From NCBI GenBank assembly GCA_030824075.1, contig JAVBYJ010000005.1, forward strand, positions 62,001 to 126,000: a DNA stretch of 64,000 nt, in the 5' to 3' direction. Below the pieces are notes generated by a model. That model was not told where the DNA came from. It did not search any database and saw nothing but the letters and a program-made list of their open reading frames with translations. The DNA comes from Geothrix sp. Lineage in GTDB: Bacteria > Acidobacteriota > Holophagae > Holophagales > Holophagaceae. The number at the start of each line of letters is the position of its first letter. Within the stretch, counting starts at the first letter, position 1. The translations under genes and the position numbers were made by a program. Positions 1-64,000 of the stretch are shown one piece after another.

Positions 1-557
1 CCAAGCAGAACGTCTTCGACGATTTCATCGCCGCCGCGGAATGGCTCATCAAGGAGAAATACACCAGCACGCCCAAGCTCGCCATCCACGGCGGGTCGAA
101 CGGCGGCCTGCTGGTGGGTGCCTGCATGACCCAGCGGCCCGACCTCTTCGGCGCCTGCCTGCCCGCCGTGGGCGTGATGGACATGCTGCGCTACCACACC
201 TTCACCATCGGGTGGATGTGGAAGAGCGACTACATGTCCAGCGACACCCCAGAGGGTTTCGCGAACCTCATCCAGTACTCGCCACTGCACAACCTGAAGC
301 CCGGCGTGAAATATCCGCCCACGCTCGTGACCACCGGCGACCACGACGACCGCGTGGTGCCCGCCCACAGCCACAAGTTCATCGCGACCCTGCAGGCCGA
401 TCAGGCCGGTCCCGCCCCCGTGCTTACCCGCATCGAGACCAACGCGGGCCACGGCGCCGGCAAACCCACCGCCAAGCAGATCGCCGAACGCGCCGATATG
501 TGGGCCTTCCTCGTCAAGAACCTCGGGATGAAGCTGCCCGCCACCTTCGGCCAATAG
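1..557 (+). CDS. Prolyl oligopeptidase family serine peptidase (S9A), 3' part only
   Basis: This is the C-terminal end of a gene that begins before the window; the frame opens at base 3 and gives about 184 residues. The catalytic triad of the S9 alpha/beta-hydrolase domain is visible: the nucleophile in GGSNGG near base 95, an Asp in TGDHDDRV near base 340, and a His in NAGHGAG near base 450. The family cleaves short peptides after proline and is often exported. The signal peptide and the beta-propeller would lie upstream, out of view. A second S9A gene lies at 24949, but they are not adjacent copies. The tRNA-Thr follows 40 bp downstream. Confidence 0.93.
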
Positions 558-597
558 TTGATTCCAGAGGCCTCCCAGGGCAAACTGAGAGGCCAGC

Positions 598-673
598 GCC
601 AACTTAGCTCAGCTGGTAGAGCAGCTGATTCGTAATCAGCAGGTCGCAGGTTCGAATCCTGTAGTTGGCTCCA
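598..673 (+). tRNA. tRNA-Thr (anticodon CGT)
   Basis: The 76-nt cloverleaf is complete. The acceptor arms gccaact and agttggc pair perfectly, the anticodon stem gctga/tcagc encloses the seven-base loop ttcgtaa with anticodon CGT (reads ACG), and the T arm contains ggttcgaatcc. The CCA end is encoded (671-673). A short hairpin followed by a T run lies just downstream. Confidence 0.97.
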
Positions 674-930
674 GAAAAGAAGACCCCCTGAAACCTAGTG
701 TTGACGGGGGTTTTCCTTATGTCCGAGTGGCTTGTCGAAGAGCATTTCCGACCCCTGCTCGGGTGGATTTGATGCCTGTATTTTACTGCAAATCGAGGTG
801 CAAAGAGGTGCAACGGGAGGAGGGAGAGGAGCCTTGGAATCGGTAACCCTGGCGCTGCTGCCTGGGGCTGCGCCCGCTTCGCAGGCCGCAGCCCGGAACA
901 CCAGCCATGCGGTGCTTCAGGGGCCCTGAT
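674..930. other. Intergenic region after tRNA-Thr, no gene seen
   Basis: Apart from the terminator at its start, this stretch shows no convincing coding sequence. The short reading frames lack a ribosome binding site and any recognisable motif. The 3' flank of a tRNA gene is a common integration site, but I see no integrase and no direct repeat of the tRNA 3' end nearby. Confidence 0.5.
683..716 (+). terminator. Probable terminator of tRNA-Thr
   Basis: ACCCCC (683-688) can pair with GGGGGT (706-711) around a long 17-nt loop, and it is followed by TTTTCCTT. The large loop makes it weaker than the other terminators in the window, but its position directly after the tRNA fits. Confidence 0.55.
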
Positions 931-1515
931 TCAGTCCGCGCGCGCGATTTCGATGATTTTAAGGGCGATGTTTTCAGGTGAAAGAACAAAATCGATGCAC
1001 CCACTCGCTATGGCGCTTGCAGGCATTTCTGGTTGCGCGGCGGTGTCGAGCTTCTGCGCAATGGTGATTCCCCCGACTTCCTTGATACCGCACAGCGCTG
1101 CGGATCCATCGCCGTCATAGCCGGAGACAATGACAGAGATCAGTTTGCCCTCCCAGTTCTCCGTGAGGGACCGCATGAAGACTGTGATCACATCGGGCCA
1201 TCCCCTGGGTTTTGAGATCGGCCTCAGGTGGAACTCTCCATCAACCACATGCAAATCACGCTGGGGCGGAATGATGAACACATGATTGGGTACGATATCC
1301 AGACCATCGGTGATCAGTTCTACCGGCATCTTTGTGTAGGTCGGGAGAATTTCGTGAAGCATGGTGTCGACGGTCCTCAGGTGATTGACGATGACGATCG
1401 CAACACCCATATCGGCGGGCAGATTCCGTAACAACCGGATGTAGGCGTCGAGACCACCGGCGGAACCTCCCACGCAAACGACAGGAAACGTTTTGGAATC
1501 AGGTTTGGCATCCAT
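931..1515 (-). CDS. CheB-type methylesterase domain protein (no receiver domain)
   Basis: This 194-residue protein is a stand-alone CheB methylesterase domain. The probable triad is Ser18 in GGSAGG, His45 in VNHL, and Asp136 in the GYDGDGS motif that corresponds to CheB's NDG. The domain hydrolyses glutamate methyl esters on chemoreceptors. No N-terminal receiver domain is present, so phosphorylation would not control it in the classical way. No CheR or other chemotaxis gene is adjacent; the only chemoreceptor in the window is at 14090. The start is taken as ATG at 1515. A TTG at 1521 with GGGAG seven bases upstream is an alternative that adds two residues. Family members also occur fused to CheR in hybrid signalling proteins, so the true substrate is open. 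Confidence 0.88.
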   Translation of the reverse strand: MDAKPDSKTFPVVCVGGSAGGLDAYIRLLRNLPADMGVAIVIVNHLRTVDTMLHEILPTYTKMPVELITDGLDIVPNHVFIIPPQRDLHVVDGEFHLRPISKPRGWPDVITVFMRSLTENWEGKLISVIVSGYDGDGSAALCGIKEVGGITIAQKLDTAAQPEMPASAIASGCIDFVLSPENIALKIIEIARAD

Positions 1516-2362
1516 GGACAATCACCGGCTCCCTTGGGTGTTGGGCTTTCTCGTAACGGGTGATCTACTCCGTCGTTGTCCCGTTGAAATGTTCATTGTC
1601 GGCCTCGGCCTCGGCATCGGCACGGGTATGGTGGCGCCCTGTCCAGAGTGGTGTTTGGGCTGTTGGCTCTGGAAATCATGTAGAAGAATCGGGGATTGAC
1701 CCATCATTTCGAACGCTCCGCAAACCTTGGTTCCGTGTGGAAGGGCTGCAATCTTGGGGTCGGGATCGAATGGCAATGTCTCGGTCTGCTGTGAAAACGG
1801 ATGCAGGCGTGGCGTAGCGAATCGATTGAAAGCCGGGTTCTCATGGGTTTTGACCCTATCCCTGGGTCCCCTCGGCACATTTCATACCGAGTAATAACTA
1901 TTTTATTTTTATGATTTTATATAAACCAATTTTCAGATTCTATGAATGATTTCAATCAATTTGATGCGTCATCTCCTTCACTTCGAAAGATAGAAACATC
2001 CCTGGAGGGGGGAACGGATCTGGGCCCTCGAACTGAAGGAGTCGGTCATTCACCTTGATCGAATCATTCACCCGGCCAAAGCATGCGTGATGGCTAATTT
2101 TATGAAAAAAATTGACTTATAGAATGGCTCGAATGCTGCTCTGAAAGCGACTCTGGCCTCGACTAGGCGCGGCCAGGGCCATCGGAGAGGGTCACATGAA
2201 TCATCCGGACGAGGATGCCAAGGGCTATATGGAGGCACGTGACGGCTGCGCGACCAATGGATCACTGAAAACGCTGCGTTGCGGCCTGCCTCAGAAGACC
2301 GGGTAGGGAACTTGGCTGGCTAGGGATTAGACCTAGATCAATGGTACGACCGGAGGGATTTC
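1516..2362. other. Long intergenic, low-GC region with no firm gene
   Basis: This 847-bp stretch has unusually low GC for the window, especially about 1885-1975, which is mostly A and T. A minus-strand frame of 118 codons (1522-1878) is proline-rich, has no recognisable motif and is probably not a gene. A 36-codon frame at 2196 is listed separately. The AT-rich part could hold promoters for cheB or for the encapsulin operon, but no consensus pair stands out. TTGACT near 2112 lacks a clear -10 element at the right distance. Confidence 0.5.
2196..2306 (+). CDS. Possible small protein upstream of the encapsulin operon
   Basis: ATG at 2196 is preceded by GGAGAGGG at a spacing of about five bases, a better ribosome binding site than most shadows show. 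The frame codes for 36 residues, acidic at the start and with two cysteines (DGCATNGS and LRCG). It ends 56 bp before the superoxide dismutase start on the same strand. I recognise no family. It could be a leader peptide or a chance frame in a poorly conserved region. Confidence 0.25.
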   Translation: MNHPDEDAKGYMEARDGCATNGSLKTLRCGLPQKTG

Positions 2363-2974
2363 ATGACATACGAATCCAAGAATTACGATCACTTGAAGGG
2401 CGGGGTGATGAAGGGGTTCAGCGATAGCCAGCTGGAGCTGCACTTCACCCTCTACAAAGGCTACCTGGCCAAGCTCAACGAGATCGAGGAGAAGCTGGTT
2501 GCGGCGAATAACACCAAGCCCAACTATTCCTTCAACGAGTACAGCGAACTGAAGCGCCGGGAGGCCGTGGCCTTCAACGGCACCTTTCTCCATGAGCTCT
2601 ATTTTGAGAACCTGGGCGCCGATGCGGCCATCAGCTCCGCGCTTCAGAAGGCTCTGGAGGCCCAGGGCGGCAAGGACAAGATCCTGGCTGATCTCAAGGC
2701 GGCGGCCCTGGGCGGCCCCGGCTGGGGGTTGCTCACCCGCAATCGCCGGGATGGCAAGCTCCACACCTATTTCGTGGCCGAACATCACCTGGGCTTGCCC
2801 ATTGAACAGGATCTGCTGGTGGTCCTGGATAGCTGGGAGCACGCCTTCATGGTGGACTACGGCATCAAGCGCCCCGAGTACATCAATGCCTTCATGGAAA
2901 ACCTCAAGTGGAGTGAGGTGTCCAGGCGCTTTGGTGAGGCGGTTGCCAGTGACAGTGGGAGGTCACGTTCATGA
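2363..2974 (+). CDS. Superoxide dismutase, Fe/Mn family, first gene of encapsulin operon
   Basis: This 203-residue protein fits the Fe/Mn superoxide dismutase fold, which converts superoxide to oxygen and peroxide. The four metal ligands can be placed at His27 (LELHF), His77 (FLHELYFENL), Asp156 and His160 (DSWEHAF), with spacing close to E. coli SodB. The usual HHxxHH block is altered: Tyr31 replaces a normally conserved His. Gly73 stands where FeSOD has Gln, and His141 lies near the MnSOD Gln146 position by manual alignment, so metal choice cannot be called. GGAGGG precedes the ATG. The stop overlaps the next start (ATGA), showing translational coupling to EncFtn. No signal peptide and no encapsulin-targeting tail are visible. 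Divergence from housekeeping SODs suggests a dedicated role with the capsule. Confidence 0.9.
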   Translation: MTYESKNYDHLKGGVMKGFSDSQLELHFTLYKGYLAKLNEIEEKLVAANNTKPNYSFNEYSELKRREAVAFNGTFLHELYFENLGADAAISSALQKALEAQGGKDKILADLKAAALGGPGWGLLTRNRRDGKLHTYFVAEHHLGLPIEQDLLVVLDSWEHAFMVDYGIKRPEYINAFMENLKWSEVSRRFGEAVASDSGRSRS

Positions 2975-3309
2975 GCAGCGGTTACGTTGAAGCGGGGCTT
3001 TCAAGCGAGGCACTCAACATCCACCGGGCTCTCGCCAGCCTGCAGGAGGAGCTGGAAGCCATCGACTATTACCACCAGCGGGTGGACCTCTCCGACGACG
3101 CGTCCCTGAAGGCGATATTGGCCCACAACCGCGACGACGAAATGGAGCACGCGGCGATGCTGCTGGAATGGCTGCGCCGCACCATGCCTCAGTTCGACGT
3201 CCAGCTGAAGAAGTTCCTGTTCACTGCCGGTGACCCCACTGCCCTGGCGGCTGGGAGCGGGCTCCCAGCGGCAAACGGGAGCGGTTTGGGTTTGGGAAAC
3301 TTGAAATGA
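2971..3309 (+). CDS. Encapsulated ferritin-like protein (EncFtn) with encapsulin-targeting tail
   Basis: This 112-residue protein has the short two-helix EncFtn architecture. The first helix carries EELEAIDYY (Glu26, Glu27, Glu29, Tyr33, Tyr34) and the second carries HNRDDEMEH (Glu57, His60). These match the ferroxidase-centre and entry-site residues known from Rhodospirillum rubrum EncFtn (Glu32, Glu62, His65, Tyr39). EncFtn oxidises Fe2+ as a decamer but stores iron only inside an encapsulin shell. After residue 88 the chain becomes a Gly/Ala-rich linker ending in LGLGNLK, a typical cargo-loading peptide. It overlaps the SOD stop by 4 nt and lies directly before the shell gene. Confidence 0.95.
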   Translation: MSSGYVEAGLSSEALNIHRALASLQEELEAIDYYHQRVDLSDDASLKAILAHNRDDEMEHAAMLLEWLRRTMPQFDVQLKKFLFTAGDPTALAAGSGLPAANGSGLGLGNLK

Positions 3310-3338
3310 ATGGGGTGCTAAGCCCAGGAGACATGGCC

Positions 3339-4202
3339 ATGACAGACATACTAAGGCGCGATCTGGCACCCATCGTGGACGAGGCGTGGCAGGAGATCGA
3401 ACGGCAGAGTTCGCGCATCCTGAAAGGAAACCTCTCGGGGCGGAAACTGGTGGATTTTTGTGGCCCCCACGGCTGGCAGTTCGCCGCCGTGAACCTTGGA
3501 AGACTGGAAGTGGGGTCAGGCGATGCGCTGGACGGAGTGGCCTGGGGCATTCACAAGGTCCTCCCGCTCGTGGAGATCCGAGTGCCCTTCACCCTGCGTA
3601 TCTGGGAACTGGATGACGTTATGCGAGGTGCGAAGAACCCGGATCTCAGTGCCCTGACGGAGGCCGCGCGAAAGGTGGCGGTCTTCGAGGAGACGGCGAT
3701 CTATCGCGGTTTTGGCGGCGCCGGCATTCAGGGGATGCTGGCCGTCTCCAGCCATCCCCCGGTGCCTTTGAGCCCCGATCGAAGCCGACTCACGGAGTCC
3801 GTGGAACTTGCCTTGCTTGCCATCCAGGAGGCTGAGATCGGTGGGCCGTTTGCGCTGGTTTTGGGGACGGAGCCCTACAAGTGGCTGATGGTCGGAGACC
3901 CGAATGCCTACCCGCTGCGCAAGCGGATCCAAGCCATGTTCTCAGGCGGCATCCATTGGAGCCCGGTGCTAGAGGGAGGGGCCGTGATCTCGCTCCGGGG
4001 CGGGGATTTTGAGATGACCGTGGGGCAGGATCTGACCATCGGTTACAAGATGCATAACGCCCGGGATGTCGAGTTGTACTTTGCGGAATCCTTCACGTTC
4101 CGGGTGCTGGAACCCGCGGCGGCCGTGGAGTTGAAACGGCAGGATTCCTTGAGGTGGGATGATCGTGAGCCAGGGTCGGACGACCGGTTGCAAGATGCGT
4201 AG
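3339..4202 (+). CDS. Encapsulin nanocompartment shell protein
   Basis: This is a family 1 encapsulin (linocin/CFP29-type, HK97 fold) of 287 residues. The opening MTDILRRDLAPIVDEAW is characteristic, as are the GWQFAAVNLGRL segment and the C-terminal stretch IGYKMHNARDVELYF. The shell self-assembles into a hollow cage and binds the tail of the upstream EncFtn. ATG at 3339 is chosen because AGGAG (3326-3330) sits eight bases upstream and family members start here. An earlier in-frame ATG at 3306 overlaps the EncFtn stop as ATGA and would add 11 residues. The C-terminus is about 20 residues longer than usual and highly charged. Confidence 0.96.
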   Translation: MTDILRRDLAPIVDEAWQEIERQSSRILKGNLSGRKLVDFCGPHGWQFAAVNLGRLEVGSGDALDGVAWGIHKVLPLVEIRVPFTLRIWELDDVMRGAKNPDLSALTEAARKVAVFEETAIYRGFGGAGIQGMLAVSSHPPVPLSPDRSRLTESVELALLAIQEAEIGGPFALVLGTEPYKWLMVGDPNAYPLRKRIQAMFSGGIHWSPVLEGGAVISLRGGDFEMTVGQDLTIGYKMHNARDVELYFAESFTFRVLEPAAAVELKRQDSLRWDDREPGSDDRLQDA

Positions 4203-4289
4203 CAGCTGGGATGAGACGGTCCACAAACCAGGCCTTGGAGCCCTGTCCTTCCGGCTCCTGCTTTGTTCGAATGACTGTGTGGGGGAGCT

Positions 4290-5066
4290 ATGCGCGCGCG
4301 GGTGAACGGCATCGAAGTCGCCTACACGGACGAAGGGAAGGGTTCACCCCTGCTTTTCGTCCATGGGTTCCCCTTGAGTCGTGGTACCTGGGAAAAGCAG
4401 GTGATGGCTTTCCGCCCGGACCACCGCGTGATTGCGCCGGATCTGCCGGGCCTTGGCGAGAGCGGGGTCAGGGCTGGTTCTGTCTCGATGAGCCAGTATG
4501 CCGATGACCTCTTTGCGTTGATGCAGCACCTGAATGTGGGCCCTGTGACCCTGGTCGGCCACTCCATGGGCGGCTACGTGGCCCTTGCCTTCGCGAAAGC
4601 CTATCCCGAGATGCTCAAAGGGTTGGTGTTGGTGGGCACAAAGGGCGGCGCCGATACTCCGGAGGTTGCCGCCGCGCGCCGTGCGACGGCGGAGAAGGTC
4701 AGAACGGAAGGTTCCTCGGTGGTCGTGAATGCCATGGCGCCGAAGATGCTCTCTCCCAGCAATACCGATGCGGCCATGAGTGCATCCGTGCGGGACTTCA
4801 TGACGCCCTCCAAACCAGAAGGGGCCATCGGCGCGCTGCTGGGCATGGCGGATCGGCCCGATGCGGGAGCCTGGCTTGGATGGATCAAGGTTCGAACCCT
4901 CGTGATCACCGGCACGGATGACGTCATCATGCCCATCAGCGAATCTGAAGCCCTGGCGAAGGCCATCCCCGCTGCCGAGTTGAAGCTCATCCCCAAGGCG
5001 GGGCATCTCGTCGCCTTCGAGTGTTCCGAGGCCTTCAATGGAATCCTGAAAGCGTGGCTGGGTTAG
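4290..5066 (+). CDS. Alpha/beta-fold hydrolase
   Basis: This 258-residue cytoplasmic protein is a classical alpha/beta hydrolase. The oxyanion-hole motif HGFP is near residue 25, the nucleophile Ser92 lies in GHSMGG, the acid is in GTDDVIMP, and the catalytic His is in KAGHLVAFE near the C-terminus. The family covers esterases, haloperoxidase-like and C-C bond hydrolases, and the substrate cannot be read from sequence. It lies 87 bp after encapsulin on the same strand with no terminator seen between them, so co-transcription is possible. Confidence 0.88.
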   Translation: MRARVNGIEVAYTDEGKGSPLLFVHGFPLSRGTWEKQVMAFRPDHRVIAPDLPGLGESGVRAGSVSMSQYADDLFALMQHLNVGPVTLVGHSMGGYVALAFAKAYPEMLKGLVLVGTKGGADTPEVAAARRATAEKVRTEGSSVVVNAMAPKMLSPSNTDAAMSASVRDFMTPSKPEGAIGALLGMADRPDAGAWLGWIKVRTLVITGTDDVIMPISESEALAKAIPAAELKLIPKAGHLVAFECSEAFNGILKAWLG

Positions 5067-5165
5067 GCCTTCTTACCCACCCTCCGTCCCTTTCTTTTTC
5101 CGGCCTCATTCCCCTGTACCATCCAAGCCATTGCGAGCATCCAAGTCTCATTCAGGAGGCTTTCC

Positions 5166-6236
5166 ATGCGTCCACGCCTGTTCTGGGGCGGCGTTGCCCT
5201 CACCGTGGCCTTGGCGGGCTTCGGGTTCGCTGTCTCCACCACCCACCGGCCCGCCGATGCGGCCGCCCCGCCCACCCGAGAGGACCAGGTGACTGATTCC
5301 AAGAAACCCCGCCCGGACGAGTTGAAGCAGAAGCTCACGCCCATGCAGTTCCATGTGACCCAGGAGGCGGGCACGGAGCCACCCTTCCGCAACGAGTACT
5401 GGAACGAGCACCGGGACGGTGTCTATGTCGACATCGTCAGCGGAAAGCCCCTGTTCTCATCCAAGGACAAGTTCGATTCCGGTTGCGGCTGGCCCAGCTT
5501 CACGAAGCCCCTGGCGGGGGAGGATGTCGTCGAGAAGCGGGACGTCAGCGTCGGCATGATCCGCACCGAGGTAAGGTCCAAGGCTGCGGATTCCCACTTG
5601 GGTCACGTGTTCGAGGACGGCCCGAAGGACCAGGGCGGCCTCCGGTACTGCATCAACAGCGCCTCCCTGCGGTTCGTCCCCGTGGCGGATCTGGAGAAGG
5701 AGGGGTTGGGTTCCTTCCTGCCGCTGTTCGGAAAGGCCGCACCCGCCCCGAAGCCGGCACCCAAGGAGGAGATCGCCACCCTGGCCGGTGGCTGTTTCTG
5801 GGGCATGGAAGACCTGATCCGCAAGCAACCCGGCGTGACCGCCATCGAGGTGGGCTATACCGGCGGGACGGTCGCCAACGCCACCTACAAGAATCATGAA
5901 GGCCACGCCGAGGCTGTGCAGATCCGCTTCGATCCGTCGAAAACCACCTACGAAGCGCTGCTGAGGTTCTTCTTCCGCATGCACGACCCCACCACCCTGA
6001 ACCGCCAGGGCAACGATCTGGGCACCTCCTACCGCAGTGCGATCTTCTTCCACACGGAGGCGCAGCGGCAGACGGCCGAACGAGTGAAGGCCGAGGTGGA
6101 TGCCAGCGGCAAGTGGACACGTCCGATCGTCACCGAGATCACGGCGGCCGGTCCCTGGTGGAAGGCCGAGGAATACCACCAGGACTACCTGATCAAGAAC
6201 CCCGGCGGGTACACCTGCCACTACGTGCGGGACTGA
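5166..6236 (+). CDS. Exported bifunctional methionine sulfoxide reductase, MsrB-MsrA fusion
   Basis: This 356-residue protein begins with a hydrophobic signal or anchor (residues 5-25). The MsrB domain (about 52-178) follows, with resolving Cys107 in SGCGWPSF and catalytic Cys162 in RYCINSAS. A proline/alanine linker (190-200) leads to the MsrA domain (about 201-356), with catalytic Cys210 in GGCFWG and recycling Cys351 near the C-terminus. Together they reduce R- and S-methionine sulfoxide in periplasmic proteins using a thiol donor. The zinc-binding CxxC pairs of many MsrB proteins are absent: the segment before PLFSS reads VDIVSG. The order is B then A, the reverse of the Neisseria PilB fusion. 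AGGAGG (5154-5159) precedes the ATG. Confidence 0.95.
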
Positions 6237-6240
6237 CGAA

Positions 6241-6672
6241 TCAAACCCTGAAGGTGTCGGGCCGCCAGGTCTGGATGCGCTTCTTGATGGCTTCGCCGCT
6301 GAGGTTCTGATCGAGGACCTCGCGGGTGCGGTCCGCCAGTTCCCCATCGGAGGCGAACCGAAGGCCCACCATCTGTTTGGGTGACAGTTCCGGGATGCGC
6401 CCCTGAAGGTCCGTGGGAAGGAGACGTTGCATCCTCAGGGTCTCTTCCAGGCGGATCAGGCGATCCTGCACCTTCAAGGCATAGGCACGGACCTGCATCG
6501 CGACCAGAAACAGAGCGAAGGCCAGGCTGGCCACCCAGACGCTATGCAGGCTGGGGTATTGGATGGCCTGCCAGATGGTGGCGATCCAGGTGATCAGGAG
6601 GATGGGCGTCAGGATGAAGTGCTGGAGCGGTTCCAGGCGCCGATGGTTGGCATAGGTCTGTGGTTGAGACAT
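6241..6672 (-). CDS. Two-helix membrane protein, DUF6526-like
   Basis: The frame extends upstream, but the likely start is ATG at 6672, giving 143 residues beginning MSQPQTYANHRR. Two hydrophobic helices occupy about residues 20-38 and 46-65 (LILLITWIATIW and WVASLAFALFLVAM regions). A soluble, charged C-terminal half follows, containing LSPKQMVGLRFASD. This pattern matches the DUF6526 family of unknown function as I remember it. It converges with msrBA, whose stop is only 4 bp away. Confidence 0.8.
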   Translation of the reverse strand: MSQPQTYANHRRLEPLQHFILTPILLITWIATIWQAIQYPSLHSVWVASLAFALFLVAMQVRAYALKVQDRLIRLEETLRMQRLLPTDLQGRIPELSPKQMVGLRFASDGELADRTREVLDQNLSGEAIKKRIQTWRPDTFRV

Positions 6673-6694
6673 GGGGCCTCCGTGGGCCTCTAGC

Positions 6695-7120
6695 CTAATC
6701 GAAGCTGCCCCGCCGCTGCTGTTTGGTGGCCGAGGCTCGCTTCTTCGAGTCAAGTCTCCGCTCCTTGGACCCCTTGGTGGGTCGGGTGGCCCGCCTTGGG
6801 ATGGGCCGCACCAGGGCGGCGCGAATGGCCTCGGCCACCTTTTCCCGGGCATCCTCCAGGTTCTTGAGCTGATCGCGGGTGCGATCGCTCACGATCATCC
6901 AAAGGCCCTCCGCGTCGAGCCGATTGCGCTGGGCCGCGCGCAAGCGGACCAGCGCATCCTCCGGCAGACCCTCAATGGCCGTGAGGTCGATGCGGAGTTC
7001 CACCTTGGACGAGACCTTGTTCACGTTCTGGCCGCCTGCGCCGCCGGCGCGCACGGCTTTGAAGCGGATGGCGTCGCTCGGGATGCGGACGGTGGTGGTG
7101 ACTTGGATCGGATCGGCCAT
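6695..7120 (-). CDS. arfB: Alternative ribosome-rescue factor ArfB (peptidyl-tRNA hydrolase)
   Basis: This 141-residue protein has the class I release-factor catalytic domain without codon-recognition domains. The GGQ motif lies in RAGGAGGQNVNKVSSKVEL (about residues 24-42). The C-terminal tail after residue 107 is rich in Arg and Lys; in ArfB/YaeJ this tail enters the empty mRNA channel of stalled ribosomes. The enzyme hydrolyses peptidyl-tRNA on non-stop ribosomes. The length is normal for the family. The DUF6526-like gene begins 22 bp downstream on the same strand, so the two may be co-transcribed. Confidence 0.93.
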   Translation of the reverse strand: MADPIQVTTTVRIPSDAIRFKAVRAGGAGGQNVNKVSSKVELRIDLTAIEGLPEDALVRLRAAQRNRLDAEGLWMIVSDRTRDQLKNLEDAREKVAEAIRAALVRPIPRRATRPTKGSKERRLDSKKRASATKQQRRGSFD

Positions 7121-7217
7121 GAAGCGATCCTACCGCCCCTAATGTGCCTCGCTTGAAATACCTGGATCATCAGAGGGTCGGCTCGGCTCACTTCCATGGG
7201 GGCATGGCCCCTCTGGC

Positions 7218-7278
7218 GCGAGCCAAGGCAATGCCTTGGCTCGCTGTCATCCCTCTGGGGGCGCTGCCGTGCCCCCAG
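7218..7278. repeat. Two tandem perfect hairpins in an intergenic gap
   Basis: GCGAGCCAAGGC (7218-7229) and its exact complement (7233-7244) form a 12-bp stem with a 3-nt loop. CTGGGGGC (7255-7262) pairs with GCCCCCAG (7271-7278) in an 8-bp stem. Neither is followed by a convincing T run on either strand. The pair could be a REP-type extragenic element or a transcript-stabilising structure downstream of the exporter operon. Confidence 0.6.
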
Positions 7279-7339
7279 ACCCCTGCCACGTGGTGCCCAC
7301 AGGTGTGTTGAATGATCCGAGTATGTCGTGCGGGCACCC

Positions 7340-8653
7340 CTAGCGCATGGCCTCCATGGGGCTGAGGCGCATGGCGCGGAAGGCCGGGTAGAGGCCGAAG
7401 ACCAGGGCCAGCGTCAGGGCGACGATCCAGGCGGTGAGCAGGCCGATGGGATTCACCACCAGGCCGTAGGGGAAGCTGGACGAGAGGGCCTGGCAGAGCA
7501 GGGCGCCGGAAACGGTGCCGAGCAGGGCGCCGATGGCGGCCAGCACCACGGCCTCCAGCAGGAACTGGATGAAGATCTCCTGATCGGAGGCCCCCAAGGC
7601 CTTGCGGAGGCCGATTTCAAAGCGGCGGTCGCTGAAGCTGATGAGCATCACCGAGAGCACCCCCACGCCACCCACGAGCAGCACCGTGCCGGCCAGGCTC
7701 AGCAGCACGATCTGCCAGCCGCGCATCTGTTCGAGAAAGTTCTGATAGCCCTTGGCGGATTCGGCATCCAGGTCCACCACCTCCACATCCTCGATGCCGT
7801 GGTGGGCCTGCCGCACGCGGCCCAGCAGCATGGCGGAGACCTCACCCATGTCCTCGGGGCGGCGCAGCTTCACGGTGATCTGGGCGAGCTTGTGGGATGG
7901 ATCCATGCGGTCCATGTAGGTTTCCAGCGGAATCAGGATGCCGTTGGCGTCGAAATAATTTTCGTCGTTGAAGATCTGCGCGGGAGCCTGGACACCCACG
8001 ATGCGGAAGGGAACACCCTCCACCACCAGATCTCGGCCCACAGGATCCGCGCCGCCAAAGAGTTTGGTGGCCAGGGTGGCACCCACCACGGCCACGGTGG
8101 AGCGGCGTCGCTGATCGTCCTCTGTCAGACCGCGCCCAAGGCCGATGGGGCGGTTCATCCACTGGGCGTAATCGGGCGAGACCCCTGTCACGAAGATGCG
8201 TTCGGTGTCGCCGGTGACCCGCACGGTGACCGTTCTCTGGGCCCTGGGCAGAAAGGCCAGCACCTTGGGGTTGGGAGCGGTGACGCGGCTGAGATCCTCG
8301 TTGCGGAGACCAGGGCTCATGGCGAAACGCTTGCGCTCCTCGCCGGTTTCAGGAGACTTCGGCGCGATGCGGACGGTGCCATCCCAGCTCATGCCGGCGA
8401 AGCCCGTGCTGATCTTGTCCATGACGCCATCCAGCACGGAGGTCATCACCACCAGCGCGAAGACACCGAGCATGAGCAGGGTGAGGGTGAGCAGGCTGCG
8501 CACCTTATGGGCCCACAACTCCACCAGGCCCGTGCGGATGACCTCCCAGAGCATGGCGCCGCTGAATCCGCGGGTGGGTGCCGCGGGGGCAGGGGCCTCG
8601 CCGTCCAGGAGGGAAGGACCAGGGGAGCGGAGGAGGAGGGTCTCGTTACTCAT
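7340..8653 (-). CDS. MacB-like ABC transporter permease (second of two)
   Basis: This 437-residue protein has the MacB/FtsX permease plan: one N-terminal membrane helix after about residue 45 (VRSLLTLTLLMLGVFALVV), a large periplasmic domain, then three C-terminal helices including a Gly-rich LVGGVGVLSVMLISF segment and the ending FGLYPAFRAMRLSPMEAMR. The start is ATG at 8653, overlapping the preceding permease by 8 bp. With the ATPase and adaptor upstream it forms a tripartite exporter or mechanotransmission system. The substrate is unknown; relatives export macrolides, toxins, peptides or lipoproteins. Confidence 0.92.
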   Translation of the reverse strand: MSNETLLLRSPGPSLLDGEAPAPAAPTRGFSGAMLWEVIRTGLVELWAHKVRSLLTLTLLMLGVFALVVMTSVLDGVMDKISTGFAGMSWDGTVRIAPKSPETGEERKRFAMSPGLRNEDLSRVTAPNPKVLAFLPRAQRTVTVRVTGDTERIFVTGVSPDYAQWMNRPIGLGRGLTEDDQRRRSTVAVVGATLATKLFGGADPVGRDLVVEGVPFRIVGVQAPAQIFNDENYFDANGILIPLETYMDRMDPSHKLAQITVKLRRPEDMGEVSAMLLGRVRQAHHGIEDVEVVDLDAESAKGYQNFLEQMRGWQIVLLSLAGTVLLVGGVGVLSVMLISFSDRRFEIGLRKALGASDQEIFIQFLLEAVVLAAIGALLGTVSGALLCQALSSSFPYGLVVNPIGLLTAWIVALTLALVFGLYPAFRAMRLSPMEAMR

Positions 8654-9896
8654 AGCGCAGAGCTTCCATCGGAGACAGCCGGGAGGCCTTCCATGCGGGG
8701 TACAGCGCGAAGAGGAACCCAAAGGCGGCGGCCAAACCGTAGGCCCAGAGGAAGCTGGTGGGCGTCATGTAGAGCGGGATGCCGATGCTCGTGGTGATGA
8801 TCCAGGAGAACCCCACGCCGAGGACCAAGCCGACGAGGCTGCCGAGGGCCGTCAGCAGCAGGGCCTCGGTCATGAAGCCCTTGAAGATCTCGCGGCCCGA
8901 GGCGCCGATGGCCATCTTGACGCCCACCTCGCGGACCCGCTCCTTCAGGCCGGCCATCTGGATGTTCACGTTCACGATGCCGCCGCCAACCAGGGCCAGG
9001 ACGCCGGAGAGCATGAAGATGAGGTCGTAGACACTGCCCTGGCTTCGGCGGCGGCGGACGCGGGCCGCCACGTCATCCAGGCGGAAATCCTCCTGAAGGC
9101 GGTGGTTGGACTTCACGAGGTCTTTGAGCTGCTGGGCGAAGCCGCTCATGGCGTTGAGATCGGGGATGCGGAAGGTGACCCGGTCCACCCGGCGGTAGGC
9201 ATCCCCGTTCATGCGGCGCTGCACCAGGTTGGCGGGCACGGCGATGATGCGGTTGCGCCACCAGAACTGGTTGCCCTGGCCCTCCCGGAAGCGGAACACC
9301 CGTTCCTGGAAGGTCCCGATGACCGTAACCGGGATGTTACCGATGCGCAGGGACTGTCCGAGGGCGTCGCCCTTGGGAAAGAAAACCGTGGCCGCCTCGG
9401 TTCCCAGGACGACGACCGGGGCGCCAGATTCCATCTCCGTATTCGAGAAACCCCGGCCCTGGGCGATGCCGTAGCCGTTGGCGGGGATGAAATCACCGCC
9501 GATGCCACTCACCTGTCGATCCTGGTCCGCGTAGGTGGACACCACGCGGGTCCGGGTGTTTTTCTGGCGGCTCACACCCTGGATGGCTTCCGATTTGAGG
9601 GCCTCGCCACCAATAGCGTCCGCATCCCGGAGCCCCAGGTTGGCCTGCTGGAGCGCGGTGGGTCGCCCGTCCCTGATGGCCGCTTTGGGCTGGATGTTCA
9701 GCTTGTCGAGGCCGCCCATCTTCACGAACATCTCGTCGGCCCGCTTGCGCTGGCTGTCCGAAATGGAAAACCCGCCGAGCACGGAGGCCACCCCAAGCAT
9801 GACGCCGAGGGCCTGCAGCACTGAGCGTCCGAGATTCTCCTGGATCTCCACCCAGGCCCCGATCAGCCGCTCGCGGAAGGCGCCGGTGCTGGCCAT
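8646..9896 (-). CDS. MacB-like ABC transporter permease (first of two)
   Basis: This 416-residue permease has the same plan as its downstream neighbour: an N-terminal helix near residues 25-45 (LQALGVMLGVASVLGG), a periplasmic domain, three C-terminal helices with LVGGGIVNVNIQMAGL and the family ending ALYPAWKASRLSPMEALRYE. The ATPase gene ends right at its start codon (stop 9897, start 9896), and its 3' end overlaps the next permease by 8 bp. Two different half-permeases suggest a heterodimeric membrane unit, unlike E. coli MacB, where permease and ATPase are fused. Confidence 0.92.
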   Translation of the reverse strand: MASTGAFRERLIGAWVEIQENLGRSVLQALGVMLGVASVLGGFSISDSQRKRADEMFVKMGGLDKLNIQPKAAIRDGRPTALQQANLGLRDADAIGGEALKSEAIQGVSRQKNTRTRVVSTYADQDRQVSGIGGDFIPANGYGIAQGRGFSNTEMESGAPVVVLGTEAATVFFPKGDALGQSLRIGNIPVTVIGTFQERVFRFREGQGNQFWWRNRIIAVPANLVQRRMNGDAYRRVDRVTFRIPDLNAMSGFAQQLKDLVKSNHRLQEDFRLDDVAARVRRRRSQGSVYDLIFMLSGVLALVGGGIVNVNIQMAGLKERVREVGVKMAIGASGREIFKGFMTEALLLTALGSLVGLVLGVGFSWIITTSIGIPLYMTPTSFLWAYGLAAAFGFLFALYPAWKASRLSPMEALRYE

Positions 9897-10583
9897 CTAG
9901 GCCACTCCTTCGGTCAGGGCGATCAAGCCATCCCTGATTTCTACCCGCCGCTCCGCCAGGGCAGCGATGGAGGGATCGTGGGTCACCAGCAACAGGGTGT
10001 TGCCCTGCTGGTGAAGCTCGCGAAAGAGGTCAAGCACTTCCGCCCCGGTCTTCGAATCAAGGGCACCCGTGGGCTCGTCCGCCAGCAGCAGGGCGGGCTC
10101 GTTGGCCAGGGCGCGGGCCACGGCCACACGCTGTTTTTGGCCGCCCGAGAGGGTTGCCGGCAGCTTGTCCGCCTTGTCGGCGATGCCCACTTTTTCGAGC
10201 AGGGCCAGCGCCCGCTCACGGCGTTCCTTCCGGCCGACGCCTGCATAGAGCATGGGCAGTTCCACATTCCGGACGATGCTCGCCTTGGGCAGCAGGTTGT
10301 AGCTTTGGAAGACGAAACCCACCTTCTCATTGCGGATCCGCGCCAGTTCGCCGCCCGACAGGCCCTGGACCTGCCGTCCATCCAGCGTGTAGGTGCCTTC
10401 GGTGGGCAGATCGAGGCAGCCCAGGATGGCCATGAGGGTGGACTTGCCTGATCCCGAAGGGCCGATGAGGGCCACGAACTCGCCCTTCTGCACGGTGAGA
10501 TCGATGCCGCGAAGAGCATGTACCGCCGCACCGTTGGCGCCATACACCTTGGTGAGGGCTTCGGTCTGGATGATGGGGGTCAT
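9897..10583 (-). CDS. ABC transporter ATP-binding protein, LolD/MacB type
   Basis: This 228-residue ATPase shows Walker [10 protein letters not shown] near residue 40, a Q-loop in [10 protein letters not shown], the signature [10 protein letters not shown] near 144, Walker [13 protein letters not shown] near 160, and the switch His in LLVTHD. The ADEPTGALD variant is typical of the LolD/MacB/FtsE branch that pairs with large-loop permeases. It follows the adaptor gene by 85 bp and abuts the first permease. Confidence 0.95.
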
Positions 10584-10668
10584 GGCGTGCCTTCAGGATG
10601 CGGGGATCAGGGCGGGGGTACGGGGGGACATCGCGATCGAAGTGAGCAGGCGGTCGCCCCGTCGATTG

Positions 10669-11889
10669 CTAGTTGTTCTCATCGTCTTTCTCGACCTTCT
10701 TCTTGCTGGGATCTTCCAGGCTCACCTGGTCATTGGCCTTGAGGCCCGAGATGATCTCCACGCGCTCCAAGGTGGCGATGCCAGCCTTGACGGTGACGAC
10801 GTCGAAGTAGTCCTTCCAGTGATCAGCCAGCCAGATGAATTTCCCGCGGCCCGTGAGCCCGTCTTTGGCCTTGGCAATGTCCTGGGGTGACAGGTTCTCT
10901 TTCAGGCGGTAGACCACTGTCTGGCCATCGCGACGTTGCAGGGCCTCGAGCGGCACGCTCACGGCCTTGTCGCGCTTCTCTCCAAGGATTTCCACGTTGG
11001 CACTCATGCCGGTCTTGAAGGACTCGGTGAGCTCATCCAGTCCCACTTCCACCTTGAAGACTTTGATCTTTTCGACCAGATCGGCGGCAGGGGCGACGAA
11101 GCGCACCTTCCCGGTGAAGGCACGCTGGGGATAGGCATCCAGGGTGATGCGAACGGGCTGACCCACCTTCACCTTGGCGATGTCCACTTCGTTGAGGTTG
11201 ACCTTCACGATGAGCGAAGCCAGATCGGCCACGGTGAACACGACGGTTCCGGCGCTGAAGGAACTGACGCCGGAGGTGATGGTGTCGCCCAGCTCCACGC
11301 CCTTCTTGATGACCACGCCGTTCAGGGGAGCGGTCACGCGAGCCTTCTGGGTGGAGGCGTTGCCGCTGATGGGAATGCCCCGGTCCTCGACGATCTGGTA
11401 GCGGGTCTGCGCGCTCTTGAAGACCTCTTCGGCGAGATCACGCTTGGTCCGCGCATCCCGATGGGCCTGCTCGGAGATGAGCCCTGCCTTGAAGAGGGCT
11501 GCCTGCTGGGTGAATTCCCGGTCGGAGTTCAGAAAACTGAGCCGGGCCTGGGATACGCTGCCCTGCACGTCAGACAGGGTCTGCGCCTGGTTCACGTCGG
11601 GTTCGACCTCGGCGAGCACCTCGCCGGCCCGTACGGTCGCGCCCTCCCGCACCTTCAAGCCGACGATGCGTCCCGACACCGTGGACTTCACATCCACTTT
11701 GGTCAGCGGGTCCACCACGCCCACTTCGCGAACGCTCACTTGCAGGTCTTCGGCCTGCACCTTGCCCAGCCGGAAGGGGGTATTCGCCTCGGCCTTCTTG
11801 GCTTTGCCATCGCCGCCCTTCAGGGTGAAAAACATGCCCGCCGCCAAGGCCACTCCAACCACAGCCACAATGACCCACCGCTTTTGCAT
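10669..11889 (-). CDS. HlyD/MacA-type periplasmic adaptor subunit
   Basis: This 406-residue membrane-fusion protein has an N-terminal anchor (VIVAVVGVALAAGMFFTL, residues 6-23). A lipoyl/barrel-sandwich hybrid half (SGRIVGLKVREGATVRAGEVLAEV) precedes a helical hairpin (about 105-165), with the second lipoyl half at GVVIKKGVELGDTI. Beta-barrel and C-terminal domains follow. It would bridge the two-permease ABC pump to an outer-membrane channel; a TolC-family gene exists at 48582 but is not in this operon. It is the first gene of the minus-strand operon adaptor-ATPase-permease-permease. Confidence 0.93.
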   Translation of the reverse strand: MQKRWVIVAVVGVALAAGMFFTLKGGDGKAKKAEANTPFRLGKVQAEDLQVSVREVGVVDPLTKVDVKSTVSGRIVGLKVREGATVRAGEVLAEVEPDVNQAQTLSDVQGSVSQARLSFLNSDREFTQQAALFKAGLISEQAHRDARTKRDLAEEVFKSAQTRYQIVEDRGIPISGNASTQKARVTAPLNGVVIKKGVELGDTITSGVSSFSAGTVVFTVADLASLIVKVNLNEVDIAKVKVGQPVRITLDAYPQRAFTGKVRFVAPAADLVEKIKVFKVEVGLDELTESFKTGMSANVEILGEKRDKAVSVPLEALQRRDGQTVVYRLKENLSPQDIAKAKDGLTGRGKFIWLADHWKDYFDVVTVKAGIATLERVEIISGLKANDQVSLEDPSKKKVEKDDENN

Positions 11890-12253
11890 GGAACCCCCAG
11901 ATGGGAAAGACGCCGGACCGGCCGGGATGATGGAATGCCTACGGAGTAAAGTCTGTCGCCGTTTAGAGCGGTGTTCCTCCAGGGTTAGGCCACTGGTGCC
12001 TCTGGGCCGGTCGGCGACCGCTTCCGACCGGCGGGCACCTTTGTTTCTATAGCCAGGTGCTGCTGACAGCGATCCTCATGGCGGCACGTGCTTGGAGAAC
12101 GATGAAAAGGGGTCCGGACTGGTCAGTTGGCCTGCTCTCAGGGGATGGTCGTGTCCACTGCCTTTTTTGCCGAGTGGCGTCAACCTGTTCCCTGGGGGGG
12201 CCTCTCATGGGGTAGGACCTCGGGATGTCCGGGGTTCTCTCAGGGAGGTTGCC
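11890..12253. other. Divergent intergenic region (364 bp)
   Basis: This gap separates the minus-strand exporter operon from the plus-strand repetitive protein and must hold both promoters; no clear -35/-10 pair is visible. It contains a 9-bp hairpin, GCCGGTCGG (12006-12014) with CCGACCGGC (12024-12032), followed by CACCTTTGTTT on the plus strand. That resembles a terminator with no gene upstream of it. GGGAGG lies before the ATG at 12254. Confidence 0.45.
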
Positions 12254-12715
12254 ATGACACGTTACCGTCTACCTCTGGGACTCGCCGCCGCCCTGCTTGT
12301 GGCAGGTTTGGCCGCTCAGAGCCCCACACCACAGCAGGATCGGGATCGCACCCAGGACACCACGAAGGACAAACTCCAGGATCGCGATCGGGACAAGGAC
12401 ACCACGAAGGACAAACTCCTGGACCGCGACCGGGATAAGGATGCGACCAAGGACAAACTCCAGGATCGCGATCGAGACAAGGACAAGATCAAGGACGCGT
12501 CGCTGCTGGACAAGACCAAGACCCAGGCCAAGGATCAGGTTAAGGACCAGACCAAGACCCAGGCCAAGGAACAGACCAAGACTCAGGCCAAGGAACAGAC
12601 CAAGACCCAGGCCAAGGAACAGACCAAGACTAAGGCCATGGACCAGACGCGTACGCGAACTCAGACCCGCGATCAGGTCAAAACACAGGACAGGACCCGG
12701 ATCCAGAAACGCTAG
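12254..12715 (+). CDS. Exported low-complexity, highly charged repeat protein
   Basis: This 153-residue protein starts with a signal peptide (about 1-21, LGLAAALLVAGLAAQ). The mature part is built almost only from Asp, Arg, Lys, Thr and Gln. Residues 29-80 consist of about four copies of a 14-residue unit like QDRDRDKDTTKDKL. Residues 87-128 hold about five copies of an 8-residue unit like QTKTQAKE. There is no Cys or Trp, and no hydrophobic core, so it should be disordered or form single charged helices. GGGAGG precedes the start; an upstream in-frame extension lacks such a site. I do not recognise a family. A role in the periplasm or cell surface, such as ion or water binding, is speculation. 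Confidence 0.7.
   Translation: MTRYRLPLGLAAALLVAGLAAQSPTPQQDRDRTQDTTKDKLQDRDRDKDTTKDKLLDRDRDKDATKDKLQDRDRDKDKIKDASLLDKTKTQAKDQVKDQTKTQAKEQTKTQAKEQTKTQAKEQTKTKAMDQTRTRTQTRDQVKTQDRTRIQKR
12338..12493 (+). repeat. Coding tandem repeat, about 42-nt unit
   Basis: Nearly identical units containing caggatcgcgatcgggacaa and ccaaggacaaactc recur with a 42-nt period. They encode the Asp/Arg/Lys 14-residue repeats of the protein at 12254. Conservation at the DNA level suggests recent expansion by slippage or unequal crossover. Confidence 0.75.
12512..12637 (+). repeat. Coding tandem repeat, 24-nt unit
   Basis: The unit gaccaagacccaggccaagg repeats with a 24-nt period, about five copies with few differences, and encodes the Thr/Lys/Gln 8-residue repeat of the same protein. 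Confidence 0.8.
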
Positions 12716-12789
12716 GAATCTAAAGTAACGTTCGGGACCAGGATGGGGAGGGGTTCGCAATCAGGCTCTGAGCGATGCCTGCACCAAAC

Positions 12790-12829
12790 GAGAAGCGGCC
12801 TTCGGAGGTCTCTCCGAGGCCGCTTCTCG
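12790..12829. terminator. Hairpin terminator between convergent genes (ackA side)
   Basis: GAGAAGCGGCC and its exact complement GGCCGCTTCTC form an 11-bp stem that can extend internally. It lies between the repeat-protein gene and the end of ackA. On the minus strand it is followed by GTTTGG, which fits ackA termination. It may also act on the plus strand. Confidence 0.75.
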
Positions 12830-12846
12830 CTCGTCCTGAAAGGGCT

Positions 12847-14028
12847 CTACCGCACGGTCTCGCGCGCGATCATCAGCTCTTCGTTGGTGGGGACGACGGT
12901 GACGGCCACGCGGGAATCCGGCGTGGTGATGATGCGCTCACCCGTGCCGTGCTCGTTGGCCTCAGGATCCAGCTTGACTCCCAGGAACCCCAGCTTGCTG
13001 CAGACCTTGGCCCGGACGTAGGTACTGTGGGTGCCGATGCCAGCGGTGAAGGTGATGGCGTCCACGCCGTCGAGGACCGTGGCGTAGGAGCCGATGAACT
13101 GACGCACGTTGTAGGTCAGGAGATCCCGGGCCAGACGGGCGCGGTCATTGCCCTGATCGGCGGCCAGCTCGATCTCGCGGAAGTCGGAGGACACTCCGGA
13201 GATGCCCAGCAGGCCTGATTTCTTGTTGAGCAGGTCCGTGATGGCCTTGTAGTCGAGGTGCTCGTATTCCATGAGCATTTCGACCACGCTCGGGTCGATG
13301 GTGCCGCAGCGGGTGCCCATGATGACGCCTTGGAGGGGCGTCATGCCCATGCTGGTATCCACGCTCTTGCCATTGTTCACGGCACAGATGCTGGTCCCGT
13401 TCCCGATGTGGCAGGTGACGATCTTCAGGGCGCGGAGTGGCCGGCAGAGCAGGATGGCCGTGCGGGCCGCCACGAAGGCGTGGCTGGTGCCATGGAATCC
13501 ATAGCGGCGGATGCCGTACTTCTGGCTCAGCTCATAGGGGATGCCGTAGGTGCGGGCATGGTCGGGGATGTTGTGGTGGAAGGCCGTGTCGAAGACCGCC
13601 ACGTGGGGAACGTCCGGGAACGCGGCCATGGCCGTGCGGATGCCCAGCGCATTGGCGGGATTGTGCAGGGGCGCGTACATGGCGAAGTGCTCGATGTCGG
13701 CCACAACCTCTTCGGTCACCAGGACGGAGTCCCCGTATTTGGGGCCCCCGTGCACCACGCGGTGACCGACCGCATGGATGGGGGTCTCATGGAGGACGGT
13801 GGTGCGGAGGCGTTCCAGGATGGCTTCCAGGGCCTCCTTGTGGGTGGGGAAGTCCAGGACCTCCTTGCGCTTCTCCCCTTCGAGGGTGCAAGCCAGGTTG
13901 GATTCGGCCAGGCCGATCCGCTCTGCCATGCCTTCGGCAATCGACACCTCCTTACCCATGTCGAAGAGATTGAACTTCAGGCTCGAAGAGCCAGCATTCA
14001 GGACGAGAACAAACACGGAATCCCCCAT
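12847..14028 (-). CDS. ackA: Acetate kinase
   Basis: This 393-residue protein matches acetate kinase throughout: the opening VFVLVLNAGSSSLKFNLFD, the substrate loop HRVVHGG, the HNPAN segment, the DTAFH motif, RRYGFHGTSH, CHIGNG, DTSMGMTPLQG and the C-terminal FTAGIGTHS. It interconverts acetyl phosphate plus ADP with acetate plus ATP in the cytoplasm. No phosphotransacetylase gene lies in the window. The length is normal. The gene stands alone with a terminator behind it. Confidence 0.97.
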   Translation of the reverse strand: MGDSVFVLVLNAGSSSLKFNLFDMGKEVSIAEGMAERIGLAESNLACTLEGEKRKEVLDFPTHKEALEAILERLRTTVLHETPIHAVGHRVVHGGPKYGDSVLVTEEVVADIEHFAMYAPLHNPANALGIRTAMAAFPDVPHVAVFDTAFHHNIPDHARTYGIPYELSQKYGIRRYGFHGTSHAFVAARTAILLCRPLRALKIVTCHIGNGTSICAVNNGKSVDTSMGMTPLQGVIMGTRCGTIDPSVVEMLMEYEHLDYKAITDLLNKKSGLLGISGVSSDFREIELAADQGNDRARLARDLLTYNVRQFIGSYATVLDGVDAITFTAGIGTHSTYVRAKVCSKLGFLGVKLDPEANEHGTGERIITTPDSRVAVTVVPTNEELMIARETVR

Positions 14029-14089
14029 AACAGGGAAAGTCTATCGGCCCCGGGACGTGACCGGTGACGCATTGTTGATGGTTTGGTCG

Positions 14090-15688
14090 TTATGTCAGCC
14101 TGAACCGTCGAGTCAAAGTCTGGAGTTGTTGAGCCAGGCTAGCGAGCTCTTCCGTTGTGCGTGCGGTCTCATGCACCGTGGCGGACAGCTCGGTGGCGGC
14201 CGAGGCGTTGCGTTCCACCATCTGGGTGGCCGAGCCCATGGCCTGGACCACTTCCTCGCTGGCCCGCCCCTGTTCCTCCATGGCCGTGGCGATCTCTTTC
14301 AATTGATCGGCGTTGTCCTTCACGTGTCCCTCAATGCGCTCGAGGCTGCGGGTGGCCTCCTTCACCGCATCCGTACCAACCCCGACCCGATCACTGCTTT
14401 CCTGGATGAGGGCCGTGATCTCCTTGGCGGCAGAGCCACTGCGCTCGGCGAGCTTCCGGACCTCCTCGGCCACCACGGCAAAGCCCTTGCCCATGGTTCC
14501 CGCCTTGGCGGCCTCGATGGCGGCATTCAGGGACAACAGGTTGGTCTGGCGCGCGATGTCGGTGATGACTGTGGTGATGCGACTCACCTTCGAGGAACTT
14601 TCCTGGATGGCCTCCATGGCCCGGCCGGTGTCCTGCACCGCCGTCAGCCCTTGGCGACCCGCCTCCTGGGATCGGGACGCGAGTTCCTCCGCCCGCCGGG
14701 CGCTCTGCTTGACCTGCTGGATGTTGGCGTTCATTTGTTCCAGGGCGGCCGAAGAGCGCTCCATGGCCAGGCGTTCCTGCTCCGTGCTGCGACGGAGTTC
14801 TTCCGTGGTGCGGTTCACCTGCTCGGTCGTGGCGGCCAGTTCGGTGGCGCTGGAGGCCGTTCCCTCGGCCGACTGGGAAATGGCCTGGATGTCCTTGCGC
14901 AGCCCTTGGATGACCTGGGAAAGACCCGAGGCCACCAGGGCCAGCTCATCCCGTCCTTCGATCCCCGGGGTCCGGGTCAGGTCTCCCTTGGCGACGGCGT
15001 CCATGACCGTTTCGATGTCCTGCGCCTTCTGACCCACGCGGGAACCAATCATCGAACTCAGAACGGCGCCAGCAAGGATGGCCCCCAGGCCGACCCCCAG
15101 GATCCAGGCCTTGCCGTTGGCGGCACGGTTGAGATCCGCCTTGATGGCCTTCTCGGCGGCAACCTCGGCGGCTTTCTGAAGTTTCAGCGTCCGGTCCCGG
15201 GCCGTGCGCATGATCTCCACGTTGCCCTCCAGCAGCCGGGAGATGGTCTTCGGATTGCGGTCTGAACGGGCCTCGGCCAGCAGGGTTGGGAAGCCCTTGT
15301 CGTACTTCTGGAAGGCCTGGACAGCCTCATCCAGGAGGACCTTGTCTTCGGCGGACCAGGTGAGCGCTTGGAGCTCCTTCATGTCCTTCTGGAGGGTGTC
15401 TGAGTAATCCTTGAGCCTGCCCTCACGAAGGGCGATGTAGTCCGAATCCCCCGCGCCACCAATCATGCTGGTGTGCAGGGTCCGAAAGATGTTCATGCCG
15501 TTCAGGACCCGGGACAGGGTGGCCGTTTTGACCAGCTCTGCGGCGATGTTGTCTTGTCCCCGCTGCAGTTCGGCCACGGTGAGCCATCCCAGTCCGCCCA
15601 CCACGACGAGGGCAAGAATCTGAATGCTGAGGAGCAGGTTGAATTTCCCGCGCATTCGAAGGTTGTCTGTGATTTTTCCGATGTTCAT
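14090..15688 (-). CDS. Methyl-accepting chemotaxis protein
   Basis: This 532-residue transmembrane chemoreceptor starts at ATG 15688, with GAGGTGGG just upstream. A first membrane helix (about 18-40) precedes a four-helix-bundle-type periplasmic domain. The second helix follows ([19 protein letters not shown], near 195), then a HAMP-like segment and a signalling domain. The hairpin tip is intact as [15 protein letters not shown], followed by [16 protein letters not shown]. It would signal through CheA/CheW to flagella or pili. No C-terminal CheR/CheB-binding pentapeptide is visible. Confidence 0.94.
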
Positions 15689-15747
15689 GGCCCACCTCGC
15701 ACGCATTTCTTATCGGTGGGGGCACGGACAGGTTGAATTCTTGAGGG

Positions 15748-16686
15748 TCAGGTGGAAAACACACCCTCGGTGAGGGAGGCCGGATCCGGCCAGGGTGCAT
15801 TCAGCGCGGTTTCGGCCAAGGCGAGCAGGTCCGCCTCCAACCGGGCGGTCAGGGTGGGATCCGGCGTCCACCCCCGGTGGGCCATCCACGCCTCGAAGCG
15901 GGGCAAGGGGTCCTTGGCGACCCACTGGGCCAGGAGCGCGGGGTCCACATAGCGCTGGTCGTCGTGCTCCGCGTGACCCGACTGGCGGAAGGTCTCGCAG
16001 ACCAGGAAAACGGGACCCTTGCCCTCAAGGCAGCGCTGGCGGGCCTGGGCCGCGGCCTCGTAGACCGAGGCGGCGTCATTGCCATCCACGGTGAGGGTGA
16101 AGGCCCCCTGGGAGCGCAAGGACATCCGTCCCGCCATCTGGCGGTCCGGCGGCGTGGAAAAGGCGTAGCCGTTGGCTTCTCCCACCACGATGAGAGGGAG
16201 TTTCTGCACCACGGCGAAATTGAGCCCCTCATAGAAGGCGCCTGTGGAACTCCCGCCATCGCCGATCCAGGTCATGGCCACGCGCCGCTCGCCCTTCTGC
16301 CGGAAGGAGAGGGCCACCCCCGCCATCACGGGGATGAGGGCGCCGAGCATCGAGGTCGGCGCGATGATGCCTCGCGCCACCGAACCGAAGTGGTTGTTGT
16401 GTTCCCGCCCACCGGTGGGGCCGGTGGCTCGACCCAGGTATTGGAGGAAAATCTCCAGCGGAGTCACGCCCCGGACGAACATGGAGCCCAGGTTGCGGAT
16501 CAGGGGGGCCATCATATCCTCGGGGCCCAGGGCCATGGCCGTGGCACAGGCCGTGGCCTCCTGGCCCAGGCTGCGGTAGACGCTGCCAAGGGTCTTCCCC
16601 TGACGGAAGAGCTTCACCAGCCGCTCCTCGGTGAGGCGGGTGAGCAGCATGGCTTCATGAAGGCGTAGGGCGGTCTCGCGGTCCAT
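15748..16686 (-). CDS. Thiamine-diphosphate dehydrogenase E1 component, alpha subunit
   Basis: This 312-residue protein resembles the alpha subunit of pyruvate or branched-chain 2-oxoacid dehydrogenase. The thiamine-diphosphate motif is GDGGSSTGAFYEGLN through GEANGYA, about residues 142-175. Typical flanking motifs are GQEA near 42, the GREHNNHFG loop and the phosphorylation-loop-like SGHAEHDDQRY. It should need a beta subunit and an E2/E3 complex, none of which is encoded nearby, so it is an orphan here. Its start codon is only 17 bp from that of the divergent acetyltransferase. The substrate cannot be assigned. Confidence 0.9.
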   Translation of the reverse strand: MDRETALRLHEAMLLTRLTEERLVKLFRQGKTLGSVYRSLGQEATACATAMALGPEDMMAPLIRNLGSMFVRGVTPLEIFLQYLGRATGPTGGREHNNHFGSVARGIIAPTSMLGALIPVMAGVALSFRQKGERRVAMTWIGDGGSSTGAFYEGLNFAVVQKLPLIVVGEANGYAFSTPPDRQMAGRMSLRSQGAFTLTVDGNDAASVYEAAAQARQRCLEGKGPVFLVCETFRQSGHAEHDDQRYVDPALLAQWVAKDPLPRFEAWMAHRGWTPDPTLTARLEADLLALAETALNAPWPDPASLTEGVFST

Positions 16687-16703
16687 CGGGTTAGCATAGT
16701 CCC

Positions 16704-17186
16704 ATGCTGACCCTCCGCCCCGCCGTTCCCACCGATGCCCCGCTGATCCTGCAGTACATCCGCGAACTCGCGGCGTACGAACGAGAGCCGGAGGCTGCCA
16801 TCGCCACTGAGGCCGACATCCGCCGCTATGCCTTCTCGGAGCACCCGCTGGTGAAGGTGACCATGGCCGAATGGGATGGGCAGCCCGCAGGATTTGCGCT
16901 CTGGCTCCTGAACTTCAGCACCTGGGAAGGCAAGCCTGGCCTCTATCTGGAGGATCTCTATGTGCGGCCGGTCTACCGGGGCAAAGGGATCGGCAAGGCG
17001 CTGCTCAAGCACCTGGCGGCTCTGGCGGTGAAGGAGGGCTGGACCCGTTTTGTCTGGCAGGTGCTGGATTGGAACACCCCGGCCATTGAGTTCTATGAGG
17101 CCCACGGCGCGAAGGTCATGCGCCCCTGGCTCACCTGCCGGGTGGAAGGCGACGCGCTCAAGCGGCTCGCTGGGGAGGCGGATTGA
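16704..17186 (+). CDS. GNAT family N-acetyltransferase, SSAT-like
   Basis: This 160-residue protein has the GNAT acetyl-CoA motif VRPVYRGKGIGKALL near residue 92 and the motif-B-like WNTPAIEFYEAHGA near the C-terminus. LEDLYV before motif A and the VLDWN segment are typical of the spermidine/spermine or thialysine acetyltransferase branch. The acceptor is therefore probably a small amine, though this is not certain. Its stop overlaps the TTG start of the CCA-adding enzyme by 3 bp, implying coupling. Confidence 0.9.
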   Translation: MLTLRPAVPTDAPLILQYIRELAAYEREPEAAIATEADIRRYAFSEHPLVKVTMAEWDGQPAGFALWLLNFSTWEGKPGLYLEDLYVRPVYRGKGIGKALLKHLAALAVKEGWTRFVWQVLDWNTPAIEFYEAHGAKVMRPWLTCRVEGDALKRLAGEAD

Positions 17187-18535
17187 CCTGGTCTCCGCTG
17201 CTCCGTCTCAAGGCCGCCCTGGGCCCCGAAGCGGAGCTGGTGGTGGTGGGCGGCGCGGTTCGGGATGAACTGCTGGGGCGCCCGCACGCCGACTGGGATC
17301 TGGCCACCCGGTTGCTGCCACAGGTGGTCATGGAACGGGCGCGGGCCGCGGGCCTGAAGGTCATTCCCACAGGCCTTCAGCACGGCACGGTGACCGTGAT
17401 CCTCGAGGACCATCCGGTGGAGGTGACCACCTTCCGGAGCGATGGCGATTACCTCGATGGCCGTCGGCCGGAATCGGTGCGCCTCGGCGTCGAGCTTGCG
17501 GAAGATCTGTCCCGCCGTGACTTCACCATCAACGCGATGGCGCTGCCGGTCGGCGGGGGTGAACTGGTGGATCCCTTCGGGGGCCGGGCGGACTTGGCGA
17601 CACGAACGATCCGGGCGGTCGGCGATCCCCTCCAACGCTTTGCCGAAGATGGACTTCGCCCCTTGCGGGCCTGCCGCTTTTCTGCCCAACTCGGTTTCGA
17701 GGTGGAGGCCGCGACCCTGGCCGCGATTCCGCAGCGCTTGGAGGTGGCCCGCAAGGTTTCGGTGGAGCGGGTCTTCACGGAACTGGACAAGCTGCTGCGA
17801 GGCGCCGAACCCGGTCTGGGACTGAACCTGCTGGCCGAAAGCGGATTGATGGAGCTCTGGCTGCCCGAGTTGCGGCCGATGCTCGGATGCGGCCAGAACC
17901 GGCATCACCGTCACGATGTCTGGATCCACACGCTGGAAGTCCTTCGATTCATGCCGCCGGAATCCGGGCTCCGCTGGGCGGCCCTGCTTCACGATGTGGG
18001 CAAACCCGGAACACGGACCCTCGGGCCCGATGGCGAGGTGCATTTCTACGGCCACGAAGCCCGCTCCCTAGACCTGGCCGAAGCGATCTTCGGCCGCTTG
18101 AAAGCCAGCCATGCCCTTCGGAATGAGGTGGCGGCCCTGATCCGCCATCACGGCACCCATCCCTCGGAAGCGTGGGGCGATGCCGCCTGCCGCCGGTTCC
18201 TCCGGAGCCTGGCGGAGGATGGCCTGGATCTGGACCACTGGGCCGCGTTCCGCCTGGCGGACCAGCGGGGCAAGGGATGTGAGGTGGAGGTCCGGGAAGC
18301 GGAACATCAGGTGCTGATGTCTCGTCTGGCGATTCTGGTCACCGCCGCGCCACCCCTGTCTGTGCGGGACCTGGCTTTGGATGGCGGGGCCCTCATGCAG
18401 TTGGCGGGCCGAGGTGGCGGTCCCTGGCTGGGCGACCTCCAGCGGCAGCTGCTGGAGGCCGTGTTGGAAGATCCTGGGGTCAATTCGCCGATACGCCTTA
18501 CCGACCTGGCGAGGCGAATCCTTGGCCTGACATGA
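17183..18535 (+). CDS. cca: CCA-adding tRNA nucleotidyltransferase with HD domain
   Basis: This 450-residue class II polymerase-beta-type nucleotidyltransferase has GGAVRDELLGRPHADWDLAT with the metal-binding Asp37 and Asp39. RRDFTINAMAL and a flexible-loop/neck region with GDPLQRFAEDGLRPLRACRF follow. A C-terminal HD phosphohydrolase domain is present (His270-Asp271 in LLHDVGKP, HH in IRHHGTHP). It builds or repairs the CCA end of tRNAs; HD-containing forms also have phosphatase activities. The start is TTG at 17183, overlapping the acetyltransferase stop. It could instead be an A-adding or poly(A)-type enzyme, which share this fold. Confidence 0.93.
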   Translation: MTWSPLLRLKAALGPEAELVVVGGAVRDELLGRPHADWDLATRLLPQVVMERARAAGLKVIPTGLQHGTVTVILEDHPVEVTTFRSDGDYLDGRRPESVRLGVELAEDLSRRDFTINAMALPVGGGELVDPFGGRADLATRTIRAVGDPLQRFAEDGLRPLRACRFSAQLGFEVEAATLAAIPQRLEVARKVSVERVFTELDKLLRGAEPGLGLNLLAESGLMELWLPELRPMLGCGQNRHHRHDVWIHTLEVLRFMPPESGLRWAALLHDVGKPGTRTLGPDGEVHFYGHEARSLDLAEAIFGRLKASHALRNEVAALIRHHGTHPSEAWGDAACRRFLRSLAEDGLDLDHWAAFRLADQRGKGCEVEVREAEHQVLMSRLAILVTAAPPLSVRDLALDGGALMQLAGRGGGPWLGDLQRQLLEAVLEDPGVNSPIRLTDLARRILGLT

Positions 18536-18536
18536 A

Positions 18537-18560
18537 AACGCCCGGCAGGTGCCGGGCGTT
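18537..18560. terminator. Bidirectional terminator between cca and sdhB
   Basis: AACGCCCGGC (18537-18546) and GCCGGGCGTT (18551-18560) make a perfect 10-bp stem with a 4-nt loop, flanked by AAAA on the left and TTTCG on the right. It can serve both convergent genes. Confidence 0.85.
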
Positions 18561-18578
18561 TCGTAAAGGGTGGGGTCG

Positions 18579-19364
18579 TCAGCCGACGCCACCACCGCCG
18601 GTGGCGGGACGATAGGTGAGGCTGGCCTTGATGAAGTCGCGGTTCATACGCGCGATGTTCTCCATCTTGATGCCCTTGGGGCAGGCGGTTTCGCACTCGC
18701 CATGGTTGGTGCAGGTGCCGAATTCCTCTGCGTCCATCTGGGCCACCATGTCGCGGACGCGGATGTAGCGTTCGGGCTGACCCTGGGGCAGCAGCGCGAG
18801 CTGGCTGATCTTCGCGGATACGAAGAGCATAGCGCTGGCGTTGGGGCAGGCGGCCACGCACGCGGCGCAACCGATGCAGGCGGCCGCATCCATGGCGAGA
18901 TCGGCGTTCTCCTTGGGGATGGGCAGGGCGTTGGCGTCCTGCGGACTCCCCGTGGGGGCGCTGATGAAGCCACCGGAGGCGATGATGCGATCGAAGGCGC
19001 CGCGATCCACCATCAGGTCCTTGAGCACGGGGAAGGCTTCGGCGCGCCAGGGCTCGAGCGTGATGCTGTCCCCGTCCTTGAAGCTGCGCATGTGCAGCTG
19101 GCAGGTGGTGGTACGCTCTTTGGGGCCATGGGGGCGGCCGTTGATGACCATGCCGCACTGGCCGCAGATGCCTTCGCGGCAATCGTGATCGAAGGTGATG
19201 GGCTCCTCGCCCTTGCGGATGAGGCCTTCGTTCACGACGTCGAGCATCTCCAGGAAGGACATGTCGGGGCTGATGTCTGCGGCGGGGTATTCGACGAACT
19301 TGCCGTCGCACTTGGCGTTCTTCTGCCGCCATACGTGAAGGGTGAGATTGAGGTGCTTGGACAT
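18579..19364 (-). CDS. sdhB: Succinate dehydrogenase/fumarate reductase iron-sulfur subunit
   Basis: This 261-residue protein carries all three clusters of SdhB/FrdB. The [2Fe-2S] ligands are Cys62, Cys67, Cys70 and Cys88. The [4Fe-4S] ligands are Cys163, Cys166, Cys169 and a [3Fe-4S]-shared Cys173 in [12 protein letters not shown], and the [3Fe-4S] site is completed by Cys218, Cys224 and Cys228 in [15 protein letters not shown]. It passes electrons from the SdhA flavin to the membrane haem subunit. It is last in the minus-strand order C-A-B, 11 bp after sdhA. Confidence 0.97.
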
Positions 19365-19375
19365 GGCTCAGTTCC

Positions 19376-21295
<1,920 letters not shown>

Positions 21296-21313
21296 GGATG
21301 GCTCTCCTTCGGA

Positions 21314-22009
21314 TCAGTGGATGAAGCCGGTGAGGACGGCGATGGGGTAGGAGATGTTCACGCCCACCACGAGGAGGGTGAGACCGGTGGCGAAATTCCG
21401 CCGCAGGCTGTCGTAGCGGGGGTGCACCAGGCCCAGGGTCTGGGTGACGCTCCACACGCCATGCCACATGTGCAGGCCAAGACAGAGCTGAGCCACGATG
21501 TAGAACCCCGCAGCGGCTGGCACCTGGAATCCCTTCACGAAGTTCGCATAGGGATTCGTGTGGTCGAAGGCGGGGTGGACGTTCCCGATGGTGAGGTGCA
21601 TCAAGTGGTAGACGATGAAGACGGCCAGGATGAACCCGCTCCAGCGCATGGTCCGGGAGGCCCAGGTGGACGCGATGTTCTGCTCGGCGCGGTAGCCGAT
21701 CGGACGGGCAGCGCGGTTATCCAGGGTGAGGCTCACGGCCGCCCAGATGTGCAGGCCGGTGGCGGCGAGAAGCACGGCGCGGAAGATCCAGATGCCGGCG
21801 CCATGGAGCATCCCTTGCAGGAACTTGGCGTAGGCATTGAAGGTCTCGGGGCCGATGTAGGCCTGGGTGTTGCCGATCATATGAACGGTGACGAACCCGA
21901 AGAGGACGATGCCAGTGGCGGCCATGACGATCTTTCGGCCGACCGAGGACGCCAGGAAGCCGTGGCCGCGTGCTTCCGCGCCCGCGATGCTCTGTTCAGC
22001 GACGGACAT
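21314..22009 (-). CDS. sdhC: Succinate dehydrogenase cytochrome b558 subunit
   Basis: This 231-residue membrane protein has five hydrophobic segments (about 28-48, 72-92, 115-140, 160-182, 205-228). Histidines suited to ligate two haems include those in VTVHMIG, GLHIW, VYHLMHL and LGLHMWHG. It anchors SdhAB and exchanges electrons with quinone. No separate SdhD is present, as expected for this single-subunit type. It is the first gene of the operon; its promoter must lie in the 377-bp gap shared with hppA. Confidence 0.94.
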   Translation of the reverse strand: MSVAEQSIAGAEARGHGFLASSVGRKIVMAATGIVLFGFVTVHMIGNTQAYIGPETFNAYAKFLQGMLHGAGIWIFRAVLLAATGLHIWAAVSLTLDNRAARPIGYRAEQNIASTWASRTMRWSGFILAVFIVYHLMHLTIGNVHPAFDHTNPYANFVKGFQVPAAAGFYIVAQLCLGLHMWHGVWSVTQTLGLVHPRYDSLRRNFATGLTLLVVGVNISYPIAVLTGFIH

Positions 22010-22386
22010 AGTTGGACTCCTTGAAGAAGGCGTAAGAGAAAAACAGGGGTCCCAGGCGGGGCGGGGGACCGGCGTCGAAGAGCGGGGTCATATGGGACCC
22101 GATTATCTTCCTCGGACCCGTGAATCCCAAGCCCCTAGGCATGGACGATGGTCACAGTGTGGATTCGGCCCCCACCGCTATGGAATGTCGCGGACCCAGG
22201 AGCCCCAAACTTGCGGGGGGAAGCCCATCTGGGATAGAGTCGGACACGATCCAAGCATGATCTTTGGTGGTTCGCCCCCGGGTGGGGGCTGGTGCCGCTT
22301 CAACGCAGGCCACCTCGATTCTTTCGCTTTTCAACACGTTCAACTCCCCGAGTCCCCCTTTACCTGCATCCATCTGGAGGAAAACC
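22010..22386. promoter_or_regulatory. Divergent promoter region of sdhCAB and hppA
   Basis: This 377-bp gap lies between two divergent starts. A weak candidate promoter for hppA is TTGCGG (22211-22216) with TAGAGT (22235-22240), spacer 18. A small GC hairpin, GCCCCC/GGGGGC (22274-22289), falls in the presumed leader. GGAGG (22379-22383 region) is the hppA ribosome binding site. No promoter for sdhC could be picked by eye. Confidence 0.35.
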
Positions 22387-24846
22387 ATGGAGACGATGAA
22401 GCGCCTGCTTGGCTCTCTGGCGTCAACCCGAATCGTCAAGGGAGGGATGGTGGCGCTCTTTGCGCTGCTGCTCGCCCCTCCGGCTTTTGCCGGAGAGTCG
22501 GACCTCAAGATCCCTGCCCTGGAGGGCAGCTTCCTGGGCATGACGGGCCACAACCTGTTGTTGATCGGGCTCTTCATCTGCCTGCTCGGCATTGGCTTTG
22601 GCCTCGTGCAGTACGCCCAGATCCGGGATCTACCGGTCCACAAGTCCATGCTGGAAATTTCGGAACTGATCTACGAGACCTGCAAGACCTACCTGATCAC
22701 CCAGATCAAGTTCATCTCGGTTCTCTGGGCCTTCATCGCGGTCATCATGGTCGCCTACTTCAAATACCTGTCGCATACGCCTATGGGCTGGGGCCAGGTG
22801 ATCGTGGTCCTGCTCTTCTCGATCATCGGCATCCTCGGCTCTGTGGCTGTGGCGTGGTTCGGCATCCGCATCAATACCTTCGCCAACTCCCGCACCGCCT
22901 TCGCCAGCTTGGCCGGCAAGCCTTATCCGACCATGGAGATCCCCCTGAAGGCCGGCATGTCCATCGGCATGCTGCTCATCTCGGTTGAGCTGCTGCTCAT
23001 GCTCGGGATCCTGCTCTTCATTCCGGGCGACGCCGCCGGCCCCTGCTTCATCGGTTTCGCCATCGGTGAGTCCCTGGGCGCCGCCGCACTGCGCATCGCG
23101 GGCGGCATCTTCACCAAGATTGCCGACATCGGTTCTGACCTGATGAAGATCGTCTTCAAGATCAAGGAAGACGATGCCCGCAACCCCGGCGTCATCGCCG
23201 ACTGCGTGGGCGACAACGCCGGCGATTCCGTGGGACCCACGGCGGATGGTTTCGAGACCTACGGTGTCACCGGCGTCGCGCTGATCACCTTCATCCTGCT
23301 GGCCGTACCGGATCCCAAGATCCAGGTGGCGCTGCTGGTGTGGATCTTCGTCATGCGCGTGGGCATGGTCGTGACTTCCGCGGCTTCCTACTGGATTAAC
23401 GGCTTGTGGTCGAAAGCCAAGTTCGGTGCCCTCTCTAAGTTCAATTTCGAAACCCCCCTGACCACGCTGGTCTGGCTGACCTCGATCCTCTCGATCGTCA
23501 TCACCTACGTCCTGTCCTGGCTGCTCATCGGCAACCTGCCCGACCACCTGTGGTGCAAGCTTTCCACGATCATCACCTGCGGCACGCTGGCAGGCGCCTT
23601 GATCCCCGAGCTGGTCAAGGCCTTCACCTCCACCAACTCGGGCCACGTCCGCGAAGTGGTCACGGCCTCCAAGGAGGGTGGTGCCTCTCTCAATATCATC
23701 TCCGGCTTGGTGGCTGGCTACTTCTCCGCCTACTGGATGGGCCTCACCATTGTGGCCCTGATGGGTGCCGCCTACTACGTGTCCACCTTTGGGTTGGGTG
23801 GCTTCATGGCCGCTCCGGCCATCTTCTCCTTTGGCCTTGTGGCCTTCGGATTCCTGGGCATGGGCCCCGTGACCATTGCCGTGGACTCCTACGGTCCCGT
23901 GACCGACAACGCCCAGTCCGTCTATGAGCTTTCCACCATCGAAGAGATCCCCGGCATCGAGGCAGAGATCCAGAAGGATTTCGGCTTCAAGCCTGATTTC
24001 GAGAACGGCAAGATGTATCTCGAAGAGAACGATGGCGCCGGCAACACCTTCAAGGCCACGGCCAAGCCCGTGCTCATCGGCACCGCCGTTGTGGGTGCCA
24101 CCACCCTGATCTTCTCCATCATCCAGTTGCTCAATGGCAAGTTCGGTGAGGTGATCGCCAAGATTCCGGGACAGATGCCTGTCCAACAGGGGCTATCAAT
24201 CATCAACCCTCTGTTCCTGCTCGGCCTGATCACGGGCGGCGCTGTCATCTTCTGGTTCTCCGGCGCGGCCTGCCAGGCCGTCGCCACGGGTGCCTACCGG
24301 GCGGTGGAGTTCATCAAGAAGAACATCAACCTTGACGCAGGTGCCACCAAGGCCTCAGTCGAGGACTCCAAGAAGGTCGTGGAGATCTGCACCCAGTACG
24401 CCCAGAAGGGCATGTTCAATATCTTCTTGGCGGTGTTCTTCTCCACCCTGGCTTTCGCCTGCGCCAACCACTACTTCTTCATCGGCTACCTGATCTCCAT
24501 CGCCGTCTTCGGCCTCTACCAGGCCATCTTCATGGCCAATGCCGGTGGTGCCTGGGACAACGCGAAGAAGCTCGTGGAAACCGAACTGAAAGCCAAGGGC
24601 ACCCCCCTCCACGATGCCTGCGTCGTGGGCGACACCGTGGGTGATCCTTTCAAGGACACCTCCTCGGTGGCCTTGAATCCGGTTATCAAGTTCACCACCC
24701 TCTTCGGCTTGCTGGCCGTGGAATTGGCCATCGAGCTGAACCCGGTCACTGCTCATATTTGGGCCCTCGTCTTCTTCCTGATCTCCACGGTCTTCGTCTG
24801 GCGTTCCTTCTACGCCATGCGCATCCCCACGGCGGAAGCCAACTAG
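22387..24846 (+). CDS. hppA: Membrane-bound ion-pumping pyrophosphatase (divergent type)
   Basis: This 819-residue polytopic protein couples pyrophosphate hydrolysis to H+ or Na+ export. Substrate-site motifs are recognisable: DIGSDLMKIV near 247, EDDARNPGVIAD and GDNAGDSVGPTADGFETY near 260-290, DSYGPVTDNA near 500 and GDTVGDPFKDTSS near 748. The GNTFKA motif (552-557) has Lys at the position that in known enzymes marks K+-independent pumps. The N-terminus resembles a cleavable signal peptide ending PPAFA at residue 35, and the protein is longer than the usual 660-770 residues. ATG at 22387 with GGAGG upstream is chosen. The gene stands alone and ends in a strong terminator. Confidence 0.95.
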   Translation: METMKRLLGSLASTRIVKGGMVALFALLLAPPAFAGESDLKIPALEGSFLGMTGHNLLLIGLFICLLGIGFGLVQYAQIRDLPVHKSMLEISELIYETCKTYLITQIKFISVLWAFIAVIMVAYFKYLSHTPMGWGQVIVVLLFSIIGILGSVAVAWFGIRINTFANSRTAFASLAGKPYPTMEIPLKAGMSIGMLLISVELLLMLGILLFIPGDAAGPCFIGFAIGESLGAAALRIAGGIFTKIADIGSDLMKIVFKIKEDDARNPGVIADCVGDNAGDSVGPTADGFETYGVTGVALITFILLAVPDPKIQVALLVWIFVMRVGMVVTSAASYWINGLWSKAKFGALSKFNFETPLTTLVWLTSILSIVITYVLSWLLIGNLPDHLWCKLSTIITCGTLAGALIPELVKAFTSTNSGHVREVVTASKEGGASLNIISGLVAGYFSAYWMGLTIVALMGAAYYVSTFGLGGFMAAPAIFSFGLVAFGFLGMGPVTIAVDSYGPVTDNAQSVYELSTIEEIPGIEAEIQKDFGFKPDFENGKMYLEENDGAGNTFKATAKPVLIGTAVVGATTLIFSIIQLLNGKFGEVIAKIPGQMPVQQGLSIINPLFLLGLITGGAVIFWFSGAACQAVATGAYRAVEFIKKNINLDAGATKASVEDSKKVVEICTQYAQKGMFNIFLAVFFSTLAFACANHYFFIGYLISIAVFGLYQAIFMANAGGAWDNAKKLVETELKAKGTPLHDACVVGDTVGDPFKDTSSVALNPVIKFTTLFGLLAVELAIELNPVTAHIWALVFFLISTVFVWRSFYAMRIPTAEAN

Positions 24847-24880
24847 GCTGCCTCGACAGACCTGACAAAGAATTAACAGC

Positions 24881-24910
24881 CAGGCCCCTCAACCGAGGGG
24901 CCTGTTTTTT
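24881..24910 (+). terminator. Rho-independent terminator of hppA
   Basis: CAGGCCCCTC pairs perfectly with GAGGGGCCTG around AACC, followed directly by TTTTTT. This is a textbook terminator. Confidence 0.95.
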
Positions 24911-24948
24911 CGTGGTACGTTGGACACCATGTTTTACAGGAGCCCTTC

Positions 24949-27078
24949 ATGCCCTCTCGTCCTCTCCGCCTCACGGGCCTGGCGGCTCTCATGAGCGCCG
25001 CCATGGGCCTAGCGGCTCAGACCCCTGTTCCCCCCACGGCCAAGCAGGTCGAGCACATCTCCGTCTGGCACGGCGAGAAAGTGAACGACCCTTGGTTCTG
25101 GCTCCGAGAAAAAGCCAGCCCTGAGGTGGTGACCTACCTGAATGCTGAAAATGCCTACACCGAGGCCATGACGGCGGACCTCAAGCCTTTCTCTGAAGCC
25201 CTCTACAAGGAAATGCTGGGCCGCATCAAGCAGACCGATCTGAGTGTCCCCGTCCGGCGCGGGGCCTTCTATTACTACTCCCGCACCGAAGAGGGGAAAC
25301 AATACCCCATCCAATGCCGTCGCAAGGCCGCCAAGGGTGGAACCTACGACGAGAAGGCCGCCGAGGAAGTGCTGTTGGATCAGAACGAACTGGCCAAGGG
25401 CCTGAAGTTCCTCGGGCTGGGCAGCATGGCCGTCAGCGACGACGACCGCACCCTGCTCTTCAGCACGGATACGACCGGCTTCCGGCAGTTCAAGCTCTTC
25501 ACCAAGGATCTGGTCACCGGCAAGGTCAGTACGCCCCTCGCCGAGCGGGTGACCTCTACCGCCTGGGCCTCCGACAACCGGCATATCTTCTTCGTGACCG
25601 AGGATGATGTGACCAAGCGCTCGAACCAGCTTTGGCGGCTGGACCTCAAGGGTGGCAAGCCCGAGCTGGTCTTCGAGGAGAAGGATGAGCTCTATGGCAT
25701 CGGCATTGGCCGCACCAAGGACCGCGCGTTCCTTGTGATGGAAAGCCGCTCCACGGATACCTGGGAAACCCGGTATCTGCCCTCCGCCACGCCAGCCGGA
25801 ACCTTCCACGTGCTGCTGCCCCGCGAGAAGGGCCACAAGTACGATATCGATCACCGGGAAGGCACCTTCTTCATCCGTACCAACAAGGGCGCCAAGAACT
25901 TCCGCCTGGTGACGGCACCCGTTGCCACGCCGGATCCGAAGCACTGGAAACCTTTCCTTCCCCATCGCGCGGATGTCCTGCTTGAAGGGGTGGAGCTCTT
26001 CCGCGACTTCCTGGTGGTGACCGAGAAGAGCCTGGGGTTGTCGCGGTTCAGGATTCAGGACATCAAGACCGGTCAATGGAAGGACGTCGGCTTCCCGGAA
26101 AGCGTCTACGCCGCCTTTCCTGGGGGCACGCCCGAGTACACCTCCACCGCCTTCCGCTTCGCCTACCAATCCATGGTCACCCCTCAGAGTGTCTACGACT
26201 GCGACATGGCCACGGCCAAGCAGACCCTGCTGAAGCAGACCGAGGTGCTGGGGGGGTATGACAAGTCCCAGTACACGACCGAGCGACTCTGGGCACCCGC
26301 CCGTGACGGCGCGAAGGTGCCTCTGTCCGTGGTGTACAAAAAGGGTGTGAAGCGGGACGGCAGCGCGCCACTCTTCCTTTATGCCTACGGTTCCTATGGC
26401 TACGGCCAGGCGGCCACCTTCTCCAGCCCTCGTCTCAGCCTGCTGAACCGTGGCATGGTCTTCGTCATCGCCCACATCCGGGGCGGCAACGAGCTGGGCG
26501 AAGCCTGGCACGACGACGGCATGCTCATGAAGAAGATGAACACCTTCACCGATTTCATCGATTCTGCCGATTTCCTGGTGAAGGAGAAGTGGACCGCCAA
26601 GGATCGCCTCGTCATCGAGGGGGGCAGCGCCGGCGGCCTGCTCATGGGTGCGGTCACGAACCTGCGACCCGACCTCTTCAAGGCCGTACACAGCGCCGTG
26701 CCCTTCGTGGATGTGATGAACACCATGATGGACGCAAGCCTTCCGCTGACGGTCGGCGAATACCTGGAATGGGGCAATCCCAACGAGAAGGCCGCCTTCG
26801 ATTACATGCGTTCCTACAGCCCTTACGACAACTTGGCGAAGGGAGCCTACCCTGCCATCCTTGTGACCACGAGCTTCAACGATAGCCAGGTGATGTACTG
26901 GGAGCCGGCCAAGTATGTGGCCAAGCTGCGCACCCTCAAGACCGACAGCCATCCCCTCCTGTTGAAGATCAAGATGGATCCCGCCGGTCATGGCGGGGCC
27001 TCGGGCCGCTACGACGCCCTGAAGGACAAGGCCTTCGAGACGGCGTGGATGCTTCAGCAGGTAGGCATTACCAAGTAG
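24949..27078 (+). CDS. Exported S9 family prolyl oligopeptidase-like peptidase
   Basis: This 709-residue peptidase starts with a signal peptide (about 1-23, GLAALMSAAMGLAAQ). The beta-propeller domain has the S9A opening NDPWFWLRE and spans roughly residues 80-430. The C-terminal hydrolase domain contains YGSYGYG, the nucleophile motif GGSAGG near residue 560, and the His in PAGHGGASGRYDAL. It resembles oligopeptidase B and prolyl oligopeptidase, which cut short peptides. The partial gene at the window start is of the same family. AGGAG precedes the ATG. Confidence 0.93.
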   Translation: MPSRPLRLTGLAALMSAAMGLAAQTPVPPTAKQVEHISVWHGEKVNDPWFWLREKASPEVVTYLNAENAYTEAMTADLKPFSEALYKEMLGRIKQTDLSVPVRRGAFYYYSRTEEGKQYPIQCRRKAAKGGTYDEKAAEEVLLDQNELAKGLKFLGLGSMAVSDDDRTLLFSTDTTGFRQFKLFTKDLVTGKVSTPLAERVTSTAWASDNRHIFFVTEDDVTKRSNQLWRLDLKGGKPELVFEEKDELYGIGIGRTKDRAFLVMESRSTDTWETRYLPSATPAGTFHVLLPREKGHKYDIDHREGTFFIRTNKGAKNFRLVTAPVATPDPKHWKPFLPHRADVLLEGVELFRDFLVVTEKSLGLSRFRIQDIKTGQWKDVGFPESVYAAFPGGTPEYTSTAFRFAYQSMVTPQSVYDCDMATAKQTLLKQTEVLGGYDKSQYTTERLWAPARDGAKVPLSVVYKKGVKRDGSAPLFLYAYGSYGYGQAATFSSPRLSLLNRGMVFVIAHIRGGNELGEAWHDDGMLMKKMNTFTDFIDSADFLVKEKWTAKDRLVIEGGSAGGLLMGAVTNLRPDLFKAVHSAVPFVDVMNTMMDASLPLTVGEYLEWGNPNEKAAFDYMRSYSPYDNLAKGAYPAILVTTSFNDSQVMYWEPAKYVAKLRTLKTDSHPLLLKIKMDPAGHGGASGRYDALKDKAFETAWMLQQVGITK

Positions 27079-27085
27079 GCGTTCT

Positions 27086-27123
27086 CAGGCCGAAGGGCGC
27101 AGTCGCGCCCTTCGGCCTGATTT
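27086..27123 (+). terminator. Terminator after the S9 peptidase
   Basis: A perfect 15-bp stem, caggccgaagggcgc with its complement, encloses the loop AGTC and is followed by ATTT. The T run is short but the stem is very stable. Confidence 0.85.
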
Positions 27124-27139
27124 AAAAAGGGAGGGGGAT

Positions 27140-27568
27140 ATGGTCACACCTGTTCCTGCTGGATATCACACGGTCACGCCCTACCTGGTCGTACCGGATG
27201 GGGAGGGCCTTCTGGCCTTCCTCCGCGCCGCGTTCCAGGCGGTGGAAGGCAGCCGTACGGTTCGCCCCGATGGGACCATCGCGAATGCAGAAGTGCGCAT
27301 CGGGGATTCCATGGTGATGGTGGCCCAGGCCAGGGATCCTTGGAAGCCGATGCCCACAGGGGTCTACCTCTATGTGCCCGATACGGATGCCGTCTACCAC
27401 GCCGCTCTGGCAGCGGGGGGAAGTTCCCTCATGGAGCCTTCGGACCAGTTCTACGGAGATCGCAACGCCGGGGTGCAGGATCCCTGGGGCAATAACTGGT
27501 GGATCGCCACCCACCTCGAGGATGTGGACGACGCTGAGATTCAGCGCAGGATGGCTGCCCGGGGTTGA
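27140..27568 (+). CDS. VOC (glyoxalase/PhnB-like) superfamily protein
   Basis: This 142-residue protein has the two-repeat VOC fold in the PhnB-like variant: TVTPYLVVPDGEGLLAFL at the start and DQFYGDRNAGVQDPWGNNW near the end. The family includes glyoxalases, bleomycin-resistance proteins and PhnB-type proteins of unknown activity. GGGAGGGGGATA precedes the ATG. It sits between two terminators and so is likely its own transcription unit. No specific function can be assigned. Confidence 0.88.
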   Translation: MVTPVPAGYHTVTPYLVVPDGEGLLAFLRAAFQAVEGSRTVRPDGTIANAEVRIGDSMVMVAQARDPWKPMPTGVYLYVPDTDAVYHAALAAGGSSLMEPSDQFYGDRNAGVQDPWGNNWWIATHLEDVDDAEIQRRMAARG

Positions 27569-27594
27569 GTCTTGGCGCTCTACCCGAGACAATG

Positions 27595-27622
27595 AAAGGG
27601 CGCGGCTAACCGTCGCGCTTTT
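27595..27622 (+). terminator. Probable terminator of the VOC gene
   Basis: GCGCG (27600-27604) pairs with CGCGC (27614-27618), flanked by AAAG on the left and TTTT on the right. The stem has a bulge, so strength is moderate. It lies 18 bp before the prfC start. Confidence 0.5.
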
Positions 27623-27639
27623 GTTATGTCTGGGAAATC

Positions 27640-29208
27640 ATGAGTCTTGTTGAAGAAATCCAGCGGCGACGCACCTTCGCCATCATCAGCCACCCCGACG
27701 CGGGCAAGACCACGCTGACCGAGAAACTGCTGCTCTACGGCGGTGCCATCGATCGAGCAGGGTCCGTGAAGGCGCGGGAGGGCGGGGCGGCGGCCCATTC
27801 GGACTGGATGAGCATCGAACAGGAGCGCGGCATCAGTGTCACCTCTGCCGCCATGCAGTTCGAGTACCAGGGCCGAGCCATCAACCTGCTGGATACGCCG
27901 GGCCACCAGGACTTCAGCGAAGACACCTACCGGGCCCTCACGGCCGCGGACAGTGTGGTGATGCTGCTGGACTGCGCCAAGGGCGTGGAAGAGCAGACCA
28001 AGAAGCTCTTTCGCGTAGCCAGGGAGCGCAAACTCCCCATCTTCACCTTTGTGAACAAGCTCGATCGCCCCGGCCGCGAGCCGGTGGAGCTCATTGATGA
28101 GGTGGAGGAGCTGTTCGGCCTTCATGCGGTGCCCATGACCTGGCCCATCGGGTCGGGCACTGATTTCAAGGGCGTCTACGTGCGCGCCACGGGGCAGATC
28201 CAGGTGTTCGAAAGGGCCAAGGCAGGCCGCAAGGCCCGCGTGGCGGGGAAGGGCGGGCTGGATGATCCGGAAATCACGGCCTTGTTATCCCCTGCGGAAC
28301 TGCAGCAGCTGAAAGACGACGTGGATCTCATGGATCACGTGCTGCCGGCCTTCGACCGCGAGGCCTTCCTGCGCGGCGAGCAGTCACCCATGTTCTTCGG
28401 CTCTGCTGTGAACAACTTCGGCGTGGCCGAGTTCCTGGAGGAGTTCCTGGACCTGGCCCCGGCCCCTGGCCCCCGCCCCCTCATGAATGGGGGCGAGGTC
28501 GCGCCGGAACAGCCCTTCACCGCCTTCGTGTTCAAGGTGCAGGCCAACATGAACAAGGCCCACCGGGACCGCGTGGCCTTCGCCCGCATCGTGTCCGGCC
28601 GCTTCGAGCGCGGCATGGATGCCCTGCACGTCCGCGAGAAGAAATCCATCAAGCTGAACTACCCCCACATGTTCTTCGGCCGCGAAAGGCAGATCGTGGA
28701 TGAGGCCTATCCCGGCGACATTCTAGGCCTCATCAACCCCGGCCTCTTCCGCATCGGCGATGTGCTGAGCGCGTCCGGGGCGATCGAGTTCCACGCGGTG
28801 CCCCGCTTCTCGCCGGAGCAGTTCGCTTCGGTCCGCCTCGCGGATCCGGGGGCCCGCAAGGGTTTCCTCAAGGGGCTGAGTCAGATCGCCGAGGAAGGCG
28901 TGGTGCAGGTCTTCTGGCCCAAGGGCGGTGCGCCGCTGCCCATCCTCGGCGCCATCGGCCGCCTGCAGTTCGAGGTGCTGCAGCACCGCCTCAAGGAGGA
29001 ATACGCCTGCCCCGTGCTGCTGGAGCTCCGAGGCTTCCAGATGGCCCGTTGGCTCGAAGGCGGCTGGCCCGAACCCAGCCGCTTCTGGGGCGAGCTGGTG
29101 GAGGACACCGAGGGCAATCCCGCCATCCTCTTCGAGAACGACTGGCAGCGAAGGACCACCGCGGAGAAATGCCCGGACCTGACCTTCCTGGAACACCCCC
29201 CCAAATAG
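27640..29208 (+). CDS. prfC: Peptide chain release factor 3
   Basis: This 522-residue translational GTPase has G1 HPDAGKTT (18-25), the effector segment QERGISVTSA, G3 DTPGHQD and G4 NKLDRPGR. Domains II and III, including HMFFGRERQIVDEAYPGDI, follow as in RF3. It recycles RF1/RF2 from the ribosome after peptide release. The length is normal. A hairpin terminator follows. Confidence 0.96.
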   Translation: MSLVEEIQRRRTFAIISHPDAGKTTLTEKLLLYGGAIDRAGSVKAREGGAAAHSDWMSIEQERGISVTSAAMQFEYQGRAINLLDTPGHQDFSEDTYRALTAADSVVMLLDCAKGVEEQTKKLFRVARERKLPIFTFVNKLDRPGREPVELIDEVEELFGLHAVPMTWPIGSGTDFKGVYVRATGQIQVFERAKAGRKARVAGKGGLDDPEITALLSPAELQQLKDDVDLMDHVLPAFDREAFLRGEQSPMFFGSAVNNFGVAEFLEEFLDLAPAPGPRPLMNGGEVAPEQPFTAFVFKVQANMNKAHRDRVAFARIVSGRFERGMDALHVREKKSIKLNYPHMFFGRERQIVDEAYPGDILGLINPGLFRIGDVLSASGAIEFHAVPRFSPEQFASVRLADPGARKGFLKGLSQIAEEGVVQVFWPKGGAPLPILGAIGRLQFEVLQHRLKEEYACPVLLELRGFQMARWLEGGWPEPSRFWGELVEDTEGNPAILFENDWQRRTTAEKCPDLTFLEHPPK

Positions 29209-29210
29209 AA

Positions 29211-29263
29211 AGCGGCGCTTTCGCGCCGCTTTTTCTGGTTCGGAACGCGGCGCGTTCCGAACC
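29211..29263. terminator. Double hairpin between convergent prfC and aldolase genes
   Basis: AGCGGCGC (29211-29218) pairs with GCGCCGCT (29223-29230) followed by TTTT on the plus strand; read on the minus strand the same hairpin ends in TTTCTATTT. Next to it GGTTCGGAACG (29237-29247) pairs with its exact complement at 29253-29263. Together they should stop both convergent transcripts. Confidence 0.85.
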
Positions 29264-29265
29264 GA

Positions 29266-30189
29266 CTACTTGGCGTTCTTGTACATATCCATCACGGTAC
29301 GCAGCAACTGAATGGCTTCGGCCTTGGGGCGCTGGAAGGCGTTGCGGCCCATGATGCTGCCGAAGGCGCCGCCGGCGGCGATCTCGGCCACCTCTTTCAG
29401 GACGTCCTCGGTGCCCTTGGCTTCGCCGCCGCTGAAGATCACGATGCGGCGTCCGTTGAAGGCGCTCCGCACCACGTGGGCGATGCGATCCTTCAGGCTG
29501 GCGGTGGGGATGTCGTACTTCTCATAGACCTTCTTGGCTTCGCCCAATTCCACGTGATTCGTGGGGGGCTTCACCTTGATGATGTGGGCACCAAGCTGAG
29601 CGGCGATCTGAGCGGCATAGGCCACCACATCCACGGCAGTTTCGCCATCCTTGGAGAGGCCCGTGCCACGGGGATAGGCCCACAGCACAGTAGGCAGGCC
29701 CACTGCCTTGGCCTCGAGGATCAGTTCGCGAAGGTCAGCAAACTGCTCGTTTCGTGCAGCGCTGCCGGGATAGATGGTGTAGCCGATGGCGGCACAGCCT
29801 AGGCGCAGGGCATCCTCTACGCTGCCGGTGATGGCACTGCAGGGCTCAATGCCCTTGCTCAGGCTGTCGCTGTTGTTGAGCTTGAGGATGAGGGGGATGT
29901 CCCCAGCGTAGTCCGAGGCCACATGCTCGATGAAGCCGAGCGGCGCGGCGTAGGCATTGCAACCCGATTCGATGGCCAGTTCGATGTGGTAGCGGGGATC
30001 GTAGCCAGCGGGGTTCGGGGCGAAGCTGCGGGCGGGGCCATGCTCGAAGCCCTGGTCCACGGGCAGGATCACGAACTTGCCAGTGCCCGCGAGGCGGCCG
30101 GTGTTCATGAGCCGGGCCAGGTTGGCTTTTACGCCCGGGTTCTCCGAGCTGTACCAAGACAGAATTTCGCGCACTCGGACAGTGGCCAT
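29266..30189 (-). CDS. fbaB: Class I fructose-bisphosphate aldolase, FbaB/DhnA type
   Basis: This 307-residue TIM-barrel aldolase resembles E. coli FbaB. It contains ILPVDQGFEHGP near the N-terminus, the Schiff-base lysine region HIIKVKPPTNH, and the phosphate-binding IFSGGEAKG and GGAFGSIMGRNAFQR. It cleaves fructose-1,6-bisphosphate or runs in reverse in gluconeogenesis. Pyruvate kinase and GAPDH genes of the same pathway lie elsewhere in the window, not in an operon. The ribosome binding site is TAGGAGG upstream of ATG 30189. Confidence 0.94.
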   Translation of the reverse strand: MATVRVREILSWYSSENPGVKANLARLMNTGRLAGTGKFVILPVDQGFEHGPARSFAPNPAGYDPRYHIELAIESGCNAYAAPLGFIEHVASDYAGDIPLILKLNNSDSLSKGIEPCSAITGSVEDALRLGCAAIGYTIYPGSAARNEQFADLRELILEAKAVGLPTVLWAYPRGTGLSKDGETAVDVVAYAAQIAAQLGAHIIKVKPPTNHVELGEAKKVYEKYDIPTASLKDRIAHVVRSAFNGRRIVIFSGGEAKGTEDVLKEVAEIAAGGAFGSIMGRNAFQRPKAEAIQLLRTVMDMYKNAK

Positions 30190-30260
30190 ATCAAACCTCC
30201 TAAGGGCAAACCATTGATTCTATCCAAAATCGCAGCGGGAGCTCCCTCCAGGGTTTCCGC

Positions 30261-31118
30261 TCAGGCCTTGCTGTAGTCGTAGAAACCCCGGCCGCTTTTC
30301 TTGCCAAGCCACCCGGCATCCACGTATTTGATGAGCAGAGGGCAGGGGCGGTACTTGGGATCGCCGAGTCCCTCATGCAGCACATTCAGGATGAAGAGGC
30401 AGGTATCGAGGCCGATGAAGTCCGCCAAGGTGAGGGGACCCATGGGATGGTTCATGCCCAGCTTCATGATCCCGTCGATGCTTTCCACCGTGGCCACGCC
30501 TTCGTAGAGGGCGTAGATGGCCTCGTTGATCATGGGCAGCAGCACGCGGTTACTGACAAAGCCGGGGAAGTCGTTGCAGGGGATGGGGGTCTTGCCCAGT
30601 TTTTTCGAGAGGTCCATGACCGTCTCGAAGGTGGCGTCGCCAGTGGCCAGGCCTCGGATGACCTCGATGAGCTGCATGACCGGCACGGGGTTCATGAAGT
30701 GCATGCCGATGAAGGCCTCGGGACGCTTGGTGATGGCCGCCAGCTTGGTGATGGAGATGCTACTGGTGTTCGAGGCCAGGATGGCGCCCGGCTTGCACAC
30801 AGCGTCCAAGGTTTCGAAGATCTGCTTCTTGACCTCCCACTTCTCGGTGGCGGCCTCGATGACGATGTCACAGGCGTCCAGGTCCTCAAGCTTGGTGGTG
30901 GTGCGGATCCGGCCCAAGGCAGCCGCCTTCTCCTCGGCGGTCATCTTCCCCTTGTCCACGCCCCGCTGGAGGTTCTTGTCGATGGTGGCGACGCCCTTGG
31001 CGGTGAAGGCCTCGCTGATATCCTGCATCACCACGCTGAAGCCCGCCTGGGCGAAGACGTGGGCAATGCCGTTGCCCATCTGACCCGCGCCGATGACACC
31101 GATGGTCTGGATGCTCAT
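30261..31118 (-). CDS. hbd: 3-hydroxybutyryl-CoA dehydrogenase
   Basis: This 285-residue NAD-dependent dehydrogenase has the Rossmann motif [13 protein letters not shown] (5-17) and the catalytic region [26 protein letters not shown] contains the catalytic His, and the C-terminal domain includes [15 protein letters not shown]. It converts acetoacetyl-CoA and 3-hydroxybutyryl-CoA. The start is ATG 31118, with GGAGG upstream. The enoyl-CoA hydratase (44566) and acyl-CoA dehydrogenase (50247) of the same pathway are encoded apart from it. Confidence 0.95.
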
Positions 31119-31165
31119 AACGACCTCCAAACTCCAAGCATAGCCTCTGGAGCCTGGGGCATTCG

Positions 31166-31852
31166 TCACCAGCCCGCGAGCAGGGCGGGCAACTCCCGGA
31201 TGGACGCGAGCACGGGGAAGGGGGCTCCCACCGGGCTGGCAACCACTTCGTGGGCCCAGGTCAGGTGGTAGGGGATGTGGACGGCCCGGGCACCCAGGGC
31301 CAGCACGGGCAGGATGTCCGACTTGACGGAATTGCCCACCATCGTGAAGGCGGCGGGTCGGATGCCGTGGCGCTGGAGGATGGCGCCATAGGTGGGCTCA
31401 TCCTTCTCTGACACGATCTCCACTTTCGAGAAATGAACCCCCAGCCCGGATTTCGCCAGCTTGGTCTCCTGATCGAAGAGGTCGCCTTTGGTGATCAACA
31501 TGAGATCGAAGGAACCGGCCAAGGCCTTCAGAACCTCGGGCACGCCGGGCAGGGGCTCCACGGGCTTGTCCAGCATGGCCTTGCCCAGGCTGACCACCTG
31601 CCGGATGCCCGCGCCATCGAGACGGTCCTCGGTGAGTTCCAGGGCCGTTTCGATCATGGACAGCGTGAAGCCCTTGATGCCGTACCCGTAGTGGCGCAGG
31701 TTGCGCATCTCCGTATCGTGGAGCCGGGCGTCGATCCACGCATCGTCGTGGAAGGGGCGCAGCAGGGCCCGGAAGGCCTCCTGCGTCTCGGCATAGTGCG
31801 TCTCGTTGTGCCAGAGGGTGTCATCGGCGTCGAAGGCGAGGGTAGGGATCAT
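31166..31852 (-). CDS. HAD family hydrolase
   Basis: This 228-residue HAD phosphatase-like protein has motif [12 protein letters not shown] (7-17, nucleophile Asp8), motif II LITKGD with Thr near 118, and a motif III/IV segment with [11 protein letters not shown] and [10 protein letters not shown] helical cap lies between motifs I and II. HADs of this type dephosphorylate small metabolites or nucleotides; the substrate is unknown. It lies 47 bp upstream of hbd on the same strand, possibly co-transcribed. Confidence 0.88.
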
Positions 31853-31903
31853 GGCGACCTCCGGAGAACACTCAGCCTACAATGGAGGATTCCCGGGAAC
31901 CTC

Positions 31904-32260
31904 ATGGCCGCCTCCAAGACCCGCACCGATTGGGCCCTTTTCCTGCTCCGCCTCGCCGTGGGTGGCATGGCCATGGTGCAGGGCTTCGAAGTCCTTCGCC
32001 GAGCCCATGGCGCCATCACCTTTGCCCATGCTTCCACCTGGGGCCTGGCCCTCGGCGAGCTGATCTGTGGCGCCCTGATTCTCATTGGCCTCTGGGTGCC
32101 GCTGGCGGGTGGGCTTCTGGTGGCCGTGCTGGGCTGGCCCCTGGTACACGGCTGGATCCACGGCGCTGGCCTGTTGTCGAACCTGAGTGGTCTGTTCCGG
32201 CTGCTGGTGGGCCTGGCCTGCGCGGTGGGCGGCGGCGGCAAGTGGGCTGTGGATCGCTAG
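31904..32260 (+). CDS. DoxX-like small membrane protein
   Basis: This 118-residue protein has four hydrophobic segments (about 10-28, 42-62, 64-82, 92-110) and the DoxX-type pattern LLRLAVGGMAMVQGFEVL near the start. The role of the family is poorly known; some members are linked to quinone redox or oxidative stress. ATG at 31904 is chosen; GGAGG upstream is 15 bases away, rather far, so the exact start is uncertain. The exonuclease gene follows 16 bp downstream. Confidence 0.75.
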   Translation: MAASKTRTDWALFLLRLAVGGMAMVQGFEVLRRAHGAITFAHASTWGLALGELICGALILIGLWVPLAGGLLVAVLGWPLVHGWIHGAGLLSNLSGLFRLLVGLACAVGGGGKWAVDR

Positions 32261-32276
32261 ACCCAAGGAGACTCCG

Positions 32277-33107
32277 ATGCTGCGCCCGCCCCATCACCAG
32301 CTCTTCGCTTTCGATGCCGAGTGGGTGCCGGATCCCGCCACAGGGCGCCGCGTCCTGGACTTGCCCAAGGACATGCCGGATGAAGCCGTCATCGAGCGCA
32401 TGTGGACCTACGGGGGTGCCACAGAGGCCGAGCCCCGGCCCTACCTGAAGACCATCCTCTGCCGTGTCGTATCCATCGCGGCGGTGATCCGAACCGTGAA
32501 GCAGGGTGAAGTCCACCACAAGCTCTACGCGCTGCCCGAGGGGCCCGAGGCGCTGCCGGAGGACGACCTGCTCCGCCGGTTCCTGGTGGCCATCGGTGAC
32601 AAGAAGCCCCAGCTGGTGGGTTTCAACTCGCGGGATTCGGACCTGCCCATCCTGGTGCAGCGGGCCATGGTTCATCGCCTGTCCATCCCGGGCCTGGGGC
32701 GAAGCCCCGAGAAGTGGGCGCCCGGAGATTTCTTCGACCGCTACGGCAACCAGCACATTGATCTCCGCGAGATCACCGGGGCCTGGGGCAAGGCCTCGTC
32801 CACCCTGCACGAACTGGCCACAGCCTGCGGCATTCCTGGCAAGTTGGGCACCGATGGCAAGAGCGTCATCGACCTCTGGCGTGCCGGGGACATCGCCGGC
32901 ATCGTCCGGTACAACCAGTTCGACGCTCTGACCACCTTTCTCGTCTGGCTCAGGGCCATGACACTCTCGGGCCACCTGACCCCAGAGCAGATGGAGGCCG
33001 AGGAGGTCCAGGTCCAGGCCCTGATCGAGGCCAAGGCCAAGATCGATCCCGGCTTTGATCGATTCCTTGAGGGGTGGCGCCAGTTGTCCCGTCTTGGCAC
33101 GGCTTGA
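32277..33107 (+). CDS. Predicted PolB-like 3'-5' exonuclease (DnaQ fold)
   Basis: This 276-residue protein fits the stand-alone DNA polymerase B-like exonuclease group. Exo I is FAFDAEWVPD (acidic pair Asp13, Glu15). Exo II is LVGFNSRDSDLPIL, and Exo III is a C-terminal YNQFDALTTF, where Tyr and Asp complete the site. It may trim or proofread DNA or RNA; no substrate has been settled for the group to my knowledge. AAGGAG lies six bases before ATG 32277. It sits between the DoxX-like gene and a small unknown gene. Confidence 0.85.
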   Translation: MLRPPHHQLFAFDAEWVPDPATGRRVLDLPKDMPDEAVIERMWTYGGATEAEPRPYLKTILCRVVSIAAVIRTVKQGEVHHKLYALPEGPEALPEDDLLRRFLVAIGDKKPQLVGFNSRDSDLPILVQRAMVHRLSIPGLGRSPEKWAPGDFFDRYGNQHIDLREITGAWGKASSTLHELATACGIPGKLGTDGKSVIDLWRAGDIAGIVRYNQFDALTTFLVWLRAMTLSGHLTPEQMEAEEVQVQALIEAKAKIDPGFDRFLEGWRQLSRLGTA

Positions 33108-33153
33108 GCAACCCGGTGGGTAGGCCGATACACTGTTGACCCGAGGAGCCGCC

Positions 33154-33456
33154 ATGACCCAGGAGATCCGACCCGAGGACCTCATCGTCACCGAACAGGA
33201 CGGCACCCGCCGCATCAATCACGATGTGATCGAGAGCTACGGCCTCTTCAACCTGCCCCGCGCAACCATGCGGCAGGCCCTGATGGTCTACTACGACAAC
33301 GCCAGTCGGATGGGGAGAGGCCCGGCCCAGACCGTGCGCACGTTCATCACCCTCGCCAGTTCCATCACCCGCTTTCCCCGGCAGGTGGCCATCAACTTCA
33401 CCCGGGGCGTGGCATATAGAAGGAATATGCGGATGTTGAGACGCTACTCGCGCTGA
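33154..33456 (+). CDS. Hypothetical protein, 100 residues
   Basis: ATG 33154 has GAGGAG at a spacing of five bases. The protein is soluble, mostly helical in appearance, with an acidic N-terminal third (PEDLIVTEQDG) and a strongly basic C-terminus (YRRNMRMLRRYSR). That polarity could suit nucleic acid or membrane binding, but I recognise no family. It follows the exonuclease gene by 46 bp on the same strand. Confidence 0.65.
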   Translation: MTQEIRPEDLIVTEQDGTRRINHDVIESYGLFNLPRATMRQALMVYYDNASRMGRGPAQTVRTFITLASSITRFPRQVAINFTRGVAYRRNMRMLRRYSR

Positions 33457-33475
33457 AATCGCTGCGCGATTTCAG
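33453..33475. repeat. Perfect hairpin at the end of the small hypothetical gene
   Basis: CTGAAATCGC (33453-33462) and GCGATTTCAG (33466-33475) form a 10-bp stem with a TGC loop; the stem includes the gene's stop codon. There is no T run on either side, so it may be a processing or pausing site between convergent genes rather than a classical terminator. Confidence 0.6.
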
Positions 33476-33486
33476 GTGGGAAAAGA

Positions 33487-34260
33487 TCAAAGGCTGCGCT
33501 GGAGACGCACGATCGAAGTGGCCTTTTTCCCTTCGGTGGTGACGAGCACGGCATGAAGCTGCAAGTCGCCTTCGGCGACTTCGTATTTGGGCCGCTGCAC
33601 CTTCAGGAAGCGGCCCAGGCTGGCTTCCTTCTTCATGCCGATGACGCCTGCGTAAGGGCCGGTCATGCCGATGTCCGTGACATAGGCCGTACCGCCCGGC
33701 AACACCTTGGCATCCAGGGTGGGGACATGGGTGTGGGTGCCCAGCACAGCCGCAGCACGGCCGTCCAGGTGGTGCCCCATGGCTTGGGCCTCGCTGGTGG
33801 CCTCGGCGTGCATATCCACGATCACCAGGTCGGCGCGCTCCTTCTGCAGGAGTGCATCCACGCAGCGGAAAGGGCAGTCGCAGGGGGACATGTGGACCCG
33901 GCCCATGAGGTTGATGATCAGCACCTCGGCACCCGAGACCGTGTGCAGCTTCACCCAGCCATTCCCGGCTGTGTCGGGGGGATGGTTGGCGGGGCGCAGG
34001 AGGCGGGGCTCCTGTCTGAAATAGGCGTCAATGCCCTTCACGTCGAAGGCATGGTTGCCCGTGGTGATGACATCCACCCCGTACTTGTCAAACCACTCCC
34101 GGGCGATGGTCTCGGTGATGCCATGCCCGTGGGCGGCGTTCTCGCCGTTGACCACCACCAGATCCGCCCCGGTCTCCCGGCGCAGGTCGGGCACAAAGGC
34201 CTCCACCAGCCGCCGCCCCGGTTCCCCCACCACATCGCCCAGCGCAAGGATTCGCATCAC
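33487..34260 (-). CDS. YmdB-like metallophosphoesterase (TIGR00282 family)
   Basis: This 257-residue protein shows the family pattern: LALGDVVGEPGRRL with the first metal Asp, VNGENAAHGHGIT, TTGNHAFD, and the C-terminal VLGTHTHVPTLDA and DIGMTGP. Bacillus YmdB is a cyclic-nucleotide phosphodiesterase affecting biofilm and motility decisions; the family is widely conserved, often near rny. Here it is not beside rny. Start may be either of two adjacent Met codons (34260 or 34257). Confidence 0.93.
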   Translation of the reverse strand: MMRILALGDVVGEPGRRLVEAFVPDLRRETGADLVVVNGENAAHGHGITETIAREWFDKYGVDVITTGNHAFDVKGIDAYFRQEPRLLRPANHPPDTAGNGWVKLHTVSGAEVLIINLMGRVHMSPCDCPFRCVDALLQKERADLVIVDMHAEATSEAQAMGHHLDGRAAAVLGTHTHVPTLDAKVLPGGTAYVTDIGMTGPYAGVIGMKKEASLGRFLKVQRPKYEVAEGDLQLHAVLVTTEGKKATSIVRLQRSL

Positions 34261-34270
34261 TCAACCATAA

Positions 34271-34301
34271 CGAAAAAGGGCGGCGCTGGTGCGCCGCCCT
34301 T
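34271..34301 (-). terminator. Terminator of the first TonB receptor gene
   Basis: AAGGGCGGCGC (34276-34286) pairs perfectly with GCGCCGCCCTT (34291-34301) around TGGT. On the minus strand it is followed by TTTCG, directly after the receptor's stop. Confidence 0.9.
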
Positions 34302-34318
34302 GGATGATGCGGGTGGAG

Positions 34319-37231
34319 CTAGAACGAGAAGCGGGCGCCGATCTGGATCTGACGAGCGCCGCCCATCCAGTTCTGGGAGGCGTCGAGTCTCGGAATCGCA
34401 TCCGTGCTGGCGGAATTGATCCGGGTGGACTGGTAGGTGTCCTGCCGGTTCAGGAGGTTAAATACATCAAGGGAGGCGGTCATCTTCAGCCTTTGGGTGA
34501 AGAGGAAATCGCGCCGCAGGCCCAGATCCATAAAGAGCTGGGAACCGCCCCGCAGGGTGTTGCGGCCGTAGTCCTGGCCATTGGCGAAGAAGCGGTCGTT
34601 GCTGGTGTTGCCGTCAGCGTTCATGTCCTTGCTGTAGACCAGGCTGTAGGGTGTCCCGGTCTGATAGCGCACGGAAAGGGAGGCCAGGATGTCGGAACGG
34701 CCCTTGTCGCGGTAGCTCAGGTAGCCCGTCAGGACTTCGCGGCGGTCCGTATCGGCATAGCCCCACTGGGCGCCAAGGTTGCCTGCATCCTGGATGCTGA
34801 TGCCTGAGTAGTTGCGCTCATTGGAATCGCTATCCTTGTTGATGGAGTAGGTGTAGAACACCTGGGCGTCCAGGTTGCTGTCGTCCTTGTGATACTTCAG
34901 GCTGACCGTGTAGGCGCGGTAGATGCTGGTGGCATCCGAGTAGTACATGCCCATGGTGCCATAGGTGGTGTTGGGCCTCGCCGGGTACATCAGGCGGCCG
35001 TAGGCGCCCATGGTGGGCGTACCGACGTTCAGGTCCGCCGTGCGCTCGAGTTGGTTGGCCTTGGCGTAGGTGGCGGACAAGCCCACCACCAGGTCGTTGA
35101 AGAAGGGCCGTTCGGCGCCCAGGTTCAGGCGATCGGTGTAGGGGTTCTTGAAGTCCTGATTGAAGCTCCAGATGTTGAACTTGGGCAGAGTTCCGCCCGT
35201 GGGGAAGGAGGAGAACCAGAAGGGGGTGCTGGGATTAAAGGCCGTGCCGCGGGGGATGCCAAAAGTGACATCATCTCCTGCCGAGGCCCGGAAATCCACC
35301 TGCCCTGTTCGCATGCCGTTGGCGGCATAGGCCTGGTAGAAGAAGACGGCCGGGGTGGTGCTGACGTAGCGGCCAGCGCTTCCTCGCACCACGGTCTTGC
35401 CGTGATCAAAGGCAGGGGTCCAGGTGAAGGACAGCCGAGGCGAGATCTGGCTGTCTGAAGGAATCTTCGATGCCAGGGGCATGGCTGTGGCGGCTGGGTT
35501 GCTCATGTCCAGGATGGGATAATCCGGGTTCTCCTGCTTGTCCCAGCGGAGGCCCAGGCCCAGCTTGAAGGTGTCAGTGAGGCGCCAGTCGGCCTGGAGG
35601 AAGACCGCCATCTGCTTGTAGCTCGTGTCGAAGAGACCCGCTTCCTGCACGGGACCGTTCAGGCCGAAGTTCTGGCGGTAGGTGGACCAGTTGCCGTTGC
35701 GGTAGTCGGTGATGTTGTTGAAGTAGTAGACACCCTGCCAGTTGCCGGCGAAGAACTCGGAGACATTGATGTCGTTGTAGTCGATGCCGGCCTTCAGCTG
35801 AAAGGTCGGCGTGACGTAGCTGATGTTTTCCTGGAACTGGGTGCGCTTGGTGCTGTAGGTCCGGTCGAAGGGGTAGGCGCCGTAGTAGCCAACGTTGCTG
35901 ATGCTGACCTCGGGAGTGCTCGAGAAGGTCGAGCGGGGCATGTCGTCCTTGGTATGGCTGATCCGGAATTCGTTCATCCAGTTGGCGCCGAGGACCCAGT
36001 TCCACTGCAGCACATAGGCGTCGGTGGTCACATCGTCCGAGGCGAGGTTCTCATAGGCGGCCGTGGTGCCGGCGCCGGTGACGCCTTTGAAGTTGGAATG
36101 GTTCACCCGCAACTGAAGGGTCTGATCCGTGTTGATGTTCCAGTCGAAGCGGAGGAAGTAGACATCGGAATCCGCCTTGGCGGAGTAGGCACCGGCCTTG
36201 GAGATCAGGACGGCGTCCGCAGCGACGGAGGGGTCCAAGGGATAAAGGCCGGTCGGGGGATTCGTGCCACCCCACTTCATGTTGATGGGTTCTTTCCGGC
36301 GCTGGGCGTCGTAGGCCACGAAGTAGAAGAGCTTGTCCTTGACGATGGGACCACCGAGGCTGAAGCCGAACTGTTCATGCTGGAAATCGCCAACAGGGTA
36401 GGTGGTGGTGGAGCCGTTGGGCTGGCGCAGGGTCGGGCCGGCCTCGACCCAACTGCGGGGACGGAGGTAGTAGAAGAGGCTGCCGCTGAGGTCGTTGGTG
36501 CCGTTCTTGGTGATGGCGTTCACATAGCCACCGCCCATGCGGCCGAACTCGGCGCTGGCGCCGTCGGTGATGACCTGGTACTCGCGGATGGCTTCGATGG
36601 AGACGGTGAAGGGGGTCTTGCCCTCGGCCGCACCCACGGCCCCGCCGAAGAAGGGTTCGTTGGTGTCGCTGCCGTCGATGTTGATGGAGGTGTTCACGCC
36701 GCGCTGACCCGCAATGGCCAGGTTGCCGCGGCTGCTGTCCACCACCACTTGGGGAGTCAGGGTGGCCAGGTTCGTGAAGTTGCGGTTGAAGACGGGGAGG
36801 TTGGTCAGGTTGTCAGGGGAGATGATGGCTGCGGCGCTGGCGCGCTCACTGTCCACCTGGCTGGCTGCCGCGACCACTTCCACCACGGCACCGGAATCCG
36901 GGGCGAGGCGCACGGTCAGGGGGGCGGCATCGCCCAGGTTGAGGTTCACCTTGATGTTGCCCGCGGTCTGGAAGCCGGCCTTGGTGACCGTCACGGTGTA
37001 GGGGCCCACGGGCAGCAGGGTGGCCAGGTAGCGGCCCTCGCCGCTGGTCTGGACCGTGCGGGTGAGGCCCGTCTCGCCGTTGCGGATGACCACGGTGGCG
37101 CCGGCCACGGCAACCCCATTGGCATCCAGCACGCGACCACCCAACTGGGCGGACACGCCCTGGGCCACAAGAGGTGCCGCTGCCACGAGCATGGCCACCA
37201 GAGTTGAGCTGTACATGTGCCTTGAACGCAT
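34319..37231 (-). CDS. TonB-dependent receptor, Oar-like (copy 1)
   Basis: This 970-residue outer-membrane protein has a signal peptide (1-28, ending QGVSA). A carboxypeptidase-regulatory-like beta-sandwich (about 29-110, GGRVLDANGVAVAGATVVIRN) precedes the plug domain (about 125-250, with TDGASAEFGRMGGGYVNAITKNGTN) and a long beta-barrel ending in an aromatic residue (IGARFSF). Such receptors import large or scarce nutrients, or act as Oar-type surface proteins; the substrate is unknown. ATG 37231 is chosen because GGAGGA lies upstream and the next copy starts the same way. It is a tandem paralog of the gene at 37563. Confidence 0.93.
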   Translation of the reverse strand: MRSRHMYSSTLVAMLVAAAPLVAQGVSAQLGGRVLDANGVAVAGATVVIRNGETGLTRTVQTSGEGRYLATLLPVGPYTVTVTKAGFQTAGNIKVNLNLGDAAPLTVRLAPDSGAVVEVVAAASQVDSERASAAAIISPDNLTNLPVFNRNFTNLATLTPQVVVDSSRGNLAIAGQRGVNTSINIDGSDTNEPFFGGAVGAAEGKTPFTVSIEAIREYQVITDGASAEFGRMGGGYVNAITKNGTNDLSGSLFYYLRPRSWVEAGPTLRQPNGSTTTYPVGDFQHEQFGFSLGGPIVKDKLFYFVAYDAQRRKEPINMKWGGTNPPTGLYPLDPSVAADAVLISKAGAYSAKADSDVYFLRFDWNINTDQTLQLRVNHSNFKGVTGAGTTAAYENLASDDVTTDAYVLQWNWVLGANWMNEFRISHTKDDMPRSTFSSTPEVSISNVGYYGAYPFDRTYSTKRTQFQENISYVTPTFQLKAGIDYNDINVSEFFAGNWQGVYYFNNITDYRNGNWSTYRQNFGLNGPVQEAGLFDTSYKQMAVFLQADWRLTDTFKLGLGLRWDKQENPDYPILDMSNPAATAMPLASKIPSDSQISPRLSFTWTPAFDHGKTVVRGSAGRYVSTTPAVFFYQAYAANGMRTGQVDFRASAGDDVTFGIPRGTAFNPSTPFWFSSFPTGGTLPKFNIWSFNQDFKNPYTDRLNLGAERPFFNDLVVGLSATYAKANQLERTADLNVGTPTMGAYGRLMYPARPNTTYGTMGMYYSDATSIYRAYTVSLKYHKDDSNLDAQVFYTYSINKDSDSNERNYSGISIQDAGNLGAQWGYADTDRREVLTGYLSYRDKGRSDILASLSVRYQTGTPYSLVYSKDMNADGNTSNDRFFANGQDYGRNTLRGGSQLFMDLGLRRDFLFTQRLKMTASLDVFNLLNRQDTYQSTRINSASTDAIPRLDASQNWMGGARQIQIGARFSF

Positions 37232-37519
37232 GGGAAGTTCCTCCATCTTCGAGCGTAGCGGCCTGGGGCATTTGGTAGAAGGGGACTTGTCGGTCGTAGA
37301 ACGAATTTCGACGGGAAACAGCCAGTGAAGGCATCGGATGGCCACACGAGAGGAGTTGTTTAGTCTGTTTTTTCATACTCTGAAATTTTGATGACAGGGA
37401 ATCGGGCCATCCCCTGCCTTGCCCAGGGACGTGCGCTCACCGTTGACAACCGCAGGACCCGATAGGCGCAGATTGGACCGGAAGACCTCCAGCCGCCGTG
37501 ACGTCCTCCCTAAATGAAA
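37232..37519. promoter_or_regulatory. Upstream region of TonB receptor copy 1
   Basis: This gap of about 290 bp lies between the terminator of copy 2 and the start of copy 1. An AT-rich patch at about 37360-37392 (minus strand: ATCAAAATTTCAGAGTATG) is the likeliest promoter location. The last 40 bases before the start resemble the leader of copy 2 (CCGCTAC, then CTCGAAG and GGAGGAAC). Confidence 0.35.
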
Positions 37520-37545
37520 AAGGGCGGCGCTTGCGCACCGCCCTT
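37517..37545 (-). terminator. Terminator of the second TonB receptor gene
   Basis: AAGGGCGGCGC (37520-37530) pairs, with one mismatch, with GCACCGCCCTT (37535-37545). It is followed on the minus strand by TTTTTCATTT. It is nearly the same sequence as the terminator at 34276, as expected for a duplicated gene. Confidence 0.88.
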
Positions 37546-37562
37546 GGGTCATGCCGGTAGGT

Positions 37563-40484
37563 CTAGAAGGACAGTCGGGCACCCAGCTGGACCTGACGGG
37601 TGGGGAAGAGGGTTTCATCCGCTCGGGTCAGGGTGGTGAAGTAGCGGTTCATCACGGGAGCAGCATCGGTTCCGGTGTAGCTGGTGCGGTAGTAAGTGTC
37701 AGCGCGATTGAAGAGGTTGAAGACGTCTATGGAGGTGTTCAGGCGCACCCGCCCGAAGGCCCACTCGCGGCTGATCCGGAGGTCAATGTTCGTCTGGCTG
37801 GCGGTCCTGAGGCTGTTTCGCTCGGTGCCGACGGGGCGATCCACCCGCATGGTGTCTCCATTCAGATCGTTGCTGAAGGTAGGCGAGTAGGGAAGTCCGG
37901 AGTAGTAACGGATGGTGGACCCGATCTGAACCTTGGAAGTCGGTTCCTGATAGGACAGATTGCCAACGAGCACATGGCGCCGGTCGGTGTCACCGAAACC
38001 GTAATCCTCATCCAGCCGAAGTGGATTCTGGGTTCCCCAGCTGTTGTAGTTCCGCTCGTTGGAGTCGTTGTCCTTCGCTTCCGCCAGGGTGTAGTAGAAC
38101 TGGGCCGCGAGGGGGCTCTCCGCCTTCTGGTACTTCGCGGAAAGCGTCAGTGCGGTGTACTTGGCCTCCGCGTCGCTGATATAGGCCTTGATCGAACCGT
38201 AGTTGGGGTTCGGCCGGGTGAGGAGGGGGCGTCCCTGGGCGTTGACGCTGGTTTCAGCCAAGTTCAGGTCGGTGATGCGCTCCAGGTTGGTGGTTTTGGC
38301 ATAGGTGGCGCTGGCGCCAAGGACCCAGCCAGCTGAGAAGGCCCGCTCGATGCCCAGGTTGAATCGGTCGGTGGTGGGATTTTCGAAGTCGGGTCCGAAG
38401 GTGGTCACCTGGAGGGTCCCCGCCAGGGTGGCGAGTTGACTGGGGCTCAGGGTGGAGAGGGCGGCCGGATTGATGGTGGCCGGGGCCGCGGGATTGAACG
38501 TGGAGCCGTGCGCGATGCCCAGCGACTGGGCCAGGGCCAGCTCCGCGGCGTTGTTGGAGCGGAAGGTGTAGGCGCCGACGCGGGCCGCGTTGCCGGTATA
38601 CACTTGGTAGAGGAAGATCGCGGGGGTCCGGCTGACGTAACGACCGGCGGAAGCGCGGACGACCGTGTTGCCCTTGTCCGCCTCAGGGGTCCAGGTCAGG
38701 CTCAGCCTGGGGCTGATGGAGCTGCTGGCAGGAATCGAGGCCGTGAGGGGGAGCTGGGCGGCCATGGGATTGCTGACATCCAGCACCGGGAAATCCGGGT
38801 GTTCCTGCTTGTCATAGCGGATGCCCAATCCCAGTTTCACGGAAGAGGTGATCTTCCAGTCGGTCTGGAGGAACAGGGCGAGGTCCCGTTCTTTCTGGTC
38901 GAAACGGCCGGCCTCATAGGCCGAGAGCCCGTTCAGACCGAAATTCTGCTGATAGGTGCTCCAGTTGCCCGCGCGGAAGTTGGTGAGGTTTGAAACGTAA
39001 TAAGCGCCCTCCACGAACGGCGCGAAGACCTCGAACACATTGTTCAGGATGAGATCCATGCCAGCCTTCACCTGCAGGGTGGGCGTGAAGTAGGTGATGG
39101 CCTCGGAAATCTGCGTCTTCTTCAGTTCGAATTCACGGGTGTAGGGAACCTTGCCGTAATTGCCCACGTTGCTGATGGTCACCTGAGGGGACATGGAGGC
39201 CGGGACGCGGGGCTGCTCGTCCTTGTTCCAGTTCAGCTTGAATTCATTGAGCCAACTGGAACCGATGGTCCAGTTCCACTGGAGGCCCAGAGCAGTCGTG
39301 TTGTACTCGTCGAAGGCGACGTTCTCGGAAGAGTTATACGTTCCAGCGTTGTACACGCTCTTGATGCTCGATTTGGTCATGCGCACCTGGAGGGTGTGGT
39401 CCGTGCTGAGGTTCCAGTCCAGGCGCAGGAAGAGGTTGTCACCGTCATTGGGCTTAGAGTAGGAGCCGGACTTGGAGAGCAGGACGGCATCCGAGGTATT
39501 GGCGGGATCGAGGGTCACCGGGTTGCTGCCGCCCCAGACGAAACTCTGCGGGCGACTCTCACGCTGGAAATCGAAGGCGGCAAAATAGAACAGCTTGTCC
39601 TTGATGATGGGTCCACCCACCGAACCGCCGTACTGAATCGTCTTGAAGTCGAGGATGGAGTTGGCCCCAGGCCGGTTGGAGACATTCACTTCCTTTTCCA
39701 CCATGGAGCTGGGGCGGTAGTAGTAGAAGAGTCCACCGCTCAGCTCGTTGGTGCCCGACTTGGTGATGGCGTTGAGGTAGCCGCCACCCATCCGACCAAA
39801 CTCGGCAGACGCGCCGTCGGTGATCACCTGGAACTCGCGAATGGCTTCCATGGACACGGAGAAGGGGCTGCCCGCCACCGTGCTGGTGCCCGTGGAGCCC
39901 GCGAAGAAGGACGAGTTGTAGTCTCCGCCGTCAATGTTGATGGAGGTGTTGACGCCGCGGGAGCCGGCGATGGCGATCTGGCCGCGACCGCTCACGTTGA
40001 CCTGGGGGGTCAGGCTGGAGTAGTCGAGCAGGCTGCGGCCCTTGATGGGAATATTCACCAGGTCCGTAGGGGACACGGTGGAGGCGACGGTGGAACGTTC
40101 CGTATCCACCATCGTACTGGTCGCGACGATCTCCACGGTGGCGCCGGTCTCAGAGGCCAGACGGATGTTCAAGGGGGCAGCGTCCCCCAGGCTGAGGTTC
40201 ACCTTGACGTTGGAGGCGGTCTGAAATCCCTCCTTCTTGAAGGTCACGGCATAGGGCCCGACGGGCAGCGCCAGGGCCACGAATCGTCCGTCTCCACCGG
40301 TCTGCAGGGTGCGGGTGAATCCGGTATCGCTGTTGCGGATGACAACCGTGGCGCCACTCAAAGGGCTACCTGCGGTGTCCAGCACGCGACCGCCGAGCTG
40401 GGCGGATACGCCCTGGGCCATGAGCGGTGCCGCTGCCACGAGCAGGGCTACCAGGGTTGAACTGTTGAAGTGCCTTGAACGCAT
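37563..40484 (-). CDS. TonB-dependent receptor, Oar-like (copy 2)
   Basis: This 973-residue paralog of the neighbouring receptor has an almost identical signal peptide (LVALLVAAAPLMAQGVSAQ). The regulatory-like domain GGRVLDTAGSPLSGATVVIRN, the plug with DGASAEFGRMGGGYLNAITKSGTN, and a barrel ending LGARLSF follow. The N-terminal 250 residues and the last 150 are closest between the copies, while extracellular barrel loops differ, which suggests different ligands. ATG 40484 is chosen with GGAGGAAC upstream. The promoter region (40485-40640) is shared with the divergent S55 peptidase gene. Confidence 0.93.
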   Translation of the reverse strand: MRSRHFNSSTLVALLVAAAPLMAQGVSAQLGGRVLDTAGSPLSGATVVIRNSDTGFTRTLQTGGDGRFVALALPVGPYAVTFKKEGFQTASNVKVNLSLGDAAPLNIRLASETGATVEIVATSTMVDTERSTVASTVSPTDLVNIPIKGRSLLDYSSLTPQVNVSGRGQIAIAGSRGVNTSINIDGGDYNSSFFAGSTGTSTVAGSPFSVSMEAIREFQVITDGASAEFGRMGGGYLNAITKSGTNELSGGLFYYYRPSSMVEKEVNVSNRPGANSILDFKTIQYGGSVGGPIIKDKLFYFAAFDFQRESRPQSFVWGGSNPVTLDPANTSDAVLLSKSGSYSKPNDGDNLFLRLDWNLSTDHTLQVRMTKSSIKSVYNAGTYNSSENVAFDEYNTTALGLQWNWTIGSSWLNEFKLNWNKDEQPRVPASMSPQVTISNVGNYGKVPYTREFELKKTQISEAITYFTPTLQVKAGMDLILNNVFEVFAPFVEGAYYVSNLTNFRAGNWSTYQQNFGLNGLSAYEAGRFDQKERDLALFLQTDWKITSSVKLGLGIRYDKQEHPDFPVLDVSNPMAAQLPLTASIPASSSISPRLSLTWTPEADKGNTVVRASAGRYVSRTPAIFLYQVYTGNAARVGAYTFRSNNAAELALAQSLGIAHGSTFNPAAPATINPAALSTLSPSQLATLAGTLQVTTFGPDFENPTTDRFNLGIERAFSAGWVLGASATYAKTTNLERITDLNLAETSVNAQGRPLLTRPNPNYGSIKAYISDAEAKYTALTLSAKYQKAESPLAAQFYYTLAEAKDNDSNERNYNSWGTQNPLRLDEDYGFGDTDRRHVLVGNLSYQEPTSKVQIGSTIRYYSGLPYSPTFSNDLNGDTMRVDRPVGTERNSLRTASQTNIDLRISREWAFGRVRLNTSIDVFNLFNRADTYYRTSYTGTDAAPVMNRYFTTLTRADETLFPTRQVQLGARLSF

Positions 40485-40640
40485 CGATGGTTCCTCCGAC
40501 CTCGAAGGTAGCGGTGCGGACCTCATGAAAAAAGGGAACTTTGGCCCACGGAACGAAAGTCACACGGACGGCACCAGATGGTCACAGGGGGGTCCAAAGG
40601 GGACCGTCTGTTAGGCTTCATTCTTTCCTTGAGACCCCCT

Positions 40641-42380
40641 ATGAAACTGGCCGCCTTTGTCCTCGCCCTTCTGTTCATGGCGCCCCTCCCGGCCCAGGGG
40701 CCCTCGACCCTCGGGGTATCCGAGATCCGGGCTGGCATGAAGGGATATGGCAGGACGGTCTTCTCGGGCGGAAAGATCGAGCGATTCGACTTTGAAGTGC
40801 TGGGGGTCCAGAAGAATGCCGCGCCGGGCCGCAGCCGGATCATGGTGAGAGCCTCAGGCGGGCCTCTGGCGGAAACCGGCATCCTGGCTGGAATGAGCGG
40901 CAGCCCCTGCTACATCGACGGAAAGCTCATCGGTGCCCTGAGCACGGGCATCGCCTTCGAGAAGGAGCCCATCGGGGGCATCACCCCGATTGCGGAAATG
41001 CTGGACCAGCTGCGGGACATTCCCGAAACGGCTCCCAGCCGGACGCCCCTGATCCTGCCCAAACTGGAACCGCCCAAGGTGCTGAAGGCCGCCATGCTGG
41101 GCCAGATGCTGGATTTCCGGACGCTGATGGGGGACTCGGATCCCCAGGTGCTGCCCATGGCCCTCGCCGGGAGCGCCCTGGGAATCGAGGCCCAGCGCCT
41201 GTGGGCGGGCTGGCCGGTCACCTTCACTGCCGTGCCCACCCTTTCCGGGGGCCGGGAGGAAGCGAGCCCTCTGGAGCCGGGAGGCATGGCCGCCATCACC
41301 CTCATGCAGGGCGACCTGGATCTGGCCGCCTCCGGCACCATCACCTACATCTCCGGTAAGCGAATCCTGATGTTCGGCCACCAGTTGTTCAACCTCGGGC
41401 CCGTGGACCTGCCGCTCTGGTCGGCCACGGTCGCCACCACGGTCGCGAGCTACCAGAGCTCCTTCAAACTGGCCATGCCAGTGGCCCCCATCGGCGCGCT
41501 TCGTCTCGATCGCAGCTCAGGTGTGGCTGGGATTCTGGGCGCCGAGGCCCGCATGGTGCCCATGCGGATCGGCCTGAACCTGGGCGGCAAACGCACCCTG
41601 AATTTCCGCTTCGAGCTCATGGACCATCCCGTGGCCACGGCCGCCCTGGCCGCTACGGCCGTGGCGCAGACGCTGGATGCCCACACCCGGGGCCTTGGCC
41701 TCCAGAGCCTTTCGATGCAGGGGAACATCAAGCTGGCAGGCCACCCGGCCATCGTGATTGAAAACGTGATGGCGGACCTGAACCCCTCCCGGATGGCCCA
41801 GTATGTGGGTGCGATGCTGCAGGCGATCTGCATGAACCCCTACGAGAAGCCCGTGATCGAAGGGATCTCGCTCACCATCAAGGCCGAGGAGCGCCTGGAC
41901 CTGACCAGCATTGCAGGCATTCGCCTGCTGAAGGCCCGGGCCAAGCGAGGCGAGGTGCTACCCGTGCTGGTGACCCTCCAGAACATCCAGGGCGTGCGGG
42001 AGACGGCCACCTTCAACATCCCGGTGCCCTCATCGGCTTCCAAGGGGAAGGCTGTGCTCATGGTGGGCGATGGATTCAGCCTCACCGCCGCCGATCCCGA
42101 CGAACGCGTGATCGAAATGGCCTCGTTGGGTGATGTGGTGCGGGTCCTGAACGGGGCCATGCGGAACAATCATGCCTATGCGTTGCTGGTTCAGGCGCAG
42201 CCCGGCGCAGGTCTTCGAGGCAGCCGCATCGAAGGGATTCCGCCCACGGTGGCCAGCCTGGTGAGTGGCGATGGGGCCAGCAGCGACAACCGTCTCCAGC
42301 GCCGAATCGTGGGGCGCGCCGTGTTGCCGCTGGAGCGCGAGGTGCGGGGCCTGAGCCAACTGGAAGTGGAGATCGAGTAG
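40641..42380 (+). CDS. Exported SpoIVB-like S55 family peptidase
   Basis: This 579-residue protein has a signal peptide (1-19). The S55 domain is recognised by AGMKGYGRTVFSG near residue 31 and the serine motif AGMSGSPCYIDGKLIGAL near residues 83-100. S55 peptidases are known from SpoIVB of sporulating Firmicutes, where the enzyme triggers sigma-K activation. In non-sporulating bacteria the role is unknown. The middle and C-terminal parts (roughly 200-579) are not assignable. No strong Shine-Dalgarno precedes ATG 40641. The next gene begins 3 bp after the stop, so the two form an operon. Confidence 0.85.
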   Translation: MKLAAFVLALLFMAPLPAQGPSTLGVSEIRAGMKGYGRTVFSGGKIERFDFEVLGVQKNAAPGRSRIMVRASGGPLAETGILAGMSGSPCYIDGKLIGALSTGIAFEKEPIGGITPIAEMLDQLRDIPETAPSRTPLILPKLEPPKVLKAAMLGQMLDFRTLMGDSDPQVLPMALAGSALGIEAQRLWAGWPVTFTAVPTLSGGREEASPLEPGGMAAITLMQGDLDLAASGTITYISGKRILMFGHQLFNLGPVDLPLWSATVATTVASYQSSFKLAMPVAPIGALRLDRSSGVAGILGAEARMVPMRIGLNLGGKRTLNFRFELMDHPVATAALAATAVAQTLDAHTRGLGLQSLSMQGNIKLAGHPAIVIENVMADLNPSRMAQYVGAMLQAICMNPYEKPVIEGISLTIKAEERLDLTSIAGIRLLKARAKRGEVLPVLVTLQNIQGVRETATFNIPVPSSASKGKAVLMVGDGFSLTAADPDERVIEMASLGDVVRVLNGAMRNNHAYALLVQAQPGAGLRGSRIEGIPPTVASLVSGDGASSDNRLQRRIVGRAVLPLEREVRGLSQLEVEIE

Positions 42381-42383
42381 ATC

Positions 42384-44516
42384 ATGCGAAATGCACGAAA
42401 GGGTTCTATGCGCTGGATGACCATCCTTCTTTCGGCCGCCATGGGAGTGACCGCCCTGGCGGACCAGCCCGTCGCCACGTTTTCGGGCTTCAACGACTGG
42501 CTGGGTTCTGAGACCCGCGGCGTGCGCATCGGCGCGGATGGCCGCCTGCGTCTGGCGCCAAGCCTTCGCCGGGTGGGCCAGTTGCCCGAAGGCGTGATCT
42601 GGGCGGCGGTTCCGGATGGTTCCGGTGGTGCCTACCTGTCTGCCGGTACGGAGGGCAAGCTGTTCCATTATGTGGGCGGCCAGATGAAGCCCCTGGGGCA
42701 GGTGAAGGGCGGCATCGTCTTCGCCATGGCGCGCCTGGGCCAGGATCTGGTGGTGGCACCCACGGGCGAGGGCAAGCTGTTCCGTGTGACGCCTGGCGGG
42801 GAGGTGAAGCCCTTCGCGGACATCGACGCCCGCATCGTGTGGGCTCTAGCCGTCGAAGGCGATGCGGTGATCGTCGCCGGGGGTGCGGAAAAGGGCGCCC
42901 TGCTCGTGCAGGCTCGGGAGGGCTCCAGCCGCCGCCTGACGGAACTGGCGGACGAGACGGCCTTCACCGCGTTGGCCCCGGATGGGCAGGGCGGCTGGTA
43001 CCTCGGCAGCCACGGCCGGGGCCTGGTTCTGCGATACAACCGCCAGGGCGATCGTCTCGAAACCCTGATGGACACGCCCTTCGAGGAGGTGCGCGCCCTG
43101 GCCCTCGCCGATGGCCAGCTCTACATTGGCGCCGACAACGGACTCACGCCCAAGTTCAGCACGGGCCAGCTGGAGCGCCGGGAAGGCTACCTTCAGGTGG
43201 ACACCTCCTCCACCGCTCGCTCGGCGGTCATCCGCCTGGACAAGGACCGGGTGCCGGAAACCCTGTGGCAGAGTGCCCAGAGCCAGGTCTATGCGCTGAC
43301 GGTCTGGAAGAACCAGCTGCTGGTGGGCACGGGCAACCGCTCCCGGCTGTTTTCGCTGCCCCTGGGCAAGGTTCGCGATACGGATCCCTTCGCCGTGGTG
43401 CAGGAACTGGGCACGGCCCAGGCCACAGCCTTCCTGCCCTCGGGCGGAGATCTACTGGTGGTGGGCTCGAATCCCGCTGAGCTGCACCTGTTGTCCGAGG
43501 CCCAGGCCACCGAGGGCACCCTCGAGTCGAAGATCCTCAAGGGGGCGCCCATCGCGGATTGGGGCCGCGCCTACCTGGATGCCGACCTCCCCACGGGCAC
43601 CAATGTGGAGCTCCAGTTCCGCACGGGAAGCACGGAGGCGCCCGATGCGACCTGGAGCCCCTGGACGCCCCCGCTTCGCAGCGGGGAGCGGCCCGCCCTT
43701 CCACCCGCCCGCTTCGCCCAGTTCCGCCTGCGCCTCAGCAGCACCCGGGGCGGTGCCACACCCATCGTGGAGACCGTGAGCCTGCACTGGTCCCATCGCA
43801 ACCTCGCGCCGGTCTGGGAAGGCGTGGACACCATGGCACCCGGCCTGGTCATCACCCGAACGGCGCCGCCGGATGACATCGGCATCGAGCGTGTTCCCCT
43901 GGAAACCCAGAAACTCATTCCGGCCCTGGGCTACATGGGTGCCGAAAAGCGCAGCTTCCGCCGGGGCGGCCAGAGCTTCGTCTTCCGGGTGAACGATCCC
44001 AATGGCGACGCCCTCCAGTTCGCCATCCGACTGCTGCCGGACCGGGGGGCACCATTCCTCCTGGAGAAGACCTGGAAGGAGAAGTTCTTCAGCTTCGACA
44101 CGCTGCCTGTGCCCGATGGGCGCTATCGCATGGAGATCACGGCCTCGGACGCGCCCACGGTTCCCTTCAATGCCGTCCTCACCAGCACCTGGCGCACGGC
44201 GTCCTTCACCGTGGATCATACGCCTCCCTCCATCACCGAGTTGAGCGCCGGATCCGAAGGCGATGGCATCCGCGTCCGCTTCCTGGCTCGGGACGAGACC
44301 TCCGTGCTGAAGGATGCAGCCATCAGCGCTGACGGCGAGCACTGGCTCCAGATCGTTCCGGAAGACCGTGTCTTCGACCAGAAGGAGGAGCGCTTCGATG
44401 TGGTCGTCCCCCGGGATGCCGTGCGCGGCGACCGCGTGCTGGTCAGGGCCGTGGACCAGAACAACAATGAGCAGACGGCCGCTGTCACGCTCGGCGCCCC
44501 TGGCGCCAAGCGATAG
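42384..44516 (+). CDS. Secreted protein with propeller-like repeats, function unknown
   Basis: This 710-residue protein has a signal peptide (cleavage probably after VTALA near residue 26; an internal Met at 42408 is an alternative start). Residues about 60-390 contain repeating GxLLxxGTxNxxxLFxL-like blades (for example GAYLSAGTEGKLFHY, GWYLGSHGRGLVLRY, LLVGTGNRSRLFSL), suggesting a seven-bladed beta-propeller. The C-terminal part (about 400-700) looks like beta-sandwich domains. No catalytic motif is evident. Three bases separate it from the S55 peptidase gene, so they likely work together in the envelope. Confidence 0.85.
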   Translation: MRNARKGSMRWMTILLSAAMGVTALADQPVATFSGFNDWLGSETRGVRIGADGRLRLAPSLRRVGQLPEGVIWAAVPDGSGGAYLSAGTEGKLFHYVGGQMKPLGQVKGGIVFAMARLGQDLVVAPTGEGKLFRVTPGGEVKPFADIDARIVWALAVEGDAVIVAGGAEKGALLVQAREGSSRRLTELADETAFTALAPDGQGGWYLGSHGRGLVLRYNRQGDRLETLMDTPFEEVRALALADGQLYIGADNGLTPKFSTGQLERREGYLQVDTSSTARSAVIRLDKDRVPETLWQSAQSQVYALTVWKNQLLVGTGNRSRLFSLPLGKVRDTDPFAVVQELGTAQATAFLPSGGDLLVVGSNPAELHLLSEAQATEGTLESKILKGAPIADWGRAYLDADLPTGTNVELQFRTGSTEAPDATWSPWTPPLRSGERPALPPARFAQFRLRLSSTRGGATPIVETVSLHWSHRNLAPVWEGVDTMAPGLVITRTAPPDDIGIERVPLETQKLIPALGYMGAEKRSFRRGGQSFVFRVNDPNGDALQFAIRLLPDRGAPFLLEKTWKEKFFSFDTLPVPDGRYRMEITASDAPTVPFNAVLTSTWRTASFTVDHTPPSITELSAGSEGDGIRVRFLARDETSVLKDAAISADGEHWLQIVPEDRVFDQKEERFDVVVPRDAVRGDRVLVRAVDQNNNEQTAAVTLGAPGAKR

Positions 44517-44526
44517 TCGTTCTTAG

Positions 44527-44556
44527 CTCCCAAATGGGCCTGCCCATTTGGGAGCG
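44527..44556. terminator. Strong hairpin between convergent genes
   Basis: GCTCCCAAATGGGC (44527-44540) and its exact complement (44543-44556) form a 14-bp stem with a 2-nt nominal loop. No T run follows on either strand, but its position between convergent stops suggests a shared terminator or transcript-end structure. Confidence 0.6.
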
Positions 44557-44565
44557 AGGGAAGGG

Positions 44566-45342
44566 TTACAAACCTTTGAACGCCGCTGGCCGCTTCTCCA
44601 GGAAGGCGCCCATGCCCTCCTGCATGTCCTGAGTGGCAGCCAGGAGGCCGAAGAGGGCGGCTTCGTATTGAAGGCCCTGTTCCTGGGGCATCTCGAGGCC
44701 CTCGTTCACGGCGGCGAGGGCGCTGCGCAGGGCCAATGGGCCGCGGGAAAGAAGGGTCTTCGCCAGTTTCTCGGCGGTGGCCTTGAGATCAGCCTGGGGT
44801 GCCACCCGGCTCACGAGGCCCATGCGGAGGGCATCGGCGGCGGATGTCATCTCCCCGCTGAGGATCAGGTCCAGGGCCACACCCTTGCCCACGAGGCGAG
44901 CCAGGCGCTGGGTGCCACCGTACCCGGGGATGATGCCGAGGCTCACCTCAGGCAGGCCGAACCTGGCATTCTCACTGGCGATGCGGATATGGCAGGCCAG
45001 GGCCAGCTCGCAGCCGCCCCCCAGGGCAAAGCCGTTCACGGCGGCGATCACGGGTTTGGGCATGGACTCGATGCGCTGGAACACGGCCTGGCCGCGCAGG
45101 GCCTGGACGCGGGCGCCGGCGGTGTCGAGGGACTTCAATTCAGAGATGTCGGCGCCTGCCACGAAGGCTTTTTCGCCAGCCCCCGTCACCACCACCACGC
45201 CGACCTCGGCGTCGTGCTCCAGAGCCGCGAAGGCCTCCTCCAGCTCCTTCAGCACGTCGTTGTTCAGGGCGTTGAGCTTTTCAGGCCGGTTGAGGGTGAC
45301 CCAGGCGATGCGGTCGGCTTTCTCGATGAGGACGAAGGACAT
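44566..45342 (-). CDS. Enoyl-CoA hydratase/crotonase family protein
   Basis: This 258-residue crotonase has the CoA-binding/oxyanion segment AFVAGADISEL and NGFALGGGCELAL. Both acid/base glutamates are present: in GGGCELA and in FGLPEVSLGIIPG. It would hydrate crotonyl-CoA in beta-oxidation or butyrate-type metabolism, paired with the hbd-type dehydrogenase at 30261. The divergent nadC starts 47 bp away. Confidence 0.94.
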   Translation of the reverse strand: MSFVLIEKADRIAWVTLNRPEKLNALNNDVLKELEEAFAALEHDAEVGVVVVTGAGEKAFVAGADISELKSLDTAGARVQALRGQAVFQRIESMPKPVIAAVNGFALGGGCELALACHIRIASENARFGLPEVSLGIIPGYGGTQRLARLVGKGVALDLILSGEMTSAADALRMGLVSRVAPQADLKATAEKLAKTLLSRGPLALRSALAAVNEGLEMPQEQGLQYEAALFGLLAATQDMQEGMGAFLEKRPAAFKGL

Positions 45343-45389
45343 GGGGGCTCCAGGTGTGCGGTCATTGTACGCTGAGGGCGGAGAACACC

Positions 45390-46238
45390 ATGTTCCATCC
45401 CCCGCACCCCGAGATCTACCGCGACCAGCTGCGCGCCTTCCTGCGCGAGGACTGGGGCACCCAGGACTGGACCACTGCGGCAGTGCCGGACCGGCCCATG
45501 GTGGCGAGGGTCATCGCCAAGGGTGACCTGGTCCTGGCCGGTCTTCCCATGGCGCTGGAAGTGTTTCGCCTCGCGGACCCGGCCCTGGTGGCGACGCTGC
45601 TTGCCGCCGATGGACAGCACGTGTCCAAAGGCACGGAGGTGCTGCGCGTGGAGGGTTCCAGCCACGGGATCCTGCTGGCCGAGCGGGTGATGCTGAACCT
45701 GCTCCAGCGGCTGTCGGGCACGGCCACTCTCACGCGGAAGTTCGTGGACGCCATCGAGGGTACGGGCGCCCGCATCCTCGATACACGCAAGACCACACCG
45801 GGCCTCAAGCTCCTGGAAAAATACGCCGTGCGCTGCGGCGGCGGCATCAACCACCGGCTCACCCTGGGCGATGGCGTGCTGCTCAAGGAGAACCACCTGG
45901 CCGCGGCAGGGGGGGTCCGCGCGGCGGTGGAGGCGGCCCGCCACGCGGCGCCCAACCTGGTGAAGATCGAAGTCGAGGTGGAGTCCCTGGGCCAGCTCAA
46001 GGCCTGCCTGGAGCTGGCGGACGTGGATGGCGTGCTGCTCGACAACATGGCACTGGACCAGATGCGCGAAGCGGTGGCTCTGCGGGATCGCAGCGGGCGG
46101 CGGCTCTTCCTCGAGGCCAGCGGCAACCTGACCCTCGACCGGGCCAAGGCCGTGGCCGAGACCGGCGTGGATTTCCTCAGCGTCGGCGCCCTCACCCACA
46201 GCGCACCGGCCGTGGACCTCAGCCTGCGGATGGACTGA
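45390..46238 (+). CDS. nadC: Nicotinate-nucleotide pyrophosphorylase (carboxylating)
   Basis: This 282-residue enzyme converts quinolinate and PRPP into nicotinate mononucleotide for NAD synthesis. Motifs include LAERVMLNLLQRLSGTAT, the quinolinate-binding DTRKTTPGLKLLEKYAV, HRLTLGDGVLLKENH, and the C-terminal EASGNLTLD and VDFLSVGALTHS. ATG 45390 gives the normal family length. No nadA or nadB lies adjacent. Confidence 0.96.
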   Translation: MFHPPHPEIYRDQLRAFLREDWGTQDWTTAAVPDRPMVARVIAKGDLVLAGLPMALEVFRLADPALVATLLAADGQHVSKGTEVLRVEGSSHGILLAERVMLNLLQRLSGTATLTRKFVDAIEGTGARILDTRKTTPGLKLLEKYAVRCGGGINHRLTLGDGVLLKENHLAAAGGVRAAVEAARHAAPNLVKIEVEVESLGQLKACLELADVDGVLLDNMALDQMREAVALRDRSGRRLFLEASGNLTLDRAKAVAETGVDFLSVGALTHSAPAVDLSLRMD

Positions 46239-46290
46239 GGGAAGGACCTCGGCCATGATGAAAGCCTCAATACACGAGGCAGGAGGCGTC

Positions 46291-48513
46291 ATGCGTTCGA
46301 TGCGGTGGGGAATCGTCCCGTCAATCCTGATGATGGCGGGGCCCCTGGCGGCCCAGGAGCTGCGTCCCATGACCTTCATGGACGTGATGGCCATGCGCGG
46401 GGTGGGCGGCGGCCAGCTGTCGCCAGACGGCGCGCGGGTGGTCTACACCGTGAGCATTCCCCATTGGAAGTCGGGCAAGAGCCACACCGATGTCTTCATG
46501 GCGGAGGTGGCCACCGGGGCGATCCGGCAGATGACCTTCACCCGGGAGAAGAGCGAGACCGGGCCCCAGTGGGCGCGGGACGGCAAACGATTGGCCTTTC
46601 TCAGTGACCGGGAGGGGAGCCCGGGGAGCCGGCAGGTCTACCTGATGTCCGTGGAGGGGGGCGAGGCCCGCAAGGTCACGGAGGCCAAGGATGGTGTCCA
46701 TGCCTTCGCCTTCAGCCTCGATGGGAAGTGGCTGGCCTTCAGCGCGGGCAAGCCGGAGGAGCGCCAGATCTCGCTGGTGGATCTTGCCTCCCAGGACCTT
46801 GTCGCGACGGCCCTTCCCAAGCACACCACCCCCGTTCGCGATTTTGCTTTCGCCGAGGATGGCAGCCGCCTGTTCTTCACCAGCCCTGACCAGGTGGACA
46901 AGGACGATGTGAAGCGGAAAGAGAAAAAGTTCGACGTTCGCATCGCCGACCCTGAGCAGCCACCGGTCCACCTTTGGTCCATCGACTTGAAAAGCAAGGC
47001 GGAGACACGCTGGACCGAAGGCGCGGGTTTCACGGTCACCGGCTTCCAGCTCTCCAAGGACGGCCGCTGGGCCTCCTACCGGGCCCTGCCCGCCGCCCGC
47101 CGCGTGGGTGACATCTCCCAGGAGGAAGCCAGTCTGCATCTGCTCGATCTGGGCACTGGCAAGGCGCGTCAGGTGCTGGAGAAATACGCCCGGTTCTCGG
47201 CCTTTTCGCCGGATGGCCAGCGGCTCGTCTATGCGGCTCCAGAGCGGTTCGAACGCCTCCGCAACGACAAGCTCTGGGTGGTGCCCACGGCCGGCGGAGC
47301 CGCGAGAAACCTGATGTTCGGGAAGGACATGAGCGTGTCCAACGCCAGCTGGGGTGAGGACTCCCGCACGCTCTACTTCACCGAGGCGGTGGGCGTGGAT
47401 CAGCATCTCTTCGCCCTTTCCGTGGAGGAGGGCGGGATAACCCAGCTCACCAAGCAGATGGGCGTTCTCGCAGGCAGCTACAACGCCGAGGCCAAGGCCT
47501 TTCTTCTGAGCTACAGCCACCCGCGGAAGCCCATGGATCTCTATGTGGCGAAGCCCCAGACCCTGGGATCGGCGGCGGCCTGGGTGAAGGTCTCCGACGC
47601 CAATCCGCAGGTGGCGAAGCTGTCCCTGGGCGCCACGGAAACCCTGCGCTGGAAGGCCAAGGACGGCGTGGAGGTGGAGGGCCTGCTCATCAAACCCCTG
47701 GGCTACGAAAAGGGGCGGCGGTACCCCCTCATCGTGCAGCTCCACGGCGGGCCCGCCGCGGCAGACATGAACGGGTTCCAGGGCCGCTACGTCACCTACC
47801 CGCATATCTACGCCGCGGCCGGCTACGCGGTGCTGCAGCCCAACTACCGGGGCTCGACGGGTTACGGCGAGGCTTTCACGCGGCAGATCGGCGGCAACTT
47901 CATGCGCCTTTCCTACGGCGACATCATGAGTGGCGTGGACCACCTCATCCGCGCAGGCGTGGCTGATCCCGAACGGCTCTGCATGATGGGTTGGAGCGCG
48001 GGGGGACATCTGTCCAGCTGGACCCTCACCCAGACGGACCGCTTCAAGGCCATCAGCACCGGGGCCGGGGCCGTGAACTGGATTTCGATGTATGCCGAAA
48101 GCGACGTGCAGAGTGTCCGCGAGTTCTATCTGGGCGGGAAACCCTACGACGCCTGGGATAACTTCGTGAAGGAATCCGCGCTGAAGTACGTCAAGAACGC
48201 CAAGACCCCCACGCTGATCCACGTGGGCGAGGCGGACCAGCGCGTGCCCAAGCCCCAGAGCGACGAGCTTTACATGGCCCTGAAGAAGCTCGGTGTGCCC
48301 GTGGAGTACATCGTCTATCCGGGTATGCCCCACGGCCTCACTGAACCCCGCTACCAGCTGGTGAAGATGGTCAGCGAGTTCAACTGGTTCGAGAAGTGGA
48401 TCAAGGGCCAGAAGACCTGGTTTGACTGGAAGGCGCTGCTGGACACGCTGCCGGCGGATGCCGATGCCAAGCCTGAAGCACCCGCAGGCTCCGCCGCAGA
48501 GCGGCGGAAATAA
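46291..48513 (+). CDS. Exported S9 family peptidase (DPP IV/acylaminoacyl-peptidase-like)
   Basis: This 740-residue protein has a signal peptide (1-22). A beta-propeller of WD40-like blades (about 30-440, with repeated SPDG and FSPDGQRLVY patterns) precedes the catalytic domain. There YRGSTGYGEAF, the nucleophile Ser in MMGWSAGGH (about residue 570), GEADQRVP with the Asp, and MPHGL with the His complete the triad. It should cleave short peptides in the periplasm. AGGAGG lies before ATG 46291. An N-terminal extension to 46255 lacks this support. A strong terminator follows. Confidence 0.93.
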   Translation: MRSMRWGIVPSILMMAGPLAAQELRPMTFMDVMAMRGVGGGQLSPDGARVVYTVSIPHWKSGKSHTDVFMAEVATGAIRQMTFTREKSETGPQWARDGKRLAFLSDREGSPGSRQVYLMSVEGGEARKVTEAKDGVHAFAFSLDGKWLAFSAGKPEERQISLVDLASQDLVATALPKHTTPVRDFAFAEDGSRLFFTSPDQVDKDDVKRKEKKFDVRIADPEQPPVHLWSIDLKSKAETRWTEGAGFTVTGFQLSKDGRWASYRALPAARRVGDISQEEASLHLLDLGTGKARQVLEKYARFSAFSPDGQRLVYAAPERFERLRNDKLWVVPTAGGAARNLMFGKDMSVSNASWGEDSRTLYFTEAVGVDQHLFALSVEEGGITQLTKQMGVLAGSYNAEAKAFLLSYSHPRKPMDLYVAKPQTLGSAAAWVKVSDANPQVAKLSLGATETLRWKAKDGVEVEGLLIKPLGYEKGRRYPLIVQLHGGPAAADMNGFQGRYVTYPHIYAAAGYAVLQPNYRGSTGYGEAFTRQIGGNFMRLSYGDIMSGVDHLIRAGVADPERLCMMGWSAGGHLSSWTLTQTDRFKAISTGAGAVNWISMYAESDVQSVREFYLGGKPYDAWDNFVKESALKYVKNAKTPTLIHVGEADQRVPKPQSDELYMALKKLGVPVEYIVYPGMPHGLTEPRYQLVKMVSEFNWFEKWIKGQKTWFDWKALLDTLPADADAKPEAPAGSAAERRK

Positions 48514-48536
48514 CCCGCCTCCATGGATTAGAAAAG

Positions 48537-48563
48537 AAGAAGCCCGGCTATGCCGGGCTTCTT
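48537..48563. terminator. Bidirectional terminator between S9 peptidase and tolC-like gene
   Basis: AAGAAGCCCGGC (48537-48548) and GCCGGGCTTCTT (48552-48563) make a perfect 12-bp stem with loop TAT. The minus strand continues as TTCTAA. Confidence 0.9.
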
Positions 48564-48581
48564 CGCGGAACCCTCGGATGA

Positions 48582-50099
48582 TTACTTAACTTCCAGCTTG
48601 CGGGCCTCGAGCAGATGCCCCAGGGCCTTCTCCAGGGCCGTGACGGTCTTGGCGTAGGTGATCTGAGCTTGCAGTTCGTTGCTCTTGGCGGTGTCCAGGT
48701 CGTTCTGCTTGGTGAGCACGAGGAAGTTGGTGCTCATGCCGTTCTCGAACTTCTTCTGTTCGGCTTCGAGATCCTTTTCACGGAAATACCGCGTCTTCTC
48801 GGCGGCGGCCACGCCCTTGGCGGAGGCATCCACATTGCGGAAGGCCTGGCGGACCTCCAGCGTGATGCCCAGCTCCAGGTCACGCAGGCTCAGCTCGCTC
48901 TGCCGACGGTTGGCGCGGGCCTGGGCCTGGTTGCCCCGGGCGGCGCGGTTCTGGATGGGCATGGCGAACTGGAGACCCACGGTGTAGCCGGGATAGGCAC
49001 CCTTGGTCAGATCCTTGTTCACGGCCGTCAGGCCTTCGGAGGGGATCTGGGAGGCGGCATTGCCGTTGTAGGTGGCGAAGGCGTCCAGCTGGGGCAGGGT
49101 GCGGTTGCCAGCGGCGGTTTCCAGGATCTGCTTGGATTCCAGATCGAGCCGCGCGGTCTTCAGTTCGATGCGGTTGGCCAGGGCCTGCTTCTCGGCGGCA
49201 GGCTCGTCCATTTCCAGGGGCTTCACGCTGGGGGTATCGGCCAGTTCGAGGGCTGCGGGTCGCTGGGCGGAGGGGTACAGGGCGCGGATCAAGGCGTCCT
49301 TGGCATTCAGCAGCTGGGCCTCGGCGGAAATGATGTCCTGCTCACGCTGGGCGACAGAGGCCTCGGAGGAGGTGACCTCGATGGGGGCCAGGGTGCCCAC
49401 CTGCACGCGGATCTGGTTCTCCTTCAGCTGCTTCTGGGCCAGGGCCAGGGCCTGCTGCTTGTTCTCCAGGTTGCGCTGGGCGAAGACCACGTCCCAGTAG
49501 AGGGTCTCGGTGCTGGCCACCAGGTCGATGATCGCCTTCTGGAAGCTGAAATCCGCAGCCTGGGCGCTTTTGCGGGCCACGATGAGGCGGCTTTCCGTGG
49601 CGTCCCGGCCAAAGTTCTTCAGCAGGCTCTGGGTGTAGGTGGCGGTAAAGCCGCCGTCGTAGGGATTGCTGGTGAAGGGGATCTCGGTCCCACCGTTCAC
49701 CGTGCCCTTGCTGAAGCGGTACGTCGGCGCGTAGTTCAGGCTCAGGTTGCCGCCCCAGCCGAAGGCCTTGGTGGACCCGACCGTGGCATTCCGGCTGAAG
49801 GTGGTCGTCTCCGAGGAAATGAATGGGCCACCAGGCGAGCTCTGGGCACGACTGGCGTCCTGGGTCTTGCTCAGGTTGAGGCTGCCGGTCAGGTTCCAGT
49901 CAAAGGCGCCCTGCTCGATCAGCAGGCCCGCCCGGGTGAAGTCGCGGGTTTCGACGGCGATCTGCACCTGCAGGTTGTTCTTCAGCGAGGTCTCGATGGC
50001 GCCCTGGAGCGTGAGCTTCGTCGCCGCTGCCTTCGGAGCCTCCTGGCCCACCAGGGAGAAGGCCACGAGCAGGGCCGGAAAGATCGGAAGACGCGTCAT
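48582..50099 (-). CDS. TolC family outer membrane efflux protein
   Basis: This 505-residue protein has a signal peptide (1-19, PIFPALLVAFSLVG). The long helical OEP repeats carry typical segments such as ATETLYWDVVFAQRNLENKQ and LALAQKQLKENQIRVQVGTLAPIEVTSSEA, mirrored by a second half ending FLVLTKQNDLDTAKSNELQ. It forms the outer-membrane channel of tripartite exporters or type I secretion. It could partner the MacA/MacB-like system at 7340-11889, though this is only an inference. ATG 50099 is chosen, with AGGAG upstream. Confidence 0.92.
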   Translation of the reverse strand: MTRLPIFPALLVAFSLVGQEAPKAAATKLTLQGAIETSLKNNLQVQIAVETRDFTRAGLLIEQGAFDWNLTGSLNLSKTQDASRAQSSPGGPFISSETTTFSRNATVGSTKAFGWGGNLSLNYAPTYRFSKGTVNGGTEIPFTSNPYDGGFTATYTQSLLKNFGRDATESRLIVARKSAQAADFSFQKAIIDLVASTETLYWDVVFAQRNLENKQQALALAQKQLKENQIRVQVGTLAPIEVTSSEASVAQREQDIISAEAQLLNAKDALIRALYPSAQRPAALELADTPSVKPLEMDEPAAEKQALANRIELKTARLDLESKQILETAAGNRTLPQLDAFATYNGNAASQIPSEGLTAVNKDLTKGAYPGYTVGLQFAMPIQNRAARGNQAQARANRRQSELSLRDLELGITLEVRQAFRNVDASAKGVAAAEKTRYFREKDLEAEQKKFENGMSTNFLVLTKQNDLDTAKSNELQAQITYAKTVTALEKALGHLLEARKLEVK

Positions 50100-50246
50100 C
50101 ACCACTCCTAGAGGATTGAAAAGAGCTGCCACAGGGTCAGGCTGCCTACGGACAAGTCCAGGGGCCGGTTTAGATCCTCCCCGGGAAGCAGGATGACTCC
50201 CTCGCATGATGAGGGCAAGTGTCATTTCATCGAGTGTTGAAAATAC

Positions 50247-51386
50247 CTACTTCAACAACTCGCGAGCGATGACCATGCGCTGGATCTCGCTGGTGCCCTC
50301 GTAGATGGTGGTCACCCGCACATCGCGGTAGAGGCGTTCCACGAGGTACTCCCGGGAATAACCGTAGCCGCCATGGATCTGAACCGCCCGATCGCAAATC
50401 CACACGGCGCTTTCGGTGGTGAAGAGCTTGGCGGTGGCGGCCTCCACCGTGCAGGTCTTTCCGGCCTCCTTGAGCGATGCGGCCCGGTACACCAGCAGGC
50501 GGGAGGCCTGCAGCCGGGCCTCCATCTCGGCCAGATAGGTCTGGATCATCTGGTGCTCGCCGATGGGCTTGCCGAACGATATCCGGGCCTTCGCGTAGGC
50601 CACGCTCTCATCCATGGCCCGCTGGGCGATGCCCAGGGCCTGGGCGGCGATGCCAATGCGACCACCGTCGAGGCCGCCGAAGGCCACTTTCAGGCCATCG
50701 CCAGGCTTGCCCAGCATCGCCTCCTCGGGCACGAAGGCGTCCTCCAGGGCGACCATGACGGTCTTGCTGGAACGCAGGCCCATCTTCTCTTCGGGCCGGC
50801 CCATGATCACGCCGGGTTGCTGGGCATCGAGGATGAAGGCGCTGATGCCCTTCTTGCCCTTGTCGGGATCGGTGCGGGCCATGGTGATGAAGTACCTGCC
50901 CACGCCACCATTGGTGATCCAGGCCTTGGCACCGTTCAGCTTCCAGCCACCGTCCACCCTGGTGGCGCGGGTCTTCAGCGCGGCGGCATCGGACCCCGCG
51001 TCGGGCTCGGTGAGCATGAAGCCCCCCAGCACCTCACCGCTGGCCAGGGGCTTCAGGTAGGTCTGCTTCTGCGCCTCGGTGCCGAAGGCCAGGATGGGGG
51101 CGCAGGCCACGGAGTTGTTCACGCTCATGGTCACGGCGATGGAGGCATCCGAGTAGGCCACCTGCTCAAGGGCCAGGATGTAGCTGAGGAAATCCACGCC
51201 CGCGCCGCCGTAGGCTTCCGGCACGGTCATGCCGAGAAAGCCCATCTCGCCCAGCTGTTTCAGGATGTCCTGCGGGAATTCGCCGCTGGCGTCCCGGGCG
51301 GTGGCGCCGGGATCGATTTCGGACATCGCGAAATCATGGGCGGCCTCGCGAATGGCGGTCTGATCATCGGTGAACACGGGAAACAT
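50247..51386 (-). CDS. Acyl-CoA dehydrogenase (short/butyryl-chain type)
   Basis: This 379-residue flavoenzyme has the family signatures AFMLTEPDAGSDAAALKTRA-like (residues about 127-147), the FAD/substrate motif KAWITNGGVG, and the C-terminal QIHGGYGYSREY and YEGTSEIQRM, whose Glu is the catalytic base in short-chain enzymes. It oxidises acyl-CoA to enoyl-CoA and passes electrons to ETF, which is not encoded here. It belongs functionally with the hydratase and hydroxyacyl-CoA dehydrogenase elsewhere in the window. Confidence 0.95.
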   Translation of the reverse strand: MFPVFTDDQTAIREAAHDFAMSEIDPGATARDASGEFPQDILKQLGEMGFLGMTVPEAYGGAGVDFLSYILALEQVAYSDASIAVTMSVNNSVACAPILAFGTEAQKQTYLKPLASGEVLGGFMLTEPDAGSDAAALKTRATRVDGGWKLNGAKAWITNGGVGRYFITMARTDPDKGKKGISAFILDAQQPGVIMGRPEEKMGLRSSKTVMVALEDAFVPEEAMLGKPGDGLKVAFGGLDGGRIGIAAQALGIAQRAMDESVAYAKARISFGKPIGEHQMIQTYLAEMEARLQASRLLVYRAASLKEAGKTCTVEAATAKLFTTESAVWICDRAVQIHGGYGYSREYLVERLYRDVRVTTIYEGTSEIQRMVIARELLK

Positions 51387-51486
51387 GGGGGCTCCGGGAG
51401 ATGGGTCAGGTTACCAAGCGCCGGCCGCTGGCCCGGCGGGACAGGGATCAGCCATGACGTGAATCACAGACCGCGCCCGCCTGACC

Positions 51487-52614
51487 TCATGATCCGAGCG
51501 ATTTTCTCAGGAGCTGGACTGCGGCCTTCGATCCCTCCCACTTCATCCGCGCCTGGGCCTCTTCCAAGCCGCACCAGAGGTACTCGCTGTGCTCGGCCGG
51601 TTCGAGCCGGACCTGGGCGTCCGGCGCCACTTCCATGGAGAAGCAGGTTTCGGTGTTGAAGCGCGGTTCGGCATCGGGGAACCGCACGATGCTGGGATCC
51701 ACCCAGAAGCTGTGGGAGAGGCCGAGGGGCCGCAGGGTGCCGCTGAGGCCCGTCTCCTCCATCAGTTCGCGATGGGCCGTCTGCTCGGGGGTCTCTCCGG
51801 GCTCCATCATGCCGGTCACGCTCTGCCACCAGAGGCCGTGCGCGGGCACCCGCAGCATCATGAGGATCTCGGGACCGGCAGGTCCTCGGCGCCAGGTGAG
51901 GGCCGAAACACTGCGGCTGGGATCCCTCGCGGGCTGGAGGTCCATGGCCAGGCAGGTGGTCAGGTGGTGCTGAAGGCGGTCTGTGGCCTCTTCCCAGGAG
52001 GGGGCGCCGTCGCCGAGCAGCGAGGCCAGGCTGCACACGCCCTTGTCGGTGAACCCGCAGGGGGTGATCCACCGGAAGTGGTCGAGGTTTGGCCGCACGT
52101 TGAAGGCGATGCCGTGGGTGCTGATCCAGCGGCTGAGGTGGAGGCCGATGGCGCCCAGCTTCTCTGGGCCCCGTGGCGTCTCCACCCAGATACCCGGGGC
52201 CCCCTTGAGGCGATCGGCGGTGATGCCGAAATCCGCCGCCGTGCGGATCATGGCCTCCTCCAACCCGCGGACCAGGCGGCCCACATCCTCGCGGCCACCG
52301 CGCAGGTTGCAGATGGGATAGGCCACGATCTGGCCGGGGCCGTGGTAGGTGACCTCGCCGCCCCGGTCCGTACGGTGGACGCTCACCCCCTGAGCCGAGA
52401 GGAAGTCGTCGCTCATGTGGATATCGGCGGGCGTGGCATTGCGGCCCAGGGTGAAGACGGGATCGTGTTCCAGGATCACCAGCTGGTCGGGCCGGTGCTC
52501 CTCACTCACGTGCTGAGCCAGGGCCTTCTGCATCCGGAGGCCCGCCGGATAGAACACCCGTCCGAAGCGGCGCAGCTGGGCGGGGCGGGGAAGGGAGAAA
52601 CCGATCTCGGACAT
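51487..52614 (-). CDS. lipB: LipB octanoyltransferase fused to a Nudix hydrolase domain
   Basis: This 375-residue protein joins two enzymes. Residues about 15-225 are LipB: HDPVFTLGRNA, DRGGEVTYHGPGQIVAYP, the lysine Lys152 in EKLGAIGLHLSRW, and the acyl-accepting Cys186 in TPCG. LipB moves octanoyl from acyl-carrier protein to lipoyl domains. Residues about 235-370 form a Nudix domain with a complete box at 268-290 (GMMEPGETPEQTAHRELMEE...), which resembles dihydroneopterin triphosphate pyrophosphatase (NudB) in its lead-in. The join at about 226-235 is in frame, with no stop or slippery run, so the fusion appears real. It is divergent from the kinase gene by 48 bp. Confidence 0.93.
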   Translation of the reverse strand: MSEIGFSLPRPAQLRRFGRVFYPAGLRMQKALAQHVSEEHRPDQLVILEHDPVFTLGRNATPADIHMSDDFLSAQGVSVHRTDRGGEVTYHGPGQIVAYPICNLRGGREDVGRLVRGLEEAMIRTAADFGITADRLKGAPGIWVETPRGPEKLGAIGLHLSRWISTHGIAFNVRPNLDHFRWITPCGFTDKGVCSLASLLGDGAPSWEEATDRLQHHLTTCLAMDLQPARDPSRSVSALTWRRGPAGPEILMMLRVPAHGLWWQSVTGMMEPGETPEQTAHRELMEETGLSGTLRPLGLSHSFWVDPSIVRFPDAEPRFNTETCFSMEVAPDAQVRLEPAEHSEYLWCGLEEAQARMKWEGSKAAVQLLRKSLGS

Positions 52615-52662
52615 GCCTCGAGTTTACCCGGACGCCCAGGCCTCCCGCGCTCTGGCATGATC

Positions 52663-54132
52663 ATGAAAGCAATGAGCATGGATCCTTCCACCATCGGCCG
52701 CTACAAGGTCCTCGGCACCCTCGGTTCAGGGGCGATGGGAACGGTGTACCTGGCGGAGGATCCGCTGCTCAAACGGCCCCTAGCCATCAAGGTGGTGCGG
52801 GAGGGGACCGGCGAGTCAGAGGTGCTGGAGCGGTTCAAGCGCGAGGCTGAAGTGTCCGCCTGCCTGAAGCATCCGAATGCCATCACGGTGTTCGACGTGG
52901 GTGAGGAGCCGGGCCTCGGCCCCTTTCTGGTCATGGAATACATCGAAGGGGAGTGCCTGTCGGACCTGCTCAAGCGCGGTCCCGTGGAACCCGGACCGGC
53001 CGCGGAGCTGCTCATCCAGGCCGGAGATGCCCTGGAGGCGGTGCATGGCCTGGGCATCATCCACCGCGACATCAAGCCCGAGAACTTCATGGTGGATCGT
53101 GATGGCCGCATCAAGCTCATGGATTTCGGCATCGCCCTGGGTGATCAGGGCCGCCTGACCGCCACCGCGGCCTTCCTCGGTACACCCGCCTACGCGGCCC
53201 CAGAGGTGTTGAACGGGGCCAAGGCCAATGCCGCGGCGGACCGCTGGTCCTTCACCCTCACGGCCTTCGAGATGATCACCGGGCAGCTGCCCTTCGCCGG
53301 AGACAGTGTCGGGACGGTGTTGTATCGCATCGTCCACGCGGATCCCGTTTTCCCCGAGGGCATGGGCCCGGAGTTACGGGCAGTCTTCCAGCGGGCCCTG
53401 GACAAGGACCCCTCGCGGCGCTTTCCGGATGGGCGGACCTTCCTCCGGGCGCTGCTGGAGGCGCTTCCTCTGGAGGCCGGTCCCCGGGCCGGTTACCTGG
53501 CCCACCTCGATTCCCCCGCGCCGGTCAAACCCACGAGCACCCTTCGGCTGGAGCTTCCGGCCACCCCCAAGGCCACAGGTCCTGTCCGGTGGATCTGGGC
53601 GGGGGCCGCGCTGACGGCGGGCCTTCTGCTCTGGGCAGCCTTCTTCCGAGCCGAGCCGAGCCGCGTGCTATCCATCGACTCCCGCCCGGGTGGCGCGGAG
53701 GTCTTTCTCGACGGCACGCCCCTGGGCCGCACGCCCCTTCGCCGGGTGGTGGTGAAGGGCAAGGCCGAAACCCTGCGTTTGGAGAAACCGGATTTCCTGC
53801 CGTTGGAAGTGCGCCTCAAGCCCCAGGATCGGGACCTGGCCCTGCGCCTCCAGGCCGCGCCCTTCACGGTGGCGGTGGCCAGCGAGCCACCCGGTGCCGA
53901 CGTGTCCCTGGATGGGGAAGTGAAGGGCCGCACGCCACTATCCCTGCAGGTGCCCGGCGAGGGCACCCACCAGGTGCGGCTGACTCTGGAGGGATACCAG
54001 CCCTGGAGCGCCATGCCTGAACGGCATAAGCCGATGCCCGATCCCATCCGGCTTCAGAAACTCCGGGGACGGAAGGCCGTGGATGGGGACGGCAAGATCA
54101 AGAAGTTCTTCAAGGGGATCTTCCAGAAGTAG
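52663..54132 (+). CDS. Membrane Ser/Thr protein kinase with two PEGA domains
   Basis: This protein of about 489 residues has a full Hanks-type kinase domain: glycine loop LGSGAMGTVY (20-29), Lys43 in LAIKVV, the catalytic HRDIKPEN (134-141), DFG, and an APE motif in YAAPEVL. A membrane helix (WIWAGAALTAGLLLWAAFF, about 308-326) is followed by two PEGA domains outside (SIDSRPGGAEVFLDGTPLGRTPL and VASEPPGADVSLDGEVKGRTPL cores). PEGA domains bind envelope ligands, so it may sense the cell surface. Several Met codons cluster (52657, 52663, 52672, 52678), none with a clear ribosome binding site; the start is uncertain by up to 15 codon positions at most. Confidence 0.93.
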   Translation: MKAMSMDPSTIGRYKVLGTLGSGAMGTVYLAEDPLLKRPLAIKVVREGTGESEVLERFKREAEVSACLKHPNAITVFDVGEEPGLGPFLVMEYIEGECLSDLLKRGPVEPGPAAELLIQAGDALEAVHGLGIIHRDIKPENFMVDRDGRIKLMDFGIALGDQGRLTATAAFLGTPAYAAPEVLNGAKANAAADRWSFTLTAFEMITGQLPFAGDSVGTVLYRIVHADPVFPEGMGPELRAVFQRALDKDPSRRFPDGRTFLRALLEALPLEAGPRAGYLAHLDSPAPVKPTSTLRLELPATPKATGPVRWIWAGAALTAGLLLWAAFFRAEPSRVLSIDSRPGGAEVFLDGTPLGRTPLRRVVVKGKAETLRLEKPDFLPLEVRLKPQDRDLALRLQAAPFTVAVASEPPGADVSLDGEVKGRTPLSLQVPGEGTHQVRLTLEGYQPWSAMPERHKPMPDPIRLQKLRGRKAVDGDGKIKKFFKGIFQK

Positions 54133-54152
54133 CTCTCGGCCATGATGGATCC

Positions 54153-55382
54153 ATGGCGAAGGTGATCGTGGTTGGCGGAGGAGCCGCTGGGCTGGTGGCA
54201 GCCTGGCGGGCGGCTTCGCTGGGCCACCGGGTGACGCTGCTGGAGGCCAACGGGCGGCTGGGCGTGAAGCTGCGCATCAGCGGTGGGGGCAAGTGCAACA
54301 TCACCCACGAGGGGCCGCCGAAGGCCCTGTTGGCGGCCTTCTCCAAGGAACAGGCGCGCTTCCTCCGGCCCTCGCTGCATGCCTTCGACAATGAGGCCGT
54401 GTTGGATCTTCTGCACCGGGAGGGAGTGGAGACCTACACCCGCGACAATGGCCGGGTCTTCCCGCAGGACCGCCCGGGCAGTGCCGGCGCCGTGGTGGCG
54501 GCCTTCGAGACCCTGGTGCGACGGGCCGGCGTGGAGGTGCGAACGGGCGCCCGGGTGACCGCGCTGCTGGGCCAAGCCCCGCGCCTGGAGGGCCTCCTGC
54601 TGGAGGAGGGGCGCGTTACGGCGGATGCCATGATCCTTGCCACGGGGGGCGCCAGCTATCCCGAAACCGGAACCCGGGGCGAGGTGCTGGGGTGGCTCCA
54701 GGGACTGGGCGTACCCATCCGTCCCTGGTTCCCGGCCCTGGCGCCCATTCCCCTCCAGCGACCCCGTTTCGCCTGGGAGGGCGTGGCCCTCAGGGGAGGG
54801 GAGTTGCGGCTGAGCGCGGGGCCCGAGGGTCGCCGCCTGGGAGCCTTCGCCGGCGACCTCGTCTTCACGAAGGCCGGTATCAGTGGCCCCGCGGCCCTGG
54901 AATTGAGTCAGGTCACGGAACAGGCCCGCCGGAGCGGTTTCGCCTGGCTGACCTATGCGTCGAGGCTGGAGCCGGCCGAAGCCGTGGATGCGGCGCTTCA
55001 GGCCGAGCAGCGGGAAAACCCGCGCCTGCTGGCGGCCACCTGGGTTCAACGGCACCTCCCGGAGCGGTTGGTGCTGCCGCTGTTGGAGGAGGCCGGAGTG
55101 GGCCGGGCCCTCATGTTGAAGGATCTTCCGAAAGCTGCGCGCAAGGCGCTGGTGGGCCTGGTGACGGCCCTGCCGCTCGGAGAGCCTCAACCGGTGTCCC
55201 TGGCCCGGGGCGAGGTGGCCGCGGGTGGGGTGGACCTCTCGACGGTGGACCCGCGCACCATGGCTCTGCGCGGATGGGAGAACCTGCGCGTCTGCGGTGA
55301 ACTGTTGGATCTGGACGGTCCTGTGGGCGGCTACAACCTGCAGGCGGCCTTCAGCACAGGTTTCGCGGCTGGGTCTATCTAG
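54153..55382 (+). CDS. HI0933/YhiN family flavoprotein
   Basis: This 409-residue protein has the FAD-binding motif VIVVGGGAAGLVAAWRAA at the start, the family-specific GRLGVKLRISGGGKCNITH, and a C-terminal GGVDLSTVDPRTMA and GPVGGYNLQAAFSTG. The HI0933 group is often annotated as aminoacetone oxidase or NAD(P)/FAD-dependent oxidoreductase; the true substrate is not established. It begins 20 bp after the kinase gene. Its stop codon is inside a CTAG shared with the convergent GAPDH-like gene. Confidence 0.92.
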   Translation: MAKVIVVGGGAAGLVAAWRAASLGHRVTLLEANGRLGVKLRISGGGKCNITHEGPPKALLAAFSKEQARFLRPSLHAFDNEAVLDLLHREGVETYTRDNGRVFPQDRPGSAGAVVAAFETLVRRAGVEVRTGARVTALLGQAPRLEGLLLEEGRVTADAMILATGGASYPETGTRGEVLGWLQGLGVPIRPWFPALAPIPLQRPRFAWEGVALRGGELRLSAGPEGRRLGAFAGDLVFTKAGISGPAALELSQVTEQARRSGFAWLTYASRLEPAEAVDAALQAEQRENPRLLAATWVQRHLPERLVLPLLEEAGVGRALMLKDLPKAARKALVGLVTALPLGEPQPVSLARGEVAAGGVDLSTVDPRTMALRGWENLRVCGELLDLDGPVGGYNLQAAFSTGFAAGSI

Positions 55383-56389
55383 ATTCTCCCGGCCAGATCC
55401 ACCACCAGTTCACACAGCCGCGCGGCGTAGCCGGTCTCGTTGTCATGCCAGCCGAAAACCTTCACGAAGCGAGGGCCGAGGGTCCTGGTCAGGTCCAGAT
55501 CCATGACCACGCTTTCACTCCGTCCCGTGATGTCACAGCTGACGGTATGGGGATCGGCGAGGGCGACGATGCCCCGCCAGGATCCCTGCGCGGCGGTTTC
55601 AAAGGCGGCGCGCAGGCTTGATACATCCGCATCGCGGCGCAGGGTGGCCACCAGGTCCACCAGGTTCACGCTGAGGGTGGGAACCCGCAGGGCCACGCCG
55701 TCGAAACCCGGAGGCAGGCCGGGCATGGCGCGGTGCAGGGCGCCGAAGGCGCTCGAGGTGGTGGGGATGATGCTCTGGAAGGCCGCGCGGGCCCGGCGGA
55801 GGTCCTTGTGGGGCCGGTCCAGCAGGCGCTGGTCATTGGTAACCACGTGGACGGTGCTCATGCCCGCGTGTTCAAGGCCGAAGGCGTCCTCCAGGATCCT
55901 GAGCATGGGCGCCGTGGCATGGGCGGTGCAGCTGGCGTTGGAGATGACGCGGTGCCGCCCCGGATCCAATTCGGCGCCGTTGACCGGGGCGATGACGGTG
56001 AGATCCGCGTCCGGACTGGGGGCGCTGATGACCACGTGGGAGACGCCGCCCTTCAAGTGGCGCCCCGCGTCATCCCGGCGGGTGAAGCGGCCACTGGCTT
56101 CTACCACCAGCCGGGTTTCGGCGGGGAAGGGAATTCCGGAGGGGTCCGGAGCATGAAAGAGGGGAATCCGCCGAGGTCCCAGCAGCAGGTAGTCCTGCCC
56201 CTCCTCCGTCAGGCCATCGATGGCCAGCCCGCTGTGGCCGTGGACGGAATCGCAGCGGAGCAGGTGCACCAGCTGATCGAGGGGGGCCGGGTCGTTCACG
56301 GCGCAGAGGAGCTCCGGCAGGGCGGCGCCCAGCCGGCGTATGGCGAGACGACCGATGCGGCCGAGGCCGTTGAGGGCGATGGCGGCCAT
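55379..56389 (-). CDS. GAPDH-like dehydrogenase, divergent, active-site Cys intact
   Basis: This 336-residue protein is in the GAPDH family: NGLGRIGRLA Rossmann motif (7-16), catalytic Cys154 in SNASCTAHATAP, His181 in STVHVVTND, and C-terminal HDNETGYAARL. Several usually fixed positions differ: CTTNC reads CTAHA, and the phosphate-binding TGAAKAV stretch reads SSAFGAL. It may therefore use another phosphorylated aldehyde, such as erythrose-4-phosphate, or be specialised. It starts 3 bp after the stop of the second GAPDH-like gene, in one operon. Confidence 0.9.
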   Translation of the reverse strand: MAAIALNGLGRIGRLAIRRLGAALPELLCAVNDPAPLDQLVHLLRCDSVHGHSGLAIDGLTEEGQDYLLLGPRRIPLFHAPDPSGIPFPAETRLVVEASGRFTRRDDAGRHLKGGVSHVVISAPSPDADLTVIAPVNGAELDPGRHRVISNASCTAHATAPMLRILEDAFGLEHAGMSTVHVVTNDQRLLDRPHKDLRRARAAFQSIIPTTSSAFGALHRAMPGLPPGFDGVALRVPTLSVNLVDLVATLRRDADVSSLRAAFETAAQGSWRGIVALADPHTVSCDITGRSESVVMDLDLTRTLGPRFVKVFGWHDNETGYAARLCELVVDLAGRI

Positions 56390-56392
56390 GGG

Positions 56393-57397
56393 CTAGATGC
56401 GTTCCAGGACGTGGAGACAGAGATCCTTCAGGCGGGCGGCGTAGCCAAATTCGTTGTCGTACCAGGCAAAGACCTTGACGAGCCGCGGCCCGAGCACCTT
56501 GGTCAGGTACGGGTCATAAAGGCTGCTGGCGCTGCTTCCCACAAGATCGGCGCTCACCAGCTCGGCATCCAGAATCTCGAGGTAGGGAGCGAGGGGCCCT
56601 GCGTCTGCAGCCTTCCGGAACGCGGCATGGATGGCCTCCAAAGGGGCGTCAGCCCGCAGGGTGGCCGTGAGGTCCAGGATGCTGACGTCCGGTGTGGGAA
56701 CGCGCACGGCGAGACCATCGAGCCGGCCCTCGAGATGGGGCAGCACCAGGCCGAGGGCCTTGGCGGCGCCGGTGCTGGTGGGGATCATGCTCAACGCGGC
56801 GGCTCGGGCTCGGCGCAGATCCTGGTGCGGCAGGTCCAAGATGCGCTGGTCATTGGTGTAGCTGTGGATCGTCGTCATGAATCCGAATTCAAGGCCGAAG
56901 GCATCGTCCAGCACCTTCACCACGGGGGCCAGGCCGTGCGTGGTGCCGCTGGCGTTGGAGATGACCTGGTCCTTGGCCAGATCCAGGGAACCTTCATTCA
57001 CGCCCATGACAATCGTGCGATCCGCGTCCGGACTGAGGGCGCTGAGGAGCACGTGGCGGACGCCGCCTTGCAGGTGCTGGGCGGCTTGGGCGCGCGCGGT
57101 GAACCTGCCGGTGCACTCGAGGACCACCTGGGCGCCCTGCGACCCGAAGGGGATGAGGCGGGGATCCTGTTCGGTGTAGACGCGGATGCGGCGACCATCC
57201 AGCACCAGGAAAGGGCCATCGGCAGCCACGGGGAAGTCCGCCCGGCCATGCACGGAGTCGTACTTCATCAAGTGGGCCAAGGTTGCGGCATCGGTGAGGT
57301 CGTTCACCGCCACGACGTGCACGTGGGGGACCTTCATCAGGTGCCGCAGCACCAACCGGCCGATCCGGCCCAGGCCATTGATGGCCACCTGCTTCAT
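56393..57397 (-). CDS. GAPDH paralog lacking the catalytic cysteine
   Basis: This 334-residue protein is close to canonical GAPDH: NGLGRIGRLV, SNDL-like VNDLTD, His178 in TTIHSYTND, TGAAKALGLVLP, YDNEFGYAARL. However, the nucleophile region reads SNASGTTHGLAP, so Gly151 (codon GGC) replaces the Cys of SNASCTTNCLAP. Without it the oxidative reaction through a thioester is impossible. The rest of the frame is intact and not decayed. It is the first gene of a pair with the Cys-containing GAPDH at 55379. A regulatory or structural partner role is possible. A one-base sequencing error (TGC to GGC) cannot be excluded, though the neighbouring N-to-H and C-to-G changes make it unlikely. Confidence 0.92.
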   Translation of the reverse strand: MKQVAINGLGRIGRLVLRHLMKVPHVHVVAVNDLTDAATLAHLMKYDSVHGRADFPVAADGPFLVLDGRRIRVYTEQDPRLIPFGSQGAQVVLECTGRFTARAQAAQHLQGGVRHVLLSALSPDADRTIVMGVNEGSLDLAKDQVISNASGTTHGLAPVVKVLDDAFGLEFGFMTTIHSYTNDQRILDLPHQDLRRARAAALSMIPTSTGAAKALGLVLPHLEGRLDGLAVRVPTPDVSILDLTATLRADAPLEAIHAAFRKAADAGPLAPYLEILDAELVSADLVGSSASSLYDPYLTKVLGPRLVKVFAWYDNEFGYAARLKDLCLHVLERI

Positions 57398-57448
57398 GGC
57401 GCCCTCCGAAACCTTGTTGTATCGGCCCAGGCCGATCCTGTCGAAACA

Positions 57449-57473
57449 AAAGCCCAGGGTCCGCCCGGGCTTT
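57449..57473 (-). terminator. Terminator of the Fis-type HTH gene
   Basis: On the minus strand AAAGCCCGGG pairs imperfectly with CCTGGGCTTT and is followed by TGTTTCG. It lies between the HTH gene and the GAPDH pair, suggesting separate transcription or attenuation. Confidence 0.7.
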
Positions 57474-57493
57474 GACAGATGGACAACAAGGAA

Positions 57494-57718
57494 TCAGCTG
57501 GCCATGCTCACGCGACGGAGGCGACTGGGCGGGGCCTCGAGCTTCTTGGCGAGGGTGTTCCGGTGGATGCCCAGTTCCCGGGCGGCCGCACTGTGGTTGC
57601 CCTCATGGGCCGCCAGGACCTCTTCAAGGTACACTCGCTCGAACTCGCGCCGCGCCAGCTCCAAGGGGATGCCGCCACGCACCATTTCGGCTACGAGGAT
57701 CCGCAGCTTTTCGCGCAT
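57494..57718 (-). CDS. Small Fis-type helix-turn-helix DNA-binding protein
   Basis: This 74-residue protein starts at ATG 57718 with GGAGAAGATGG upstream. Its C-terminal half is a Fis/NtrC-type HTH: VYLEEVLAAHEGNHSAAARELGIHRNTLAKKL. The short N-terminal helix would dimerise. Fis itself bends DNA and regulates growth genes; the similarity is limited to the HTH, so it could equally be a free-standing activator output domain. It lies just upstream of the GAPDH pair, behind a terminator, and divergent from pyruvate kinase. Confidence 0.85.
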   Translation of the reverse strand: MREKLRILVAEMVRGGIPLELARREFERVYLEEVLAAHEGNHSAAARELGIHRNTLAKKLEAPPSRLRRVSMAS

Positions 57719-57858
57719 TCCATCTTCTCCAAACACCGTATCGGGATCCTGAAGGTAGCACCCTGGTGACACGAGGGAAAGCTCCGTGACATCATCGAAA
57801 CGCAGGCGCAGACTGTGGAAAAGTGTGTGGAATGCCTGTGCAGGAAACGGGGGACGAT

Positions 57859-59280
57859 GTGCGCAAGACCAAACTCGTGATGACCTTGGGCCCGGCCCTC
57901 ATGGAAGGAGACCGGCTGCGGGAAGCCCTCCGAGAGGCCGACGCGGTCCGTTTGAATGCCAGCCATGGCGATCCTGAATCCCGGGCAGAGGCGCTTCTGA
58001 AGGTGCGCGCCCTGGCATTGGAGCTTGGGCGGTCAATACCAGTGTTCCTTGACCTGCAGGGCCCCAAATGGCGCATCGGTCTGCTGGAGGCGCCGCTGGA
58101 TCTGGTGGAAGGCAGCGAGGGTGTCTTCTATTCACCCGGAAGCCCTGTGCCCCAAGGATTCGCCTGGGCGGCTCCCCTGCCGCATCCCGAACTCTTCGAG
58201 GGCGCCGAACCCGGCCAGCACTGGCTTCTGGACGACGGCGCCATCACGGTGAAAATCCTCGCCAAGGGGGTGGACATCCTGAAGGCCCAGGTGGTGATCG
58301 GTGGCCCCCTGAAGGCGCGCAAGGGCATCCATCCCATCGGGATGGACATCAACATGGATCCCCTCACCGAGAAGGATCACGTCGACATCCGGTGGGGCGT
58401 CGAACACGACGTGGACCTCTTCGCCCAGAGCTTCGTGCGCCGGGCCTCCGATGTGCAGCAACTTCAGGCCATCATCCAGCACCTGGGCGGCACCCAGCCC
58501 ATCATCGCCAAGATCGAGCATCCTACAGCCCTGGCGCACCTCGGGGAGATCCTCGAGGTCTCCTGGGGCGTGATGGTGGCCCGGGGTGACCTGGGCGTGG
58601 AATTGGGCGTGGAGCGCGTCCCCACCCTCCAGAAGCAGATCATCAAGGCCGCGCGACGTGCTCTGAAGCCCGTGATCACGGCCACCCAGATGCTGGAGAG
58701 CATGATCGAGCACGCCCAGCCCACCCGGGCCGAAGCCAGTGATGTGGCCAACGCGATCTGGGATGGCACCGATGCGGTGATGCTGAGCGCCGAGAGTGCC
58801 TCGGGGGCCCATCCCGTCGAGGCCGTCAAATGGCTGGCCCGCATCGCCACGGAGGCCGACGCCAACGTGAAGCAGCGCACGCCCACCCTTCCCGATGAAC
58901 TGGCGGAGAAGGTGCTGGCCCGCACCGACATCTCCGTGGCCTTCGCGGCCTGCCGAACGGCCGATGAGATCAATGCCCGCTGGATCGTCGCTTTCACGGA
59001 AGGTGGCGGCACGGCTCGCATGGTGAGCCGCCTGGCGGGCCGCACCCCGGTGCTGGGTGCGACCGTGGACGAGCTGACTGCCCGCCGCATGGGGCTCCTG
59101 CGCGGGGTGACCGCGCTCATCATTCCCCGGGTCAGCAGCACGGACGAGATGGTCGAAGTGGTCCGGGCGCTGCTCATCGCCAAGCATGAGGTGGGAACCT
59201 TCGACCGCGTGGTCATGACCATGGGGCTCCCCCTATGGAAGACCGGTACCACCAACACCATGAAGGTGATGACGTTCTGA
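57859..59280 (+). CDS. pyk: Pyruvate kinase
   Basis: This protein of about 473 residues has the pyruvate kinase motifs VRLNASHG, DLQGPKWRIG, DDGAI, the catalytic Lys in IIAKIEHPTAL, and the metal-binding Glu/Asp in VARGDLGVELGVERVP. MLESMIEHAQPTRAEASDVANAIWDGTDAVMLS and a C-terminal allosteric-type domain follow. It makes pyruvate and ATP from phosphoenolpyruvate. GTG 57859 with GGGGGAC upstream yields the usual MRKTKLVMTLGP start. ATG 57832 or GTG 57823 would add 9-12 residues. The DinB gene follows 11 bp downstream. Confidence 0.95.
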   Translation: MRKTKLVMTLGPALMEGDRLREALREADAVRLNASHGDPESRAEALLKVRALALELGRSIPVFLDLQGPKWRIGLLEAPLDLVEGSEGVFYSPGSPVPQGFAWAAPLPHPELFEGAEPGQHWLLDDGAITVKILAKGVDILKAQVVIGGPLKARKGIHPIGMDINMDPLTEKDHVDIRWGVEHDVDLFAQSFVRRASDVQQLQAIIQHLGGTQPIIAKIEHPTALAHLGEILEVSWGVMVARGDLGVELGVERVPTLQKQIIKAARRALKPVITATQMLESMIEHAQPTRAEASDVANAIWDGTDAVMLSAESASGAHPVEAVKWLARIATEADANVKQRTPTLPDELAEKVLARTDISVAFAACRTADEINARWIVAFTEGGGTARMVSRLAGRTPVLGATVDELTARRMGLLRGVTALIIPRVSSTDEMVEVVRALLIAKHEVGTFDRVVMTMGLPLWKTGTTNTMKVMTF

Positions 59281-59291
59281 AGGGAGCCCCC

Positions 59292-59819
59292 ATGAGCCTC
59301 GCTCGACCCCTGCTTGGCCAATACCCCGAGGCCTATGCGCCCTACCTCCTCGCCGCGCCGGAAGGCGATGTGGTCGCGCTGCTCCAGGCCCAGTTGGCCG
59401 ACGTGACCAGCCTTTTCGCGGGGCTTTCGGAGACCCAGGGAGCCTATCGCTATGCCCCCGGGAAATGGAGTTTCAAGGGCCTGCTTCAGCACCTGAGCGA
59501 CGCTGAACGCATCTTCGCCTACCGTTGTTTGCGTATCGGAAGGGGCGACAGCACGCCCCTCCCGGGCTTCGACGAGGAGGCCTACGCCACGGAGTCCCTG
59601 GCGGATGAACGCGCCCTGGCGGAGCTGCTGGCTGACTTCAGAGCGGTGCGCACAGCCAGCCTGACGCTGTTTAGAAGCTTGCCGGAAGCCGCCTGGGGCC
59701 GCGAGGGCACGACCAACGGCCGGGCCATCACCGCCCGATGCCTCCCCTTCATCTGCCTCGGCCACGCGGCCCACCACCTTGCGGTCATCCGGGAGCGCTA
59801 CTTGCCCGGACTGACATAG
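59292..59819 (+). CDS. DinB family (DUF664-like) metal-binding four-helix protein
   Basis: This 175-residue protein matches the DinB/YfiT superfamily, with likely metal histidines in LLQHLSDAERIFAYR (His66) and in LGHAAHHLAVIRERY near the C-terminus. Members are thiol-dependent S-transferases or of unknown function. GGGAG lies seven bases before ATG 59292. It lies 11 bp after pyk, probably in one transcript. Its 3' end overlaps the convergent small gene by 22 bp. Confidence 0.9.
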   Translation: MSLARPLLGQYPEAYAPYLLAAPEGDVVALLQAQLADVTSLFAGLSETQGAYRYAPGKWSFKGLLQHLSDAERIFAYRCLRIGRGDSTPLPGFDEEAYATESLADERALAELLADFRAVRTASLTLFRSLPEAAWGREGTTNGRAITARCLPFICLGHAAHHLAVIRERYLPGLT

Positions 59820-60094
59820 CCTTCCCAGTCCCGGAAAGCCGAAGCCAGGCGCTCCAGTTGGGTTGTCTCCGTGGTGCGGAAGCGGCTCACCAGCTTCCAC
59901 CCCTGAGCCACCTTCTGGTAGCGGTGCAGCCACAGGAAGGGCCCGTCCCACTCACCCTCGGGATCGGTCTTGGTCTTGACGAGGAAGGCCACCGTGGTCC
60001 AGGGACCGCGCGCGAGGAAGCACCGGCCCAGCTCCTGGATACCCGCCTCCTCGTCAGAATCCAGCACCAGATCATCGAGATCATGCACGATCAT
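59798..60094 (-). CDS. Hypothetical protein, 98 residues
   Basis: This small soluble protein begins with an acidic segment (MIVHDLDDLVLDSDEEAG) and contains aromatic clusters (GPFLWLHRYQK, AFRDWEGYV). I recognise no family. The frame runs antisense to the end of the DinB gene for 22 bp, and its composition looks like a real protein rather than a shadow. Function unknown. Confidence 0.6.
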   Translation of the reverse strand: MIVHDLDDLVLDSDEEAGIQELGRCFLARGPWTTVAFLVKTKTDPEGEWDGPFLWLHRYQKVAQGWKLVSRFRTTETTQLERLASAFRDWEGYVSPGK

Positions 60095-60143
60095 GGGAAC
60101 ACCTCTGACAGTTCCCCCATCCTATCTCTCTAGAGGCACGTTC

Positions 60144-60308
60144 ATGGAAAAGCTCATGGGTTTTGTGGGGGCCACGGTGGGAAGCCTGGTGGGCTGGTAT
60201 CTGGGTGCGCTGGTCGGGTTCATGACCGGCGTGATCCTCAGCATGGTGGGCACGGGCGTCGGGCTTTGGGCTGGGCGACGGGTGACGCAGCGGTGGCTGG
60301 AGTCCTGA
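60144..60308 (+). CDS. Small membrane protein with glycine-zipper helix
   Basis: This 54-residue protein is almost all membrane helix: GFVGATVGSLVGWYLGALVGFMTGVILSM shows Gly spaced every four to seven residues. A basic tail, GRRVTQRW, follows. GAGG lies upstream of ATG 60144. Such Gly-zipper proteins may oligomerise in the membrane; no specific family is recognised. It lies just before cinA. Confidence 0.65.
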   Translation: MEKLMGFVGATVGSLVGWYLGALVGFMTGVILSMVGTGVGLWAGRRVTQRWLES

Positions 60309-60350
60309 GTCGTTTTGAGCTTTCGCCGTCTCCGTGGTTCCATTCCAGTC

Positions 60351-61580
60351 ATGCGCATCGAATGCATCGCCATCGGAACTGAACTGCTCACCACGCGCCG
60401 CGTGGACACCAATTCCGTCTGGCTGGGCGAGCGGCTGGCATCCATGGGGTTGGGCTTCGGCCGCAAGACCGTCGTGGGGGACAGCCGGGAGGACCTGGCG
60501 GGACTCTTCCGCGAAGCGCTGGGCCGCTCGGACCTGATTCTCACCACCGGCGGACTCGGACCCACCTTCGACGACTTCACGAAGGAGCTCTTCGCCGAGA
60601 TTCTCGGGGCGGATCTGGCAGAGGACGCCGGCAGCCGCGCAGACATGATGACTTTCTACGCCGCCCGCAACCGCGTTCCGCCGCAGGTGAATTTCAAGCA
60701 GGCCCTCATCCCGGTGGGCGCCGAGCCCCTGCGCAACCCTGTGGGGACGGCTCCCGGTATCTGGTGGCTGGATCCTCCTGGGCATCCGGGCGTGCGGATC
60801 GTGATGCTGCCCGGCGTGCCCCGGGAGATGAAGCGCATGTGGGAGGAACAGGTCGAACCGCGCCTCCGCCCGTTGGCAGGAAAGGCGGTGCACACGCTCC
60901 GGATGGTGGTGGCCGGTGTGCCGGAGAGCAACCTGGATGAGCGCACCCAGGTGGTCCGCCAGCAACACGGTCACCTCGACTGGACGATTCTCGCCAACCT
61001 CTCCCAGGTGGAACTGCTGGCCCGGGGTCCGGACCCCGCGGCGTTGGAGGCCGCCCGTACGGATTTCAAACCGGTGCTGGGCACCGATCTGGTCAGCGTG
61101 GGGGACGGCAACCTGGAGGATGCGGTCCTGGACCTGCTCAAGGCCCGGGGAGAAACCCTGGCGGTGGCGGAGAGCATGTCCGGTGGATTACTGGCCTCGC
61201 GCCTCACGGCCATTCCTGGTGCCAGCGCCGCGTTCCTGGGCGGCGCCATTGTCTATACCGTGAAAGCGAAAGCCGCCTTCCTCGGCCTGGACCCGAGTTG
61301 GCTTCGAACGGTGGGTACGGTGTCGGAAGCCTGCGCCAGCGCCATGGCCGAGGCCGCACGTCAGCGTCTGGGCGCCACCTGGGGCCTGGGGATCTGCGGG
61401 AATGCGGGTCCAGGTACCGAGGGCGGGGCTCCGGTGGGGACGACCTTCATCGTGCTGGCCGGCCCGGATGGCACGGTGGTCCGATCGCCCACCCTGGCCG
61501 GTGATCGGGCGGAGGTGCAACTGCGCAGCACGGCACTGGCGTTGGATCTGCTGCGGCGTCAGATGCTCCTGCTAGGCTGA
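60351..61580 (+). CDS. cinA: CinA-like protein (molybdopterin-binding plus NMN amidohydrolase domains)
   Basis: This 409-residue protein has the CinA N-terminal domain (IAIGTELLTTRRVDTNSVWL, TTGGLGPTFDD, LPGVPREMKRM) and the C-terminal amidohydrolase domain (LAVAESMSGGLLASRLTAIPGAS, GICGNAGPGTEGGAPVGT). The C-terminal part deamidates nicotinamide mononucleotide in NAD recycling; the N-terminal part is an ADP-ribose pyrophosphatase in some species. The usual ESCTGG motif reads ESMSGG here, a Cys-to-Met change beside the catalytic Ser region. ATG 60351 is chosen over the upstream TTG. Confidence 0.93.
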   Translation: MRIECIAIGTELLTTRRVDTNSVWLGERLASMGLGFGRKTVVGDSREDLAGLFREALGRSDLILTTGGLGPTFDDFTKELFAEILGADLAEDAGSRADMMTFYAARNRVPPQVNFKQALIPVGAEPLRNPVGTAPGIWWLDPPGHPGVRIVMLPGVPREMKRMWEEQVEPRLRPLAGKAVHTLRMVVAGVPESNLDERTQVVRQQHGHLDWTILANLSQVELLARGPDPAALEAARTDFKPVLGTDLVSVGDGNLEDAVLDLLKARGETLAVAESMSGGLLASRLTAIPGASAAFLGGAIVYTVKAKAAFLGLDPSWLRTVGTVSEACASAMAEAARQRLGATWGLGICGNAGPGTEGGAPVGTTFIVLAGPDGTVVRSPTLAGDRAEVQLRSTALALDLLRRQMLLLG

Positions 61581-61701
61581 AAGTATTAAACGAGTCATAT
61601 CAATCATTGTGCAAAAAACATACTTCATTGTTGATTGAATCAATATCAATGGCGCCCATGTTTGCCCTTGGGGATCTCAAAGGATCCGAAGGAGGTGCAG
61701 C
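61581..61701 (+). promoter_or_regulatory. AT-rich upstream region with a 13-bp palindrome
   Basis: This 121-bp gap before the DUF5666 gene is unusually AT-rich. It contains the perfect palindrome TTGATTGAATCAA (61631-61643), a possible operator. GGAGGTGCAGC precedes ATG 61702. A promoter likely lies here, but no -35/-10 pair is certain. Confidence 0.4.
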
Positions 61702-62661
61702 ATGGCAAGAAGGTTCTGGCAGACCCTGATGACTGGACTGGTAGCCTTGGCCCTGGCCTGCGGTGGCCGGAGCAGTCGTCCGACGTTTGTGTCACCCTCC
61801 CCATCGTTCACGGTGGCTGTATCCGGAGTGGTCGCGGGGGCCTCGGGCGCCCTGTTCTTCAACCGCCAACCGCTGCACACGGGCAGCGCCCTCGTCACGG
61901 CCCAGGGCAGGCCCTCCACACCCTCGAAGATCCAGCCTGGAACGGTGATCCAGGGCGCGGCCACAAAGACGTCCGAGGGCTACCAGCTGCAGTCGGCGGA
62001 TGTGCATCATGAGTTGGAAGGCGTCATTGATGGTGTGGACCTGGTGGGATCGAGGTTGATCATCCTGGGGCAGGCCGTGAAGGTGGATGCCCTCACTGTG
62101 ATGGAGGAAGAGGGTCCCGGGGAGGCCTACGCCAGACTCACGCTCGCGCAGCTGAAAGCCGGTGACCGGGTCGAAGTCTATGGTTCCCTCGCCCTGGAGG
62201 GCCCGGTACTCGCCACCCGGATCGAGCGGGAACCTGCCTCAGCCAGGGACGAGGCGTCCTGCCACGGCCTGGTCAGCGCGCTGGACAGCGCCGCGAAGAC
62301 CTTCCTGGCCGGGGGTCGCACCGTGTCCTACAGCGCGGCCATGGTCACCGGGGCCCTTGTGAACGGTGCCAGGGTCGAGCTCCACGGCACGGCCTCCGGC
62401 AAGAGCCTCGCTGCCACCTGGGTGAAGGTGGAGATGAGCCGGGAGGGTCTGGCCGATTCCGAATGGGAGGTGTGCGGAACCATCAGTGGCCTCGATCCCG
62501 CGGCGAAGACCTTCATGCTGATGTCGCACAAGATGGATTACAGCCTGGCCAAGGTGGAGGGAACCTTGGTGAACGGGGCCAGGGTGGGAGTCGCAGGCAG
62601 GCGGGATGCGGACGAAGTCCCCGTCCTGAGGGTCCGCGAAATCGAGAACTCCGGAGCCTGA
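61702..62661 (+). CDS. Lipoprotein with DUF5666-like repeats
   Basis: This 319-residue protein has a lipoprotein signal peptide with lipobox LALAC (Cys20). It then shows three OB-like repeats: LEGVIDGVDLVGSRLIILGQAVKVDA (about 105-130), CHGLVSALDSAAKTFLAGGRTVSY (about 185-210), CGTISGLDPAAKTFMLMSHKMDYS (about 255-280). Each is followed by a LVNGARVEL or GDRVEVYG strand, as in the DUF5666 family. The family is of unknown function. It would sit at a membrane face of the envelope. Confidence 0.85.
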   Translation: MARRFWQTLMTGLVALALACGGRSSRPTFVSPSPSFTVAVSGVVAGASGALFFNRQPLHTGSALVTAQGRPSTPSKIQPGTVIQGAATKTSEGYQLQSADVHHELEGVIDGVDLVGSRLIILGQAVKVDALTVMEEEGPGEAYARLTLAQLKAGDRVEVYGSLALEGPVLATRIEREPASARDEASCHGLVSALDSAAKTFLAGGRTVSYSAAMVTGALVNGARVELHGTASGKSLAATWVKVEMSREGLADSEWEVCGTISGLDPAAKTFMLMSHKMDYSLAKVEGTLVNGARVGVAGRRDADEVPVLRVREIENSGA

Positions 62662-62751
62662 TTGACCCATGGCCTGACGATGGGGGCTGAGGCGGCCACG
62701 GCGGTTCCGGCCCTCCCTGCGGAAGGGCGCGGGTGCTGATAACCTGCGGGG

Positions 62752-63384
62752 ATGACACCAGTTCCTCTTCCCACCCTGATCCTTTGGTGCCTTGGCGCCT
62801 TTCTGTGCGGCAGCATCCCCTTCGGTCTTGTGCTGGTGAAGCTGGCCGGGAAGGGGGATGTCCGGGAGCACGGCAGCGGGAACATCGGCGCCACCAATGT
62901 CAGCCGCGTGGGCGGCAAGGCCCTGGGCATCGTCACCCTGCTGCTGGACATCCTGAAAGGGTTCCTGCCGGTCTACCTGGCGAAGCAATTCAGTCTCGGG
63001 GAATCGGCACTGTCGATGCTCGCTCTTTTCGCCGTGCTGGGCCACGTGTTCACACCCTGGCTGAAATTCCAGGGCGGGAAGGGGGTGGCCACGGCCTTGG
63101 GTGTCGCGCTGGCCTTCCGGGCGGCCATGGTGCTACCGGCCCTGGGCGTGTTCATCGTGCTGGTGCTGGCCTTCCGCTACGTGAGCCTGGGCAGCGTGAT
63201 GGCCGCCATGGCCTTGCCGTTCGTCCTGCTCTGGAAAGGCGCCACGCCCCTGGTCATTCTCTTGTGGGTGGACATTTCGTTCATCGTCATCGCCAAGCAC
63301 CACGAGAACATCCGCCGCCTCCTGAAAGGCACCGAGTCACCCCTCTGGGGCACGAAAAAGGAGGGGAACCATGTCCAGGGCTGA
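62752..63384 (+). CDS. plsY: Glycerol-3-phosphate acyltransferase PlsY
   Basis: This 210-residue integral membrane enzyme transfers acyl from acyl phosphate to glycerol-3-phosphate, the first step of phospholipid synthesis. The three PlsY loops are present: GSIPFGLVLVKLAGKGDVREHGSGNIGATN, FKFQGGKGVAT-like LKFQGGKGVATALG, and a C-terminal KHHENIRRLLKGTE. It overlaps gpsA by 14 bp, so substrate supply and use are coupled in one operon. Confidence 0.95.
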   Translation: MTPVPLPTLILWCLGAFLCGSIPFGLVLVKLAGKGDVREHGSGNIGATNVSRVGGKALGIVTLLLDILKGFLPVYLAKQFSLGESALSMLALFAVLGHVFTPWLKFQGGKGVATALGVALAFRAAMVLPALGVFIVLVLAFRYVSLGSVMAAMALPFVLLWKGATPLVILLWVDISFIVIAKHHENIRRLLKGTESPLWGTKKEGNHVQG

Positions 63385-64000
63385 TATCGGCGTCTTCGGT
63401 TCCGGCGCCTGGGGCACGGCTCTGGCCATCACCTGGGCCCGGGCCGGCGCCAAGGTGGCGCTGTGGGGGCCCTTCCCCGAGGAAATGGCCCAGATGGCCG
63501 CCACGCGGCGGCACCTGCGTCTGAAGGATGTTGAATTTCCCGTGGGCCTCCACACCTCGGACGATCCGACGGAGGCCTTCTCCGCACCTCTGTGGATCTC
63601 GGCCATGCCCACCCAGGTGACGCCCGAGGCCTGGCGCGGCCTGCGGCCCCGGGCGCCGAAAGCCCCCGAGTCCGTCATCCACGTCAGCAAGGGGATCCTG
63701 CAAAGCACCCACCAGACCTTGTCCCAGGCCCTGACAGATGTGCTGGATGCGCCTGTGGGAGCGCTATCAGGTCCGACCTTCGCTGACGAGGTCTCCCGCG
63801 GTGTGCCCTCGGCCATCGTGCTGGCCCTTCCGACCACCGTTTCCGAGGACCGAGCCAAGGCCCTGCAGGCACAGCTGGCCTCAGAGAAACTGCGCATCTA
63901 CCTCAGCCGGGATGTGGTGGGCACTGAACTCTGCGGCGCCCTCAAGAACGTCCTCGCCATCGCGGCGGGCCTGGTCGACGGCCTTCAGCTGGGCTACAAC
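63371..64000 (+). CDS. gpsA: Glycerol-3-phosphate dehydrogenase, 5' part only
   Basis: The first 210 residues of GpsA are in the window; the gene runs off the end. The Rossmann motif GVFGSGAWGTALAI (7-20) and NADH-binding region are followed by HVSKGIL, GALSGPTFADEV and ELCGALKNVLAIAAG, the last with the catalytic Lys. It makes glycerol-3-phosphate for PlsY, whose gene overlaps the start by 14 bp. ATG 63371 follows GAGGGGAACC. Confidence 0.94.
   Translation, partial: MSRADIGVFGSGAWGTALAITWARAGAKVALWGPFPEEMAQMAATRRHLRLKDVEFPVGLHTSDDPTEAFSAPLWISAMPTQVTPEAWRGLRPRAPKAPESVIHVSKGILQSTHQTLSQALTDVLDAPVGALSGPTFADEVSRGVPSAIVLALPTTVSEDRAKALQAQLASEKLRIYLSRDVVGTELCGALKNVLAIAAGLVDGLQLGYN

What the first reader, a model, noticed from the sequence alone, without database searches (positions are those of the whole stretch)
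2363..4202. Three-gene operon: divergent superoxide dismutase + EncFtn + encapsulin shell
EncFtn (with a C-terminal cargo tail LGLGNLK) and encapsulin are a known iron-storage nanocompartment pair. The unusual part is a Fe/Mn SOD as the first gene, with ATGA overlap into encFtn. EncFtn ferroxidase chemistry generates reactive oxygen, so a dedicated SOD is a plausible partner. The SOD keeps all four metal ligands (His27, His77, Asp156, His160) but has lost parts of the HHxxHH block, and it lacks a targeting tail. If it is co-packaged by another mechanism or acts at the shell surface, this would be a new kind of encapsulin system.
Basis: partly seen in the sequence, partly recalled or inferred. 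Interest (0 to 1): 0.82.

Follow-up and report, generated by a model that had tools for sequence, protein, structure and literature searches.

The report
Iron-storage nanocompartment operon with superoxide dismutase
A bacterium of the Geothrix group keeps a second superoxide-removing enzyme in one operon with its protein-shelled iron store; the arrangement recurs across its family and seems not to have been described, but nothing in the sequence shows that the enzyme goes inside the shell.

Summary
SOD (2363-2974), EncFtn (2971-3309, tail LGLGNLK) and a family 1 encapsulin (start more likely 3339 than 3306, to 4202) form one operon in a Geothrix-type Holophagaceae (Acidobacteriota) genome. The SOD-encFtn pair recurs in 11 further family genomes, nearly always with the shell gene and mostly in unrelated neighbourhoods. 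Second SOD copies occur only in genomes that carry EncFtn or encapsulin, and the operon SODs form one lineage or nearly so, under purifying selection. The linkage is real. The 'lost' HHxxHH residues are shared with non-encapsulin relatives and match the published definition of SodFM4, a known active SOD subfamily. The SOD has no recognisable targeting peptide; its variable tail overlaps the encFtn ribosome-binding region. Natural variants show a loose partnership: four genomes have EncFtn and encapsulin without adjacent SOD, one has an in-frame gutted SOD, and the nearest relative keeps SOD and EncFtn but lacks the shell gene. A sigma54-like box precedes most of these operons. Best reading: a co-regulated cytosolic accessory SOD that protects, or feeds peroxide to, the iron-loading nanocompartment. 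New operon variant of a known system; co-packaging is untested.

The parts
2125..2140 (+). Candidate sigma54 (-24/-12) promoter TGGCTCGAATGCTGCT, 238 nt upstream of sod, next to an AT-rich stretch
   Evidence: Score 18.2 of 20.2, shuffle P 0.004. Similar TGG-N10-GC boxes lie 50-90 nt upstream of 10 other operons. rpoN is in the genome. In the window the box is further upstream than in the others, so its role there is inferred.
2363..2974 (+). sod: SodFM4-type iron/manganese superoxide dismutase, 203 aa, second copy in the genome
   Evidence: Pfam PF02777; best solved relative 1coj (Aquifex) by sequence and by fold; model pLDDT 87.5; own-genome paralog 79% identical at G000:C1.
2936..2974 (+). 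Variable C-terminal tail of SOD (about EAVASDSGRSRS) that overlaps the encFtn Shine-Dalgarno GGGAGG and the ATGA start
   Evidence: Tails of 12 operon SODs share no motif and no LxxGxL-like peptide; junction sequences.
2971..3309 (+). encFtn: encapsulated ferritin-like cargo, 112 aa
   Evidence: PF22277 1.8e-36; TIGR04535 120.8 bits, just under its cut-off of 125.
3286..3306 (+). Cargo-loading peptide LGLGNLK at the EncFtn C-terminus
   Evidence: GLGLGNLK-type end conserved in nearly all Holophagaceae EncFtn of this operon.
3339..4202 (+). encapsulin shell protein, family 1 (ORF opens at 3306; start at 3339 is more likely)
   Evidence: PF04454 6e-78; NF041155 275.5 bits, cut-off 100; start by comparison with homologs.

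Best explanation
The locus is a family 1 EncFtn-encapsulin iron store with a dedicated accessory SOD as first gene. Shown: the genes form a conserved unit, the SOD is a paralog of the family's housekeeping SodFM4 kept under purifying selection, and it lacks a known packaging signal. Inferred: all three are transcribed together, in most relatives from a sigma54-type promoter, when iron and oxygen stress meet. Soluble SOD (probably an Fe-preferring tetramer, as SodFM4s go) removes superoxide formed as Fe(II) is oxidised around and in the shell. That would prevent superoxide from re-reducing and freeing stored ferric iron, and it yields H2O2 that EncFtn may use as an oxidant. The SOD is helpful but dispensable, so it most likely acts in the cytosol near the shell and is not obligatory cargo.
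For: SOD directly upstream of encFtn in 12 genomes across several genera, in mostly unrelated neighbourhoods. A second full-length SodFM4 copy is present in 12 of 17 EncFtn genomes and 0 of 60 others. dN/dS about 0.12, same as the shell gene and close to the housekeeping SOD. Operon SODs form one lineage or nearly so with a shared Gln26-to-Leu change next to ligand His27, 11 of 12 versus 0 of 50. All four ligands, Tyr34 and the EHH motif are invariant. Val at X(D-2) usually goes with Fe preference (PMC10172142). No targeting peptide. A sigma54-like box at a set place upstream in most operons, with rpoN present. SOD absent or gutted while EncFtn and shell are kept in five genomes.
Against: No expression, binding or activity data. 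Superoxide production by EncFtn has not been shown; a review states that even its preferred oxidant, O2 or H2O2, is unknown (PMC7762939). Four genomes do without the operon SOD, and one keeps SOD and EncFtn without the shell gene, so the partnership is loose. The housekeeping SOD should already clear cytosolic superoxide, which leaves the need for a second one unexplained.
Confidence: 0.6

Rival explanations
1. The SOD is a genuine second cargo, packaged without a classical peptide, for instance by binding EncFtn or being caught while translated beside it; the shell then holds a superoxide-quenching ferroxidase.
For: Tight gene order and overlap with encFtn, which suit co-translational assembly. 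A lineage-specific Gln26-to-Leu change could mark a new contact.
Against: No conserved terminal extension or motif at either end. EncFtn and shell persist without an intact adjacent SOD in five genomes. The nearest relative keeps SOD and EncFtn without the shell.
Confidence: 0.15
2. The SOD simply belongs to the same stress response: operon membership gives co-expression in oxygen or iron stress but there is no functional or physical contact with the compartment.
For: Bacteria commonly group stress genes (own knowledge); an MsrBA repair gene lies close downstream in the window; the SOD is absent from several of these operons.
Against: The gene order is kept while flanking genes change, which favours more than loose co-regulation.
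Confidence: 0.2
3. Historical accident: a duplicated SOD landed upstream of encFtn once and is carried along, for instance because encFtn translation is coupled to an upstream reading frame.
For: Single or near-single origin. In G008 the SOD has lost about 122 codons in frame but its start, end and junction to encFtn persist, as if the upstream reading frame itself matters.
Against: Full-length SOD under strong purifying selection with intact active site in 12 operons.
Confidence: 0.05

Closest known systems
EncFtn (Flp) family 1 encapsulin systems (Rhodospirillum rubrum, Haliangium ochraceum, Thermotoga maritima)
   Same: EncFtn ferroxidase with C-terminal loading peptide directly upstream of a family 1 HK97-fold shell gene.
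   Different: These are described as cargo plus shell; the main text of the 2021 survey does not mention superoxide (PMC8346489). Here a SOD is the first gene.
SodFM4 superoxide dismutases (Aquifex pyrophilus Fe-SOD 1coj as nearest structure; Woesearchaeota SodFM4)
   Same: Best sequence and fold match 1coj, loss of the last His of HXXXHH, His in the C-terminal EHH motif, Val at X(D-2).
   Different: Relatives outside Holophagaceae fetched here have no encapsulin nearby; the operon copies carry a variable tail and, in 11 of 12, Leu26.
DyP-peroxidase encapsulins
   Same: Shell system tied to oxidative stress, with accessory genes in some operons (PMC8346489).
   Different: Different cargo; there the peroxidase is the packaged enzyme, whereas this SOD has no packaging signal.

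Membership tests
Family 1 encapsulin with EncFtn cargo | Linocin_M18/HK97-fold shell gene of family 1 | tested here: met
   PF04454 6e-78, NF041155 275.5 bits over cut-off 100
Family 1 encapsulin with EncFtn cargo | EncFtn cargo encoded directly upstream, with C-terminal loading peptide | tested here: met
   PF22277 124.2 bits; conserved GLGLGNLK ends
Family 1 encapsulin with EncFtn cargo | Shell assembly and cargo encapsulation | not testable with these tools
   Needs expression and purification
SodFM4 superoxide dismutase | Four metal ligands (three His, one Asp) | tested here: met
   His27, His77, Asp156, His160 invariant
SodFM4 superoxide dismutase | Loss of the C-terminal His of the HXXXHH motif | tested here: met
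   HF[TG]LYKGY in operon and housekeeping copies; definition from PMC10172142
SodFM4 superoxide dismutase | Placement in the published SodFM4 clade | not tested
   The published tree was not rebuilt; assignment rests on motifs and on 1coj as nearest structure
SodFM4 superoxide dismutase | Homotetramer, SOD activity | not testable with these tools
   Monomer model only
Encapsulin cargo (for the SOD) | Terminal targeting peptide | tested here: not met
   No conserved motif at the C-terminus; N-terminus like that of the housekeeping paralog

The most novel reading that the evidence does not exclude
A two-enzyme encapsulin in which SOD is co-packaged or held at the shell without a targeting peptide and couples superoxide removal to ferroxidation by handing H2O2 to EncFtn, under sigma54 control.
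Probability: 0.12. Interest if true: 0.82.

Novelty: new variant of a known kind. Interest (0 to 1): 0.52.

Why it matters
It links iron storage in a protein shell with superoxide removal at the level of one operon, and gives a genetic handle on an open question: which oxidant EncFtn uses, O2 or H2O2 (PMC7762939). The family offers ready-made comparisons: operons with SOD, without SOD, with a gutted SOD, and without the shell. Geothrix are iron-reducing anaerobes that meet high Fe(II) and bursts of oxygen (own knowledge), which is where such a coupling would pay.

Tried and rejected
Divergent HHxxHH as a shell adaptation: rejected, it is shared by all relatives. Targeting peptide on the SOD: none found. 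Chance gene adjacency: rejected by conservation against changing neighbours. Rfam element in the operon: no match. Extending the survey to other phyla failed because only genomes with a G handle can be a centre; 396 Acidobacteriota genomes were sampled, and of the EncFtn loci fetched outside the family none shows a SOD within about 1.5 kb. The tree of EncFtn plus shell did not resolve whether SOD-less operons are ancestral or losses; in it two of the 17 family rows had a wrongly short shell sequence, one an interrupted one, and one has no shell gene. The 2017 encapsulin survey by Giessen and Silver is not held, and the supplements of the 2021 survey, where minor operons are listed, could not be read, so earlier notice of a SOD there cannot be excluded.

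Full report
What is there. The window lies in a Geothrix-type Holophagaceae genome of 2.98 Mb (closest named records are Geothrix). At 2363-4202 three genes read in one direction: a 203-aa iron/manganese SOD, a 112-aa EncFtn ending in LGLGNLK, and a family 1 encapsulin. The SOD stop overlaps the EncFtn start as ATGA; the same 4-base overlap is found in at least five relatives. The encapsulin ORF opens at 3306, but homologs begin at (M)xDILRR after an AGGAGA-like site, so 3339 is the likelier start.

Conservation of the unit. A scan of public genomes and of 77 genomes of the family found SOD directly upstream of encFtn in 12 genomes, 11 of them with the shell gene behind. Flanking genes differ between most of the loci compared; only G. 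limicola and one MAG clearly share upstream neighbours. A second full-length SOD of this type occurs in 12 of 17 genomes with EncFtn and in none of 60 without; one of the latter, G028, has broken pieces of both an operon-like SOD and an encapsulin. In these genomes a housekeeping paralog sits elsewhere; in the window's genome it is 79% identical.

Relationship of the SODs. On a tree of 81 SODs, 11 of 12 operon copies form one starred clade; the twelfth (L007) branches just outside, and seven non-operon SODs of other Holophagaceae lie between. A single clade for all 12 is not rejected (p-AU 0.17). Eleven operon copies share Leu26, next to ligand His27, where all 50 non-operon family members compared have Gln; the exception is again L007. 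Median dN/dS is about 0.12, as for the shell gene (0.12) and the housekeeping SOD (0.13).

What kind of SOD. The best relative of known structure is the Fe-SOD of Aquifex pyrophilus, by sequence (1e-36) and by fold of the model (pLDDT 87.5). A published survey separates SodFM4 from SodFM3 by loss of the last His in HXXXHH, gives most of them a C-terminal His at the water site, and reports that Val or Thr at X(D-2) usually goes with Fe preference; SodFM3/4 are tetramers (PMC10172142). Here Val154 and the EHH motif fit. The enzyme is therefore probably active and Fe-preferring; this was not measured, and the published tree was not rebuilt.

Packaging. EncFtn tails are conserved as GLGLGNLK; SOD tails are not conserved, and they overlap the encFtn Shine-Dalgarno. 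The SOD N-terminus resembles the housekeeping copy. No known encapsulation signal is present. Packaging through another contact remains possible.

Natural variants. G055, G059, G069 and G070 have EncFtn and shell without an adjacent SOD. In G008 the SOD is reduced in frame to 75 aa (about residues 1-26 joined to 149 onwards), while EncFtn and shell are intact. In G033, the nearest relative, window bases 3310-4225 are absent and no encapsulin is found in the genome, while SOD and EncFtn remain; its contig is palindromic, so an assembly artefact is possible. The parts can be separated, which argues against obligatory co-assembly.

Regulation. A TGG-N10-GC box (CGG in two) resembling the sigma54 -24/-12 element lies 73-90 nt upstream of sod in eight loci, including the gutted one, and 50-54 nt upstream of encFtn in two SOD-less ones; with two weak hits counted (the window and its nearest relative), 12 of 17 operons score against 0.9 expected, and 2 of 51 housekeeping sod genes do. 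Threshold and interval were chosen after seeing the data and the loci are related, so the P values are too optimistic. In the window the good box is at 2125-2140. RpoN is encoded. No paper in the library joins encapsulin with the term sigma54.

Mechanism. Most likely the SOD is a co-expressed soluble partner that removes superoxide formed as Fe(II) meets oxygen. Superoxide can reductively release iron from ferritin (own knowledge; reviews on reductive mobilisation were found but not read), so its removal would protect the ferric core; the H2O2 made could serve EncFtn, whose preferred oxidant is unknown (PMC7762939). These steps are inference.

Novelty. The main text of the 2021 encapsulin survey does not mention superoxide, and library searches, judged by titles, abstracts and counts, found no paper describing a SOD in an encapsulin operon. 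This is a new operon variant of a known system.

Noticed in passing
L032:6486-7240; also L024, L025, L029: The housekeeping sod of several Geothrix is followed by one to three tandem duplications of about 255-260 bp that carry the last 30 or so codons of sod plus spacer, up to 99% identical. No Rfam family matches.
   Followed up: partly
L003:6947-6955 against window 3309-4226: The closest relative (about 92.5% DNA identity here) lacks the encapsulin gene by a clean gap but keeps sod and encFtn; its contig is palindromic.
   Followed up: partly
L089:1247-1471: In-frame gutted SOD of 75 aa in front of intact encFtn and encapsulin.
   Followed up: partly
window 5166-6236: Bifunctional MsrB-MsrA methionine sulfoxide reductase with a hydrophobic N-terminus, two genes downstream of the encapsulin; among the operon loci compared it is found only in the nearest relative.
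   Followed up: no
L133-L137, L139, L142, L144-L147: Other Acidobacteriota carry EncFtn-like proteins without an evident loading peptide and without an encapsulin match in the fetched flanks, some with an N-terminal hydrophobic segment.
   Followed up: no
G069 (L101) and G057 (L097): A second, truncated encFtn-encapsulin remnant in G069 and an apparent frameshift in the G057 encapsulin.
   Followed up: no
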